Below are positions 1 through 53,232 of a DNA stretch of 53,232 nucleotides, one piece after another. The stretch spans positions 1-53,232 of the forward strand of contig CAIKOJ010000105.1 of assembly GCA_903829015.1 (NCBI GenBank). Reading direction: 5' to 3'. Numbering within the stretch: the first letter of the stretch is position 1; the number at the start of each line of letters is the position of its first letter. Made by a program: the position numbers and the translations under genes. This stretch comes from an uncultured Bacteroidota bacterium (lineage in GTDB: Bacteria > Bacteroidota > Bacteroidia > Chitinophagales > Chitinophagaceae). A model generated the notes under the pieces. That model searched no databases. It was not told the DNA's origin and saw nothing but the letters and a program-made list of their open reading frames with translations.

Positions 1-323
1 ACAATCTTTTTATAGCCATTTTGTACCGCATATATCTCTGCTGCCGAAACCAATATCCTGCCGATTCCCTTGCCTTGAAGCTCTTGGCTCACAGCCATTT
101 GCCTGAGTTTATAAACATCTGCAGCAACACGGTGCAGCATCAGGCAAGCCACTACCACGCCATTTTGCTCTGCAATAAAAATTGTATCCACATGATCATT
201 ACTCAGATCCTCATTTTTTAGCGACATCCCCAACGGTTTGCGCAGCACTTCTTCCCGCAGCTCCCATACCTGAAGGTATTTGGGCGAAGTTGAGTTGATG
301 TATGATATAGTAAGGTTATCCAC
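1..323 (-). CDS. GNAT N-acetyltransferase, partial (C-terminus outside window)
   Basis: Reading the minus strand from a GTG at 323-321 gives an open frame to the window edge (107 complete codons). It contains the GNAT motif A pattern, with MAVSQELQGKGIG followed by a helix, and an N-terminal segment (LREEVLRKPLGM) typical of small acetyltransferases that use acetyl-CoA. The GTG overlaps the TAG stop of the upstream VWA gene by one base (TAGTG), so the two are probably translationally coupled. The GTG start is inferred from that overlap; the next ATG lies inside the conserved N-terminal part. The substrate is unknown and the C-terminal end is missing. Confidence 0.75.
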   Translation of the reverse strand, partial: MDNLTISYINSTSPKYLQVWELREEVLRKPLGMSLKNEDLSNDHVDTIFIAEQNGVVVACLMLHRVAADVYKLRQMAVSQELQGKGIGRILVSAAEIYAVQNGYKKI

Positions 324-2281
324 TAATTTAAGTCGATTTGGGTAACTTCAGTCGCTTTGATCCTAAACAGTTTTACGTATTCAGATGTAGCAGGCTGTCC
401 GGGTCCTTTTGGATAGTGCACCTGATATTCGCCCGGTTGTATCTGCAGGTGCTGGCTTCTTGGATCATTCAGATCGAGTGTATAGAACTGAAGGAATTTA
501 TCACCCAGCCTTTGATAGAGTCTTACTGAGCGTACTTTTCCATCAGAAACAAATTTGGCAAATCCCGGCTGTGGTATACCAATGCCAGATTCCATAAAGT
601 CAAGATCAATATTCTTGATCAGCAGCGGGAAAGTATTGATCTCTACATGGTAATTACCCGACTCATACTTGATCTTCTCTGTACCCTTTTGTTGTTGAAC
701 TCTTCCCTGAGCCTTATTGCGCTCTGTTACAATTGCAGTGAATTCATTAACAGGCCGGTTTGGCGCATCTATGTAGTAAAAATAGAGTGATATAGGCGGA
801 ACTGTTACAAAAAACTTGTTCTTTTTATTCAACTCTACCTTTATATTATTCATTACAAAGCCCGGATTGTCATTAAAAGTGAGCTGGTAGGTGCCGGGTG
901 GTATGCCGGTCTGCGGATCAGGATTACCAACCGGATCAACAGTACGATAGAATTTCTTAACCACCTGCTTTGTAGAGGGGTCTATGAGCATTACCTGGGG
1001 TGTAGTTGGGTAGAACTTGCCTGCACCATTGGTAAAATATACTTCTACAGATGTTTGGTTGTCTTCAACAGTTTCCACCTTCACTTCCTGAACCGGTGGC
1101 TTTTTAGCTATTTCAGGCGGCGGCGCCTTCTCTGCTTTCACAGCAGGTAACGGTGGTACTTGCTTATAGGGATAGGTGCGGTCTTCAATTACAAATATCA
1201 CATTAAATTGTTTGGGCGCAACTGGTTTCAGTTTCGCAATCTTCTCATCACGCGGTGCAACCGGCGTATCAATTTTTACAGCAGGTAATTTAGTTGTTAC
1301 TTCTACCGACTCCAATCTTACAACTGTCGCTTTAGTATTGAATGACCTGAGCTGCGCAAGCGGAACATCATTGGCAACCGATTTCGGGCGCGCAGGTAGC
1401 GTATCAATTTTTACCTGGGGAAGTTTGATTCCCGGATCAACAGGTTTGAGTTCAACCTGCGGCCGGGGAATTCTGATCACTGTGAGTCCTGATTCCGTAA
1501 TAGTGCTTAATTTATCAGAAGGTGGCGGCGCCCATGGTTTCTTGGCAGGGGGGGTGTTCACCTTCATTACACTTGGTGCTCTTGCAGCAATTTCATTGTA
1601 ATCAACTTTCGAAATCTTTATGAGCGGCCTGAATGCATTGACTATGGTCATTACAGCACCCGGCATTTCAGCGTCTTTGGTCACCTGCAAAAAATCGCCC
1701 ATGCATGAGTAAACGGCTTTCAAAGAGGGATCGTTCTCAAGGCTCACCACATATGGCTTAAAAAACACTTTACTCTTTATGAGTGTTTTCATCACCTCAC
1801 ATAAGTCGCCTCCACAGCTTTCGCCACCGTCAGTAATAAGTATTATGCTGTATGCATGATGCTCCTCATCCAGTATATCTTTATTGGCCGCCTCTTTCAG
1901 GGAATAAGCGATAGGTGTAACACCCAGCGGACGGATATCCAATAAGCGCAGATACATCTGCGAACGGTTGTCTGTGCTGAATGCTACTTCATTTCTGGTG
2001 TCGTAACAATCATTTTCAGGCACTGTATGCTGGTGTCCGAATACCCTCAGTCCGAACTGAACCTGAGGATTCACAGCATATACACTGTCTATCAGCCGCA
2101 TGATAAGGTCGGTTGCAGCTTTGTATTTTTCTTTACCACCACCCCACGGCAGTGTCATACTCGATGATTCGTCCAATAGAATAAGTATGCGGGATTGCAT
2201 GTACTCACCTGCCAGCTGAGCAGTACTAGTGCCAGTAACAAAAACACATAATAAAATAAATACAAACCGCTTTATCCGCAT
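323..2281 (-). CDS. Secreted von Willebrand factor A (VWA) domain protein
   Basis: A 652-residue protein with an N-terminal signal peptide ending near TSTAQ. A VWA domain follows at about residues 30-210. The MIDAS metal site is visible as DESSS near residue 37, with a threonine in the VTPIAYS segment and an acidic DGGE loop. After it come a proline- and lysine-rich linker (about 230-420) and a beta-rich C-terminal half. I chose the ATG at 2281; a GTG three codons upstream is also open. VWA domains bind protein ligands through a divalent cation; this one should act in the periplasm or at the surface. No MoxR-type ATPase is nearby. The downstream acetyltransferase start overlaps its stop. Confidence 0.8.
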   Translation of the reverse strand: MRIKRFVFILLCVFVTGTSTAQLAGEYMQSRILILLDESSSMTLPWGGGKEKYKAATDLIMRLIDSVYAVNPQVQFGLRVFGHQHTVPENDCYDTRNEVAFSTDNRSQMYLRLLDIRPLGVTPIAYSLKEAANKDILDEEHHAYSIILITDGGESCGGDLCEVMKTLIKSKVFFKPYVVSLENDPSLKAVYSCMGDFLQVTKDAEMPGAVMTIVNAFRPLIKISKVDYNEIAARAPSVMKVNTPPAKKPWAPPPSDKLSTITESGLTVIRIPRPQVELKPVDPGIKLPQVKIDTLPARPKSVANDVPLAQLRSFNTKATVVRLESVEVTTKLPAVKIDTPVAPRDEKIAKLKPVAPKQFNVIFVIEDRTYPYKQVPPLPAVKAEKAPPPEIAKKPPVQEVKVETVEDNQTSVEVYFTNGAGKFYPTTPQVMLIDPSTKQVVKKFYRTVDPVGNPDPQTGIPPGTYQLTFNDNPGFVMNNIKVELNKKNKFFVTVPPISLYFYYIDAPNRPVNEFTAIVTERNKAQGRVQQQKGTEKIKYESGNYHVEINTFPLLIKNIDLDFMESGIGIPQPGFAKFVSDGKVRSVRLYQRLGDKFLQFYTLDLNDPRSQHLQIQPGEYQVHYPKGPGQPATSEYVKLFRIKATEVTQIDLN

Positions 2282-2339
2282 GAAACGCACCTTGGTTACA
2301 AACCTACATTAAAATGTACGATTTTGAAATTGAAAGGTG

Positions 2340-2347
2340 CAAATATA
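2340..2347 (-). promoter_or_regulatory. Putative -7 box (TATATTTG) for the VWA gene
   Basis: On the minus strand TATATTTG matches the Bacteroidota -7 consensus TAnnTTTG, about 59 nt upstream of the VWA start codon. No convincing -33 element is seen. It lies in the divergent gap shared with the photolyase gene. Confidence 0.45.
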
Positions 2348-2452
2348 TTGACAAAAAACGGTTGTTATTTTCGTTGTCCGATTTTTGACCATTAAGAGGC
2401 GCATGTGTAGTATAAAAAGAATAGTATTGCAGTTGCTATAGAGCGTGATTTT

Positions 2453-3760
2453 ATGACCCAGCAAATTTCAGTTTTTTGGTTTCGCCGCGACCTTCGGCTC
2501 GATGACAATGCAGGTTTGTACCATGCTTTAACATCGGGCCATATGGTACTACCTGTATTTATATTCGATACCGATATTCTTGATGCTCTGAAGAATAAGC
2601 AGGATGGTCGCGTAGAATTTATTCATCAGGCAATTAGTAAGATACAACAGCAGCTTACAGCATTAGACAGCACACTTTATGTTGCCTGCGGCAAGCCGAT
2701 CGACATATACAAACAACTCACGACCCAATATAATATTGCTGCAGTATTTACCAACCACGACTATGAACCTTACGCCCAGAAAAGAGATAACGATATCAAA
2801 TCAATGCTTGCCGAAAAAGGCATACCGTTGCACACCTTCAAAGACCAGGTAATATTTGAAAAGAATGAAGTAGTTAAGGACAACAACGAGCCCTACACCG
2901 TTTTCACTCCGTACAGCAGAAAGTGGAAAGAGAAAATGGGGTCGCAGCCTTTTGTTACATATGATTCCCTTTCGCTGCAAAGCAATTTTATGCAATCAGC
3001 GCCAAGGCATATTCCCACGCTCAGCGAAATTGGATTCGAAAAAACCGGAATTCATTTTTCAGTTCCGGTTCTTGATGAACATGTTGCCGCCAGTTACGAC
3101 AAGACCCGCGACTATCCGGCTGTGAATGGAACAACACGTATGAGCGTGCATTTGAGATTTGGCACCGTTAGTATCAGGCAACTGGCAAATAGTGTGGCTG
3201 CACTAAACGGAACACTTTTGAATGAATTGATCTGGCGGGAATTTTACCAGATGATCCTGTGGCATTTTCCCTACGTGGTGAACGGTTCGTTTAAGAAACA
3301 ATACGACAATATTGTCTGGAGAAATAACGAACAGGAATTTGAAAAATGGTGCAAGGGCAAAACCGGTTACCCGATAGTAGATGCTGGTATGCGTGAGCTG
3401 AATACAACAGGTTTTATGCATAACCGTGTACGGATGGTCACAGCGAGTTTTCTTACAAAACACCTGCTGATAGACTGGCGGTGGGGTGAGGCATATTTTG
3501 CGGAAAAGCTAATGGACTTTGATCTTGCGGCCAACAACGGAGGCTGGCAATGGGCAGCGGGCAGTGGATGCGATGCCGCTCCTTATTTCAGAATATTCAA
3601 TCCTTATCTGCAGACACAAAAGTTTGACCCCGAACTGAAGTATGTAAAAAAATGGGTACCTGAATTTGAAACCCTCGAATATCAGCGGCCTGTAGTAGAT
3701 CACGCCATTGCCCGCGACAGGTGCCTGAAAGTTTACAAGCAGGCACTGAATAAAGAATAG
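2453..3760 (+). CDS. phrB: Deoxyribodipyrimidine photolyase (cryptochrome/photolyase family)
   Basis: A 435-residue flavoprotein that uses light to split UV-induced pyrimidine dimers. The N-terminal Rossmann domain starts with FWFRRDLRLDDN, the usual antenna-chromophore domain signature. The C-terminal FAD domain shows TRMSVHLRFGTVSIRQL, WREFYQMILW, GYPIVDAGMREL, MHNRVRM and the strongly conserved block NNGGWQWAAGSGCDAAPYFR. Length fits class I CPD photolyases; a (6-4) or cryptochrome role is less likely. The gene is divergent from the VWA gene and is followed by a perfect hairpin, so it is probably transcribed alone. Confidence 0.95.
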   Translation: MTQQISVFWFRRDLRLDDNAGLYHALTSGHMVLPVFIFDTDILDALKNKQDGRVEFIHQAISKIQQQLTALDSTLYVACGKPIDIYKQLTTQYNIAAVFTNHDYEPYAQKRDNDIKSMLAEKGIPLHTFKDQVIFEKNEVVKDNNEPYTVFTPYSRKWKEKMGSQPFVTYDSLSLQSNFMQSAPRHIPTLSEIGFEKTGIHFSVPVLDEHVAASYDKTRDYPAVNGTTRMSVHLRFGTVSIRQLANSVAALNGTLLNELIWREFYQMILWHFPYVVNGSFKKQYDNIVWRNNEQEFEKWCKGKTGYPIVDAGMRELNTTGFMHNRVRMVTASFLTKHLLIDWRWGEAYFAEKLMDFDLAANNGGWQWAAGSGCDAAPYFRIFNPYLQTQKFDPELKYVKKWVPEFETLEYQRPVVDHAIARDRCLKVYKQALNKE

Positions 3761-3782
3761 CCACTTGTAAGAGGGAAATAAA

Positions 3783-3816
3783 GACGATGTTCACTGCAAC
3801 TGTTGTGAACATCGTC
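3783..3816. terminator. Perfect 12-bp hairpin after photolyase
   Basis: GACGATGTTCAC (3783-3794) pairs with GTGAACATCGTC (3805-3816) around a 10-nt loop. It sits 23 nt after the photolyase stop and faces the end of the minus-strand Mu-like cassette, so it may stop transcription from both sides. No strong T-run follows. Confidence 0.5.
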
Positions 3817-3871
3817 CGGTAAAATTACACACACGATAACATGACTAAAACCATGCCACAGCAGCAGGTGA

Positions 3872-3994
3872 TCATATAAACAACGACAACAACGTTGCCA
3901 GAATACCTTGCTTCTTTTGCTTTATTTTCCTTGGCTCAGCATGTTCAATGAATGCTAGAAGTAGTGCTCGTTTTTGCTCTTTCCGGGTTTTCAT
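3872..3994 (-). CDS. Small basic ORF at the end of the Mu-like cassette (40 aa)
   Basis: An ATG-initiated frame of 40 residues beginning MKTRKEQKRALLLAFIE and ending in a hydrophobic stretch LATLLSLFI. It lies 38 nt after the Gam-like gene on the same strand. It is lysine/arginine-rich in its first 30 residues. I do not recognise a family. It could be a real small phage-type protein or a chance frame; only its position and plausible composition support it. Confidence 0.3.
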   Translation of the reverse strand: MKTRKEQKRALLLAFIEHAEPRKIKQKKQGILATLLSLFI

Positions 3995-4032
3995 ACAATA
4001 GTGTATTTAAAATTAAACTATTAATTTTAGAA

Positions 4033-4545
4033 TCAAGCTGCTTTCTTTGCTTCCAGATAAAATAATTCATCCTGTACTATATATATGCCCAGTTCTACCA
4101 GAACCGGAGCTACAGATTCTTTGTACCTGTCTGCCAGCAACAGGTCTTTCGCAGGTTCTTCAGTAATGCGTATATATTCCGGCAGTTTTTCTTTGAGCTG
4201 CACTACCACATCATTCCAGTTATTGCCCTTTGCTGTTCGCAACCGTGGTGTACCCAGCCTGAAACCTGCTATGCCATGTGTGCAGCCTATGCTCCGGCGC
4301 TTACTGAATAACTTACTCTTATTGTTAACGCAGTAGTTCTGCGCAATTTCAAAAGCATTTTGCTTTCCCTGTTGCAGTAATTTTAGTTCGCCTTCAAATT
4401 GCGACATGAGCTCATTTACTTCAATGTTGATGATCTGATTGATCTCTAGTTCTCTCTTCTCTGCCTGCGCATACAATGTCACTGCGTTTTCAAACGCATC
4501 ATTCGTTATTTCCTCTTTTTGTTTCTTTGCATTTCTTGTTTTCAT
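4033..4545 (-). CDS. gam: Mu Gam-like host-nuclease inhibitor protein
   Basis: A 170-residue protein resembling phage Mu Gam, a Ku-like DNA-end-binding protein that shields linear phage DNA from exonucleases. The N-terminal half is a long charged helix (about residues 15-65, rich in E/K/Q). The second half has the conserved pattern with GTPRLRTAKGNNWNDVVVQL and a C-terminal GIYIVQDELFYLEAK strand. I prefer the ATG at 4545 (MKTRNAKKQKEE); an ATG at 4587 would add 14 hydrophobic residues not expected in the family. It is third in the cassette, after the MuB-like and DnaA-like genes, the kind of position Gam takes in transposable phages. Confidence 0.7.
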   Translation of the reverse strand: MKTRNAKKQKEEITNDAFENAVTLYAQAEKRELEINQIINIEVNELMSQFEGELKLLQQGKQNAFEIAQNYCVNNKSKLFSKRRSIGCTHGIAGFRLGTPRLRTAKGNNWNDVVVQLKEKLPEYIRITEEPAKDLLLADRYKESVAPVLVELGIYIVQDELFYLEAKKAA

Positions 4546-4610
4546 AAAAATGGTGTTGATCGTTAATATTATTCCCGCAAAATTCATGCCTTGTTTATTC
4601 TCAATCTATG

Positions 4611-5072
4611 TTATGCACTCGCGGCAGATAACCTGCCCAATTCTGGTTTGTTGAGCCATTGATTTACTGCGTTTAATGCTGTCTGATATTTTACCATAAA
4701 TCTGGTATCAGCGGTATAGATAAGATTGTTGGCTCTCACCAGTCCACTGATCACAGTTGAATGATCCATACCACCAAAAAGCGCAGCTATCTGGTGCAGG
4801 GTGATTGCCGGAAAATGAACCCTTAAAAAATACGCTCCAAGAAACCTCAGTTCAGCTATATCTCTTTCCCTGGATCTCTTAGTGAAGCACTCGTAACTCA
4901 TGTTCAGTGAGAGTGCAATTTTCTGTAGCATTTTCTCAGGGGTATTCAGCGGATCCTGGCTGGACCGTAACATAATTGATACTCCTATACCTGTTTTAAA
5001 CTTAATTCTTTGCTGTGCCATGCGAACAATGTTCCTCGTTGTTCTATTGTTGGCTACCGGACTATATTTCAT
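4611..5072 (-). CDS. DnaA domain IV-like DNA-binding protein
   Basis: A 153-residue protein whose C-terminal part (about residues 68-135) matches the DnaA domain IV helix-turn-helix. SRERDIAELRFLGAYFLR is followed by LHQIAALFGGMDHSTV, which carries the GGxDHSTV signature that reads the DnaA box in replication initiators. There is no AAA+ ATPase domain, so it is not the chromosomal DnaA. Free-standing copies of this domain occur in transposable phages of Bacteroidota (from memory). It lies 64 nt downstream of the MuB-like ATPase and 65 nt before the chosen Gam start, on the same strand. A role in recognising phage DNA sites is inferred. Confidence 0.7.
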   Translation of the reverse strand: MKYSPVANNRTTRNIVRMAQQRIKFKTGIGVSIMLRSSQDPLNTPEKMLQKIALSLNMSYECFTKRSRERDIAELRFLGAYFLRVHFPAITLHQIAALFGGMDHSTVISGLVRANNLIYTADTRFMVKYQTALNAVNQWLNKPELGRLSAASA

Positions 5073-5136
5073 AACTATTTATTTTTCGCTCTGATTGACT
5101 TATTTCTTCCTTCGTAAAATCTGTAATGATCTTCCT

Positions 5137-5718
5137 TTATGCAGCTATATCGTATGCAGTATATTGTGTGATCAGCCTGGCTGCTTTATGCAAATTGTTT
5201 TGGCTATCCTCAACTATCTGCTGCAGCCATTCGTCTTTAACTATACCATTGGCGCGGCACACCAGCTCTATATCTCTCGGACCCGGACTGAGCAAGGTGA
5301 TGAAACGGCTGCCAATGCTTTTATAGATCTCTTCGAATCCGGGTTTATGCTGATTGATTCCTTCCAGGATCCGGGTACGCAACTTTTCACCGCCTATCAA
5401 TACGATACCTGCCTTTCCCGAAATACTATTTGCAAGCATCACCAGCAGGTGCAGCACCCTGTCTTTGAGCAGATGAGCATCATCAACTATCAGCAGCGAT
5501 GCTTCCATACCCTTCATATAATCTGTAAACAATTGAAGCATTTCGGGTACTGTTCCTTTGGTACTGATGCCCGCAGACGTGAGCAGTATTTTCATAAATG
5601 AACTTCTGTTCAGTTCTTCATTACCGGCGATATAGTAGGTATTCTCGTGTTCACGTATGTACTGGCCGGCAGTATATGTTTTGCCAATTCCTTCTGCCAT
5701 AGCAATTCCGTAAGTCAT
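5137..5718 (-). CDS. MuB-like AAA+ ATPase, ATPase-domain fragment after an in-frame TAG
   Basis: A 193-residue frame homologous to MuB/TniB-type ATPases, which bind DNA and deliver target to a DDE transposase. Walker A is AEGIGKTYT near residue 8, with Met where Gly or Ala usually opens the P-loop. Walker B is SLLIVDDAH, and a sensor-like VLIGG segment follows. The frame is the same as that of the upstream HTH ORF: after its TAG stop come CAA TAT GCT and then this ATG, so both are pieces of one gene of about 284 codons. As a separate protein it would start almost inside the P-loop, which argues that it is a broken gene. C-terminal helices of the AAA+ lid are present. Confidence 0.7.
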   Translation of the reverse strand: MTYGIAMAEGIGKTYTAGQYIREHENTYYIAGNEELNRSSFMKILLTSAGISTKGTVPEMLQLFTDYMKGMEASLLIVDDAHLLKDRVLHLLVMLANSISGKAGIVLIGGEKLRTRILEGINQHKPGFEEIYKSIGSRFITLLSPGPRDIELVCRANGIVKDEWLQQIVEDSQNNLHKAARLITQYTAYDIAA

Positions 5719-5727
5719 AGCATATTG

Positions 5728-5988
5728 CTATGCATCACTGAAAAGAATTCTCAACAATAGGTAAGCATTAGTATCTGCGGTTTGCCAGTCGCCGCAATAA
5801 AACCCTACCTGCCTTGCAATATTGTTCCACATGCGGTCACTTAAAATATCCCAGTTATTGTTCTTTATGTGAGAAATAGTAGCATTGCTCACGCCATCTA
5901 ATGATGCCGCTGCCCCTGACTGGGTATCAAATTTCCCTACGTACCGCATCAAAGCATCCTGCACTTGTTTTTTCTGTTCGTTTGTCAT
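5728..5988 (-). CDS. MuB-like N-terminal HTH domain fragment, ends at amber codon
   Basis: An 86-residue frame, starting at the ATG at 5988 (MTNEQKKQVQDAL), that matches the DNA-binding N-terminus of MuB-like ATPases. The helix-turn-helix is visible in SGAAASLDGVSNATISHI and is followed by the conserved SDRMWNNIARQVGF segment. A GTG start at 6054 would add 22 residues that do not look like the family. The protein normally runs on into the ATPase domain; here it stops at TAG (5730-5728) after ILFSDA, and the downstream frame continues without a shift. A CAG to TAG change is the simplest explanation, since Gln fits this position in the linker. Confidence 0.65.
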   Translation of the reverse strand: MTNEQKKQVQDALMRYVGKFDTQSGAAASLDGVSNATISHIKNNNWDILSDRMWNNIARQVGFYCGDWQTADTNAYLLLRILFSDA

Positions 5989-6106
5989 ATATCTAAATTT
6001 TGAGGTTACTGATGGTGTTTGGGGGTTAGTATTATAAGACAACTTATTTGGCACAAATGATTATTTTATGTATTTTTGATCATTGCTTTTATTAAGTTTA
6101 GAACAC

Positions 6107-6137
6107 AAAGATATTCCAATTTAATTGTAATTTCCAA
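6107..6137 (-). promoter_or_regulatory. Promoter of the Mu-like early cassette
   Basis: On the minus strand TTG (6137-6135) is followed after 20 nt by TATCTTTG (6114-6107), a good match to the Bacteroidota TTG-N19-TAnnTTTG promoter. The -33 part lies inside the dyad at 6131-6149, where a repressor could block it. Confidence 0.5.
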
Positions 6138-6149
6138 ATTTTGTGGAAA
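6131..6149. promoter_or_regulatory. Putative repressor operator (dyad TTTCCA-N7-TGGAAA)
   Basis: Perfect 6-bp arms TTTCCA and TGGAAA are separated by 7 nt in the divergent gap between the repressor and the MuB-like gene. The dyad overlaps the -33 element of the early promoter and lies just upstream of the repressor's own -7 box (TAAGTTTG, 6158-6165). A binding site for the adjacent S24 repressor is inferred. Confidence 0.4.
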
Positions 6150-6157
6150 AATATTCT

Positions 6158-6165
6158 TAAGTTTG
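6158..6165 (+). promoter_or_regulatory. -7 box (TAAGTTTG) of the repressor gene
   Basis: TAAGTTTG matches TAnnTTTG and ends 4 nt before the repressor ATG. The transcript would therefore be nearly leaderless. No -33 element is found at the standard spacing. Confidence 0.45.
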
Positions 6166-6169
6166 CATC

Positions 6170-6979
6170 ATGCATTTATCAACAAATTTACGTTTTCTTC
6201 GGAAGAAAGTAGGCAAAACGCAAGGTGGGCTTAGCGTTGACCTGAATATTGGGCGCACTACTATAGCAAATTACGAGGCTGGACTCAGCGAGCCCAACCT
6301 TGAAAATTTGATCACTTTTTCCAAATATTTTGGAATTTCTTTGGATGAGCTTCTGTCAAAAAATATGGAAGATATGGCTTCCTCAGAAAAAGATATGATG
6401 CTCAGGGGTGCGTTTGCTCCGGTACAGAAGAATTTCTATAGCAACATACCGCGTATTATTACGGTAGATAACAGTGGTAACGACAACATTATATACGTAC
6501 CGGTGAAAGCGAGGGCGGGGTACCTATCTGGATACGGTGATGCAGAGTTTATTGAAACACTGCCCACATTCAGATTACCTGGCCTCAACAATGCCACCTA
6601 CCGGATGTTTGAAGTGGATGGACCTTCTATGGCGCCCAATGTGCTGCATGGCGACCGCATAATAGGCGAGTATATAGATGCCCTTGACAAAATAAGAGAT
6701 AACAGGGTGTATGTAATAGTACACAAAGGAGGTGTAGCCGTGAAAAGAGTGATCAACCGGCTAGAGGAAAGAGGCAAGATCTACCTGAAATCAGATACCA
6801 TTGCCCATCGGCACGAGTTTCCTACCATAGAGATCGACCCTGAAGATATAAATGAAGTATGGTATGGTCGTATGAAGATCAGCAGTGATTTCACTGAGCC
6901 TGCCGAAGTGTACCACCGCATAGCAGATCTGGAAACAGATGTAATGGAGATGAAAAGGATGATACAAAAGGGCGAATAG
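6170..6979 (+). CDS. XRE-S24 phage-type repressor (LexA/CI-like)
   Basis: A 269-residue regulator. The N-terminal XRE helix-turn-helix spans about residues 5-62 (FLRKKVGKTQGGLSVDL, then TTIANYEAGLSEPNLENL). The C-terminal S24 domain (about 115-225) has the serine in VDGPSMAPN and the general-base lysine in GVAVKRV. A possible Ala-Gly self-cleavage site is in KARAGYLSG. Such repressors hold phage early genes off and cleave themselves when RecA is activated by DNA damage. The gene is divergent from the Mu-like cassette, as c is from the early operon in Mu. It ends with a charged helical tail. It stops 8 nt from the convergent acetyltransferase. Confidence 0.85.
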   Translation: MHLSTNLRFLRKKVGKTQGGLSVDLNIGRTTIANYEAGLSEPNLENLITFSKYFGISLDELLSKNMEDMASSEKDMMLRGAFAPVQKNFYSNIPRIITVDNSGNDNIIYVPVKARAGYLSGYGDAEFIETLPTFRLPGLNNATYRMFEVDGPSMAPNVLHGDRIIGEYIDALDKIRDNRVYVIVHKGGVAVKRVINRLEERGKIYLKSDTIAHRHEFPTIEIDPEDINEVWYGRMKISSDFTEPAEVYHRIADLETDVMEMKRMIQKGE

Positions 6980-6987
6980 CCTTAAGC

Positions 6988-7296
6988 TCAATTCCTGCTT
7001 TGTTTTTCGATTATGTCGTCGTATTCCCGATGAGATTCCAGGTATTTTGCCACAAACGGGCAGTATACTACCGCTTTCAGATTCTGTGCGCGTACATATT
7101 CCAGCACATATTTAACCAATACCGCACCTACACCTTTGCCACGCTGCGAGGCTGGCACCAGGGTGTGCATCAATACCATATTGCCTTTCAGCCAGCGGTA
7201 CGTTAGCCGGGCATATTCGCCATCGGGCAAGGCTATTTCAAAGCAAAATTCCTTTTTATTGTTTACTACTTCCATTTTCCCTTCTGTATTGATCAT
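6988..7296 (-). CDS. Small GNAT-like acetyltransferase (YjdJ-type)
   Basis: A 102-residue protein of the compact Gcn5-related family. The acetyl-CoA motif RGKGVGAVLVKYVLEY is preceded by the core strand MVLMHTLVPAS, and VVYCPFVAKYLESH matches the conserved C-terminal CPYVxxYxxxH block. The family is widespread and its substrates are poorly known. A second ATG at 7275 (MEVVNNK), preceded by AGAAGGG, could be the true start. It is convergent with the repressor, only 8 nt apart, which leaves no room for a phage end between them. Confidence 0.8.
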   Translation of the reverse strand: MINTEGKMEVVNNKKEFCFEIALPDGEYARLTYRWLKGNMVLMHTLVPASQRGKGVGAVLVKYVLEYVRAQNLKAVVYCPFVAKYLESHREYDDIIEKQSRN

Positions 7297-7311
7297 GAAT
7301 TACAAACAAAA

Positions 7312-7339
7312 ATACGGTATGGTTTTCACCATACCGTAT
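7312..7339 (-). terminator. Intrinsic terminator of yceI
   Basis: ATACGGTATGG and CCATACCGTAT form a perfect 11-bp stem with a 6-nt loop. Read on the minus strand it is followed by a T-rich run, the classic form. It ends the YceI transcript and separates it from the acetyltransferase gene. Confidence 0.75.
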
Positions 7340-7365
7340 CCCACTTATCCTCACACTTTATTAGC

Positions 7366-8004
7366 TTATTTTTGCTTACCGAACTCAAGGTTCAGGATAA
7401 TATTAACGTCGTCGCCTACAACTGCACCACCCGCTTCAGTCATTTTATTCCATTTCAGGTTGTATGCTTTACGGCTAACCTTTGCAGTAGCTTTGAAACC
7501 AGCTTTGGTATTTCCCCATGGATCAACAACAGTACCACCGTATAATACAGCAAACTTTACATTTTTCGTTACGTCTCTGATAGTAAGATTACCTTCCAGA
7601 GAATAAATATTGTTCTTTACTTTCTTAAATGAAGTACTTACAAAAGTCATGTTCGGGAATTTCTCTGCATTGAAGAAATCATCACTTTTCAGGTGCTTGT
7701 CACGAGTCTCATCTTCAGTTGTAATGGTATTCACATCAGCAGTATAAGATATCTTAGCATTGTTGAAGTCTGGAGATGAAGTCTCAATATTGCCGCTGAA
7801 TGTTTTAAACCTTCCCTCAACTTCCGACACCATCAGGTGAGCTACTGTAAACTTTATTGATGAGTGGCTTGGGTCACTTGACCACTTGGTTACCTGAGCC
7901 GTTTCTTTTGCTGGTGCAGGTTTCTTAGCTGCTTCTTTGGCTTCAGTCTGATTAACGCCCATTGCCAGCATCAGACCCATTAAAATAGTTGTTGTTTTTT
8001 TCAT
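7366..8004 (-). CDS. YceI-family periplasmic lipid-binding protein
   Basis: A 212-residue exported protein. The signal peptide is MKKTTTILMGLMLAMGVNQ; the start at 8004 was chosen because the longer frame adds residues before a clear signal sequence. The YceI lipocalin-like barrel follows: WSSDPSHSSIKFTVAHL, then FSGNIETSSPDF, HLKSDDFFNAEKFPNMTF and the LTIRDVTKNVKF strand. Family members bind polyisoprenoids or other lipids in the periplasm; stress and base-induced roles are known for E. coli YceI. It has its own promoter and terminator. Confidence 0.9.
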   Translation of the reverse strand: MKKTTTILMGLMLAMGVNQTEAKEAAKKPAPAKETAQVTKWSSDPSHSSIKFTVAHLMVSEVEGRFKTFSGNIETSSPDFNNAKISYTADVNTITTEDETRDKHLKSDDFFNAEKFPNMTFVSTSFKKVKNNIYSLEGNLTIRDVTKNVKFAVLYGGTVVDPWGNTKAGFKATAKVSRKAYNLKWNKMTEAGGAVVGDDVNIILNLEFGKQK

Positions 8005-8027
8005 TTTCGTTTGTTTTAATTTCACCA

Positions 8028-8057
8028 CAAATGTATGTATATACATGCATATACCAA
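8028..8057 (-). promoter_or_regulatory. Promoter of yceI (TTG-N19-TACATTTG)
   Basis: On the minus strand TTG (8057-8055) precedes TACATTTG (8035-8028) by 19 nt, a full match to the Bacteroidota promoter consensus. The start codon lies 23 nt downstream. Confidence 0.6.
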
Positions 8058-8124
8058 CATTTATTTTGCTTATGCTACCATAGCTTTCTTAATTAATCGA
8101 TTTTCAATAACCAGTGAAATAAAA

Positions 8125-8146
8125 AAAACTACCAAATGGTAGTTTT
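8125..8146 (-). terminator. Intrinsic terminator of the pst-phoU operon
   Basis: AAAACTACC and GGTAGTTTT form a perfect 9-bp stem with loop AAAT. On the minus strand it runs into eight T residues. It lies 45 nt after the phoU stop codon. Confidence 0.8.
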
Positions 8147-8190
8147 AAGAACAGGGCGTCGTCAGCGTTCGCACCCAAAAACGGTTACTA

Positions 8191-8862
8191 TTATTTTTCA
8201 GGATTTTCCTTCTGGTGTTTCAGAACTTTGGCCTCGATATAAAATATGATCTCTTCCGCTATGTTTTTAGACTGATCTCCTACTCTTTCCAATTTACGGA
8301 TGATAGACATAATATAGAGTGCTTCAGGCAGCACATTTATATCTTCCCTGATACAATCGCTTATCTTGTCAATCGCATTGTTATTAATTACATCGAGCAC
8401 TTCGTCTCTCTTAAATATGCTTCGGGCCAGAATTGTATCTTCTTTTTCGAAGGCTATGCGCGTATCAGCAAGGATCTTTATCGAATCATCATACATTTTG
8501 ATGACATCGGTTTTTGTAAGGAGTGCATTATCGTAGGGTGTTGTAGATTCAATAATATACTTGGCTATGCCCTCGGCTATGTCGCCTATACGCTCCAGAT
8601 TATTGTTTATTTTAAGAACTGCGAGCAAAAACCTAAGGTCAATTGCTACCGGGCAATAAAGAGCAAAAATGTCTTCACAATCTCTATCTAGCTTTATTTC
8701 GAATGCATTGACTCTCTTCTCCTTAAGGACTATTTCCATTGCCAGATCCTTGTCGAAGTTGAGCAAGGCAGCACGCGACTTGATCAATTGCGATTCAACC
8801 AATGTCCACATGCTAACTACTTCTAGTTTGATGCGCTGAACCTCATTTTCTAATTGTGTCAT
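8191..8862 (-). CDS. phoU: PhoU phosphate-signalling protein
   Basis: A 223-residue all-helical protein with two PhoU repeats. Each carries the metal-site type motif: NNNLERIGDIAEGIAK near residue 85 and KLERVGDQSKNIAEEI near residue 190. PhoU links the Pst transporter to the PhoR-type sensor and limits phosphate uptake. It is the last gene of the pstSCAB-phoU operon, 42 nt after pstB, and is followed by an intrinsic terminator. Confidence 0.95.
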   Translation of the reverse strand: MTQLENEVQRIKLEVVSMWTLVESQLIKSRAALLNFDKDLAMEIVLKEKRVNAFEIKLDRDCEDIFALYCPVAIDLRFLLAVLKINNNLERIGDIAEGIAKYIIESTTPYDNALLTKTDVIKMYDDSIKILADTRIAFEKEDTILARSIFKRDEVLDVINNNAIDKISDCIREDINVLPEALYIMSIIRKLERVGDQSKNIAEEIIFYIEAKVLKHQKENPEK

Positions 8863-8904
8863 TTTTGATTTCTTATTATAAAGTAAGATAAGCGGAATTG
8901 CTGA

Positions 8905-9663
8905 TTAACTAAACCGACCTGTAATATAGTTCTGTGTGCGGATATCTGTTGGATTTGTGAACATTTGTTTGGTTTCGTCATACTCCACCAGCTCGCCCAT
9001 GTAGAAAAAAGCCGTCTTATCACTCACACGGGCAGCCTGCTGCATGTTGTGTGTAACAATGATGAGTGTGTAATTTTTCTTCAGCTCATGGAATAGTTCT
9101 TCAACAGTCGATGTTGATATCGGATCGAGTGCCGATGTGGGTTCATCAAAAAGCAATACCTCAGGTTCCATAGCTACCGCACGAGCTATACAAAGACGCT
9201 GCTGCTGTCCGCCTGAAAGAAATGAGCCTTTTTTTGTCAGTGAGTCTTTCACCTCGTTCCACAATGCAACACGCGTTAGTGAATGCTCCACTATTTTATC
9301 TTTTTCGGCTTTAGGCAATTTGATGCCATTCAGTTTATAACCGGCTATTACGTTATCGTAAATGCTGAGATTAGGAAAAGGATTAGGGCGCTGAAACACC
9401 ATACCGATCTTCAACCGCACAAATATGGGATGCATATCAAATACATCTTCGTTATTGAGCAGTATTTTACCTTTTGATGTAGCACCGGGTATGAGTTCGT
9501 GCATACGGTTAATGCCCCTCAGGAAGGTAGTTTTACCACAACCTGACGGTCCCATTACCGCAATTACATTATTTCTGGGAATGTCAATGTTGACATTCTT
9601 TACAACGTGATTGTCACCGAAATAAGCATTATAATCTACCGACTTTACAATTGTACCTTCCAT
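8905..9663 (-). CDS. pstB: Phosphate ABC transporter ATP-binding protein
   Basis: A 252-residue ABC ATPase. Walker A is GPSGCGKTT (residues 38-46), the signature is LSGGQQQRLCIARA, and Walker B is VLLFDEPTSALDP. The switch histidine is in LIIVTHNMQQAARVSD. It powers high-affinity phosphate import by PstSCA at the inner membrane. Its start overlaps the end of pstA by 19 nt, which indicates translational coupling. Confidence 0.97.
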   Translation of the reverse strand: MEGTIVKSVDYNAYFGDNHVVKNVNIDIPRNNVIAVMGPSGCGKTTFLRGINRMHELIPGATSKGKILLNNEDVFDMHPIFVRLKIGMVFQRPNPFPNLSIYDNVIAGYKLNGIKLPKAEKDKIVEHSLTRVALWNEVKDSLTKKGSFLSGGQQQRLCIARAVAMEPEVLLFDEPTSALDPISTSTVEELFHELKKNYTLIIVTHNMQQAARVSDKTAFFYMGELVEYDETKQMFTNPTDIRTQNYITGRFS

Positions 9664-10490
9664 TTTCTAGTCACAAGCTTTGTAAAAATATTCAACAACA
9701 ATACCCAAATAAGCAATATGCAAGACGCACCCCATGCCAGATCATGCCAATCGTTATACGGACTGGTAGCATAGTTAAAGATCAGCAGGGGCAAACTCTG
9801 CATTGGTTTCAGAATATTTGTAGATAAGTATGGATTACCAAATGCCGTAAACAACAACGGTGCAGTTTCGCCGCTGACCCTTGCAACCGCCAGCATCACG
9901 CCCGAAAGAATACCACTGAATCCGCAAGGGATGATCACTTTCAATATCACACGGTGAAAAGGCATCCCCAGAGCAAAGGCTGCTTCACGTAGTGTATCCG
10001 GGAGTAGCTTTAGTGTTTCTTCAGTAGAACTTACAATTGTAGGTAACATCATAATAGCCAGCGCAGCACTACCCGATAGAGCAGAAAACGCACCCAACGG
10101 TTTTACCAACCAGAAATAGGCTACAATTCCAATTACAATAGAAGGAACGCCCTGAAGTATGTCGATGCATAAACGGCTCCAATAAGCAAGCTTGCTTTTT
10201 CTGTTCTCACTTAAATAAATGCCGCATAATATACCCACAGGAATTGCAAAAGCCGAAGCCGTTAATACCAGCATTATGGTGCCTATCAAGGCATTAGCAA
10301 TTCCTCCACCGGTTTCACCCACAGGCTTTGGCAGATTGGTCAGAAAATTCCAGTTGATCTTGGTAATTCCCGCCTTCAGAATGTAAAAAAGTATGAACAT
10401 CAATGGCACAACACACGCAAAAGCAAGTACCGCCACAACTACCTGAAACACTCCGCTTTTCCCTATCCTATATTTGATATGTACATCCAT
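9645..10490 (-). CDS. pstA: Phosphate ABC transporter permease PstA
   Basis: A 281-residue inner-membrane permease with about six hydrophobic segments. The coupling loop that touches PstB is visible as LREAAFALGMPFHRVILKV near residue 187. GIVAYFWLVKPLG and SGETAPLLFTAFGNP are typical of PstA. It starts 5 nt after pstC and overlaps pstB by 19 nt. Confidence 0.95.
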   Translation of the reverse strand: MDVHIKYRIGKSGVFQVVVAVLAFACVVPLMFILFYILKAGITKINWNFLTNLPKPVGETGGGIANALIGTIMLVLTASAFAIPVGILCGIYLSENRKSKLAYWSRLCIDILQGVPSIVIGIVAYFWLVKPLGAFSALSGSAALAIMMLPTIVSSTEETLKLLPDTLREAAFALGMPFHRVILKVIIPCGFSGILSGVMLAVARVSGETAPLLFTAFGNPYLSTNILKPMQSLPLLIFNYATSPYNDWHDLAWGASCILLIWVLLLNIFTKLVTRKWKVQL

Positions 10491-10495
10491 CGGGC

Positions 10496-11488
10496 TTAGT
10501 CTTGTGTAAATTGTTTAATGATCCTTCTTCCAAGCATATTGATCACCACCGTTACCAGAAACAGTACCAGTCCTAGCTCTATCAGTGCCGACAAATAGAC
10601 CGGATGATCGGCCTCAGTAAATTCGTTGGCAATGATACTAGCCATGGTATTACCGGGTGAAAAAATATTCTTAGGTATAAGGCTGGTATTTCCTATAACC
10701 ATTGTTACCGCCATTGTTTCGCCAAGAGCTCTGCCCAATGACAAAAGTATACCGGCAAACAAACCCGATTTGGTGTAGGGTAGTATCACACTTCTGATCA
10801 CTTCCCATCTGGTAGCACCAAGTGAATATGCCGCTTCCTTAAGGTTAGATGGCACCATTTGTATCATTGATCTGGCAAGCGATGCCGCATAGGGAATGAT
10901 CATGATCGCCAGTATAAGCGACGAAGTAAAAATACCGAGACCTACGGGCGTAACACCAATTGCCGTTTCAAAACTCCTGACTATTGGTACCAGCACCGCC
11001 AGACCCCAAAAGCCATAAATTACCGACGGAACAGCGGCGATCAGCTCAACCGTGTTTTTCAAAAAGTTGGAAGCTAGACCGTTTGGAAAATACTCACCCA
11101 GGAAAATACCAACCGCAAAAGAAAAAGGAATAGATATGATCAATGCCAGGAATGACGTGAGCAAAGTACCCAAAATAAAAGGATAGGCACCAAAAATATC
11201 CTGCACCGGATCCCATACTTTACCCCATAGATAGCCAAGACCCGATGCCTTGATAGACAGGGTTGATTGCCATGCCAGGGTAACCATTATACCTAAAACA
11301 AGTACAATGGTACTCAGAGCAACGATCACCAATGTTTTCTTAAAAACATTTTCAGTACGTATCTGACGGTGCGAACGTTTAATGCGTTTTATCCCTTTCA
11401 CCGCATCTCGAAGTTTTGCAGAACTAATTACCCGCCCCAACATACTGTCGGGACGGGTAATTAAATCGTTATTAAGTGATGTATCCAT
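10496..11488 (-). CDS. pstC: Phosphate ABC transporter permease PstC
   Basis: A 330-residue permease, partner of PstA. A cytoplasmic N-terminal tail of about 50 residues, rich in K/R, precedes the first membrane helix (LVIVALSTIVLVLGIM). The coupling loop is LKEAAYSLGATRWEVIRSV, and GRALGETMAVTMVIGN is the conserved PstC signature. It follows pstS by 47 nt. Confidence 0.95.
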   Translation of the reverse strand: MDTSLNNDLITRPDSMLGRVISSAKLRDAVKGIKRIKRSHRQIRTENVFKKTLVIVALSTIVLVLGIMVTLAWQSTLSIKASGLGYLWGKVWDPVQDIFGAYPFILGTLLTSFLALIISIPFSFAVGIFLGEYFPNGLASNFLKNTVELIAAVPSVIYGFWGLAVLVPIVRSFETAIGVTPVGLGIFTSSLILAIMIIPYAASLARSMIQMVPSNLKEAAYSLGATRWEVIRSVILPYTKSGLFAGILLSLGRALGETMAVTMVIGNTSLIPKNIFSPGNTMASIIANEFTEADHPVYLSALIELGLVLFLVTVVINMLGRRIIKQFTQD

Positions 11489-11535
11489 ATTAGCAAATAG
11501 TTAAGAAACCGTAAAGGACCTTAACAACCCTGTGG

Positions 11536-12639
11536 TTATTGCAATACAGGTTTGCCGTCATATGTAACTGACTTCAGCTGTGCATCGCCAACTGCAACTG
11601 CAGCAGGAGAAAGTGGAGCATAGTTCAGTGCGGCACTGTACTGCTGACCATCGTGGATCATCCACTGAATCAGTTTCAACATTTTAGATACTTTATCAGC
11701 AGAGCGGTTGTCATATTTCTGCTCTTTATAAACCAGTATCCACGACAGACCAGATATTGGATAGCCATCAGGTGCATCAGTGTTGGTAAGTGATACTTTA
11801 GCATCAGCAGGGATAGTGATGTTTGCTGCAGCTGTTACACTTGCGATACTTGGGGTAATGAAATTACCAGCCTTGTTCTGCAATTTAGCGTAAGCCATGT
11901 TGCTCTGTATAGCATAAGCCAACTCAACATAACCAATTCCACCCGGAGTTTGTTTGATAGATCCTGCAACACCTTCGTTACCTTTTCCACCAAGACCAAC
12001 AGGCCAGTTAACAGAAGAGCCTTTGCCAACTTTGCTTTCCCAATCCTTGCTTACTTTAGTAAGGTAGGTAGTGAAGATGTTGGTAGTTCCGCTGCCATCC
12101 GAACGGTGAGCTACCTGAATGTCAGTTGCAGGCAATTTAACACCAGGGTTAATTGTAGCGATAGCTTTGTCATTCCACTTTTTGATGTCGCCCAGGAAGA
12201 TCTTGGCAACTACATCTGGAGTGAGTTTCAAAGTATCCTTCAGGTCAGGCAGGTTGTAGCTGATCACAACTGCGCCGGCTGTAGCCGGGATATGAATCAC
12301 TGGTGCAGATAAAGCTGAATCCTGCTTGCCGTTCATTGGGGCATCAGATGCACCAAAGTCTACAGTTTTAGCAGTTAACTGCTGAATACCACCGCCAGAT
12401 CCGATTGACTGATAGTTAACTTTCAAGCCAGTTGTCTTGTTATACTCTGAAAACATTTTTGAATATAACGGATTAGGAAAAGTAGCACCGGCACCTAAAA
12501 TAGTATTGTCTTCGCCGCCTTTGTTTGCTGAGCTGTCTGCACCAGAGCCATTACCTGCGTCGCCGCAGCTACTCATCGTCATACCGGCTGTTATTGCTAA
12601 CGCTACTACCGCCAGTGCTAATCCTTTCATTGATTTCAT
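11536..12639 (-). CDS. pstS: Phosphate-binding lipoprotein PstS
   Basis: A 367-residue periplasmic binding protein anchored as a lipoprotein; the lipobox is MSSC with the acylated Cys at about residue 25. Phosphate-contacting loops are visible: GAGATFPNPLY, QSIGSGGGIQQL, DFGASDAPM and AHRSDGSGTTNIFT. It delivers phosphate to PstCAB and is the first gene of the operon. The upstream gap holds a possible 41-codon ORF. I found no clear TAnnTTTG box directly before it. Confidence 0.96.
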   Translation of the reverse strand: MKSMKGLALAVVALAITAGMTMSSCGDAGNGSGADSSANKGGEDNTILGAGATFPNPLYSKMFSEYNKTTGLKVNYQSIGSGGGIQQLTAKTVDFGASDAPMNGKQDSALSAPVIHIPATAGAVVISYNLPDLKDTLKLTPDVVAKIFLGDIKKWNDKAIATINPGVKLPATDIQVAHRSDGSGTTNIFTTYLTKVSKDWESKVGKGSSVNWPVGLGGKGNEGVAGSIKQTPGGIGYVELAYAIQSNMAYAKLQNKAGNFITPSIASVTAAANITIPADAKVSLTNTDAPDGYPISGLSWILVYKEQKYDNRSADKVSKMLKLIQWMIHDGQQYSAALNYAPLSPAAVAVGDAQLKSVTYDGKPVLQ

Positions 12640-12713
12640 ATTGTTTTGTTTTTATGTTTTGTTATTTGAAAACTACTTTTTGCTTTAGACGTAATACAGC
12701 GTTAAACGATATG

Positions 12714-12839
12714 TTACATCTGTACCCATAATTGGTGAAACGTTTTGAGTTCCTTGATTTTTTTGGTGTTGGCATCACTCACAATGTCTTTCAGCTTTCC
12801 GCTTGGCTTGAATCCGATCATAGTATCGTTTTGTGCCAT
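12714..12839 (-). CDS. Possible small protein upstream of pstS (41 aa)
   Basis: An ATG-started frame (MAQNDTMIGFKPSGKLKDIV...) of 41 codons with varied, ordinary codon use, ending 74 nt before pstS on the same strand. It has no signal peptide or membrane helix and I do not recognise a family. It could be a leader-encoded small protein co-transcribed with the phosphate operon, or a chance frame. A GC-rich CCCGTACGGG palindrome precedes it. Confidence 0.3.
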   Translation of the reverse strand: MAQNDTMIGFKPSGKLKDIVSDANTKKIKELKTFHQLWVQM

Positions 12840-13158
12840 AACTGACCCACCCCCGTACGGGAGTAAAGAGCAGAACAAGCCGCTCTCGATTAACAAATTT
12901 TTCAGTTGTGTATCCTGTCGCTTAATAATGTGCAAAGAAACCACGACAAGATTACCCGTATGTTACGCCAATATTAATTTAATGTTAAGTCGGAAAAACG
13001 ATATTATCTTTTTGTTAGATAATTGTTAAGCGATAAAGGTGGTTTTTGGTGTTGCGAATTATAAATAAAACAAATGTTCGAACCTAGTTGTTAATACATT
13101 TGCCCTATTGTGGTAGAGCGTTCTAGTTTTGCTAACTTCACTCTAATTAGAAACAAAT
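12840..13158. other. Divergent intergenic region between pst operon and helicase
   Basis: This 319-nt stretch holds the palindrome CCCGTACGGG (near 12853-12862) and a TACATTTG -7 box at 13095-13102 for the helicase gene. No RNA gene or further open frame is evident. Confidence 0.4.
13095..13102 (+). promoter_or_regulatory. -7 box (TACATTTG) of the helicase-nuclease gene
   Basis: TACATTTG matches TAnnTTTG, 56 nt upstream of the start codon at 13159. No -33 TTG is at the expected distance. Confidence 0.4.
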
Positions 13159-16100
13159 ATGTCCGTTAATCAAGATCTGTATACCGAACGCTACGAAAAG
13201 CTGAATGACCGCCAAAAGGAGGCAGTAAACCATATTTATGGGCCGGTTATGGTAATAGCAGGCCCCGGTACAGGCAAAACGGAAGTCTTATCTATGCGGA
13301 TTGCCAGCCTGCTGCAAAGTGATGCACAGGTGCAGCCGCACGAAATTCTTTGCCTTACCTATACCGATGAAGCAACCAATTCTATGCGCAAACGGCTCCT
13401 CCAGATCATGGGGCCGGCAGCACATAAAGTAAACATTCATACGTTCCATTCATTTTGTAACAACGTAATACAAGCCAACAGCGGCTATTTTAGTCAGCGT
13501 ACCCTGCAGTCTGTGAGCGATCTGGAAAAGACCGAACTGTTGTACAAAATGATCGAAGACCTGCCTAAAGGACACCCGCTCAGAAAACTCAGTGGCAATA
13601 TCTATTTCGACTCAAGCAAGTTGAACCGGTTGTTTGACATGATGAAGCGCGAGCACCTTACGCCTCAGTCTATTTCTGATGCAATTGATGTTTATATCAA
13701 AGGCCTGCCTGAAAGAGAGGAATACGTATACAAGGTTAATGGTAAAGGTTACAAGAAAGGAGATTTGAAGCAGAAGCTTATAGATGAGGAGATAAGGAAA
13801 ATGGAAGACACCCGCGCTGCCGCATTACTGTTTGACGACTACGAAAAACGAATGAAGGAAGCAGGCAGGTACGACTTCAATGATATGATCATTTGGGTGC
13901 TGGATGCATTTGGTAGCAACCCGGCATTGCTTCAAAGTTACCAGGAGCGTTTCCAGTTCATATTGGTCGATGAGTTTCAGGATACCAATGGTGCTCAGAA
14001 TGAACTGATCAATTACCTCACTTCTTACTGGGAAGATCCAAACATATTTGTAGTGGGCGATGATGATCAGGGAGTGTACGAGTTTCAGGGGGCGCGCATC
14101 AGAAACATTGTTGACTTCTATGAACGTTATCAGGAGTCTATAAAGGTTATTGTGCTCCCACATAATTACCGCTCATCGCAGGCCATACTCGATAAGGCTA
14201 TGGGTACCATAGGGAATAACCAACAGCGGCTGATCAACCAACTTCACGAACTGCAATTAGATAAAAATATTATCGCTGCTTCCGAAAGGTTCACAGATGG
14301 TAAAGAAACAATAGTACCCGTTATAAAATCTTACCAGAATATACTGCAGGAAGAAGCAGACCTAATACTGCAGATAGAACAGCTGCAGAAAAAAGGTATA
14401 GCGCTCAGTGAAGTAGCGATTCTTTACGCTCAGCACAAGCAGGCAGATAACATCATAGCACTGATGGAACGTAAGGGCATTCCCTACACCATCAAAAAAC
14501 CGGTGAACATACTGCAGGAACACCTGATAGAGCAAATACTAAATATACTCAGGTATCTGGATGATGAACGGAAAAAGCCTTTTGATGGAGAAGCGAAATT
14601 GTTTGAGGCAATGCACACTCCATACTATGGTATAGAACCTACTGATATTGCACAACTGGCACTGTATATACAAAGCAACCGGAAGGAAAAAAGCCCGCTC
14701 CGGTGGAGGCTTATGCTTTCTAACCCTTTGTTGCTTGAATCGCTCGGGCTGAGATCTGCAAAAGCAATGAGTAGGCTCGGCAACAATCTGGACCACTGGG
14801 AAAAACACCAGCACACTTTACCGCTACCACTACTTATAGAAAAGATAGTACACGAAAGCGGGATCGTGGCACACCTTGCAAAAACCACCGATCATGTGTG
14901 GCAGATACAGGTGCTGTACACATTCTTCGAATTTGTGAAAGATACCTACTCGAGAAATTCCAAAATAAAGCCATCAGAATTCCTGCAAATGGTGGATAAG
15001 ATGGTGGACGAAAATATTTCTGTGCCGCTGAACCGGGTAATAAAGAATGACACCGGGGTCAACTTTTTCACGGCGCACAGTTCTAAAGGCAATGAGTTTG
15101 AGTATGTGTTCCTGATAGGTTGCACCAAAAATTTCTGGGAAGAAAAAAGAGGATCGGGCAACGAATACCGCCTGCCCGATACCATTACCGCAACCAGCGA
15201 AGACCGCGGCAGCTCGTATAAAACTGAAGTAGCCCGTCGGTTGTTTTATGTGGCACTGACGCGCGCGAAAAAACACCTGCACATATCCTATGCCGATAAC
15301 GACAACCTGGGCAAAGGGCTAACAGCATCTTTGTTTGTAGATGAGATCAGCACACCTGAAGAAAGACAGAAGCAAACAGTGCCATCGGCCGAACTGGAGA
15401 ACTACATGAAATGGGCCATGCAGCCTGTGCCTGAGATACGTATAAAAATGGCCAATGCCGAATGGATAGATCAATTGCTGAAGCAGTTTATCATGAGTTA
15501 TACCTCCCTCTCGAAATACCTGCACTGTCCGATCACTTTTTACTACGAGACCATACTCAAAGTACCATTCCAGAAAAACGATGCACTGGCATTTGGTAGC
15601 GCGGTACACTATGCCCTCGAAAAACTGTTCATTGATATGAAACAGAACAACGGCGAGTTCCACGACAAGGAGCATTTGCTGGGTGCATTCAATGCAGCCT
15701 TGTATTCAGAGGCATCCTGTTTTACCCAGGTACAGTTCGACAGAAGGCTGGAACAAGGCCATACTATACTAACAGAATACTACGACCATTATGTAAACGG
15801 GTTTCATAAAGACGTAGAAATAGAATTTAAAGTGCCAAGGTATATGCTCGACGGCGTACCGGTAACCGGCAAAATTGATAAGATCGAAATAAAAGGAGAC
15901 AGCTGCACAGTGGTTGATTATAAAACAGGTGACCCCGACAAGTCAGCGGCACCTCTTACTGCGGCACCTAACGAAAAAGAACCTTTGGGTGGCGACTATT
16001 GGCGGCAAATGGTTTTCTACAAGCTGCTACTTGAAAACTATGAGGAACGAAAATACCAGGTGAAACTCGGTATGTTTGATTTTATACAAAAGGGCAAGAC

Positions 16101-16308
16101 CGGCGAGTACAAACAGGTGGTAGTGCCCGTGTTTCAGCAGGACGAAGAAATTGTACGGAAACAGATCAAGGATGCATACGGTGATATCATGAACCACAAA
16201 TTCAACAAAGGCTGCGGCAAAGAAAAATGCCACTGGTGCAACTTCGCGAAACGGTATGAATTGATAAGACCAGAAAAAGATGAGGTGGTAGAGATTGATG
16301 ATCTGTAA
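13159..16308 (+). CDS. UvrD-like helicase fused to a PD-(D/E)XK nuclease
   Basis: A 1049-residue DNA repair enzyme. The N-terminal superfamily 1A helicase shows Walker A AGPGTGKTE (residues 34-42), the DEFQDTN Walker B near 270, VVGDDDQGVYEFQGA near 300, LPHNYRSS, and motif VI RRLFYVALTRAKKHL near 693. From about residue 780 comes a RecB-family nuclease domain with VVDYKTG near 919. Four cysteines flank it (Cys790, then Cys1019, Cys1024 and Cys1027), the layout of the Fe-S staple in AddB. It should unwind and cut DNA ends. No AddA/AddB or RecBCD partner is adjacent, so it seems to combine both activities in one chain. Confidence 0.88.
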   Translation: MSVNQDLYTERYEKLNDRQKEAVNHIYGPVMVIAGPGTGKTEVLSMRIASLLQSDAQVQPHEILCLTYTDEATNSMRKRLLQIMGPAAHKVNIHTFHSFCNNVIQANSGYFSQRTLQSVSDLEKTELLYKMIEDLPKGHPLRKLSGNIYFDSSKLNRLFDMMKREHLTPQSISDAIDVYIKGLPEREEYVYKVNGKGYKKGDLKQKLIDEEIRKMEDTRAAALLFDDYEKRMKEAGRYDFNDMIIWVLDAFGSNPALLQSYQERFQFILVDEFQDTNGAQNELINYLTSYWEDPNIFVVGDDDQGVYEFQGARIRNIVDFYERYQESIKVIVLPHNYRSSQAILDKAMGTIGNNQQRLINQLHELQLDKNIIAASERFTDGKETIVPVIKSYQNILQEEADLILQIEQLQKKGIALSEVAILYAQHKQADNIIALMERKGIPYTIKKPVNILQEHLIEQILNILRYLDDERKKPFDGEAKLFEAMHTPYYGIEPTDIAQLALYIQSNRKEKSPLRWRLMLSNPLLLESLGLRSAKAMSRLGNNLDHWEKHQHTLPLPLLIEKIVHESGIVAHLAKTTDHVWQIQVLYTFFEFVKDTYSRNSKIKPSEFLQMVDKMVDENISVPLNRVIKNDTGVNFFTAHSSKGNEFEYVFLIGCTKNFWEEKRGSGNEYRLPDTITATSEDRGSSYKTEVARRLFYVALTRAKKHLHISYADNDNLGKGLTASLFVDEISTPEERQKQTVPSAELENYMKWAMQPVPEIRIKMANAEWIDQLLKQFIMSYTSLSKYLHCPITFYYETILKVPFQKNDALAFGSAVHYALEKLFIDMKQNNGEFHDKEHLLGAFNAALYSEASCFTQVQFDRRLEQGHTILTEYYDHYVNGFHKDVEIEFKVPRYMLDGVPVTGKIDKIEIKGDSCTVVDYKTGDPDKSAAPLTAAPNEKEPLGGDYWRQMVFYKLLLENYEERKYQVKLGMFDFIQKGKTGEYKQVVVPVFQQDEEIVRKQIKDAYGDIMNHKFNKGCGKEKCHWCNFAKRYELIRPEKDEVVEIDDL

Positions 16309-16326
16309 ATCAATCGACCACTACTA

Positions 16327-17052
16327 CTATAACTTTGTCTCTTCCTGCAATTGCTTCTCTTCTATCGCCCCTTCGTGTTTCCAGACAAGTTTGCCTTCAT
16401 GGTATAATTCCAGATAGGGTATACCGCTGATGCCTTTCTCCTTAGTCAGTGCTTTGTTGTCGTCGTAATTAATTTTCAGCAGGCTGATTTTATCTTTTCT
16501 CTTCTGTACAAATGATTCGAGCACGGGCATCATCTTCTGGCAGGGAGCACACCAGGGTGCATTATAATCTACCAGCACATAATTACTACCTGCAACCTGC
16601 TTATTGAAATCGTCCACAGACATACCTACTGGTTTGGGCGGTGCATTGCCATGCTCAATAGGCTTACCGGCGTTCTCCCATTTCATTATTCCACCTTCCA
16701 TATTGTACACCTCTTTGAATCCCATATTCTGCAGGATCTTTGCAGCGTTACCACTTCGCCCTCCCGACAGGCAGTATACAAAAACCGGCTTGTTTTTATC
16801 AAGCGTATTGAATTTGTCTTTATGATCACCGCTGTTCACGTTCATATTGGTAGCACCTTTCAAATGCCCCTCCGTGAATTCCTCGCTGCTTCTTACATCA
16901 ACGAGCTGTGCACCCTGTGTAGTTGTCAGCTTCTTTTCAAACTGATCTACCGGAATTGTTTCTTTGATCTGTCCGTTCTCTCCTGAATTCTGACAGGCAC
17001 CAAGATACTGGAGCGATAACAACAAGACTGCGATTGAAAATATTTTTCTCAT
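16327..17052 (-). CDS. Rhodanese-thioredoxin fusion lipoprotein
   Basis: A 241-residue exported protein. The lipobox LGAC puts the acylated Cys at residue 20. A rhodanese domain follows (about 30-125) with active-site loop VYCLSGGRSG. A thioredoxin domain (about 135-240) carries WCAPC and the cis-proline in GISGIPYLE. Rhodaneses move sulfane sulfur between thiols; the fused thioredoxin could reduce the persulfide. It is the last gene of the seven-gene sulfur operon, 32 nt after thioredoxin. I chose the ATG at 17052, since the longer frame begins with TTG before the signal peptide. Confidence 0.88.
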   Translation of the reverse strand: MRKIFSIAVLLLSLQYLGACQNSGENGQIKETIPVDQFEKKLTTTQGAQLVDVRSSEEFTEGHLKGATNMNVNSGDHKDKFNTLDKNKPVFVYCLSGGRSGNAAKILQNMGFKEVYNMEGGIMKWENAGKPIEHGNAPPKPVGMSVDDFNKQVAGSNYVLVDYNAPWCAPCQKMMPVLESFVQKRKDKISLLKINYDDNKALTKEKGISGIPYLELYHEGKLVWKHEGAIEEKQLQEETKL

Positions 17053-17084
17053 TTCTTTTTTGTTTAAGATTTGTTTGCTGAAGG

Positions 17085-17399
17085 TCAATAACTACTTGCC
17101 AGATTTGTTTCAATGATATGCTTCAACTGAGTCGCAGGCATCACACCGGACTGGCGCCAAAGTACTTTGCCGTCTCTGAACAAAATAAGCGTTGGCACAC
17201 CCGAAACATTAAACTGAGATGCTGCCGCCGGGTTTCTATCAACGTCTACTTTAATAATAGACGCTGTATCTCCGATCGCTTTCTTCAGCTCAGTAAGTAT
17301 CGGTGCCATCATCTTACACGGTCCGCACCACTCGGCTGAGAAATCTACTAGTACGGGTTTCGGCCCGTTGATCAAATCTGAAAATTTTGTCGCTTCCAT
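17085..17399 (-). CDS. trxA: Thioredoxin
   Basis: A 104-residue cytoplasmic thioredoxin with the redox motif WCGPCK near residue 25 and the cis-proline strand [12 protein letters not shown]. It reduces protein disulfides and persulfides. It sits in the sulfur operon, 6 nt after the DUF2892-like gene, so it may serve the neighbouring rhodanese enzymes rather than being the housekeeping thioredoxin. Confidence 0.93.
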
Positions 17400-17405
17400 A
17401 GTATC

Positions 17406-17663
17406 CTATTTTATCTCTTCGTATTCTGTGTCTTCAATTGCATTTATCTTTTTTGTCGCTGGCTTTACCGGTGGCGCATAGCAACTTTGTGTTCCGCAGC
17501 AACCAGTGTCTGTAACTGCCTGATATAGAAAAAATGCACTAAATAATCCTATTGCCCAGTCGTGGGTTTGTATGGCCATAACCAGCATCCAAACGCCTAT
17601 ACCCAGCCTGAACACACGCATTATATGCCAGTTGGTCAGGAGCCTTTCTTTAAATGTATTCAT
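17406..17663 (-). CDS. DUF2892-like small membrane protein with Cys-rich tail
   Basis: An 85-residue protein with two hydrophobic helices (about residues 14-55; FRLGIGVWMLVMAIQ and IGLFSAFFLYQAVT) and a cytosolic or periplasmic tail starting DTGCCGTQSCYAPP. This resembles the membrane part of YgaP-type rhodaneses. The Cys-Cys pair at the membrane edge might handle sulfane sulfur (inference). The start is the ATG at 17663; a TTG lies three codons earlier. It is 10 nt downstream of the CoA-disulfide reductase gene. Confidence 0.7.
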   Translation of the reverse strand: MNTFKERLLTNWHIMRVFRLGIGVWMLVMAIQTHDWAIGLFSAFFLYQAVTDTGCCGTQSCYAPPVKPATKKINAIEDTEYEEIK

Positions 17664-17673
17664 AGTACTCAAT

Positions 17674-19338
17674 TCAATTTAACAATGCCATCTCTTCTTT
17701 TATCACATTCATCAGCGCATATCCGCCTGATATGTTCAGTACATGCTCATAACCATTTTGCACCAATATCCTTTGTGCCAGGTAACCACGTAACCCAATC
17801 TGGCAAAATATATAGATGTTCTTTTCCTTCGGCAGTTCGTTCATCCTTACTCTCAATTCGTCAACCGGAATATTGATGGCACCCGGCATAGTAGACACCG
17901 CATATTCATCTGCATTGCGAACATCCACCAGCAAGCTATTCTCATCGAGCGGGCCTATGTTGTCAAAATGAACAACTTTCAGTTTACCGGTGAGAATATT
18001 GTCGGCAACGAATCCTGCCATATTCACCGGATCCTTGGCCGATGAGTAAGGAGGGGCGTATGCATGCTCAAACTCAGCCAGATCGTAAATAGTACCGTTG
18101 CTTTTTATTACAGCTGCAAGTATGTCCAATCTCTTATCTGCTCCGTCATAACCCGCCACCTGCGCGCCCAGTAAACGGCCATCAGCAGGTGAGAAAGTGA
18201 TCTGTATCGACATTTGTTTTGCATCGGGGTAGTAGCCTGCATGAGAGCCACTATGGGTGGTAGAAACCAGATGGTCTATACCAGCCATCTTTAAATGTTT
18301 TGATGCCATCCCTGTTACACCCACTGTCATATCAAACACCTTTACGATTGCAGTATTGATTGCACCTCCGTATTTCTGAGCATTACCCAAAACAATATTA
18401 TTCGCACAAATTCTACCTTGCTTATTTGCAGGCCCGGCTAGGTAGGTATTCATTGAATTGCCACTTATCGGGTTGGCAAATTCTATGGCATCACCTACAG
18501 CATAGATATCGGGGTTTGATGTCTGCAAATATTCGTTTACAAAAATTCCTTTTGCGGCACCCAGTTGTAAGCCTGCGGCAACCGCAAGTTTTGTATCTGG
18601 TCTCACTCCTATAGATAGTATTACTACATCGGCAACAATAGGCGCCTTATCTTTTATGAGCACATTTAGCTGCTCTCCGTTCTTTTCAAAACCTGCTACA
18701 GAAGTACCCAGCATGAGATCAACTCCTTTTGAGCGTAGATGCTGTTGTGCAATTGCGGCTATAGGATAATCCAGTGGTGCCAGAATCTGGTTACCCATTT
18801 CTATAACAGTCACTTCCATACCCAGCCCGTGCAGACTCTCGGCCATCTCCAATCCTATAAAACCCGCACCCACTATTACTGCCTTGCCGGCCTTTCTTTG
18901 ATCTACATAGCTTTTTATAAAATCAGTATCCGTTACATTTCTCAATGTAAAAATCCCTTCAAGCCCAATGCCCGGTAAAGGGGGGCGCACCGGCTCGGCG
19001 CCGGGCGAAAGAACAAGTTTATCATATTGTTCGGTATATGTTTCGCCGGTTACCAGATTGCAGGCTGTAATCTGTTTATTCACCGGATCAATGGCTGTAA
19101 CTTCAGTTTTTACTCTTACATCGATATTAAAACGGCTATTGAAAGATGCCGCTGTTTGTACAAAAAGCTTGTCTCGTTCTTTGATCACCTCGCCTATGTA
19201 GTACGGCAATCCACAGTTGGCATAAGAAATATATGCACCCTTTTCAAAGATCACTATTTCAGCATGTTCATCCAGCCGCCGCAGCCTTGCTGCTGTGCTT
19301 GCTCCACCTGCCACTGCTCCTATAATTATATACTTCAT
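17674..19338 (-). CDS. CoA-disulfide reductase with C-terminal rhodanese (CoADR-RHD)
   Basis: A 554-residue FAD/NAD(P)H enzyme. The N-terminal dinucleotide fold is IIIGAVAGGASTAARLRR. The single redox cysteine is Cys42 in SYANCGLPYYIG, as in CoA-disulfide and persulfide reductases. A second Rossmann fold (VIVGAGFIGLEMAESL) and the FAD motif with DIYAVGDA follow. The C-terminal rhodanese domain (about 455-550) has active Cys in IFCQIGLRGYLAQ. Known relatives reduce CoA disulfides or CoA persulfide, releasing sulfide. It is central to the sulfur operon and lies 8 nt after the methyltransferase gene. Confidence 0.92.
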   Translation of the reverse strand: MKYIIIGAVAGGASTAARLRRLDEHAEIVIFEKGAYISYANCGLPYYIGEVIKERDKLFVQTAASFNSRFNIDVRVKTEVTAIDPVNKQITACNLVTGETYTEQYDKLVLSPGAEPVRPPLPGIGLEGIFTLRNVTDTDFIKSYVDQRKAGKAVIVGAGFIGLEMAESLHGLGMEVTVIEMGNQILAPLDYPIAAIAQQHLRSKGVDLMLGTSVAGFEKNGEQLNVLIKDKAPIVADVVILSIGVRPDTKLAVAAGLQLGAAKGIFVNEYLQTSNPDIYAVGDAIEFANPISGNSMNTYLAGPANKQGRICANNIVLGNAQKYGGAINTAIVKVFDMTVGVTGMASKHLKMAGIDHLVSTTHSGSHAGYYPDAKQMSIQITFSPADGRLLGAQVAGYDGADKRLDILAAVIKSNGTIYDLAEFEHAYAPPYSSAKDPVNMAGFVADNILTGKLKVVHFDNIGPLDENSLLVDVRNADEYAVSTMPGAINIPVDELRVRMNELPKEKNIYIFCQIGLRGYLAQRILVQNGYEHVLNISGGYALMNVIKEEMALLN

Positions 19339-19346
19339 TCTGGTTT

Positions 19347-19952
19347 TTATTTTGTTGCTATGTACCGCACTACGTTAGCCTTTCCGCGATGGTAACTACC
19401 TTCTTCAAGTTCTACTTCACACTCCACATTGGTGATCACTTTAAGGTCTTTGATTTCGTTGTCGAATTTTTCGGTGTTCATTAACATGTCCACATCTTTC
19501 GGACCACCGGAATTGTTTGCCAACTGTGCAGGTGTAAATAACTCGCTGATGAAAGAGCCGCCCGGTTTCAGCCATTTGCTCACATTTGCAAAAAATGGTG
19601 TCCTCACTTCAGTGGGCAAATGAAAAAATATGGAGGCAATGACATCGAAGTAATCGTTGGGAAACTGAACGTCGTTGATGTTGATCACATCGTAACTGAG
19701 CGTTACGTTATTTTCTGCGGCAAGCCCCTCTGCTTTATTTTTTCCTGAGGTACTCAGGTCTGCACAAAACACCTCCCAGCCTTTGGTTGCAGCATAAACT
19801 GCATCTCTCCCTTCACCTGCACCCGGAACAAATATCCGGCCGGGAGGCATCTTGTCTATCACTAATCTGAAGAACACGTTCGGTTCCGTTCCATATGCAT
19901 ATCCTTCCTGTCCAAACCTCTTGTCCCAAAATTCGCGTATCTCCTGATCCAT
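19347..19952 (-). CDS. SAM-dependent methyltransferase, thiopurine/thiol methyltransferase-like
   Basis: A 201-residue class I methyltransferase. Motif I is IFVPGAGEGRDAVYAA, followed by VFCADLS (acidic end of strand 2), DVININDVQF and a post-motif FHLPTEVRTPFF. The N-terminus FWDKRFGQEGYAYGTEPN is the substrate-lid segment typical of TehB/TPMT-like enzymes. In this operon a thiol or sulfide acceptor is a reasonable guess, but tellurite or selenium compounds are also possible. It is 14 nt after the rhodanese gene. Confidence 0.8.
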   Translation of the reverse strand: MDQEIREFWDKRFGQEGYAYGTEPNVFFRLVIDKMPPGRIFVPGAGEGRDAVYAATKGWEVFCADLSTSGKNKAEGLAAENNVTLSYDVININDVQFPNDYFDVIASIFFHLPTEVRTPFFANVSKWLKPGGSFISELFTPAQLANNSGGPKDVDMLMNTEKFDNEIKDLKVITNVECEVELEEGSYHRGKANVVRYIATK

Positions 19953-19966
19953 ATTGTTATTGAATT

Positions 19967-20281
19967 TTACTGCTCATATTTTTTAAGGGCAAACCAGCTG
20001 CCACCATTGTGCACTTCGGTAAAACCTTGTGCAAGCAACATTGATCTGGCTGAACTGCTCCTCATACCCGAGGCACAACAGGTAATTACAGGTTTGTCTT
20101 TCTTCAGTTTCGACAGACTGCCCTGCAGGTTCTGCAAAGGTATGTTAATTGAATTTTTCAGGTGTCCGCCTGCAAACTCCCCGGGAGTTCTCACATCTAC
20201 AATTACCCCGCCTCTGCTCAGTACTTCGGCCAGATCGGCTTTAGGTGCTATTCCCATCATTTTCTTCAGTGCTTCTAACAT
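19967..20281 (-). CDS. Single-domain rhodanese
   Basis: A 104-residue sulfurtransferase with the domain start VIVDVRTPGEFAGGHLKNSINIPL and active-site loop ITCCASGMRSSSA, where the second Cys is in the catalytic position. It transfers sulfane sulfur through a cysteine persulfide. It is cytoplasmic, as there is no signal sequence. Second gene of the operon, 38 nt after the DUF6132 gene. Confidence 0.9.
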   Translation of the reverse strand: MLEALKKMMGIAPKADLAEVLSRGGVIVDVRTPGEFAGGHLKNSINIPLQNLQGSLSKLKKDKPVITCCASGMRSSSARSMLLAQGFTEVHNGGSWFALKKYEQ

Positions 20282-20319
20282 AAATTTTGATTTGTTTTTG
20301 GTAAACTAATTCCTACATC

Positions 20320-20526
20320 TTATTTGTTTTCAGTGTTCTTTCTTTTAAACATACTGAAAAGCAATCCTCCCATCAATGCGCCGTATAATGAACTATTTAA
20401 CGGCCTCGAAGTAATGAGGCATTGGCCGGATGAACAACCCACGAAATACCAATAACACCATCCGGCCAATGCCCCCGCTGATACCCCTGCGATCTCCAAT
20501 CTGTATTTGATCAACTTTGCTTTCAA
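20320..20526 (-). CDS. DUF6132 small membrane protein
   Basis: A 68-residue protein with two membrane helices (about 10-30 and 45-60) and the motif VGCSSGQCLITSRPLNSSLYGALMG, split here by its conserved Cys-Ser-Ser-Gly-x-Cys core. The only usable start is TTG at 20526, because an in-frame TAA lies four codons upstream and no ATG occurs early. The family often sits next to rhodanese and YeeE/YedE-type sulfur genes (from memory). It heads the seven-gene operon; a shared operator motif lies 51 nt upstream. Confidence 0.75.
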   Translation of the reverse strand: MKAKLIKYRLEIAGVSAGALAGWCYWYFVGCSSGQCLITSRPLNSSLYGALMGGLLFSMFKRKNTENK

Positions 20527-20546
20527 CTCGTTTCGCTTTTATTCCA

Positions 20547-20554
20547 CAAAATTG
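20547..20554 (-). promoter_or_regulatory. -7 box (CAATTTTG) of the sulfur operon
   Basis: CAATTTTG on the minus strand matches TAnnTTTG at seven of eight positions. It lies 21 nt upstream of the DUF6132 start. There is no TTG at -33; the repeated motif at 20577-20588 occupies that place, as expected for an activator-dependent promoter. Confidence 0.4.
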
Positions 20555-20576
20555 AATCATTTAAAAAACCTGCTTG

Positions 20577-20588
20577 GGAACATTTGTT
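20577..20588 (-). promoter_or_regulatory. Shared operator motif, copy 1 (AACAAATGTTCC on minus strand)
   Basis: The 12-mer GGAACATTTGTT (plus strand) contains the perfect dyad AACA-TT-TGTT. It lies 22 nt upstream of the -7 box of the sulfur operon. An identical 12-mer at 20891-20902 lies 22 nt upstream of the -7 box of the next minus-strand gene. A Crp/Fnr binding site is inferred. Confidence 0.55.
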
Positions 20589-20612
20589 GTGTAACAACTT
20601 CAATTTTCTAAA

Positions 20613-20622
20613 AACAATTGTT
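20613..20622. promoter_or_regulatory. Palindrome AACAATTGTT upstream of the sulfur operon
   Basis: A perfect 10-bp palindrome, 87 nt upstream of the DUF6132 start and inside the 3' flank of the DUF2892 gene. It shares the core ACAATTGT with the 12-bp palindrome at 21650-21661 near the regulator gene. A second type of regulator site is possible. Confidence 0.3.
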
Positions 20623-20628
20623 AAAGAA

Positions 20629-20841
20629 TTACTGCTGCTCTTTTGTAGGACAGGTGCTTAAACCAAATGGTACATACAAGGGGCAGAAGCTTACAAAAGC
20701 TGTAAGCAAAAACACACCAGCCAGTACCATCAGTACGATACCAAGAGTACCACTAATAACGTTTGTGAAATAGAGCGCTGCTATGGCAACCGCTACGACT
20801 ATCCTTAAGATACGATCAATTGAACCCATGTTCTTTTTCAT
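20629..20841 (-). CDS. DUF2892 (YgaP transmembrane-like) protein
   Basis: A 70-residue membrane protein: a short basic N-terminus (KKNMGSIDRILR), two hydrophobic helices (IVVAVAIAALYFTNVISG and IVLMVLAGVFLLTAFVSF) and a Cys-containing end FCPLYVPFGLSTCP. This is the DUF2892 pattern found alone or fused to rhodanese in YgaP. A role at the membrane in sulfur handling is inferred from context. It has its own promoter with the same operator motif and spacing as the seven-gene operon. Confidence 0.82.
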   Translation of the reverse strand: MKKNMGSIDRILRIVVAVAIAALYFTNVISGTLGIVLMVLAGVFLLTAFVSFCPLYVPFGLSTCPTKEQQ

Positions 20842-20860
20842 ACGAAGTAGTTTTATAACA

Positions 20861-20868
20861 CAAAGCTA
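20861..20868 (-). promoter_or_regulatory. -7 box (TAGCTTTG) of the DUF2892 gene
   Basis: A full match to TAnnTTTG on the minus strand, 20 nt before the start codon. No -33 TTG is present; the shared motif at 20891-20902 sits 22 nt upstream. Confidence 0.5.
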
Positions 20869-20890
20869 CTATCGCTAAAAAACATAGTTT

Positions 20891-20902
20891 GGAACATTTG
20901 TT
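20891..20902 (-). promoter_or_regulatory. Shared operator motif, copy 2 (AACAAATGTTCC on minus strand)
   Basis: Identical over 12 bases to the copy at 20577-20588, and at the same 22-nt distance from its -7 box and 50 nt from the start codon. Here the dyad extends to G-N-AACA-TT-TGTT-N-C. Confidence 0.55.
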
Positions 20903-20944
20903 ACTTAATAGAAATAATTTTGGGAAAATTGACCAAAAGGAGCA

Positions 20945-21559
20945 TTATTCACTATCGGTCAATTCAATAACGTTCCTTCCCAGCTTCACCAGTTTCTTTT
21001 CTTCCATTGTGCGCAGCAAACGGCTTACCGCTTCGCGGTGGGTATGCAGCTCATCGGCTATTTGCTGGTGGGTGATAAAAAGCGCCTTGGTATTTGCGGC
21101 TCTGGCACGCTCCTGCAGATAGTGCAATACCTGCCTGTCCATATTACTGAATGCGATCAGGTCTATTACCTCCATCAATTCAGCAAACCTGGCACCGTAT
21201 GTACTGTTGATAAACGTTTTCCACTCCGGATATTTCATCCACTCCTCCACTAGCTTCACAGGGATCAGCATCAGATCAGTATCGTCTTCGGCAATCGCTT
21301 TTACCATACTTTTTTTCTGGCTCTGGCAGCAATTGATAGCCATAGCACATGTCTGACCCGGGTATAAATGGTACAGAAAAATTTCCTTACCATCGGGATC
21401 CTGCCTAACTATCCGCAACACGCCTTTCATCACAATAGGTACAAACACTATTTCATCACCAAGCTGCATGAGTACTTCATCACGGGCTATATGTTTTGCA
21501 CGAGTGTACTTTGCTATTTCATCCAGCAGTTTCTTATCGGTAAAAATTGTGTTGTTCAT
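20945..21559 (-). CDS. Crp/Fnr-family regulator with cysteine cluster
   Basis: A 204-residue transcription factor. The N-terminal cyclic-nucleotide-type beta-barrel spans about residues 15-110, then comes the dimer helix, and a C-terminal winged HTH (about 150-200) with THQQIADELHTHREAVSRLLRTM. Three cysteines cluster in the barrel at QTCAMAINCCQSQKKS, where cAMP receptors have none; they could sense reactive sulfur or redox state (inference). I chose the ATG at 21559; the longer frame starts with a poor 17-residue extension. It lies between the sulfur operon and the divergent porin-Rieske pair and probably controls both. Confidence 0.88.
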   Translation of the reverse strand: MNNTIFTDKKLLDEIAKYTRAKHIARDEVLMQLGDEIVFVPIVMKGVLRIVRQDPDGKEIFLYHLYPGQTCAMAINCCQSQKKSMVKAIAEDDTDLMLIPVKLVEEWMKYPEWKTFINSTYGARFAELMEVIDLIAFSNMDRQVLHYLQERARAANTKALFITHQQIADELHTHREAVSRLLRTMEEKKLVKLGRNVIELTDSE

Positions 21560-21607
21560 TTCACTTAATGTCGGAAACAGGAGGCTATTAATAGTATTTA
21601 CGAACAA

Positions 21608-21615
21608 CAAATATA
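21608..21615 (-). promoter_or_regulatory. -7 box (TATATTTG) of the Crp/Fnr gene
   Basis: A full match to TAnnTTTG on the minus strand, 48 nt before the chosen start codon. At the 19-nt position upstream is TTA, one base from the -33 TTG. The palindrome at 21650-21661 lies just upstream of that. Confidence 0.5.
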
Positions 21616-21649
21616 GATACTTAGAATGAGTTTATAACATTGTATCAAA

Positions 21650-21661
21650 TGACAATTGTCA
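21650..21661. promoter_or_regulatory. 12-bp palindrome TGACAATTGTCA
   Basis: A perfect palindrome in the divergent gap between the Crp/Fnr gene and the porin gene, 91 nt from the first start and 120 nt from the second. Its ACAATTGT core recurs at 20613-20622. Autoregulation by the Crp/Fnr protein is inferred. Confidence 0.4.
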
Positions 21662-21781
21662 CTATTTTTTAATGGTTTTAGGTTTTGATCTACTCCTTTC
21701 CTTTTTAGTAAAACCTTATTCCCGTTTAGTCAACGCTTTTAATTCATCCAACCGTTTCTTTGCACCTCAAAAAAGAGATCA

Positions 21782-23023
21782 ATGTTAAAACCAGTTATAA
21801 CTATTTGCCTTTGCCTGTTGCTATTTCAAAACGGCCGGGCGCAGATAAATAAACCAAATACAACAGCCGCTCAACAATTAGTTGCTACTACAGGTGAGGA
21901 CTCCCTCAATTCCTTTGGTCCCGGGCAATCTAGAACAGTAATATCAGGATATGGTGAACTGCACTTTCAGAACGACGTTAACGAAAATAGATCAACTGCT
22001 GAGCTGAAGCGGGCGGTATTGTTTGTAGGGCACAAGTTTACAAGTCATATCGCTTTCTTTTCTGAATTGGAAATTGAAGACGGAAAAATTGAAGGCGGAG
22101 GCGTGAAAGGGGAGATTGCGATGGAGCAGGTATATCTGAAATTTGCGCTCAACCCCCGGCAGTATTTTGTGGCAGGTCTTTTCATACCCCGCATAGGCAT
22201 TGTAAACGAAAACCATCTGCCCATCAATTTCAATGGTGTTGAAAGACCGATCACAGAACAAGTGATCATACCATCTACGTGGCGCGAGATCGGTGTTGGG
22301 TTTTATGGGCAGACCAGTACATTGCCGTTAACCTACAGCATTGCATTGCTCAATGGTTTGAACAGCGAAGGGTTTGAACATGGATCCGGTTTTAGAGGAG
22401 GCAGGGCAGAAGGTCAAAATGCCAGTGCCAATTCTCTGGCGGTTACCGGTGCAGTTCAGTTTTTTGCCGGCAACTGGAAATTTCAGGCGTCGGGATATAT
22501 GGGCGGCACTACCGGCATGCCCGCTAAATATGCCGATACACTAAATCTGCAAACAGGCGTTTTTGGTGCCCCATTGTATCTGGCAGAGGCCAATATACAA
22601 TATGGGCATAAAGGCATTTCGTTTAAAGCACTTGGCTGCAATGTTTCAATTCCTGAGGCTTCAAGTATTAACCTGGCATTCAACAACAACACACCAGAGC
22701 AGATGTATGGTGCGTATGCAGAACTAGGGTATAATCTGCTGGAAACTGCAAAATCAAAAAAATGGATGTCGAAACAACTTATTATTTTCGCACGGTATGA
22801 AATGCTGGACATGAATGTAAAAACACCTGCCAACGGAGTAAACGACGGCACCGTAAACCAAACACATCTGATTGCGGGCTTTAGCTACTACCCTATCCCA
22901 CAGGTAGCTATAAAAGCCGATGTGCGGATGTTGAATACGGGTGCTCAAAACATATTGTTGTCGGCAGATCTTTACAAACAAAACAACTCTTTTATCAATC
23001 TGGCCATTGGCTATTCGTTTTAA
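21782..23023 (+). CDS. Outer-membrane porin (OprO/OprP-like)
   Basis: A 413-residue exported beta-barrel. The signal peptide is LKPVITICLCLLLFQNGRAQ. Alternating strands with aromatic girdles fill the rest, and the C-terminus ends in phenylalanine (LAIGYSF), the outer-membrane insertion signal. FIPRIGIVNENHLPINFNGV and ERPITEQVIIPSTWREIGVG match the phosphate-selective-porin-like family, though the true solute is unknown. The Rieske gene follows after one base. It is divergent from the sulfur regulator, so it may import or release a sulfur compound. Confidence 0.8.
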   Translation: MLKPVITICLCLLLFQNGRAQINKPNTTAAQQLVATTGEDSLNSFGPGQSRTVISGYGELHFQNDVNENRSTAELKRAVLFVGHKFTSHIAFFSELEIEDGKIEGGGVKGEIAMEQVYLKFALNPRQYFVAGLFIPRIGIVNENHLPINFNGVERPITEQVIIPSTWREIGVGFYGQTSTLPLTYSIALLNGLNSEGFEHGSGFRGGRAEGQNASANSLAVTGAVQFFAGNWKFQASGYMGGTTGMPAKYADTLNLQTGVFGAPLYLAEANIQYGHKGISFKALGCNVSIPEASSINLAFNNNTPEQMYGAYAELGYNLLETAKSKKWMSKQLIIFARYEMLDMNVKTPANGVNDGTVNQTHLIAGFSYYPIPQVAIKADVRMLNTGAQNILLSADLYKQNNSFINLAIGYSF

Positions 23024-23024
23024 T

Positions 23025-23462
23025 ATGCACAGAAAGGATTTTATTAAAGGTTCATGCGGTGTTTGTTTAGCTCTTGGTTCGGGGTTCCTGACGAGTGCAT
23101 TGCTATCTGCGTGCAAAACGCCTTTGGGAGTAATAAAATCTGTTGCAAGTAATGATATTGTAAGCATACCGCTTGCTGAATTTGATAAGTCAGATTATAA
23201 AATTATCAGGGTCAGCAATTATGATTATGATCTGGCCATACAAAAGAATAAAGACGGCACATTCAGCACTTTGCTGTTAAAATGCACGCATGCCGACCAA
23301 CCACTTACAAAAACAGGAAACAATTATTACTGCACAGCGCACGGCAGTCAATTTACCCATGAAGGCGTAGTAACCAAGGGCCCTGCTGACAGGAACCTAA
23401 CCCAACTGGTGACCAATGTTGCAGGTGATCTGGTGAAGATTCAACTCATTACCACTTTATAA
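23025..23462 (+). CDS. Rieske [2Fe-2S] lipoprotein
   Basis: A 145-residue exported protein. A twin-charged N-terminus (HRKDFIKGSCG) precedes a hydrophobic segment with lipobox LSAC. The Rieske cluster ligands are in CTHADQPL and, after about 15 residues, CTAHGSQFTHEG; each box gives one Cys and one His. Such proteins pass single electrons in membrane chains or oxygenases. The start at 23025 is one base after the porin stop, so the two are co-transcribed. No cytochrome b partner is nearby; the redox partner is unknown. Confidence 0.85.
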   Translation: MHRKDFIKGSCGVCLALGSGFLTSALLSACKTPLGVIKSVASNDIVSIPLAEFDKSDYKIIRVSNYDYDLAIQKNKDGTFSTLLLKCTHADQPLTKTGNNYYCTAHGSQFTHEGVVTKGPADRNLTQLVTNVAGDLVKIQLITTL

Positions 23463-23519
23463 TTTGTGTAAATCAGGTGTACTGAAACGGCGAATGATTG
23501 TGTGTAGGTAAGCAATTAA

Positions 23520-25166
23520 TCAGCGCTTATCCATTTCCATTTCTTCATGGTCATTTCTGCGACGGTTTAATGGAGCATGCTCAGTAACGCTAACCGCGTC
23601 GGTAAGTGTGAATGCTTCTACCGTATTAAGTTGCCTATACGAAGGTGCAAAAGAAACATCAGAACTGTCAGAGCTTCCACCGTGCTCACTGTCTGGCTCC
23701 AGTTCTTCGTCATCCTTCCCGGCTTTTTCTTTTTTATTGTGCCTGTGGAAAGGAATGTAGCCACCTGCATAAATATTAAAACCAGACTGCTTGTTAGCAA
23801 ACAATGCCAGCAGATCGTCGCTACCAATAAAAAACCCACTGATCCTGGCACCTATACCTACCTTCATTGACTTGGACATAGCACCATAAGTAATTGGCAA
23901 GCCTACACTAAATAAGCGGCAATCGTAGCGTGGTGTTACGGTAACCTGATTGTAGTACGAGTTACCAAAATTCTGCCTGTTAGCCATATTGGCAATAAAT
24001 GTGGCGTTCACATAAAAATGCTTGTATGCATGGTAGTCTGCGGCCAGATGCAGTGTTGTGGGCATGTACACTTTAGTATCCTGATGGCTGGTATCGGCAG
24101 TAAAACCGTGCGATTTAGCATAGGTTCTAAAATCTTCGAAGTTGGTTACATTGGCACTGAAGTCTTTTCCGGAAATAATACCATTGCCGGTAACGGTTGC
24201 ATTTGAATTATCGTTCTTACCGTAAGTTATAGAACCAATATCAACCAATGAAGCGGAAATACGGAACAAGTAGTTTTTCTCGGTGTATTTCTTTGCTTTT
24301 ACTTTCTTATCCTTATCACTGCTCTTTTCCTCTTTTTTCTGTTTAGGTGTGAATTCGTAGATCAAGCCAAAATCTGCACCAAAGCCACGACCATCTTTTG
24401 AACCAAAGAACTCACTGAAAATATTGTGATTGGATACACCATTGAGGATTGCACTTTTAGTGCTGATGATGTTGCTGGCAAACTCAATATCAGAATGGTT
24501 GACAAACAGCGAGTCGTTGTTGGACTTATACTGCGCGTCCAGATTGTTTCCTTTAAGACCCAGGTAGCCAATACCACCCAGATACTTCAGCGTAATGCCG
24601 GCTTTGAGTTCGTGTTGTGCATTTTCAAATAACACTGCTCCGCATGACAGACCAACCTCGCTCCAAACATGCGCTGTATAATTGAACTTATTTGAGGTAA
24701 GTACCAGATTGCCATCAGGCAGGTAAGTAGGGTCTGTAAGTGTGCGGTATAACGAGCGATCGAAATTGTTGAATTGGTTCATACCTCTGATACCAGTGGT
24801 AAGTGCAAAGCTCAATTTTTTACCAACACTCACCATTACTCCGGGCAGGTGTGCCTGAACATAAGGCGCCAGTAAACTAAACTGATTGCTGCTGTTGTAT
24901 TTGAATAAGTTGTCGGTGTTGCCGTTGTTGATAACATCGAGCAGACCGCCATTTCTGTTAATGGTACCCAGACTGTTATCCAGACCACCAGTGATTGAAA
25001 AAATGTCGATCACAAATCGTTCGTTATTGTCGGCGATACTAGCAGGGTTCAGGTACAAACTTTGTGTGCCACTCCAGTTACCTGTAGCTACACCCAGATT
25101 GTATTGGGCACGAGCGGATATTGAAGCAATAACAAGCAGTATAAATATGTGGTAAATTTTCTTCAT
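23520..25166 (-). CDS. DUF5723-family outer-membrane protein, long paralogue
   Basis: A 548-residue exported beta-barrel protein. After the signal peptide (IFILLVIASISARAQ) comes the family opening SLYLNPASIADNNERFVID, then repeated strands with NFDRSLYRTLTD and NRQNFGNSYYNQVTVTPRYD. It is clearly paralogous to the next gene (25239-26663). Two additions set it apart: a lysine-rich loop near residues 270-295 (EKSSDKDKKVKAKKY) and an acidic C-terminal tail of about 80 residues (DDEELEPDSEHGGSSDSSD). Function is unknown; the NPA motif recalls PorV/FadL-type barrels. It lies 72 nt downstream of its paralogue. Confidence 0.8.
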   Translation of the reverse strand: MKKIYHIFILLVIASISARAQYNLGVATGNWSGTQSLYLNPASIADNNERFVIDIFSITGGLDNSLGTINRNGGLLDVINNGNTDNLFKYNSSNQFSLLAPYVQAHLPGVMVSVGKKLSFALTTGIRGMNQFNNFDRSLYRTLTDPTYLPDGNLVLTSNKFNYTAHVWSEVGLSCGAVLFENAQHELKAGITLKYLGGIGYLGLKGNNLDAQYKSNNDSLFVNHSDIEFASNIISTKSAILNGVSNHNIFSEFFGSKDGRGFGADFGLIYEFTPKQKKEEKSSDKDKKVKAKKYTEKNYLFRISASLVDIGSITYGKNDNSNATVTGNGIISGKDFSANVTNFEDFRTYAKSHGFTADTSHQDTKVYMPTTLHLAADYHAYKHFYVNATFIANMANRQNFGNSYYNQVTVTPRYDCRLFSVGLPITYGAMSKSMKVGIGARISGFFIGSDDLLALFANKQSGFNIYAGGYIPFHRHNKKEKAGKDDEELEPDSEHGGSSDSSDVSFAPSYRQLNTVEAFTLTDAVSVTEHAPLNRRRNDHEEMEMDKR

Positions 25167-25238
25167 TCAACGTAATAATGCCCAGAGGCAGGCACTAAAG
25201 TAACACTAATATCTTAAACTATAAACAAATGGGTTGAT

Positions 25239-26663
25239 TTAATAATAATCTCCTTTTGACGCTTTTCGGAAGATAGGCACATAAAAACCGAAGAAGAAGC
25301 CAAAGCCGTGCTGGTTATCATTAATCAGTGCCAGCATATCATCGCTGCCGAAGAAGAACCCAGAGATTCGGAACCCGATACCCACTTTTATGTCTTTTGC
25401 CAGTGAACTGTAAGTAATTGGCAATCCCATTGTGATGAGCTTATAGTCAAATCTGGGAGTTATGGTCAGCTGGTTGTAGTAGGAATTGCCAACGTTCTGC
25501 CGGTTAGCCAGATTGGCAATATAGGTTGCATTTACATAAAATTTCTTCCATATCTGGTAGTCGGCTCCAATAATGAGAGAAGTGGGCATGTACACTTTTG
25601 TGGCTTTTGAGCCAGTATCAGCCTGAAAACCCTTGGATGCAATGTAATTTTTGAACTCTGTATAATTACTCACTTTGTCAGAAAGTTCCTTACCGGTCAG
25701 GTGGCCATCGCCGGAAACATTTACTACAAAGTTCTTACCTTCTTTATACTTAATGGAGCCTATATCTGTAATGGCTACGGAGGCAGTAAGGCGGTGACCT
25801 TCGGGCTTTTGCATTAACTGCGGCGGACCTATATCGTCTCCACTGCCAATATTATAGGTATATGTAACTCCCAAATCCATACCGAAACCGCTTCCGGCTT
25901 TAGCCCCAAACAACGAGCTGAAAATGCCCGATGCATCTACACCATTTTTAAATGCATTGTCTGCACTGATGGCGTTGCTGGCAAACTCCAGATCAGAATG
26001 CTGTGCGTAAAAAGTATCGTTGCCTTGTTTGTAAGTTACATCCAGGTTTTTGCCTTTCAAGCTCAGATAGTCTACCCCGCCCAGGTAGCGCAATGTGATG
26101 CCTGCTTTTATTTTGTGCGGACCGTTGTCAAGCACCTGTAGTGCGTAGCTCAGGCCTATTTCGCTCCAAACATGGGCAGTCCAGTTAAAGTTGTTGGTGG
26201 TAAAATGGTAGTCCTGATCTACGTGATCGCTGCTGGTAACGGTGCGGTACAAAGTAGGGTCGAAATGGTTGAACTGATTCATACCTCTGATACGGAAATT
26301 GAGGGCAAAACTCTGTTTCAGTTTGTCGTTGAGACTTATCATTATAGCAGGCAGACGCAGATCCAAAGCTGGTACAACCATGCTGAAAGGCTGATCGCCT
26401 GAAAATTTAAAAGCATCGCCATTGCTGCTGCCTATGTTACTGAGCTTCGAGAAAGTACCCAGGCTGTTATCAAGGGCTACATTCAATGAAAACAGGTTGA
26501 CCACAATTTTCTCGTTGCAGCCCGAAATACTGGCCGGGTTCAGGTACAGGGCATTGATGGCATCGTAACTGCCGGTTGCCAGACCCATGTACCTTTGCGC
26601 ATAGGTGCTGCCAAATGTCAGGCACATTAATGCTATGCTGCTTATTCTCTTTATATACATCAT
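25239..26663 (-). CDS. DUF5723-family outer-membrane protein, short paralogue
   Basis: A 474-residue exported barrel with signal peptide ALMCLTFGSTYAQ and the family opening NALYLNPASISGCNEKIV. Many blocks repeat those of the downstream paralogue: RGMNQFNHFDPTLYRT, WTAHVWSEIGLSYAL, YLGGVDYLSLKGKNLD and NRQNVGNSYYNQLTITPRFD. It lacks the acidic tail. The pair arose by tandem duplication and is probably co-transcribed, this gene first. Role unknown; possibly gliding, secretion or envelope structure. Confidence 0.8.
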   Translation of the reverse strand: MMYIKRISSIALMCLTFGSTYAQRYMGLATGSYDAINALYLNPASISGCNEKIVVNLFSLNVALDNSLGTFSKLSNIGSSNGDAFKFSGDQPFSMVVPALDLRLPAIMISLNDKLKQSFALNFRIRGMNQFNHFDPTLYRTVTSSDHVDQDYHFTTNNFNWTAHVWSEIGLSYALQVLDNGPHKIKAGITLRYLGGVDYLSLKGKNLDVTYKQGNDTFYAQHSDLEFASNAISADNAFKNGVDASGIFSSLFGAKAGSGFGMDLGVTYTYNIGSGDDIGPPQLMQKPEGHRLTASVAITDIGSIKYKEGKNFVVNVSGDGHLTGKELSDKVSNYTEFKNYIASKGFQADTGSKATKVYMPTSLIIGADYQIWKKFYVNATYIANLANRQNVGNSYYNQLTITPRFDYKLITMGLPITYSSLAKDIKVGIGFRISGFFFGSDDMLALINDNQHGFGFFFGFYVPIFRKASKGDYY

Positions 26664-26768
26664 GATCGTTGGTTAATGTTGTTAAACCAATAGTGTAAAA
26701 AAATGGTCAGGCGTATTTGATAATAAACTTACAAATAAAAACTATACCATCATATGACTTGACTCAGA

Positions 26769-27500
26769 TTAAACTGAAAGGCAGCGCTTGTACATCTGTA
26801 TCACATTCTCCAGGCCATAATACAACGCATCTGATATGAGGGCGTGGCCAATAGATACTTCGAGCAGACCGGGTAATGACTGCGCAAAGTATTTAAGGTT
26901 TTGCCTGTCGAGATCGTGGCCGGCATTGATACCCAGTCCGTTTTCGGCGGCAATGGCAGCGGCTTTGATGTATGCGGCTATGGCTTCTTCTTTGTTAGTG
27001 GCGTAATTTCTGGCATAGTCTTCGGTATATAGCTCTATGCGGTCGGTGCCGGTGAGCTTGGCGGCGGCTACAATGCTTTCCACCGGGTCTACAAAAATAG
27101 AAACTCTGATACCGGCTTTTTTAAACACTGCGATGATCTGCTGCAGATACTCCCGCTCACCAACAGTATCCCAGCCATGATTGGAGGTTAGCTGGTTGGG
27201 GTCGTCAGGTACCAGTGTTACCTGCTCAGGTTTTACAGCGAGTACCAGCTCCACAAACTTATCTTCTTTGGGGTTGCCCTCTATATTGAATTCCGCCCCG
27301 GCAAACTTAGGGATGATACCACTAATAGCTCTTACATCGCTGTACCGTATATGGCGTTCATCGGGCCGGGGATGCACTGTTATGCCCTCGGCACCGAACC
27401 TCAGGCAATCGATAGCTGCCTGCAGCACATCGGGGTTATTGCCTCCACGGCTGTTGCGCAGGGTAGCTATCTTGTTGATATTTACGGAAAGCTTTGTCAT
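26769..27500 (-). CDS. pdxJ: Pyridoxine 5'-phosphate synthase
   Basis: A 243-residue TIM-barrel enzyme that condenses 1-deoxyxylulose 5-phosphate with 3-amino-2-oxopropyl phosphate to make pyridoxine 5'-phosphate (vitamin B6). Signatures are TKLSVNINKIATLRNSRGG, ITVHPRPDERHIR, the phosphate loop near INAGHDLDRQNL and SIGHALISDALYYGL. I chose the ATG at 27500 (MTKLSVNIN). The gene stands alone on the minus strand. Confidence 0.96.
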   Translation of the reverse strand: MTKLSVNINKIATLRNSRGGNNPDVLQAAIDCLRFGAEGITVHPRPDERHIRYSDVRAISGIIPKFAGAEFNIEGNPKEDKFVELVLAVKPEQVTLVPDDPNQLTSNHGWDTVGEREYLQQIIAVFKKAGIRVSIFVDPVESIVAAAKLTGTDRIELYTEDYARNYATNKEEAIAAYIKAAAIAAENGLGINAGHDLDRQNLKYFAQSLPGLLEVSIGHALISDALYYGLENVIQMYKRCLSV

Positions 27501-27579
27501 TAATGGCAAAATTATGTGAAATAGCACTCTTAAAAGGTGCCAAGTACAAATTGCAGGATTACTTCCGATTTAATTTGAT

Positions 27580-27861
27580 TTAAGCCGTGTGTACCGGTTC
27601 AGACATACTATACAATGTATCGGGGCAGAAATCAAGGGGTGCTGATATTATTGTACCATCAAGTTCCTTCATTTTTGCAAGTCCTTCCCATTGAATAGTT
27701 GGGTAATCATCTATACTAGCGGCCAGAAAAACCTCCTGCTTTTTTAAAACAGGGAAATCATTTAGCAGTGGTTCAAAGTTTATCTTTCTTTGTTCGTTAT
27801 TTTCGAATACAACAGTTATGGTGTATGGTTGAATATCCACGATTGATTTGATAAAATGCAT
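27580..27861 (-). CDS. DUF2442-domain protein
   Basis: A 93-residue protein with a DUF2442-like core: KSIVDIQPYTITVVFENNEQ, a middle helix with NFEPLL, and YPTIQWEGLAKMKELDGT. It starts 4 nt after the DUF4160 gene, the usual order for this pair. The two domains are common as a pair in bacteria and have been suggested to be toxin-antitoxin or nucleic-acid-related modules, but a function has not been shown to my knowledge. Confidence 0.75.
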   Translation of the reverse strand: MHFIKSIVDIQPYTITVVFENNEQRKINFEPLLNDFPVLKKQEVFLAASIDDYPTIQWEGLAKMKELDGTIISAPLDFCPDTLYSMSEPVHTA

Positions 27862-27865
27862 AATG

Positions 27866-28129
27866 CTATCTTAATGGTTCGATTCTAGATATAATTCCTC
27901 CATCTTTAAGAGACTGTTCATAGTTTGCTATCAGTTCGTCTTTGTGTATTTCAGCCCATGCCTGGACAAGCCTCAATGCTTTTTTAGGTAAACTGCCCTC
28001 AATGATTTCGCCATCAGTTATACTAATTTGCGCCTGATTTTCTCCGTAACTAGCATGAAAATGTGGCGGCAAATGATCTTTAAAGAACATTCTTATAATT
28101 ATACCATAAAAACGGCAAATTTCCGGCAT
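27866..28129 (-). CDS. DUF4160-domain protein
   Basis: An 87-residue protein with the hallmark MFFKDHLPPHFHASYGE near residue 15, then ISITDGEIIEGSLPKKALRL and a helical end (LVQAWAEIHKDELIANYEQ). The conserved PPHFH segment may bind metal or form an active site (inference). It is the first gene of a two-gene unit with DUF2442. Confidence 0.8.
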   Translation of the reverse strand: MPEICRFYGIIIRMFFKDHLPPHFHASYGENQAQISITDGEIIEGSLPKKALRLVQAWAEIHKDELIANYEQSLKDGGIISRIEPLR

Positions 28130-28641
28130 CTATACTTTTTATTACAAATTTAAATCAAATTATTAATAGGTTCGGGATTTGTTGAATAATGGTAACGGTA
28201 TGCCCACCGTGGAGATAAAGCGGCAGCTATACTTTGCCGTTGGCTACGGCGGGCAAAGAGGAAATTTCCCATTTTTTACAAAAAGTACGTGAAAAATTTA
28301 AAATGCTGGTAATCAATAGTTTATACTTGTTTTGTGAAAAAGAATTTCCCAAAAACTACCCACTTTTTTCCCATGTCGCATGATCGGGAATTGCAATATT
28401 TAATGGGTTTCAGTATCACAGTTTCGGATTCCTTAATCGTACAATACTCCTGTTGAATATTACTTCGCCCAACTTCATACAACTGCTGGAAATCTTCCGG
28501 TTTCTTCCGGTGCCGGAAGTACCGGAAATGGTGTAACTAATTGGTTGTCAATTGTTTTTTGTAGTAATTGCGGATTTAAGCCACTCCCGGCGCTCGAGGC
28601 TATACTGGGCAGACTCGGCTACTACAAAATCATATTTTATC
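28130..28641. other. Intergenic region with CCGGAA palindromes
   Basis: A 512-nt stretch without a credible gene. A cluster at about 28494-28528 carries four TTCCGG/CCGGAA elements, with CTTCCGG (28504-28510) and CCGGAAG (28513-28519) forming a tight hairpin around TG. The rest looks like decayed sequence. Confidence 0.4.
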
Positions 28642-29058
28642 TTATGGATAATTGATTTCCCAACCCAGACTATCCAAATCCCTAAAGTTTAGATCATATC
28701 TTTTGATGTAAAGATTATTTGCAATTACCTCGCTCCAGGGTGTATTTTCAATTGTATTGGCATCAAAAATAAAAATCATCGTTTTACCATTGGTAGGGTT
28801 AAAAATATCTTCAGCACATTGATGACCAGAAAATAACCCAGATTGATGAGGATATATCTTTGCGTGACTTGAATCATTTACAAGATTTGCATATCCATCA
28901 CGTATATTTAAATTTGAGTCTGGGAAATAGGGATCGCACATAAAGTAAATAACCTTCGTTGAGTTGTTATTTACTTTTACGTAATCATGCAGGCATTTTC
29001 TTGCCTTACATCCCAGCAAAACAAAGCCAAATAAAAACAGGTATCTATAATTTGCCAT
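28642..29058 (-). CDS. Hypothetical lipoprotein
   Basis: A 138-residue protein with a short signal peptide and lipobox LLGC (YLFLFGFVLLGCKARK). The mature part has repeated hydrophobic strands and the phrases KVIYFMCDPYFPDSN and MIFIFDANTIENTPW. The latter resembles small Bacteroidota lipoproteins with a beta-sandwich fold, but I cannot assign a family. It stands alone in a repeat-rich stretch. Confidence 0.6.
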   Translation of the reverse strand: MANYRYLFLFGFVLLGCKARKCLHDYVKVNNNSTKVIYFMCDPYFPDSNLNIRDGYANLVNDSSHAKIYPHQSGLFSGHQCAEDIFNPTNGKTMIFIFDANTIENTPWSEVIANNLYIKRYDLNFRDLDSLGWEINYP

Positions 29059-29110
29059 AATGAATTAATATAAATCGAACAATGCCTCTCTGGTCGAAAA
29101 GATTCGAGGA

Positions 29111-29210
29111 GGGCTTACTCATGCCGAGTAAAACCCTAAACCCCTAAAAGGGGCTTACACATGCCGAGTAAAACCCCAAACCCCTAAAGGGGCTTCCCCA
29201 TGCGGAGTAC
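29111..29210. repeat. 40-bp imperfect tandem repeat, 2.5 copies
   Basis: Units begin GGGCTTACTCATGCCGAGTA (29111), GGGCTTACACATGCCGAGTA (29151) and a diverged GGGCTTCCCCATGCGGAGTA (29190). Each of the first two ends in AAACCCCTAAA, so that CCCCTAAAGGGG palindromes form at the joints. Spacers are not unique, so this is not CRISPR. Confidence 0.75.
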
Positions 29211-29283
29211 TCAGCGAGGATAAACGACTTTTACACTTATTGTAAATATCGGGTATTGTTACATAACTGCAAAATGAAAAATC

Positions 29284-29340
29284 CATGACAGGACGTGTGC
29301 GACCTGTGATGGGACAAATACGGCCTGTGATAGAATATTG
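29284..29340. repeat. 21-bp imperfect tandem repeat, about 2.7 copies
   Basis: Units are CATGACAGGACGTGTGCGAC+C (29284), TGTGATGGGACAAATACGGC+C (29305) and a partial TGTGATAGAATATTG (29326). On the minus strand the repeat would encode a seven-residue ITGRxxP pattern, but no credible gene surrounds it. Confidence 0.5.
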
Positions 29341-29447
29341 TTTTTTGGCTGGACACTGAACAGGAAGTACCCGCAATCAATAGAGAATGTGTAAATTGTA
29401 TTCGTTTATATGCTGATGCGATATTGTTAATGATAAATCTGCTGCCA

Positions 29448-29924
29448 ATGAGCCATTTTAAATACATTTTGATACTCTGTGTTCTTTTTGGTTCGTGCAG
29501 TAAGCCGGAATCTGTGGTTCCCTTATCTAGGTTCAGTATTTCGCTTAACGGGAAAACAATAAACGATACTAGCTCAGCAACTGATGTAATTACCGTTACC
29601 TGCACCAAGGGTATAGGCAGCCGGGCAGGCAGTGTATCTGTTGCAGTATCCGGTACAAAACTGCATTTGAATTTAGATGGTAACTGGAATGCCACCATGT
29701 TATATACCGAGGTGGGTACTTACTGGATCAACTCCCCCGGCAGTATAGATTCAGTGAAAGATATGGCAGACCCGGGTAACACATATTCCATGGACAGCAT
29801 CGGTGGGTCTACTATTACGGTTGCCAGTTATACTGCTGCGGAAATAAAGGGTACTTTCAGTATTACTCTCAGAAGGGATGGGGTTAGTTATCCTGCCAAC
29901 GGCAGTTTTGATTTCAAGAGGTAA
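29448..29924 (+). CDS. Hypothetical lipoprotein (DUF6252-like)
   Basis: A 158-residue lipoprotein. The signal peptide is SHFKYILILCVLFGSC, with the acylated Cys in FGSC, so I chose the ATG at 29448 over upstream starts. The mature part begins with a FSISLNGKTIND strand and continues as a beta-sandwich with GTFSITLRRDG and GSFDFKR at the end, as in DUF6252-type Bacteroidota lipoproteins. No function is known. Confidence 0.6.
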   Translation: MSHFKYILILCVLFGSCSKPESVVPLSRFSISLNGKTINDTSSATDVITVTCTKGIGSRAGSVSVAVSGTKLHLNLDGNWNATMLYTEVGTYWINSPGSIDSVKDMADPGNTYSMDSIGGSTITVASYTAAEIKGTFSITLRRDGVSYPANGSFDFKR

Positions 29925-30050
29925 TTGCCGGGCGGACTGCAATCGTTGCAATGGGTTAGTATTAATGTTGGCATATGTAGTTGTTAGCGGCTTTACAAAC
30001 CATCAGCTCCATACCTTTGAATGCCTTTGCAAAAGGAGTTTTATTGGCAG

Positions 30051-30070
30051 TTCCGGATACATATCCGGAA
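30051..30070. repeat. Perfect 9-bp hairpin TTCCGGATA-CA-TATCCGGAA
   Basis: A tight inverted repeat in the gap between two lipoprotein genes, 38 nt before the second. It shares the TTCCGG element with the cluster at 28494-28528. A terminator, processing site or remnant of a mobile repeat is possible. Confidence 0.6.
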
Positions 30071-30107
30071 CAACGAAGGAAAAAGTTAAGTAGTAAAAAA
30101 CAGTTGT

Positions 30108-30698
30108 ATGCTATTGAAACAATTAAACTTGTTGGGACTGGTAACATTACTTTTATTCTGTACATGCAAGAAAAAAAGTGGTACCATTCCTATTGACTCA
30201 GCTGTAAAAGAGTTTTACAGTTTTGCCCCAGGGACCTACTGGATATACTACGATTCTTTAACTGGTCAAACAGATAGTTTTTTAGTAAGTCAGGATGATA
30301 CGCGAGTAACTTCAAGTTCCCATGAAGCGATCGAGACTATTGTTATTATGATATATAAAAACGGTGTACCAGACTCTGTTTATATTTCATGGAATTTAAT
30401 TGAATACGGAGTTGGTTTTGAATTTATGCCATATCACCCTGGTAGTATTGGTCGATGCGGCTGTGGATTTAACTATCCTTATTCACGACCTGGTACACTT
30501 AATGCTATCAACATATTCAATTCGTATGATTTAAATGGCAATAATTACCAAACTGTCTTGGAGACCAAAGGTGCGGATTACACAAATACCAATAATGATA
30601 CTTTTTTTATTTCAACCAATGCAGGCCTTATCGGCATATATACTCATTCTGTACTTCCCTTTAGATTGTCATTAATTAGATACAAAATAATTCATTGA
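30108..30698 (+). CDS. Hypothetical lipoprotein
   Basis: A 196-residue protein with lipobox LFCTC (LLGLVTLLLFCTCKKK). The mature part opens with FYSFAPGTYWIYYDSLTGQTD, a motif common in secreted Bacteroidota beta proteins, and includes a Cys pair in IGRCGCGFNYPY. AT-rich codons suggest it is not a core gene. No family assigned. Confidence 0.6.
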   Translation: MLLKQLNLLGLVTLLLFCTCKKKSGTIPIDSAVKEFYSFAPGTYWIYYDSLTGQTDSFLVSQDDTRVTSSSHEAIETIVIMIYKNGVPDSVYISWNLIEYGVGFEFMPYHPGSIGRCGCGFNYPYSRPGTLNAINIFNSYDLNGNNYQTVLETKGADYTNTNNDTFFISTNAGLIGIYTHSVLPFRLSLIRYKIIH

Positions 30699-30735
30699 AA
30701 AATTCCGTAATCGCGTTTCAAACGCTTTTCCGTTA

Positions 30736-30758
30736 GATCCTCGTCGCAGGCGAGGATC
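30736..30758. terminator. Hairpin GATCCTCG-N7-CGAGGATC
   Basis: A perfect 8-bp stem between two convergent genes (lipoprotein and orphan). It probably ends transcription from one or both sides, though no long T-run follows. Confidence 0.45.
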
Positions 30759-30769
30759 AGTGAGGGGGG

Positions 30770-31096
30770 CTAACCATATTTTACTAGTTTTGAAAAATCC
30801 GGCACTATGGGTGCTGTAGATTTGAAATATTTTCCCTTAGCTAGTATCTCTACTGTTTTTTTTATTTCACTAAATGAAACTTCTTTAACAATAATTAAAT
30901 TGTTATCGACAGAATAATATCCATATTCTTCAAATTCTGAAGAAACATCCTGCGACAATCTTGTCAAATCGTAAACAATTATTGAAAAATAATCCCCACG
31001 GATTTCAACAACCAAATCATTTCTGTATCCCTTATTTAAGGCTTCAAAATTTGCCAATTGGCTATTGTCCAAACAATAAAATTCAATAAAATTCAT
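30770..31096 (-). CDS. Hypothetical protein, AT-rich orphan
   Basis: A 108-residue soluble protein without a signal peptide (MNFIEFYCLDNSQLANFEAL...). It is rich in acidic, aromatic and Ile/Val residues and its codons are noticeably more AT-rich than those of flanking housekeeping genes. Small acidic proteins of this kind include immunity proteins of polymorphic toxins, but nothing specific supports that here. Not recognised. Confidence 0.55.
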   Translation of the reverse strand: MNFIEFYCLDNSQLANFEALNKGYRNDLVVEIRGDYFSIIVYDLTRLSQDVSSEFEEYGYYSVDNNLIIVKEVSFSEIKKTVEILAKGKYFKSTAPIVPDFSKLVKYG

Positions 31097-31287
31097 TTGA
31101 TCATTTTTAAAACGGTGACATTTTAACTTGATGTAGTAATGATTGGAATTTTTCTAAAGAATTTTGTGCTTCCGAACAAGTACTTTTAACATAAGTCTTA
31201 TCCACAGAAGTACTGTAAATATCCATGGTGGTAATTGCACATTGCGAGAAGACCTTTCTTTTTTTGGTGTGTGCGAGCTTACATTTT

Positions 31288-31800
31288 TTACTTTCCTGAA
31301 ATGATCTTTGCCAGATCTTCTTCGACGCTCTTTAATGCCGACTCGGTGATGCGGCCTGCTTCTTTGCCGTCTTTGAGGAGGATGATGGTGGGCACCAGGC
31401 TTATGTTGTATTGTTTTTGTTCTCCGTTCTTTGTTTTCTTTTCGCGGTCGGTGCCAAACATGGTTACACCTGTGAGCGGGTAGCCAACCTGCTGCAGCAC
31501 TTTGGTGAATTTGGGCAGCAGATAATGTGAGTCGTCGCACCAGGTACCTATGAATACCACGATCGTGTACTCTTTTAACCGAGATTGCAGCACAGCCATT
31601 GCGTCGGCAACGGGTTTGTATTCATCTATACCACTCTGCAGCCAGTTAAAGCTGGTTTCTGTAAATAGGTCGTTGAATGTGATGGGACCGTTGAACACCA
31701 TCTGCCCATTCTTCACGTCTCTGGTTGTATCATAGGTTTTGGTCTGTGCACCGGCAGATATGTTTATCATAAGTAGTAAGGCCAGGAGTAATTTGTACAT
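31288..31800 (-). CDS. Exported thioredoxin-fold protein with WCDDS site
   Basis: A 170-residue protein with signal peptide LLLALLLMINISAGAQ. The thioredoxin fold shows IVVFIGTWCDDSHYLLPKF and the cis-proline strand SLVPTIILLKDGKEAG. Only the first Cys of the usual CxxC is present (WCDDS), so it cannot cycle a disulfide alone; a monothiol role is likely. This WC-acidic-S pattern recurs in Bacteroidota relatives. It is the 24-nt neighbour downstream of the MerR gene. Confidence 0.82.
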   Translation of the reverse strand: MYKLLLALLLMINISAGAQTKTYDTTRDVKNGQMVFNGPITFNDLFTETSFNWLQSGIDEYKPVADAMAVLQSRLKEYTIVVFIGTWCDDSHYLLPKFTKVLQQVGYPLTGVTMFGTDREKKTKNGEQKQYNISLVPTIILLKDGKEAGRITESALKSVEEDLAKIISGK

Positions 31801-31824
31801 GATCAGGTTGGTTTGTGCCGGAAA

Positions 31825-32433
31825 CTATTCTGCTTTCGCAGCAGCAGTGAGCTGATTTCTGATGATCATCAGCTTGTTTCTCAGTTCGAGCAGCGACTGC
31901 TTCAGATCTATTGTTTCTACGTCTTTGTTGTTCTGCGTTTTCAGTTTGGCTTTGGCTCCGTTGAGTGTAAAACCCCGCTCTTTTACCAGATGGTGTATGG
32001 CCCTCAGTTCGCGTACCTGCTCAGGGGTAAAGAGGCGGTCGCCCTTGCGGGTGGTGCGCACTTTGAGTTTAAATTCGTTGGTCCAGAACCTGATGTGCGA
32101 TGTTTTAACTTTAAACAGATCGGCTACCTCGCCAATGGTATAGTATTTTTTATCCAGCTTCCAGTCTTCGGGTAGTGGTTCTGCCTGTGGTTCGGTGACG
32201 GGTGCCGGGGGTACAACAGTTGTTGCGATTTCTGCTGGTACTGCTGGTGCAGGCTGGGCAACGGGTGCTGTGTTTACTGTTTGTTCGGTTGCAGGCTGAG
32301 CTGCGGGTTCGGTTTCAACTATTGGTTTCGCTTCTTCCTGCTCGGGTTTCTTCTTAGCACGGCTTTTACCTACGGCTTTTATCTGCTCCGGTATTATTTC
32401 TTCGCCAAACAGTGTAAGAATACGACCACTCAT
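31825..32433 (-). CDS. MerR-family regulator with Ala/Pro-rich N-terminus
   Basis: A 202-residue regulator. The first 90 residues are a low-complexity Ala/Pro/Glu/Val stretch. The MerR winged helix (about 95-165) has YYTIGEVADLFKVKTSHIRFW and RLFTPEQVRELRAIHHLV, followed by a coiled-coil dimer helix. There are no sensor cysteines. This form is frequent near ribosome or envelope genes in Bacteroidota; its target is unknown. Confidence 0.85.
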   Translation of the reverse strand: MSGRILTLFGEEIIPEQIKAVGKSRAKKKPEQEEAKPIVETEPAAQPATEQTVNTAPVAQPAPAVPAEIATTVVPPAPVTEPQAEPLPEDWKLDKKYYTIGEVADLFKVKTSHIRFWTNEFKLKVRTTRKGDRLFTPEQVRELRAIHHLVKERGFTLNGAKAKLKTQNNKDVETIDLKQSLLELRNKLMIIRNQLTAAAKAE

Positions 32434-32552
32434 TTCTACAAAATAATAAATAATTTTAACCTCTGCAAAATTGCACCTTTTTTACCGAATTTGATCATGA
32501 TGCGAAGGGCCGTTCCCAATTCCATAAAAAACCTCCTATATTTACAAACAAT

Positions 32553-33053
32553 ATGGATTTAAAGAAATTCAGAGCTACTGCTGCCCGCAAAAGAAAATCG
32601 CTTTCTGCTTTCCTGGACAAATTAGATACGCTGGTGCCCGAAGACATGCCGAAGATCGTGGCTAAGGCGGATGCTACTGTATGGCAGGATATTAACTGCA
32701 TGGACTGCGCCAACTGCTGCAAAACAATGACGCCTACTTTTACCAAGAAGGACATAAAACGTATATCGGCACATCTGGAAATGGAGCCAAAGGCGTTTAT
32801 GGACAAATGGCTGAAAAAAGAAGAAGATTCGGGCGACTGGGTAAACAAAAAACAACCCTGCCAGTTTCTGAAAGGCAACAAATGCTCTATATACGATGTG
32901 CGCCCGGCAGACTGCGCCGAATTTCCGCACCACAACAAAAAACCATTTGATGCCTATAACGAAACATTCAAAAACAATCTGCCACACTGCCCGGCTACAT
33001 TGACACTTGTAGACCGCGTGAAGAAAATTGTGGAGAAAGAATATGAATGGTAA
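32553..33053 (+). CDS. YkgJ-family cysteine cluster protein
   Basis: A 166-residue protein with eight or more conserved cysteines: CMDCANCCK (about residues 49-57), then CQFLKGNKCSIYDVRPADC. This is the YkgJ/CxxCxxCC zinc- or iron-chelating pattern. Biochemical role is unknown in this family. It is 36 nt upstream of the YihY gene and divergent from MerR. Confidence 0.88.
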   Translation: MDLKKFRATAARKRKSLSAFLDKLDTLVPEDMPKIVAKADATVWQDINCMDCANCCKTMTPTFTKKDIKRISAHLEMEPKAFMDKWLKKEEDSGDWVNKKQPCQFLKGNKCSIYDVRPADCAEFPHHNKKPFDAYNETFKNNLPHCPATLTLVDRVKKIVEKEYEW

Positions 33054-33089
33054 GCGAGGCGGGTTTTTACAATTATAGAGCCTGATACT

Positions 33090-34037
33090 ATGAAACGCTG
33101 GTTCAAGAATTTTTATGGGCTGCTGAAAGATGCAGGAGAAGAATTTGGAGATGATCATGCTACAAAGCTGAGCGCATCGCTGGCGTATTTTACTATTTTT
33201 TCCATAGGTCCGCTGCTGCTGGTTATTATCACCATTCTTGGTTTTGTATATAAGAAGGCAACTGTTACCACAGAGGTTTTCGACCGGGTGAGTTCTGTTA
33301 TTGGCAGATCGGGTGCATCTGCGTTGCAGAGCATACTCACCAATATGAGCAGGCAAACACATACTACACTGATAGGTACAATAGGTATACTTGTGTTTAT
33401 TTTCGGTGCTACCACCATTTTTTCAGAGATACAGAGTTCTATCAATTATATATGGTCTGTGAAGGCCAAACCAAAGAGGAGCTGGCTGAAATACATAATA
33501 GACAGGCTGATCTCGTTGCTACTGGTGGTGGTGATGGGATTTATTATGATGATAACGATCGTAGCCAATGTGGTAATAGATCTGATAGCAGAGCGCCTGC
33601 ATCATCTGCTAGGTGATGCAGAAATTGTACTGCTGAAGGGTGCCAATTTCGGAGTGCTGTTCTTAATTGTAATACTTGTATTCACTATTATATTCAAAGT
33701 GTTGCCAGATGCCCGTATTCACTGGAAAGATGCAATAGTAGGTGCGGTGTTTACCAGTCTGCTCTTCCTTATTGGCAAGTTCCTGATCAGTTATTATCTG
33801 GGGTTTGCCAAGAGCCTGAATGCGTATGGTGCGGCAACTTCTATCATCCTGCTGCTTACCTGGATCTATTATTGCGCTATGATCCTGTACTATGGTGCTG
33901 AGTTTACCGAGGTGTATGCGAAAAAATATGGAAGCGGCATTACTGTAAGTAAGAATGCGGTGCATATCTTGAAACACGAAGCACAGATACAGACATTGAA
34001 GCACGACAAAACCGGGTCGGAAAAAAAAGGTGCCTAA
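33090..34037 (+). CDS. YihY/BrkB-family inner-membrane protein
   Basis: A 315-residue protein with about six membrane helices. The family motif KLSASLAYFTIFSIGPLLLV is near residue 28, and LLTWIYYCAMILYYGAEFTEVYA is near the C-terminus. It was once called ribonuclease BN, but the membrane family has no shown RNase activity. Its stop overlaps that of the convergent flippase gene by 3 nt. Confidence 0.9.
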   Translation: MKRWFKNFYGLLKDAGEEFGDDHATKLSASLAYFTIFSIGPLLLVIITILGFVYKKATVTTEVFDRVSSVIGRSGASALQSILTNMSRQTHTTLIGTIGILVFIFGATTIFSEIQSSINYIWSVKAKPKRSWLKYIIDRLISLLLVVVMGFIMMITIVANVVIDLIAERLHHLLGDAEIVLLKGANFGVLFLIVILVFTIIFKVLPDARIHWKDAIVGAVFTSLLFLIGKFLISYYLGFAKSLNAYGAATSIILLLTWIYYCAMILYYGAEFTEVYAKKYGSGITVSKNAVHILKHEAQIQTLKHDKTGSEKKGA

Positions 34038-35482
34038 CCACGTTGTTTGCTCAGAAACAACTGCTTCACACCGCTCACAGAAATAAACCGGAACATAAAG
34101 ACAAGCAGGGCAGAGAGCATTCCGAAAATAGCGATACCCAAAATCCAGTTGATGTTGAGCAAAGTGATACCAAATGCTACAGCAGATATGAGGCACAGAA
34201 ACAACAGGTGCGCCATTACCCACTTTGGTTCAAAACTCACCTTTAGTTTTCTTACGCAAAAAATAATGTAGCCAATACCTGCTAGACTTTCAGTAACGGC
34301 ACATGCGATGGCCGCCCCCAGTGCCTGCTTATGATTAATGAGATAAATATTGAGCAGTATATTTATAACCGCACTTACAAAGGCAATCAGGCTCAGAATT
34401 TTTAAATCACCGTTGGCGGTAAGAAGTGTTGAGTAAACATACATGATGCTAAAGCCAGGGAAAGCAGCCATCACCCAGCCGAATATGAGTCCCCACTCCG
34501 GCGTTGCGGCCGGATACAACACATGCATAATGGGTATCCCAAAAAACGCAGCCGCCACCGAAACAATAAAGGATACGGGCAGCATTATGTTTACACAGAG
34601 TTTTACCAGCTGATTCACATCTTCTTTTTGAGAGAGCATTTTGCCAAACAGCGGCAGCAATACTGCGGCAAACATAGAGCCAAACATATTGATACTCACA
34701 TCGAGCAGGCGGTAAGAAGCAGAATATATACCTGCCTGCTCGGCGCCGGAAATCATCTTGAGTAATTGCATATCTGCACGGATATATACAGACATGAGGA
34801 AGATGAATAGCGCATACGGAAAACTGTCTTTGATGATCTTGAAAATCGTAGGGCCATGGAATGAAAGGCGAAGCCTGATCTCGTGAATGTGCGTAAGCAC
34901 CATATACGCAATAACACAGGCAGTAAAATAACAGGCGATCTGAGCTATTATAAACCACTCGATACGGAAATGGCTTGCTGTGCCCGGATAAAACAGCAGA
35001 AAACCACAGACCAGTATCATCAGAAAACGGTCGGTTACTGACAGCATGCCATCGGTCTTAAAACGCTGAAGGGCCGCCACATTGCTGCGGATGAACAACA
35101 GCAGTGAATTAAGTGACTGAATGAGCAGCACACCGCACAGCATAAGCAGTTCCTTAGCCTCATAGCCCGACACAAATGCTACCAGGCACACAATACCGGT
35201 ATATACCAGTATCAGCATCAACCTGGCTGTGAGCATGGAAGAAAAAAGGGTCTTCAGTTCATCCGGGTTCTGGGAAACTGTGCGGCTGTTATAATTAGTA
35301 ATGCCGAAATCCAATATTATAGAAAAAATAATGGATAAACTCAGCAGTGGGCTGTAACTGCCGTAAGATTCGGCACCAACTCTGTTTTGCACTATACGGT
35401 CGATAAAAAGCACCCAAATGGGCTTTACGAGAGCGTTTACAGCAATTACAAACAGAATGTTTTTTACAAAAAAACGGCGCAT
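34034..35482 (-). CDS. Polysaccharide flippase (Wzx/MATE-like)
   Basis: A 482-residue membrane protein with about 12-14 hydrophobic helices. DFGITNYNSRTVSQNPDEL near residue 58 and QAGIYSASYRLLDV near residue 240 are typical of oligosaccharide flippases of the MVF/PST family. It should move lipid-linked sugar units across the inner membrane. It is divergent from the glycosyltransferase gene, pointing to a small surface-sugar locus. Confidence 0.88.
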   Translation of the reverse strand: MRRFFVKNILFVIAVNALVKPIWVLFIDRIVQNRVGAESYGSYSPLLSLSIIFSIILDFGITNYNSRTVSQNPDELKTLFSSMLTARLMLILVYTGIVCLVAFVSGYEAKELLMLCGVLLIQSLNSLLLFIRSNVAALQRFKTDGMLSVTDRFLMILVCGFLLFYPGTASHFRIEWFIIAQIACYFTACVIAYMVLTHIHEIRLRLSFHGPTIFKIIKDSFPYALFIFLMSVYIRADMQLLKMISGAEQAGIYSASYRLLDVSINMFGSMFAAVLLPLFGKMLSQKEDVNQLVKLCVNIMLPVSFIVSVAAAFFGIPIMHVLYPAATPEWGLIFGWVMAAFPGFSIMYVYSTLLTANGDLKILSLIAFVSAVINILLNIYLINHKQALGAAIACAVTESLAGIGYIIFCVRKLKVSFEPKWVMAHLLFLCLISAVAFGITLLNINWILGIAIFGMLSALLVFMFRFISVSGVKQLFLSKQRG

Positions 35483-35517
35483 CTTGATTTTTAACGGCTA
35501 ATAAGACAGTAAAAGTA

Positions 35518-35525
35518 TATTTTTG
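35518..35525 (+). promoter_or_regulatory. -7 box (TATTTTTG) of the glycosyltransferase gene
   Basis: A full match to TAnnTTTG, 12 nt before the ATG at 35538. No -33 TTG at standard spacing. Confidence 0.4.
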
Positions 35526-35537
35526 TTGTCAGAAGGT

Positions 35538-36662
35538 ATGCGGATAGCTGTAAATACACGATTACTGTTAAAAGGAAAACTGGAAGGAATCGGTTGGTTT
35601 ACTTATCAGACGCTTGAACGGATTGTGAGGGATCATCCCGAGCATGAGTTCATTTTCTTTTTCGACCGGCAATACGATCCATCTTTTGTTTTCGCACCTA
35701 ACGTTACTCCTGTGGTGGTACATCCGCAGGCACGCCACCCCATATTGTTTTATTTATGGTTTGAGTGGAGCATACCGTTTATGCTGCGTAAATATAAGGC
35801 GGACCTCTTTTTGTCGCCCGACAGCTACTTGTCGCTGAGTACAAAAGTGCCTACCTGCCTGGTTATTCACGATCTGGCTTTTGAGCATTATCCGGAGCAT
35901 TTTGTAATGAGCCACCGTTTGTACTGGAGGCATTATTCCCCTTTGTTTGCCAAAAAAGCAAAAAGGATAGCCACAGTATCCAATTTTTCTAAGGACGACA
36001 TCGTAAAGCACTACGGCATAGACCCTGCTAATATTGATGTGGTGTATAACGGCGCGCACGATGAATATGTGCCGCTGAGTGCTGAAGACCGGGAGGCAGT
36101 GAAGCAAAAATATGCTGATGGCTGCGAGTACTTTGTGTTTGCCGGTGCTTTGCACCCAAGAAAAAATATTGTGAATCTGCTTAAAGCTTTCGTAGAATTT
36201 AAGAAACGGCAGCGCACCAATATGAAACTGGTGATAGCCGGCAGGCCCGCCTGGAAATATGATGAGGTGGAGGAGATGAAATCTGAAATGCCGTTCAAAG
36301 ACGAAGTGAAGTGGGTAGGGTATATGAATGTTGATGAACTCTCTAAAGTGATAGGTGGAGCTTATGCACTGGTTTATTGTTCGCTTTTTGAAGGGTTTGG
36401 GATCCCGATCCTGGAAGCATTGCAATGCGATGTTCCGGCAATCATTAGCAATACCTCGTCTATGCCTGAGGTGGCCGGTGATGCTGCTCTGCAGGCTGAC
36501 CCGTCGGACCCAATGGACATAGCGGATAAGATGCATCTTATATACCGAGATGAAGCATTACGCGCCCGGCTAGTTGAAAAGGCAAGGATCCAGATCAAGA
36601 AATTTGATTGGAACATTTCTGCAAAGAGACTTTGGGAGAGCATGATGAAGTGTGTGCCGTGA
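35538..36662 (+). CDS. Glycosyltransferase, GT4-like
   Basis: A 374-residue GT-B enzyme. The N-terminal acceptor domain has RIAVNTRLL and GIGWFTYQTLERI. The donor-binding C-terminal domain has FVFAGALHPRKNIVNLLKAF and the E-x7-E type motif in SLFEGFGIPILEALQCDVP. It transfers a sugar from a nucleotide-sugar donor to a lipid or polysaccharide. I chose the ATG at 35538 (MRIAVNT). A strong bidirectional terminator follows. Confidence 0.9.
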   Translation: MRIAVNTRLLLKGKLEGIGWFTYQTLERIVRDHPEHEFIFFFDRQYDPSFVFAPNVTPVVVHPQARHPILFYLWFEWSIPFMLRKYKADLFLSPDSYLSLSTKVPTCLVIHDLAFEHYPEHFVMSHRLYWRHYSPLFAKKAKRIATVSNFSKDDIVKHYGIDPANIDVVYNGAHDEYVPLSAEDREAVKQKYADGCEYFVFAGALHPRKNIVNLLKAFVEFKKRQRTNMKLVIAGRPAWKYDEVEEMKSEMPFKDEVKWVGYMNVDELSKVIGGAYALVYCSLFEGFGIPILEALQCDVPAIISNTSSMPEVAGDAALQADPSDPMDIADKMHLIYRDEALRARLVEKARIQIKKFDWNISAKRLWESMMKCVP

Positions 36663-36692
36663 TGAGAAAAATGTTCGAAGCTTATAAAATGA

Positions 36693-36718
36693 AAAAGTCC
36701 CGCAGTTGCGGGACTTTT
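36693..36718. terminator. Bidirectional intrinsic terminator
   Basis: AAAAGTCCCGC pairs with GCGGGACTTTT in an 11-bp stem with loop AGTT. Flanking A and T runs serve both the glycosyltransferase (+) and the GDSL lipase (-). Confidence 0.85.
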
Positions 36719-36738
36719 CTATTTCAGTTTAGTGACGA

Positions 36739-38142
36739 TTAAGGATATTCAACTCCGTGATACTTGTTGGCATCAACAGGATTCAAAGTAGACTTATAAA
36801 ATCTATTAACTGTCTCAATTATTTTGTTAGCGATCAAAGCCTGACCTCTTGGAGTAGGATGAATACCATCTAAAGAGAAGAAACCACCAGACACAAATGC
36901 ATTAGTATAGCTGATGCCATTGAATGGTGCACCTGTTGGAAGAGTTTTAAAATATGCATTCATATCTACATAAGCGAGGTGATGTAACTGTGCTTCTGTA
37001 GAGATAAAGTAATTGTAACGATCAACAGCTGCTCTGATGTACTGGATCTCATCAGTGGTAAGCACGTAAATGTTAGGTATTGGCTTAGTGCTGCCCCAGC
37101 CTGCACATTTGATTGAATCAATAGGGCACTTAAGCGAGATCAACTCACCAGGAACTGACTGGCGAACATTATCGTTATGATCTTTAATGATGAATTGGTT
37201 TTTACCTGGCTGGAATACTTTTTTCCAAGCCTGACCTGCATAGTAAGCAAGTAAGGTATCAGCCTGGCCCTGACGGTCGAGGATAAGTCCGTCGGAAGGA
37301 ATAGCGTTAAAGTAAGGCAACAAACTAATATCAGGAATATTGATAAGGGCACCGCTTGCACCGTTAAATATTGCTGTATTCAAAGCCTTGTCGTAAGCAG
37401 AATCGAATACGCCAATAGGACTGATGTCGTTAGGGTTATAAATACCCAGACCTGGCACCATAGGCAATGCATTACCTGTTCCATCTCCCTGACCGCCGTT
37501 CATAGCATACAGCAATACGTCATTCATACCCAACCACATAGTAAAGAATGTAGGGTATAAATTATCTACACGATGTTGCAGTTCGTCCTGAGGTGTTGCT
37601 GCAGGATCGTAGAAAAATCTCCTGGCATAAGGGATCCCCTGCCCATCAGCAGCCAATGCCCAGTTTGTAACCGGGTAATCAACTACACGCAGACCTAACA
37701 CACCGATATTATTTATCTGGCCATTGTTCTTGTTGCTTACAAATTTCTGATCGTCAATTGGATCAGCAGTGAAGTAAGGATAGCTAATGGGCGCCAAAGA
37801 CGAATCGTACCAGATACAAGTGCTGTGCGTGTAACCCAGTACTAACTTAGCGGTTGGATATCCGTAGTCGCTGTGCAGCAACGGATGAATGAACGGACCC
37901 TTTGCACCGGCTGGTTCGGGAACCTGAGAAAACTGCTCAAATAACCTTTGCGGAAAGGAATTTAACTGACCCGTTACTGTTAACGAACCATCTATATAAC
38001 CTCCTGTATAATTATCGCCAATAGCCAGATAATTTGTAAACTTCACAGTAGGGCCGGCGGTTGGTGCTGTAATAATACTTACACTGGGCTTGCAGGCAGA
38101 AAATAATAACGCTAAAGCTCCAATGACATATATTTTTCTCAT
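36739..38142 (-). CDS. SGNH/GDSL-type hydrolase lipoprotein
   Basis: A 467-residue exported esterase-like protein with lipobox FSAC (Cys17). Block I reads AIGDNYTGGY, with Asn where the catalytic Ser of GDS normally stands. Block III GMNDVLLYAM and block V DGIHPTPRGQALIANKI, holding the catalytic Asp-His pair, are intact. The gene follows a FadL transporter by 20 nt, a common pairing for fatty-acid or lipid use in Bacteroidota. Loss of the classic nucleophile makes its catalysis uncertain. Confidence 0.85.
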   Translation of the reverse strand: MRKIYVIGALALLFSACKPSVSIITAPTAGPTVKFTNYLAIGDNYTGGYIDGSLTVTGQLNSFPQRLFEQFSQVPEPAGAKGPFIHPLLHSDYGYPTAKLVLGYTHSTCIWYDSSLAPISYPYFTADPIDDQKFVSNKNNGQINNIGVLGLRVVDYPVTNWALAADGQGIPYARRFFYDPAATPQDELQHRVDNLYPTFFTMWLGMNDVLLYAMNGGQGDGTGNALPMVPGLGIYNPNDISPIGVFDSAYDKALNTAIFNGASGALINIPDISLLPYFNAIPSDGLILDRQGQADTLLAYYAGQAWKKVFQPGKNQFIIKDHNDNVRQSVPGELISLKCPIDSIKCAGWGSTKPIPNIYVLTTDEIQYIRAAVDRYNYFISTEAQLHHLAYVDMNAYFKTLPTGAPFNGISYTNAFVSGGFFSLDGIHPTPRGQALIANKIIETVNRFYKSTLNPVDANKYHGVEYP

Positions 38143-38162
38143 CCTAAATTTTTTTACAGTTT

Positions 38163-39401
38163 TTATAAATTATAGTATACGCCCAATCCAACTGACAGAG
38201 CTTCTGTTTTATAGGTACCTTCAAAGTTACCATAAGTGTATTTGCCTGTCCTTTTTACAGAAGAGGTGCCTTCAAAAGCAGCCATTACTGTAAACCTGTG
38301 GAATGGTTTAATAGAAGCACCGCAGGTAATGTTTACGCGGTCTGCATCCGGAAGATCTGGAGAAACATAGTTATCAGGAACCGGAGAAGCATCGTAGTTG
38401 CCACCTAACATAACAGAAACCACTTTGCTGATCTTGTAGTTAGCACCGATCCTTGGTACCCATGTATTTTTATAATGCCTTGGCGCATGCATGTTTTGCA
38501 ATGCATCGGTTTGCTGATCAAAATTGATCTTCAGAGAATCATAAGAATTCCAACCTACATAGCTCAGGTCGAAATTGACAGTGAGTCGCTCAGCTGGTCT
38601 TACACCAATACCGATTGAAGCAACCTGAGGCAATGGCAGGTATGTATTGAAATGTGTGTTAGGAAATTTGTCTTGTAAAGAAGTTGGAACCGTAAAATAA
38701 GCCGAACCTCCTGTTACATCCATAGTAACCTGTGAGCGGTAAGTTAAACCAATCTGAAAATTGTCGCTAGGTTTAAAATGCAGTCCTGCATTGAATCCTA
38801 CGCCACTTGCAGTTCCTTTTAAGTGCGCCTGACCGTTATTACCGTATATGATCTGAGGACCATTTTGACCATGAACCGGCAAAGCCTGTGTCATATCAAA
38901 TGTGCCTGTGCCATACACAAAACCTGCACCTACAGAAAGGAAGTTACTGATACGGTAGCTAAGTGTAGGCTGAAACATGATAGCATTAAAATTAACTGAC
39001 TGCACCATGTAAGCACCCTGCCAGTCGTCATCCCATTTCATACCCTGACCTGCGTTATTATAAACGCCCAGGCCTAATGCGAATCTGCTGTCCTCCTGTA
39101 TTGGTCCGCCGATATAAATATTGAATGGAGTAAACGTTTGCTGATGCGTTCTTGCCGACGACATATTGCTTCCGTATGCTGTTGATGGCATTAAAAATAC
39201 AATACTGGCATAAGCCTGAATGTTTTTTAGGCGTGCAAGACCAGCCGGATTGTAAAATATTGTTGAAGCATCCCAAGGCCATGCCGTTCCGGTTCCGCCT
39301 TGTGCCATTTGCCTGATGCCCTGCAGATTTAACTGATAGCCCGCACCAAACAGGTTTATTGAAGACAATAAAATTAATGATGCTAATAAGTGTTTCTTCA
39401 T
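38163..39401 (-). CDS. OmpP1/FadL-family outer-membrane transporter
   Basis: A 412-residue outer-membrane barrel with signal peptide LLASLILLSSINLFGAG. The N-terminal hatch contains QGGTGTAWPWDASTIFYNPAGLARL, the FadL family mark. The C-terminus ends in alternating strands (SVGLGVYYNL). It should import long-chain fatty acids or other hydrophobic molecules. It is upstream of the GDSL hydrolase in one operon. Confidence 0.9.
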   Translation of the reverse strand: MKKHLLASLILLSSINLFGAGYQLNLQGIRQMAQGGTGTAWPWDASTIFYNPAGLARLKNIQAYASIVFLMPSTAYGSNMSSARTHQQTFTPFNIYIGGPIQEDSRFALGLGVYNNAGQGMKWDDDWQGAYMVQSVNFNAIMFQPTLSYRISNFLSVGAGFVYGTGTFDMTQALPVHGQNGPQIIYGNNGQAHLKGTASGVGFNAGLHFKPSDNFQIGLTYRSQVTMDVTGGSAYFTVPTSLQDKFPNTHFNTYLPLPQVASIGIGVRPAERLTVNFDLSYVGWNSYDSLKINFDQQTDALQNMHAPRHYKNTWVPRIGANYKISKVVSVMLGGNYDASPVPDNYVSPDLPDADRVNITCGASIKPFHRFTVMAAFEGTSSVKRTGKYTYGNFEGTYKTEALSVGLGVYYNL

Positions 39402-39521
39402 AAATTCTGTTGTTAATAAATCATTTTAATCAATAGCATTTAGCCATTAATCGGTTAAGGTAAGGCGAAATATTTATATAACCAATACCTGCAGTCAAAA
39501 ACAGTGCAAATATACACGTTA

Positions 39522-40232
39522 CTACACGGCAATACCAATGGTTGCGATACTTATTTTTACGCCTTCTGCGGCCAATAATGCGAGCGCACAGGCCTCTAAA
39601 GTTGCCCCGGTTGTGAGTACATCGTCGCATAGTAATATATGCTTATTTGTGAGTGTGCCGGGCGCAGTGATGGTAAAAGCATCCTGCATATTATTAACCC
39701 TTTCCGTACGGGTTTTATGAGTTTGTGTTTCGGTGTTTCTAACGCGAGTTAGCATTCCCTCAGATACAGGCTGGTTCGTAACCGATGCAATTCCATCGGC
39801 TATCAGTTTACTTTGATTAAAACCTCTGCTATTTTGTTTTGTAATATGAAGTGGCACGGGAATGATCAAGTCAACTGACGCAATCCAATCTGTTTCCCGT
39901 AGCCCCAAACCAAGCCTTCGGCCCAGGTAATAGCCTATTTCTTGTTTTCCTTTGTATTTCAATCCATGTAATAAGTGCTGGAGCAGACCATCATTTGTAA
40001 AATAAGCCAGAGTAGTGGCATACTGAAACGGGATACGACCTGCAAACCTAAGTGCGCTTTCATTATCGCTGATGTTGTGGTAATTGGTTTCGGGCAGCTC
40101 TACAGCGCAACCCACACATAATAATTCTTCACCAGCAACCAATGGTTTATTGCAACCCTCACACAGCCGGGGGTAGAACAGATGCATTAGGCCCAGACCT
40201 ATTTGTTTGAACGGCGAAATTTTCACAAACAT
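39522..40232 (-). CDS. comF: ComF-family protein
   Basis: A 236-residue protein. An N-terminal zinc-ribbon CEGCNKPLVAGEELLCVGC (two CxxC) precedes a phosphoribosyltransferase-like domain with the PRPP loop LLCDDVLTTGATLEAC near residue 200. ComF supports DNA uptake in competent bacteria and interacts with PriA in some species. I chose the ATG at 40232; the open frame extends further to a TTG inside the terminator hairpin. Confidence 0.88.
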   Translation of the reverse strand: MFVKISPFKQIGLGLMHLFYPRLCEGCNKPLVAGEELLCVGCAVELPETNYHNISDNESALRFAGRIPFQYATTLAYFTNDGLLQHLLHGLKYKGKQEIGYYLGRRLGLGLRETDWIASVDLIIPVPLHITKQNSRGFNQSKLIADGIASVTNQPVSEGMLTRVRNTETQTHKTRTERVNNMQDAFTITAPGTLTNKHILLCDDVLTTGATLEACALALLAAEGVKISIATIGIAV

Positions 40233-40301
40233 AAAAATAGGGAAAATGTATCCACATTCTCCTTTCCAGATTTGAAAAACGCTTGGAGAACCATAAAAAG
40301 T

Positions 40302-40326
40302 AAAACGCCCCAAAGAGGGGCGTTTT
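40302..40326 (-). terminator. Intrinsic terminator of the DUF4402 gene
   Basis: AAAACGCCCC pairs with GGGGCGTTTT in a 10-bp stem with loop AAAGA. It lies 29 nt after the DUF4402 stop and just upstream of comF. Confidence 0.85.
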
Positions 40327-40355
40327 GCGTTTATTGTTGTGAAACTATTTTGGTA

Positions 40356-40877
40356 TTAGTTATAGTTAACTGTTACTGGTACACCTGTTGCGTTGGTATA
40401 AGAACCAGAAGCCTGACCAGCCAATACGTTAAGTGTAGCACCTACAGTTAAAGTCTGAGAACCACCACCGCTTAATACACCTGTTGAAGATGGGTTGCTG
40501 GAGAATGAGTTAACAGTCATTGTATGTGAGCTCGCATCAGTTATAGTTGCAGAGCTTGGCAAAGTGATTGCATAAGTAAAAGTAGGCTCACCAGATACTG
40601 TGAAGGTAGCAGCAGTAACAGTACCCGTGTTGGCTGGTAAAGTAACACCACCAGCACCACCGGTAGTACGTGTACCTGCAGGAGCCAGTACAGCAGTACC
40701 TGCGATTGTAGCAGAAACGGCTACGTTACCGAAGTTCATATCAACCGTCTTAACGATGGTGATAGGAGTGATGATGTTGGCTGTTACAGAAGCTGTAGCA
40801 GAAGCCTGTGCGAATGTGCTGTTAGCGAAACCTAATACAGCGGCAGTGATTGCGAGTGATTTTACGATGTTTTTCAT
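40356..40877 (-). CDS. DUF4402-domain secreted protein
   Basis: A 173-residue exported protein with signal peptide IVKSLAITAAVLGFANSTFAQ. The DUF4402 pattern follows: ITPITIVKTVDMNFGNVAVS, then Ala/Thr/Gly-rich beta strands ending PVTVNYN. Such proteins resemble pilin or surface-fibre subunits. I chose the ATG at 40877. Very low codon complexity and a strong terminator suggest high expression. Confidence 0.85.
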   Translation of the reverse strand: MKNIVKSLAITAAVLGFANSTFAQASATASVTANIITPITIVKTVDMNFGNVAVSATIAGTAVLAPAGTRTTGGAGGVTLPANTGTVTAATFTVSGEPTFTYAITLPSSATITDASSHTMTVNSFSSNPSSTGVLSGGGSQTLTVGATLNVLAGQASGSYTNATGVPVTVNYN

Positions 40878-41233
40878 TTTTAGTAGATTTAGTTTGTTTA
40901 GAATTAGTTGTTTAGTTGTTGTTGAATGGTATATAACCAACTACGTGCCAAAGTGCTAACTCATTGATTATCAGATAAACTAATTCTGGCACACAGCTAT
41001 TTTTATCCGCGTAGCGGAATAATATTCCAAAATACGGAATCAAATAGACTAAAACTGAACTTTTGGTTAATAACGGGGTGTTGGCTTGTGGTTTGACTTA
41101 CCTTTTAGATGAAATTCGATTTTTCGAGTACCCTTGAGCGCCTATGTTTTCGAATGTGTATACGAGATTACTACGTGATGGTTATCAATATCACATTCAA
41201 TTTTTAAGTTTACTTTTATAGGCAACGAAACAA
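40878..41233. other. Intergenic region, divergent promoters
   Basis: A 356-nt AT-rich gap. It has a short hairpin TCCGC-GTA-GCGGA (41006-41018) and a TAAGTTTA box (41205-41212) that could be the -7 element of the acetyltransferase gene. No gene is seen. Confidence 0.35.
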
Positions 41234-41665
41234 ATGAATATTACCGTAAGAAATATTTCAGTTGATGACGCAGCTGCAGTTGCATCACTTTCCCGCCAAC
41301 TGGGCTATAATATGATTATTACCGATACAGCCCGGCAAATTGCTGATATATTAGAAAGCACGAATGATGTGGCATATGTGGCAGTAACGGACAATAATGT
41401 AGTGGGCTGGATACATGCTTTCTATGCCATTCGTATTGAAAGCCATTCTTTTTGCGAGATTGGCGGCATTGTGGTAGATGAGCAGCTAAGGGGTTCCGGC
41501 ATTGGGAAAATGTTGATCGATCATATAAAACCATGGTGTGCTATTAAAAAATGTAACCGCCTTAGGGTAAGAAGTAGCGTTAAAAGAAGTGATGCACACA
41601 AGTTTTACTTACAAGCCGGATTCACTGAAAATAAAGAACAAAAAGTATTTCAATTGGATTTGTAA
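41234..41665 (+). CDS. GNAT N-acetyltransferase
   Basis: A 143-residue acetyltransferase. The acetyl-CoA loop is VVDEQLRGSGIGKMLIDHI, followed by RLRVRSSVKRSDAHKFY and a final hydrophobic strand. It resembles enzymes that acetylate small amines or antibiotics, but the substrate cannot be told. Stand-alone gene. Confidence 0.88.
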   Translation: MNITVRNISVDDAAAVASLSRQLGYNMIITDTARQIADILESTNDVAYVAVTDNNVVGWIHAFYAIRIESHSFCEIGGIVVDEQLRGSGIGKMLIDHIKPWCAIKKCNRLRVRSSVKRSDAHKFYLQAGFTENKEQKVFQLDL

Positions 41666-41833
41666 CTTTCGTTTGGCTTGGGGTTGGTTAGTGCAGAGTT
41701 TTCCCACAGGTCATTGTTCGTCCTAAACTATAGCAAGTGTCACCATTGGTGCACCAGATGGCGGCAGAAGCATTCCACATTTTGATTTTTCCATAAATAA
41801 TTTCGTATCTTCATTTACTAATATAACCTACTT

Positions 41834-43207
41834 ATGAAAAAGATCTATCCGATTTTATTTGCCCTAACAGCTTTTGTATTGCCGGTTAAGGCGCAGATCA
41901 TGTACACTATTGCCGGCTGCAGCGGCGGAAGTACCGGGGACGGCAACCCCGCCATTAATACTACAATAGGAAGTCCGTGGGCGATAACTACCGATGATGC
42001 CGGTAATATTTACTACTCTGAGCCTGGTGCCTCAGTAGTGCGAAAGATAGACTTTGCCGGTATTATAACTACGGTAGCCGGAACTGGCGCAGCAGGTTAT
42101 AGTGGCAACGGCGGTCCGGCAAGTGCTGCACAACTGAATACTCCTTATGGACTGGCAACAGACCATGCCGGCAATCTGTATATCGCAGATAATAAAAACA
42201 ATGTCATCAGAAAAGTGAATGCTGCGGGTGTGATCAGTACTGTTGCAGGCAACGGTGTGGGTATCTTCAGTGGTGATGGCGGACTTGCGCAAACAGCATC
42301 ATTGTACGAGCCGTTTGATGTAGCGGTAGACAAAACAGGTAATCTGTACATTTCTGACGCAGGCAACATGGCTATCCGGAAGGTGAGCACAACCGGAATC
42401 ATTACAACATTGGTTGGTGGTTTTGATGCCACGCTTACCGGTGGGGCTTATGGCTATACCGGCGAGCTTTGGTTTCCATCAAACAGAAGACTTTCAGGTA
42501 TCGCTGTAGATACTAACAGCAATGTGTATATAGCTGATTACTGGGACAACATCATACGCAAAGTAACTCCTGCCGGCGTTATGACAAGGGTGTGCGGAGA
42601 TATAATGATGCCGGGGTTTGCCGGAGACGGCGGCAGTGCCATGACTGCATCTCTTTACGGACCAAAACGAATTGCTGTTGATCATAAGGGTAATATTCTT
42701 TTTTCGGATCTCAACAATAATCGGATCAGGTCGATCAGCCCGTCGGGTATTATTACCACTATTGCCGGTAATGGATATGGCGGGCTTGCAGGTGACGGCG
42801 GCCCTGCTACCAGTGCAGCACTTTCGTATCCAATTGGTGTGGCGCTTGATGCATCGGATAATCTATACATTGCTGACAGCCACAACAACCGGATCCGTAA
42901 AGTGAACTGGGGTACTACGAGTGTGAACGATCTCACAACCAACAACAACATTTCAGTAACCCTGGCTCCTGATCCGAACAACGGAACATTTACTATCAAA
43001 GGAACATGTGCCAGCGATGCTGCTATTAGTGTGGAGATCACGAGCATAGACGGTAGAAATGTATACCACCAAATGATAGCGCCACATAGTGGAAACGTTG
43101 AAGCACAATTATCGTTGGGAAACAACATTCCTAATGGAATGTATCTGCTGAGGCTCTCAAACGGTGCATCAACAAACGTATCGAGGTTTGTAATTGAAAG
43201 GCAATAA
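41834..43207 (+). CDS. NHL-repeat protein with T9SS type A sorting domain
   Basis: A 457-residue secreted protein with signal peptide YPILFALTAFVLPVKAQ. At least five NHL repeats form a beta-propeller, each with phrases like NLYIADNKNNVIRKV and TTVAGTGAAGYSGNGGPA. The last 85 residues (LAPDPNNGTFTIKG, then NIPNGMYLLRLSNG) form a type IX secretion sorting domain that anchors or releases the protein at the surface. Propeller repeats bind proteins or sugars; the ligand is unknown. Confidence 0.9.
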   Translation: MKKIYPILFALTAFVLPVKAQIMYTIAGCSGGSTGDGNPAINTTIGSPWAITTDDAGNIYYSEPGASVVRKIDFAGIITTVAGTGAAGYSGNGGPASAAQLNTPYGLATDHAGNLYIADNKNNVIRKVNAAGVISTVAGNGVGIFSGDGGLAQTASLYEPFDVAVDKTGNLYISDAGNMAIRKVSTTGIITTLVGGFDATLTGGAYGYTGELWFPSNRRLSGIAVDTNSNVYIADYWDNIIRKVTPAGVMTRVCGDIMMPGFAGDGGSAMTASLYGPKRIAVDHKGNILFSDLNNNRIRSISPSGIITTIAGNGYGGLAGDGGPATSAALSYPIGVALDASDNLYIADSHNNRIRKVNWGTTSVNDLTTNNNISVTLAPDPNNGTFTIKGTCASDAAISVEITSIDGRNVYHQMIAPHSGNVEAQLSLGNNIPNGMYLLRLSNGASTNVSRFVIERQ

Positions 43208-43221
43208 GTATTTGGAGGTCT

Positions 43222-43614
43222 CTATTCGGGAAGCTCGTAATCGAATTCGTAGAAGTGTTTTCCGTCTTTGCGGATGATCTTCAGATTTCCTGTTAAACCA
43301 AGTAACTCATCTGTACCTGAATCGGGCACAACGATAATGTTGAGGATACCCACTCCTTTATCCATTGTTGCATTGTGTTGCAATACAAAAGTACCCTGCC
43401 TGCCATGCAGTGTTCCGTCTACTTTTTCTATTGCCACATATCCGGCAGAATTTGGAATTGCTGTACCGGCGCTGAGCATTTGTCCCAGACTGGTGCCAAC
43501 CAGGTCTCCGCTAAATTCCTTGTCAATACTCATCCGCCCGAAAAGGGGAATTTCCCGCTCATCGGTGAGTGGTTTTAGTTTGACATTAAATTCCCCTTTG
43601 GCTTGTAAGTTCAC
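43222..43614 (-). CDS. DUF3224-domain protein
   Basis: A 130-residue protein of the DUF3224 family: an N-terminal NLQAKGEFNVKLKPL, SIDKEFSGDLVGTSLGQM, and YVAIEKVDGTLHGRQGTFVLQHN. These form a small beta-barrel of the allene-oxide-cyclase-like type. Function unknown. No ATG is available before the domain, so GTG at 43614 is the likely start. Confidence 0.85.
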   Translation of the reverse strand: MNLQAKGEFNVKLKPLTDEREIPLFGRMSIDKEFSGDLVGTSLGQMLSAGTAIPNSAGYVAIEKVDGTLHGRQGTFVLQHNATMDKGVGILNIIVVPDSGTDELLGLTGNLKIIRKDGKHFYEFDYELPE

Positions 43615-43650
43615 TATTGATCGAAATGAAAAATCTGAAACTAAATTATG

Positions 43651-44844
43651 TTACCCTTTCAGCACGCCCAGCTCTTTGCCCACTTTAATAAAGGCATCGA
43701 TAGCCCTGTCGAGGTGATGGCGCTTATGGCCAGCTGATATCTGTACTCTGATACGCGCCTTACCTTTTGGCACCACAGGGAAGAAGAAACCAACAACATA
43801 AATACCTTCTTCGAGCATGCGGGCTGCAAACTTCTGCGCTACGACTGCATCGTACAACATGAGCGGACAAATAGGGTGTGTACCAGGCTTAATATCAAAA
43901 CCAGCATCTGTCATACGCTTGCGGAAGTACATGGTATTTTCTTCGAGCTTATCACGCAGTTCTGTTGTTTCGCTTAGCATATCCAGCACAGCAATTGTTG
44001 CACCCACTATAGATGGTGCCAGAGAATTGGAGAACAGGTATGGCCGGCTGCGCTGGCGCAGCATATCTATGATCTCTTTACGTCCGCTGGTAAAACCACC
44101 CGATGCACCACCCAGGGCTTTGCCCATAGTGCCGGTGATGATATCAATCCTACCCATCACACCGCACAACTCATGTACACCCCTACCGGTTGGGCCCATA
44201 AAACCAGATGAATGACTTTCGTCGATCATCACCAGTGCATCATATTTATCAGCAAGGTCACAAATTTTATCCAGCTGCGCTATTGTACCATCCATTGAAA
44301 AAACGGAGTCGGTAACGATGATCCTGGTGCGCGCGTCCATGTTTGCCTGGAGCTGCGCTTCCAGGTCAGCCATGTCGTTATGCAGGTATCTCCCACGGCG
44401 GGCTTTGCATAAGCGCACCCCATCTATGATCGATGCATGGTTCAGCTCATCAGAAATAATCGCATCGTTTTCGCCCAGCAGCGGTTCAAAAACACCTCCG
44501 TTGGCATCAAAACATGCTACGTATAATATTGAATCATCTACACCCAAAAATGTAGAAAGCTTCTCTTCCAATTCTTTATGAATGTCCTGCGTACCACAAA
44601 TAAAACGCACAGAACTCATACCATATCCGCGGTCGTCGACGGTAGTATGTGCAGCAGCAATTACTTTGGGGTGAGACGAAAGACCCAGATAATTGTTAGC
44701 ACAGAAATTCAGCACCGTCTGGCCATTCACAATGATTTCAGCACCCTGCGGTGACTCAATAATGCGCTCTTGCTTGTATAGGCCAGCGTCTTTAATTTCC
44801 TGCAATTCTTTTTGCAGGCGTGTATAGAATGAAGGACTTGACAT
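43651..44844 (-). CDS. kbl: Glycine C-acetyltransferase
   Basis: A 397-residue PLP enzyme of the alpha-oxoamine synthase family. It converts 2-amino-3-ketobutyrate and CoA to glycine and acetyl-CoA in threonine breakdown. Markers: [31 protein letters not shown], and the PLP lysine in [15 protein letters not shown]. Residue FDANGGVFE fits KBL rather than BioF. No tdh gene is adjacent, but a threonine aldolase lies 3 kb away. Confidence 0.92.
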
Positions 44845-44863
44845 GATTTTAAACTTTCAACGG

Positions 44864-45565
44864 TTATTTTGTCAATATTGCAGTACAGCTATCGGTAACA
44901 GCACTAAAAGAATCTAAAACTCCATAATGAATAGTAATGGTATTTGAAGTAAATGACCCATGGCCGCGCAACCAATGTGTAGAGTTCAATTGTTGTTTAA
45001 AAATAGTAATAGAATCTGCTGCACAATCTACCGTGAAATCCAGGTCTATGAAGGTTCCCAATCCGCCTAAATTATTTACACTTAGTTTACCGGCTGTAGT
45101 GGATGCTGTCGCAATTGAAGTATAATGCCATATTCCGGATATACATGCATCGGCTCCGGCATAAGTGCCTACAAGATGTGGCAAACAGTTCGACTGAAAA
45201 ATTGTGAGGTTAAAACTGTAATTTTTAGTGCCCGTAGAAACGCTGCTTGCAGTGACTGTAATCTTATACGTACCTGCGGCAGCATGGTTGGAGGTGAATG
45301 TAAATGTATTACTAAATGATGGAATGCCGTTAACAGATGTAGGTGTGGCAACAACACCCGCCGGCAGGCCACTTACAGATAATGTTACGGTTTCCTGCGT
45401 GCCGGAAAGCAATCCAATCTGTACCGGAAAATATACGGTAGTGTCGCTCGACATAGTCATGTCGGTTATGTTATTCACGCTAAAAGTAAATGGCGTAACC
45501 TTTTCTTTCTTACAGGCGTATAAAACGAGGAATAATGCCGTTAATAAAAAAAGTAGTTTTTTCAT
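44864..45565 (-). CDS. Hypothetical lipoprotein, tandem paralogue 2
   Basis: A 233-residue lipoprotein with lipobox LYAC. It contains a putative-Ig segment (VTLSVSGLPAGVVATPTS, then GTYKITVTASS) and a C-terminal half with paired Cys, C-LPHLVGTYAGADAC and DSCTAIL, which probably forms a disulfide-linked barrel. It shares this layout with the gene upstream (45596-46318), from which it probably duplicated; 30 nt separate them. Function unknown. Confidence 0.7.
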   Translation of the reverse strand: MKKLLFLLTALFLVLYACKKEKVTPFTFSVNNITDMTMSSDTTVYFPVQIGLLSGTQETVTLSVSGLPAGVVATPTSVNGIPSFSNTFTFTSNHAAAGTYKITVTASSVSTGTKNYSFNLTIFQSNCLPHLVGTYAGADACISGIWHYTSIATASTTAGKLSVNNLGGLGTFIDLDFTVDCAADSITIFKQQLNSTHWLRGHGSFTSNTITIHYGVLDSFSAVTDSCTAILTK

Positions 45566-45595
45566 TATTAAAAGTTAAAGGTTGGCACTAAATGG

Positions 45596-46318
45596 TTATC
45601 TCTTATAGACTACAGAGCAACTTTCGCCGCCACCTGTAGGGATAGATGTAGCCACATAGTTAATCATCATGCTGTCGGCAGTGAAAGTACCAGTACCAGA
45701 AAGCATAACACCGTTGCCGTAGTTGGCATATGGTATATTAAGTGTAGCATTGTCGCAGTTCAGATCCACTACCACATCGCAATGGAGACCGTAGCCACCA
45801 AAATTGTTGATGATCAGTTTATTTGTAGTACCTGATGAAACGCCTGTTGCAGATGAGGAATAGCTGCGGGAAGTGCAGGCACTGGTGCCCACCAGATTGC
45901 CCCAGAATAATTTTGCACAATCAGCGGGAATCACTGTAACGTTAAAATTGTATATCTGTGGAACAGCAGTTTCGGTATAAGCCGTAAGTGTAACCGGATG
46001 AACACCAAGCGCCACATGATAAGTGGTGAATACAAAATTTTCGGTGAAGTTAGGAATTGATGTAAAAGTATCGTGCGAAACCAAGATATCTGAAGGCAGC
46101 CCTGTAAGCACCAGTTTCACATAGTCATTTTGATAGCCGGTAAAGAATTTAACTTTTACGGGCATAGTGTATGTACCAGAGTCCGGGATAAACACATCTT
46201 TCATAATGCTATCCTGCACATCGTTGGTAACAGTATAAACAAGACCCTGTTTTACCGTTTTATCGCATGACAGCGTGAAGATGCTAAGAGTAAGAACAAA
46301 TAAAACGATTTTTTGCAT
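45596..46318 (-). CDS. Hypothetical lipoprotein, tandem paralogue 1
   Basis: A 240-residue lipoprotein with lipobox TLSC. The same order as its neighbour: VKLVLTGLPSDILVS, GVHPVTLTAYTE, then CAKLFWGNLVGTSAC and ESCSVVYKR at the end. The N-terminal part may bind extracellular ligands. Function unknown; first gene of the pair. Confidence 0.7.
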   Translation of the reverse strand: MQKIVLFVLTLSIFTLSCDKTVKQGLVYTVTNDVQDSIMKDVFIPDSGTYTMPVKVKFFTGYQNDYVKLVLTGLPSDILVSHDTFTSIPNFTENFVFTTYHVALGVHPVTLTAYTETAVPQIYNFNVTVIPADCAKLFWGNLVGTSACTSRSYSSSATGVSSGTTNKLIINNFGGYGLHCDVVVDLNCDNATLNIPYANYGNGVMLSGTGTFTADSMMINYVATSIPTGGGESCSVVYKR

Positions 46319-46461
46319 ACATTTCCTTTTAAAGCGGAAAGATACTTCATAATATTAAAATTCATCTGAAAAAGCTGTGTTTTTTTCAGTTTGTCCGGCA
46401 CTTTTCAATTGCACGAGCTAATGTTTCGCGCTGATGGTTGAAAATAGAAATAGACAACAGC

Positions 46462-47049
46462 CTACATCCATTCTACTTTTTCGGCATAAGGGCTGTTGCG
46501 TATTCCGTCTTTGGCGGGCTCATTTGTATATCCAAGGAATAATAGTCCCATAACAATATCGTCGGGATGTAGTTGCAAATGCTCTTTTAATACATGACTG
46601 TGGGTGAGACCGCCGGTGCTCCACAACGACGAAATACCCAGTGCTTCAGCTCCTAATAGTATGTTTTGAATTGCGGCTGAGGCAGCGGCCACTTCTTCTA
46701 TCTGCGGAATTTTGGGGTTATCGCCTCTCTTCATAATAGCAATGACCAGATGGGAGGCCAAATCTGTATTACGTAATAATTTGTCGTAGGTGGCTTGTTG
46801 CCGCTTGTCTTCGGGAGTGTGCTGCCAGTAGAGGTCGGCATGAGACTTACCAAAAGTTTTCCGTGCCTCGCCGGCATACACCAAAAATTTCCATGGCTCG
46901 GTACGTCCATGGGTTGGTGCCCAGTGGGCAAGTTCCAGTAACTGATTGATCTGAGCGTCGGGAATCAACTGTCCGTTCATCTTAGCCCAGCTTACCGACC
47001 TGCGCTTTTTTATAATGGTACTTAAAATTTCCAATTCATTGCCTGCCAT
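46462..47049 (-). CDS. Nitroreductase-family FMN oxidoreductase
   Basis: A 195-residue flavoenzyme. The FMN-binding N-terminus is ILSTIIKKRRSVSWAKM, then APTHGRTEPWKFLVY, and a helix AASAAIQNILLGAEALGISSLW. PDDIVMGLLFLGYTNEP closes the fold. It reduces nitro compounds, quinones or similar substrates with NAD(P)H. I chose the ATG at 47049, three codons after a TTG. Confidence 0.9.
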   Translation of the reverse strand: MAGNELEILSTIIKKRRSVSWAKMNGQLIPDAQINQLLELAHWAPTHGRTEPWKFLVYAGEARKTFGKSHADLYWQHTPEDKRQQATYDKLLRNTDLASHLVIAIMKRGDNPKIPQIEEVAAASAAIQNILLGAEALGISSLWSTGGLTHSHVLKEHLQLHPDDIVMGLLFLGYTNEPAKDGIRNSPYAEKVEWM

Positions 47050-47105
47050 AGATTGCAAAGTAACGGCAGATTTGCTTAGCGTATAAATGTTTCGGTGGGT
47101 ACCCG

Positions 47106-47615
47106 TTAATAATCTATGCCCAGATCGGCATTCTTCATTATGTCGGGCATTTGTCCGTTAAAGATCATTGCACCTGTATCGGGGTCGAAGAATTTTAGGT
47201 CAGCAACATTTACGCCACCTATGAGTGGCTGCGCATCAATCGTGATTTTTTTTACTTTTTTCTTTCGGATGTTTTCTACAAGAGCCATACCCTTATACAG
47301 CAAAAAAGCACCCACACCTTTCTGTATCAATGGCTGCAATGTATTGTGGTATTCTGTTCGGTAGCCGGGAAACAACTCGGCATAATATTGCTTTGAGGTA
47401 TCGAGGCCACTCTTTAAGCCATAGGTAGTATCACCGGTTTCTGCCAGCAGTTGCAGTGTCTTGTTGATATCTCTAATGGCAAATGAAACTTTATACCCAT
47501 TAAACAACACATGTACCTGCGGTTCGGCCCAAAGATTTCTTAGCTGAATGGAATGCTGTGCAAGTGCAGAAAAAGACAGAACGCCGACAAGTAAAAAAAG
47601 CGATATGTATTTCAT
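47106..47615 (-). CDS. Hypothetical secreted protein
   Basis: A 169-residue protein with signal peptide YISLFLLVGVLSFSALAQ. The mature part is rich in beta strands and ends with IFNGQMPDIMKNADLGIDY. I do not recognise a family. The ATG at 47615 is chosen because the longer frame continues into the divergent threonine aldolase gene. Confidence 0.6.
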   Translation of the reverse strand: MKYISLFLLVGVLSFSALAQHSIQLRNLWAEPQVHVLFNGYKVSFAIRDINKTLQLLAETGDTTYGLKSGLDTSKQYYAELFPGYRTEYHNTLQPLIQKGVGAFLLYKGMALVENIRKKKVKKITIDAQPLIGGVNVADLKFFDPDTGAMIFNGQMPDIMKNADLGIDY

Positions 47616-47680
47616 ACTTACAATTTTTACCGTACTAAGGTACGGAAAACACTTAATTTTATCGCCTAAACAATTTTTGC

Positions 47681-48700
47681 ATGAAGAGTTTTGCCAGCGA
47701 TAACTACGCCGGAGTGCTGCCGGAAATGATGGAGGCACTGACAAAAGCGAATACCCAACACGCCCGCTCTTATGGAGCTGACGAAATAACTGCGCGCACT
47801 GTATCGAAGTTCAGAGAGATCTTTGATGCTGATGTGGATGTCTATTTTGTATTTAACGGAACCGGTGCCAACCTGCTCAGCATCAGCAGTGCCACTCATT
47901 CATACAACGCTGTATTATGCGCCGACACTTCGCACATCTATAACGACGAATCTTCTGCGCCCGAAACATTTACCGGATGCAGGTTCTTTCCGCTGAAAGC
48001 AAATGACGATGGTAAACTTGATGTTGCTACCATACAGGAGCGACTCATCAGAAAGGGTGATGTGCACTATCCTCAAACGGCGATGCTGTCGATAACACAG
48101 GCAACGGAATATGGAACTGTTTATACTCCTGAAGAAATACGGGCAATTGCAGATGTGACCAGGCAGAACGGATTATATCTGCACATGGATGGGTCGAGGT
48201 TTTTTAATGCTGCGGCATCGCTGGGTTGTGAACTGAAAGATATAAGTGGCAAGGCCGGGGTAGATATACTTTCGCTGGGTGGTACAAAAGCAGGTATGAT
48301 GTTTGGCGAGGCGGTAGTTGTTTTTAATAAAGAACTTTCGAAACACATAGCATACAAACACAAACAAATTATTCAGCTTGCTTCTAAAACCAGATTTATA
48401 GCAGCCCAGTTTGAAGCTATGCTGGAAAATGACCTTTGGCGCAAGACAGCAACCCACGCCAACAATATGGCCACCATGCTGAGAAGTGCGCTGGAACAAA
48501 ATTCTAAGATTAACATCACCAGGCCAACACAAGCCAACGCCATATTTGCCGAAATACCACGTGAGTGGTACGAACCACTGCAGGAGCATTATCCGTTTTA
48601 CGTATGGAAAGACAGCACGCATGAAGTGAGACTCATGTGCGCATGGGATACTAAGGAAGAAGAGATTAATAACTTCATCACTGCATTAAATGCGCTTTAG
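47681..48700 (+). CDS. ltaE: Low-specificity threonine aldolase
   Basis: A 339-residue PLP enzyme that splits L-threonine or allo-threonine into glycine and acetaldehyde. The start NYAGVLPEMMEAL, GTGANLLSISS, and the PLP lysine in LSLGGTKAGMMFGEAVV are typical. HMDGSRFFNAAA binds the pyridoxal ring. With kbl nearby it suggests active threonine-glycine metabolism. It is 39 nt upstream of the helicase gene. Confidence 0.92.
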   Translation: MKSFASDNYAGVLPEMMEALTKANTQHARSYGADEITARTVSKFREIFDADVDVYFVFNGTGANLLSISSATHSYNAVLCADTSHIYNDESSAPETFTGCRFFPLKANDDGKLDVATIQERLIRKGDVHYPQTAMLSITQATEYGTVYTPEEIRAIADVTRQNGLYLHMDGSRFFNAAASLGCELKDISGKAGVDILSLGGTKAGMMFGEAVVVFNKELSKHIAYKHKQIIQLASKTRFIAAQFEAMLENDLWRKTATHANNMATMLRSALEQNSKINITRPTQANAIFAEIPREWYEPLQEHYPFYVWKDSTHEVRLMCAWDTKEEEINNFITALNAL

Positions 48701-48739
48701 GTTTAACAAACCAAACCCACACTATAAGTAAATAATAAG

Positions 48740-50563
48740 ATGCCCGAAACCACAACAGAAGCAGTTGACACCTCCAATTCCATTTTTCAGAAGGCGGTTT
48801 CTTTTGTGAGGGACACCAATGAAAATCTGTTTCTAACGGGCCGGGCTGGCACGGGCAAAACTACGTTTCTGAAATATATTCGTACGCAAACACGCAAACA
48901 GTGTGCCGTGGTTGCGCCAACAGGTGTGGCCGCCATCAACGCAGGCGGAGAAACAATACATTCATTTCTACAATTACCATTCGGTCCGTTTGTGCCTGGC
49001 TCCGCAGGGGGCTTTGGCCGGCAGGGAGAAAATACACAGGATAAACATTCGCTGCTCGCCAATCTTAAACTCAGGGAAACCAAACTAAAATTGCTGCGCA
49101 AGCTAGAGCTGCTGATCATTGACGAAGTAAGTATGGTGCGCTGTGATCTGCTCGATTCCATAGATCTGGTACTGCGGCATGTGCGCAAAAACTGGCATCA
49201 ACCTTTTGGCGGTGTGCAGATGGTATTTATCGGCGACCTGTTTCAATTGCCACCGGTAGCACCTGAGCAAGACTGGGATATCCTCAGGCATTATTATCAA
49301 AGCCCTTATTTTTTTGACTCTAAAGTGCTTCGTGAAAATCCACCGCTATATATAGAGCTGAAGAAGATATACAGACAAAAGGAACAAGGGTTCATTGATA
49401 TCCTTAACCGTATTCGAAACGGGCAGGTTTTGCAACAGGATATAGACACACTGAATCTGCAGTACGACCCTAAGCCGCAGCAGGAACCCGGTTATATAAT
49501 TCTATCTACTCATAACCGCATTGCAGATGAGATCAACAAGATATCGCTGGAGCAGTTGCCGGGTAAGGTACACAGTTTTAAGGGAGATATCAGAAATGAG
49601 TTCAACCCGAAAAACCTACCTACTGAAGAAATGCTGTACCTGAAAGAAGGTGCACAGATCATGTTTGTAAAGAACGACCTGCAAACACCAAGGCGGTATT
49701 ACAACGGAAGAATAGGATCTGTGGCGAAAATAAATGTTGAAGGGATATGGGTGAACTTTCCGGGAGATGAAGAAAATGAAGCCTTGCTGCTGGAACTGGA
49801 GACGTGGCGGAATATGCGCTATACACTTAATACACAAAAAGGTGAAATAGAGGAAGAAGAATCGGGCAGTTTTACACAATACCCTGTGCGGCTGGCATGG
49901 GCGGTAACAGTTCATAAAAGCCAGGGACTCACATTGCAGAAAGCAGTTGTGGATCTCAACCAGTCATTTGCACCCGGACAGGTATATGTGGCACTGAGCC
50001 GGTGCACCAGTATGCAGGGGCTGGTGCTGAGAAGTAAACTTGTGACAAATAATATAATTGTGGACGAACGCGTGATTGAGTTTGCACGCAACGAAAATGA
50101 AGAAGATGAGCTTGAAGAAATACTCACCCAAAGTAAGCGCGCTGCATTGGAATCGCAATTACGTAAAATATTTTCGTTTACCGACCTGATCATTTATACC
50201 GAACAATTGCTGCCCGAAATATTGAAAAGAAAAACCGGACCTAAAGAAAAAAACATAGAGCTGTACCAGCAAATAGTAGATGATCTCACCAAGGCGCAAA
50301 AACATGCGGGTGGGTTTCATAAACAGATACATGAGTTGATAGCAACCATGGACGACGAACGGCTGGCTGAACGCAGGTTGGCAGCAGTAAATTATTTTAC
50401 AAGTAAAGTGCTGCAGCCTTGTATGGCATCTGTAGAGCAACATATTTCTTCTTTGGGCACACTTACCAAAGTCGCTAAGCAGGTGAAGATCTGGAAAGAT
50501 CTGAAACACCAGTTGCAAATGAAAGTTGATGAAATTTCCGGACACAGTTCAGGTACTAATTAA
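48740..50563 (+). CDS. PIF1-like SF1B DNA helicase
   Basis: A 607-residue helicase. Walker A is GRAGTGKTTF (residues 34-43), Walker B LLIIDEVSMVRCDLLD, and motif III VFIGDLFQLPPV. The UvrD_C_2-type end of the motor has WAVTVHKSQGLTL and VYVALSRC. A C-terminal helical region (about 470-600) may bind DNA or partner proteins. PIF1-family enzymes unwind G-quadruplexes and stalled forks. A bidirectional terminator follows. Confidence 0.92.
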   Translation: MPETTTEAVDTSNSIFQKAVSFVRDTNENLFLTGRAGTGKTTFLKYIRTQTRKQCAVVAPTGVAAINAGGETIHSFLQLPFGPFVPGSAGGFGRQGENTQDKHSLLANLKLRETKLKLLRKLELLIIDEVSMVRCDLLDSIDLVLRHVRKNWHQPFGGVQMVFIGDLFQLPPVAPEQDWDILRHYYQSPYFFDSKVLRENPPLYIELKKIYRQKEQGFIDILNRIRNGQVLQQDIDTLNLQYDPKPQQEPGYIILSTHNRIADEINKISLEQLPGKVHSFKGDIRNEFNPKNLPTEEMLYLKEGAQIMFVKNDLQTPRRYYNGRIGSVAKINVEGIWVNFPGDEENEALLLELETWRNMRYTLNTQKGEIEEEESGSFTQYPVRLAWAVTVHKSQGLTLQKAVVDLNQSFAPGQVYVALSRCTSMQGLVLRSKLVTNNIIVDERVIEFARNENEEDELEEILTQSKRAALESQLRKIFSFTDLIIYTEQLLPEILKRKTGPKEKNIELYQQIVDDLTKAQKHAGGFHKQIHELIATMDDERLAERRLAAVNYFTSKVLQPCMASVEQHISSLGTLTKVAKQVKIWKDLKHQLQMKVDEISGHSSGTN

Positions 50564-50591
50564 AAAAGCGGCTCCCAAATAGGAGCCGCTT
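50564..50591. terminator. Bidirectional intrinsic terminator
   Basis: AAAGCGGCTCC pairs with GGAGCCGCTTT in an 11-bp stem with a 6-nt loop, flanked by A and T runs. It separates the convergent helicase and surface-protein genes. Confidence 0.85.
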
Positions 50592-51276
50592 TCTTTTAAA
50601 CAAATCTCAATTCTTATTTCTCTTTCTTGATCAATCGGCCGGTACCTTTACCTGCCTGATTTTCTGCAGTAACCATGTATACACCTGGTACCAGAGAAGA
50701 GATATCCATACTTACTGATTCGCCACCTACAATGTGTATTGGTTTTTCAGCAACTTTCTGGCCTGTTACATTGTAGATAGATAATGTTGCAGAACCTTCG
50801 AAATTAGGAAGTACAACGTTGATCATATCTGTAGCAGGGTTAGGGTTAATGTTAACTGCTGAAGGTTTGTTAGTCCTCAGGTTCACCATTTTAGGGCTAG
50901 AATGTGCAATACGCTCAGCGGCTTTATGCTGAATAGTGTGTGTCAGCTTTGTGTTAGTCCACTCACTACCTGTATCAACTACCTCGAACTGTACAGCAGA
51001 AAGAACACTGTCTGTAAGGCTTGTAGAAAGCGCGTCACCAGGAACAGCATAGAAGCCATATGGAGGATCGGCAGTTACGGATACGCTCCAGTCACCTTCT
51101 ACTGATTCATAAACAATCGGCATAAGTGCAGTTGTATCTTCAAATTCAAGCGTAGCTGGTGATACCATTACCATCAGAGAGCCGTGCTGCAATTGTGTAT
51201 TACCTTCAACACATTTTCCTTTTGCATCTTTAAGTATAGAATGGAATTTAACGATCGTGTTGTTGCAAGAATTGAT

Positions 51277-51312
51277 GTCATCTTCATCATCATCATCATC
51301 GTCGTCGCTATC
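51277..51312 (-). repeat. Trinucleotide (GAT/GAC) repeat coding an Asp-rich tract
   Basis: Twelve codons read D-S-seven D-E-D-D on the minus strand, from a near-perfect GAT microsatellite. The tract sits in the surface protein between the PKD-like region and the C-terminal domains, and can expand or shrink by slippage. Confidence 0.8.
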
Positions 51313-51816
51313 GTGGTTACCTGCTTTTGTTCCGTTATAGATCGTTACCGACCCTCCGCTGTATGCAGAAGAAGAAACTTCAGATTTACCAACGATCAGG
51401 TACGAACCATTAGCTGGCACAGTAATTACGTATTGGTAAGCAGGACCGCCACCAAGTGTTACTGTTTTTGGGCTGCTTACAACTGCACTAGAAACAATAC
51501 CGGTTGTGCTGTTCCAGATTGAAGCGTAGTGACTCTGATTGCGGTCACGTTTGCCTGCATTCGAGTTACCTCTGTTAAACACTTTAATATCAGAAGCCAA
51601 TGCAGATTTTGTGATAGCAGGGTGATTACCAGAACCTGTAACATATATGTTAGAGTACAACGTAACCTGTGAACTTGGTGTTACTGTTACTGCCATTGCA
51701 CTGGTGCTGCTGCAACCTGTTGAATTGGTAGTTGTTAAAGTAACTGTGTAAACACCTGCACAGCAAGGAGTTGAGATGTTCACACTTGAACCGGTAGTTG
51801 AACCAGAAATTGCTGC

Positions 51817-52089
51817 ACTACCGCAATGGGTGTGACCGCAATGGTGGTAGCTGTGGTGGTGACACGCAGAATTACAAGAAGTTCCGTAATGGTCGCAATT
51901 TGCATTACATGAGTGACCTGAACCGTGATGGCATTTGCTGCCGCAATGGTGGTCGCCGTAGTGCTGGTTAGAGCAGCTGTGGCTGCTATGATGATGGCAT
52001 GAAGAAGTACATGCCTGACCATTGTGGTCGCATCCGCTTCCGCAGCTGTGGCTGCCATGATGGTGACAATGAGCGTCGCATACGTGGTT
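51817..52089 (-). repeat. Cys/His-rich coding repeats (91 codons)
   Basis: Four imperfect units of about 16-25 residues follow the theme C-HHH-x-SHSC-x3-C-DH-x-G-x2-C. By count the segment has 15 Cys and 25 His in 91 residues. It interrupts a PKD-like domain between SSYSWAISGG and SAAISGSTTGSSVN, whose flanks would join naturally. Confidence 0.8.
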
Positions 52090-53091
52090 ACCGCCTGAAA
52101 TAGCCCATGAGTAGCTACTCATTCCTGAAGGTCCGCTGTAAGTGTATGTTAATCCACCCAATACAGTATTGCTACCGGTAATCGTGCTTGAAGCGCCTGT
52201 GTTCTGAGTTACTGTTGCAGCAACTGTTTTAGTACAGCTGTTAGCGTCTGTAACAGTTACGCTGTAGGTACCAGCAGTAACACCTGTTTTAGTAGCACCG
52301 CTACCTGAAGGGGTCCATGCATAGCTATAAGAACCAGTACCACCTGATACTGAAGTCGAAATGCTACCGTTGTTAGTGCTAGTGCAGCTAACGTTTGTTA
52401 CAGTAGTAGTTACAGCGATAGCTGTTGGCTCACTGATTGTTGCAGAACCTGCTTTTGTACAACTGTTACCATCTGTTACGGTTACTGTATAGGTTCCTGG
52501 TGCTTTGCCTGTAGGATTTGCTGATGTTCCCCCGCCTGGTGCCCACGAATATGAATAAGAACCTGTACCGCCAGTTACTGAAGATGAGATACTACCGTTG
52601 CTGTTGTTACCTCCGTTTGCGGAGTTACAAGAAACATTGGTTGGTGTAAGGCTCACGCTGATAGCCGATGGCTGTGTAACAGAAGGAGTTACTGTATTTT
52701 TACCACCAATAGCATCAACTACTGTATAGCTGTATGATCCTGCGCTAAGGCTTGAGTAAGTGCCGGTACCAGTAAGTGTGCCTGTGCCGCCAGTAGCTGA
52801 AATGGTGATCGATCCATTGTTACCGCCATTACAAGAAACGTTATTTACAGAGTAAGTAACAGCAGGTGCTGCATTTACTGTAACGTTAACAGTTGCACTT
52901 GAAGTACTTGTACCATTTGTAGCCTGTATAACAAACTGGTCGAAACCTGTATAACCCGGTGTTGGAGTATAAGTAACACCTGATGGAGTAACAGTACCGC
53001 CGTTTGAACTTAAAGTACCAGGAAAGCCGGCCAAAGAACCATGAGAACAATTTGTGCCAATAGACCAGGTAATTGAGTTACCTGTAGTACC

Positions 53092-53232
53092 TGTAAATCG
53101 TCAGCATAAAGTGGGCTGAAAAGAACATAACTTTAGATAGTGTTTCCATTGTTAACCAACAAAAAATGTAAACATGGAATCAAAGAAAAAGCAGTCCACA
53201 GAAAACTTCATCAAGGATATCCGCAGAAAGAC
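53092..53232 (+). mobile_element. Left end of an IS3-like insertion sequence
   Basis: From TGTAAATCG at 53092 the sequence no longer fits the surface-protein frame. IS3-family ends begin with TG. A transposase-like ORF starts at 53174. The right end and any target duplication lie outside the window, so the boundary is inferred from where the repeat-protein coding pattern stops. Confidence 0.55.
53174..53232 (+). CDS. Transposase OrfA start (IS3-like), partial
   Basis: ATG at 53174 opens a frame MESKKKQSTENFIKDIRRK that runs off the window. A lysine-rich start followed by IRRKT is typical of OrfA of IS3-family elements in Bacteroidota, just before the DNA-binding HTH. Only 19 codons are visible, so the family call is tentative. 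Confidence 0.5.
   Translation, partial: MESKKKQSTENFIKDIRRK

Follow-up and report, generated by a model that had tools for sequence, protein, structure and literature searches.

A candidate metal-binding Cys/His module in a PKD-like domain of a type IX secretion surface protein

The window (the whole stretch of DNA that was analysed, 53,232 nucleotides, corresponding to the complete contig C105 of genome G000) encodes on its minus strand, at positions 51820-52095, a block of 92 residues with 15 Cys and 25 His (GG[N/D]HVC...HTHCG). The block is probably a real metal-binding module, because its spacing has been kept exactly in five proteins while the residues in between have drifted; the binding itself is suggested by this conservation. 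Judged from sequence, the chances are somewhat better than even that the module is a lineage-specific extracellular metal-binding insert, with zinc as the likely metal, carried by a SprB-repeat surface adhesin of the type IX secretion system (T9SS). The relevant features are the following.

50614-53097, minus strand: open frame of the surface protein, 828 codons including the stop (frame reading; the contig ends at 53232)
52306-52410, minus strand: best of three SprB repeats (Pfam PF13573, 47.4 bits in total for the protein, cut-off 28)
51667-52200, minus strand: PKD-like domain of 178 residues that hosts the module (AlphaFold2 sandwich of the flanks, Foldseek, junction alignments)
51820-52095, minus strand: Cys/His module, 92 residues, 15 Cys and 25 His (sequence, five-copy alignment, repeat analysis)
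51958-52092, minus strand: repeat unit 1, 45 residues, GxHxCx3CHHx3HxCx3CDHx4Cx3CHHx3HxCx3H (offset-45 comparison)
51823-51957, minus strand: repeat unit 2, 45 residues, same spacing as unit 1, with an extra invariant Cys at its end (offset-45 comparison)
51277-51312, minus strand: Asp-rich stretch after the following region, its length varying between copies (alignment)
50635-50850, minus strand: T9SS type A C-terminal sorting domain (PF18962 and TIGR04183, both over cut-off)

Composition and repeat structure of the module

The initial annotation had described a Cys/His-rich segment at 51817-52089, which is the same stretch to within two codons. Its estimate of about 15 Cys and 25 His proved to be the exact count on the minus strand, and the length is 92 residues rather than 91. 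In the window's copy the module runs from GGNHVC to HTHCG. When all 10802 segments of 92 residues from open frames of 200 codons or more in the contig were compared, its 40 Cys plus His residues were the maximum; once segments containing any of four 9-residue pieces of the module were set aside, the highest count was 13. An alternative minus-strand frame at 51780-52058, also of 92 residues, was rejected because the conservation tracks the Cys/His frame. The G+C content of the module is 53.6%, against 42.9% for the contig, part of which may be explained by the codons for Cys and His.

The module is built as a tandem repeat of two 45-residue units. In each of the five known copies every one of the seven Cys in the first unit has a counterpart 45 residues further on, and nine His are in register between the units as well. 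When the window's module was compared with itself at offset 45, 24 of 47 residues were identical, and a best offset as good as this was reached in 21 of 20000 composition-preserving shuffles. The consensus of the 45-residue unit (GxHxCx3CHHx3HxCx3CDHx4Cx3CHHx3HxCx3H) holds the motif C-x3-C-H-H-x3-H-x-C twice, and the motif is found four times in each of the five copies; shuffles of the window's module contained it 0.01 times on average and once at most, with four reached in none of 5000. The pattern H-x-C-x3-C-x-H occurs 4, 5, 4, 4 and 4 times in the respective copies. Invariant C-x3-[C/H] pairs start at eight places, 7-12 residues apart and two per half-repeat. The repetition noted in the initial annotation thus stands, and the four imperfect repeats proposed there are better described as two 45-residue units of two half-repeats each.

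Conservation across five copies

The module was found in three of 60 related genomes, namely in the source genome G000 (contigs C105 and C151), in G032 (C106 and C109) and in G026 (C67), and a search of the whole genus returned the same three genomes out of 35. The segment that the initial annotation had pointed out therefore has homologues with conserved Cys/His spacing, four copies in addition to that of the window. All five are exactly 92 residues long and align without a gap, at 60-87% identity to the window's copy; one of them has a sixteenth Cys at its last residue. All 15 Cys columns and 21 of the 25 His columns of the window's module are invariant, so that 36 of its 40 Cys/His columns are kept, compared with 14 of the other 52 (Fisher p = 8e-10; the copies are few, related and not independent, since they belong to a single genus and to three genomes within it). 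The columns beyond the module in this 534-column alignment served as a control: there 8 of the 14 Cys/His columns are invariant, and 193 of the 422 others. Cys and His are better kept inside the module than outside (p = 0.013), and the other residues are worse kept (p = 0.011).

The codons show the same two classes of residues. Over ten pairs of copies the proportion of non-synonymous differences was 0-0.06 for Cys/His codons and 0.11-0.44 for the other codons of the module, and synonymous differences in the module amounted to at least 0.85 per site in a Nei-Gojobori count, which overcounts at two-fold sites. Taken as a whole, the module is conserved no better than the sequence around it: the two closest pairs gave non-synonymous values of 0.063 and 0.090, versus 0.055 and 0.024 for the C-terminal region. 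By these comparisons the Cys and His of the module are judged to be under selection.

The window's copy and the copy on C106 of G032 are syntenic, all four flanking genes tested being present there at 86-97% identity. The loci on C151 of G000 and C109 of G032 share the single flanking gene tested (91% identity), and none of the five flanking genes tested is present in the available 19-kb stretch of G026. Inspection by eye revealed no metal-related gene beside the module gene. Elsewhere in the window, at 8191-12639, lies what appears by eye to be a phosphate transport cluster of PstS, PstC, PstA, PstB and PhoU type in one orientation.

The host protein and its export

The sorting tail of the protein scores 42.6 bits with PF18962 (cut-off 27) and 38.9 bits with TIGR04183 (cut-off 23), and SprA is encoded in the same genome (TIGR04189, 2436 bits, contig C7). 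Both observations support the earlier assignment to the T9SS surface proteins. The PF18962 tail is found in the other four module proteins too, and thus in all five, and SprB repeats are found in four of them. More specifically, the protein on C151 of G000 (1838 residues) has ten SprB stretches together with Ig_7 and HYR, and the G032 proteins have seven (C109) and two (C106) such stretches. The G026 protein (2132 residues) has no SprB match and contains NHL, HYR and Ig-like domains.

As regards an N-terminal signal peptide, the two long proteins, those of G026 and of C151, begin by eye with a basic and hydrophobic stretch; the gene in the window extends to the edge of the contig. There the terminal 141 bases (53092-53232) do not align to the syntenic G032 locus, although the next 1354 columns do, at 79.5% identity. 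The 5' end of the window's gene is missing, decayed or misassembled. Upstream of the module both G032 copies carry an in-frame stop (L007:10773-10775 and L010:8379-8381) at places where the G000 counterparts are open, and these stops represent either recent decay in that lineage or MAG errors.

The part of the protein that follows the PKD-like domain (51277-51666) has no Pfam match, turned up in no proteins other than the five with the module, and ends in the Asp-rich tract of variable length. A search with the 401 residues after the module, in which nine candidates per genome were scored, gave matches in 17 of 197 genomes; the five module proteins were the only ones matched over the whole length. 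The remaining matches cover the sorting end at the C-terminus, and one of them extends as far back as residue 241 of the 401. An orthologue of the module protein without the insert was not found by this search of 197 genomes, in which a weaker relative may have escaped because nine candidates were scored in each.

Insertion into a PKD-like domain

The initial annotation had proposed that the segment splits a PKD-like fold and had suggested structure prediction as a check. In an AlphaFold2 prediction of a 178-residue construct that includes the insert, based on five sequences, the flanks fold into one beta-sandwich with ten-residue block means of 72-94. Residues 39-126 are below pLDDT 50, and the module itself is at about 30 and has no secondary structure, so that no site geometry is visible. 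This was the best of five models, whose mean pLDDT values were 58.9, 56.5, 47.2, 45.6 and 34.2. The model of the 528-residue C-terminal region was poor (mean pLDDT 48.7) and gave the module only two single-residue bridges. The low confidence is no evidence of disorder, since the alignment is shallow and metals are absent from the model.

Foldseek matched the flank sandwich to the PKD domain of Clostridium ColG with probability 1.00, a TM-score by target of 0.69-0.75 and E values of 0.02-0.04; no match reached E <=0.001, and the rmsd was above 7 Å when the insert region was included in the alignment. The sandwiches of titin Ig and CopC are listed as well. In addition, the joined flanks matched nine places in five other genomes (G043, G055, G056 and G057 from other genera and G027 from the same genus) at 35-45% identity, and all nine span the junction without an insert; the other nine matches fall on the flanks in the five module proteins themselves. 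On realignment the nine insert-free places were reduced to six different domains, since adjacent places shared a best-matching domain. Six of the nine places were scanned with Pfam: three pass the cut-off for PKD_6, one more passes PKD_4 and PKD, and two pass none. For the window's protein no Pfam PKD model is over its cut-off (PF18911 reaches 14.4 of 27 bits and PF22352 11.4 of 27), and we therefore call the domain PKD-like. Taken together, the predicted fold, the Foldseek match and the insert-free PKD-type domains that align across the junction support a split PKD-like fold, with the module inserted at the turn after the W-x-x-x-G-G strand.

Distribution of the module

The module has no significant match in Pfam, NCBIfam or the PDB sequences, in line with the initial annotation, to whose author no standard domain with this pattern was familiar. 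The sole Pfam family listed for it, Metallothio_6 (PF05522), appeared for two of the five members with a best E of 2.7, which is noise. An NF-X1 finger was considered and rejected: PF01422 did not match the module even with E values of up to 10 allowed, and gave two weak places elsewhere in the genome. Searches with a narrow peptide pattern matched 75 stretches in genome contigs, three of which are relatives, all of them the known G026 and G032 copies, and 91 stretches in viral contigs without any relative. Plasmids and phages yielded no module match.

A profile of the module was run against overlapping genome samples, with at most 13 candidates scored per genome for the family, phylum and class and at most 18 for the order. 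It matched one of 394 genomes in the family sample, which is the source genome, two of 395 in the phylum sample (the source genome and one match at E 0.003) and three of 395 in the class sample (the source genome and two matches at E 0.004 and 0.0095). The three additional matches each contain an internal stop and were taken as chance. With a profile of the single unit, 20 of 396 genomes in the order sample gave a match at E <=0.1, the source genome at <=7.5e-17. Each of the 19 others had one short match (E 0.0019 to 0.0975), some of them without an internal stop, and these were taken as chance without closer study. Among the genomes sampled the module is thus found in three genomes of one genus, with no credible further copy, and the best reading is that it is lineage-specific. 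Literature searches returned no paper that combines type IX secretion with Cys/His-rich metal binding, none that joins multiheme cytochromes and type IX secretion, and, among the titles listed, none on a module of this kind.

Proposed function and alternative readings

According to the mechanism that we propose, the SprB-repeat protein would leave the cell via type IX secretion. In the PKD-like domain after the SprB repeats, the turn behind the W-x-x-x-G-G strand would be replaced by a loop of 92 residues, consisting of two 45-residue repeats with seven Cys and nine His each at fixed positions. These residues would hold a number of metal ions, Zn(II) being the most probable, in tetrahedral Cys/His sites and could thereby give a compact fold to a loop that otherwise has no core. 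The outcome would be a metal-crosslinked knob held out from the stalk, with a putative role in adhesion or stabilisation. With 36 invariant residues as potential ligands, as many as nine tetrahedral sites could be accommodated. We consider metal the best explanation for the combination of invariant Cys and His, short fixed spacings, an extracellular location and a strand-free insert, and the conservation points to zinc as the most likely ion. What speaks against metal is that the periplasm, which the protein crosses, may oxidise the Cys, that none of the known metal-binding families matches significantly, that the predicted structure shows no site geometry, that the module overall is no better conserved than its neighbourhood in copies that are few and related, and that by eye no metal-related gene adjoins it. 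A more far-reaching reading, to which we assign a low though appreciable likelihood, is that of a new fold held only by metal (or haem), in which eight turns of 10-12 residues, each with an invariant C-x3-[C/H] pair and a neighbouring His, would form a metal-stapled solenoid growing out of the PKD loop, exported by T9SS as the tip of an adhesin that contacts metal or mineral. The division into eight consecutive turns is our own and is weaker than the 45-residue repeat.

It seems unlikely that the insert is instead structural or ligand-binding and stabilised by disulphides, with the Cys pairing outside the cell and the His serving a ligand or a pH-sensitive surface. The export tail and the presence of SprA would be in line with it, as would three more invariant Cys of the PKD-like domain (C146, C147 and C163 in alignment A3) and the C-x3-[C/H] spacing, which is the same at eight invariant places of a two-fold repeat and could suit stacked disulphides. 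However, such an insert has no need for 21 invariant His, eight of which form four invariant H-H pairs directly after a Cys, and the number of invariant Cys in the module (15) is odd. Improbable, too, is a sink resembling metallothionein or the tail of SlyD, a flexible segment without a fixed fold that would capture Zn, Cu, Ni or Cd at the surface. The Cys/His-rich composition, the low-confidence and strand-free AlphaFold2 model of the module and the Asp-rich stretch nearby all agree with a sink, but flexibility does not require exact spacing, and the five copies are free of indels and keep their 15 Cys at identical positions.

A tetrahaem c module, in which the four invariant C-x3-C-H motifs would carry covalent haem in a surface electron-transfer protein, is worth considering because CX3CH is known as an atypical haem motif and because cytochrome c assembly proteins are encoded in the genome (PF01578, two places over cut-off). 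PMC6295460 names CX3CH as such a motif for some homologues of CymA and for those of ImcH, and the motif is present four times in each of the five copies. In ImcH, however, it is according to the same paper a single atypical motif accompanied by several CX2CH, whereas the canonical CX2CH is absent from all five copies of the module. Moreover, seven further invariant Cys of the module would stay unused, no cytochrome family in Pfam or NCBIfam matches the protein, and PF01578 does not discriminate since it is widespread, being over cut-off in 8 of 14 control genomes. We regard haem binding as very improbable.

If the module does bind metal, it would represent a small extracellular repeat for metal binding that has not been described before and that has settled in a loop of a commonplace PKD domain, and it would show how T9SS adhesins can acquire metal-dependent tips. 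The five members, with their length and spacing, define a family for which a profile can be built for wider searching; because the spacing is conserved, direct biochemical testing is straightforward.

Comparison with known systems

The module resembles the atypical CX3CH haem c motifs in having four CX3CH per copy, and differs from them by the absence of CX2CH, the seven extra invariant Cys and the lack of a cytochrome family match. With metallothioneins and segments of the SlyD/HypB type it shares the Cys/His-rich composition, whereas its exact spacing and length are conserved and no family match is significant. The core of the NF-X1 pattern (PF01422), H-x-C-x3-C-H-x4-H-x-C, occurs twice in the window's module, but the full pattern is missing in four of the five copies. 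NF-X1 fingers are eukaryotic and nuclear.

The host domain is unlike the PKD domains of Clostridium histolyticum ColG (2y72, 4jrw) in its 92-residue insert after the W-x-x-x-G-G strand and, for the window's protein, in scores below the Pfam PKD cut-offs. It is like them in that the flanks are predicted to fold as a PKD-like sandwich (Foldseek probability 1.00), and four of the six insert-free relatives that were scanned are over the cut-offs of PKD_6 or of PKD_4/PKD. Compared with T9SS type A cargo and SprB-repeat proteins, finally, the module proteins stand apart by a Cys/His module that Pfam and NCBIfam models leave unmatched, whereas they agree in the PF18962 tail (5/5), in the SprB repeats (4/5) and, for the G026 copy, in domains of NHL, HYR and Ig type.
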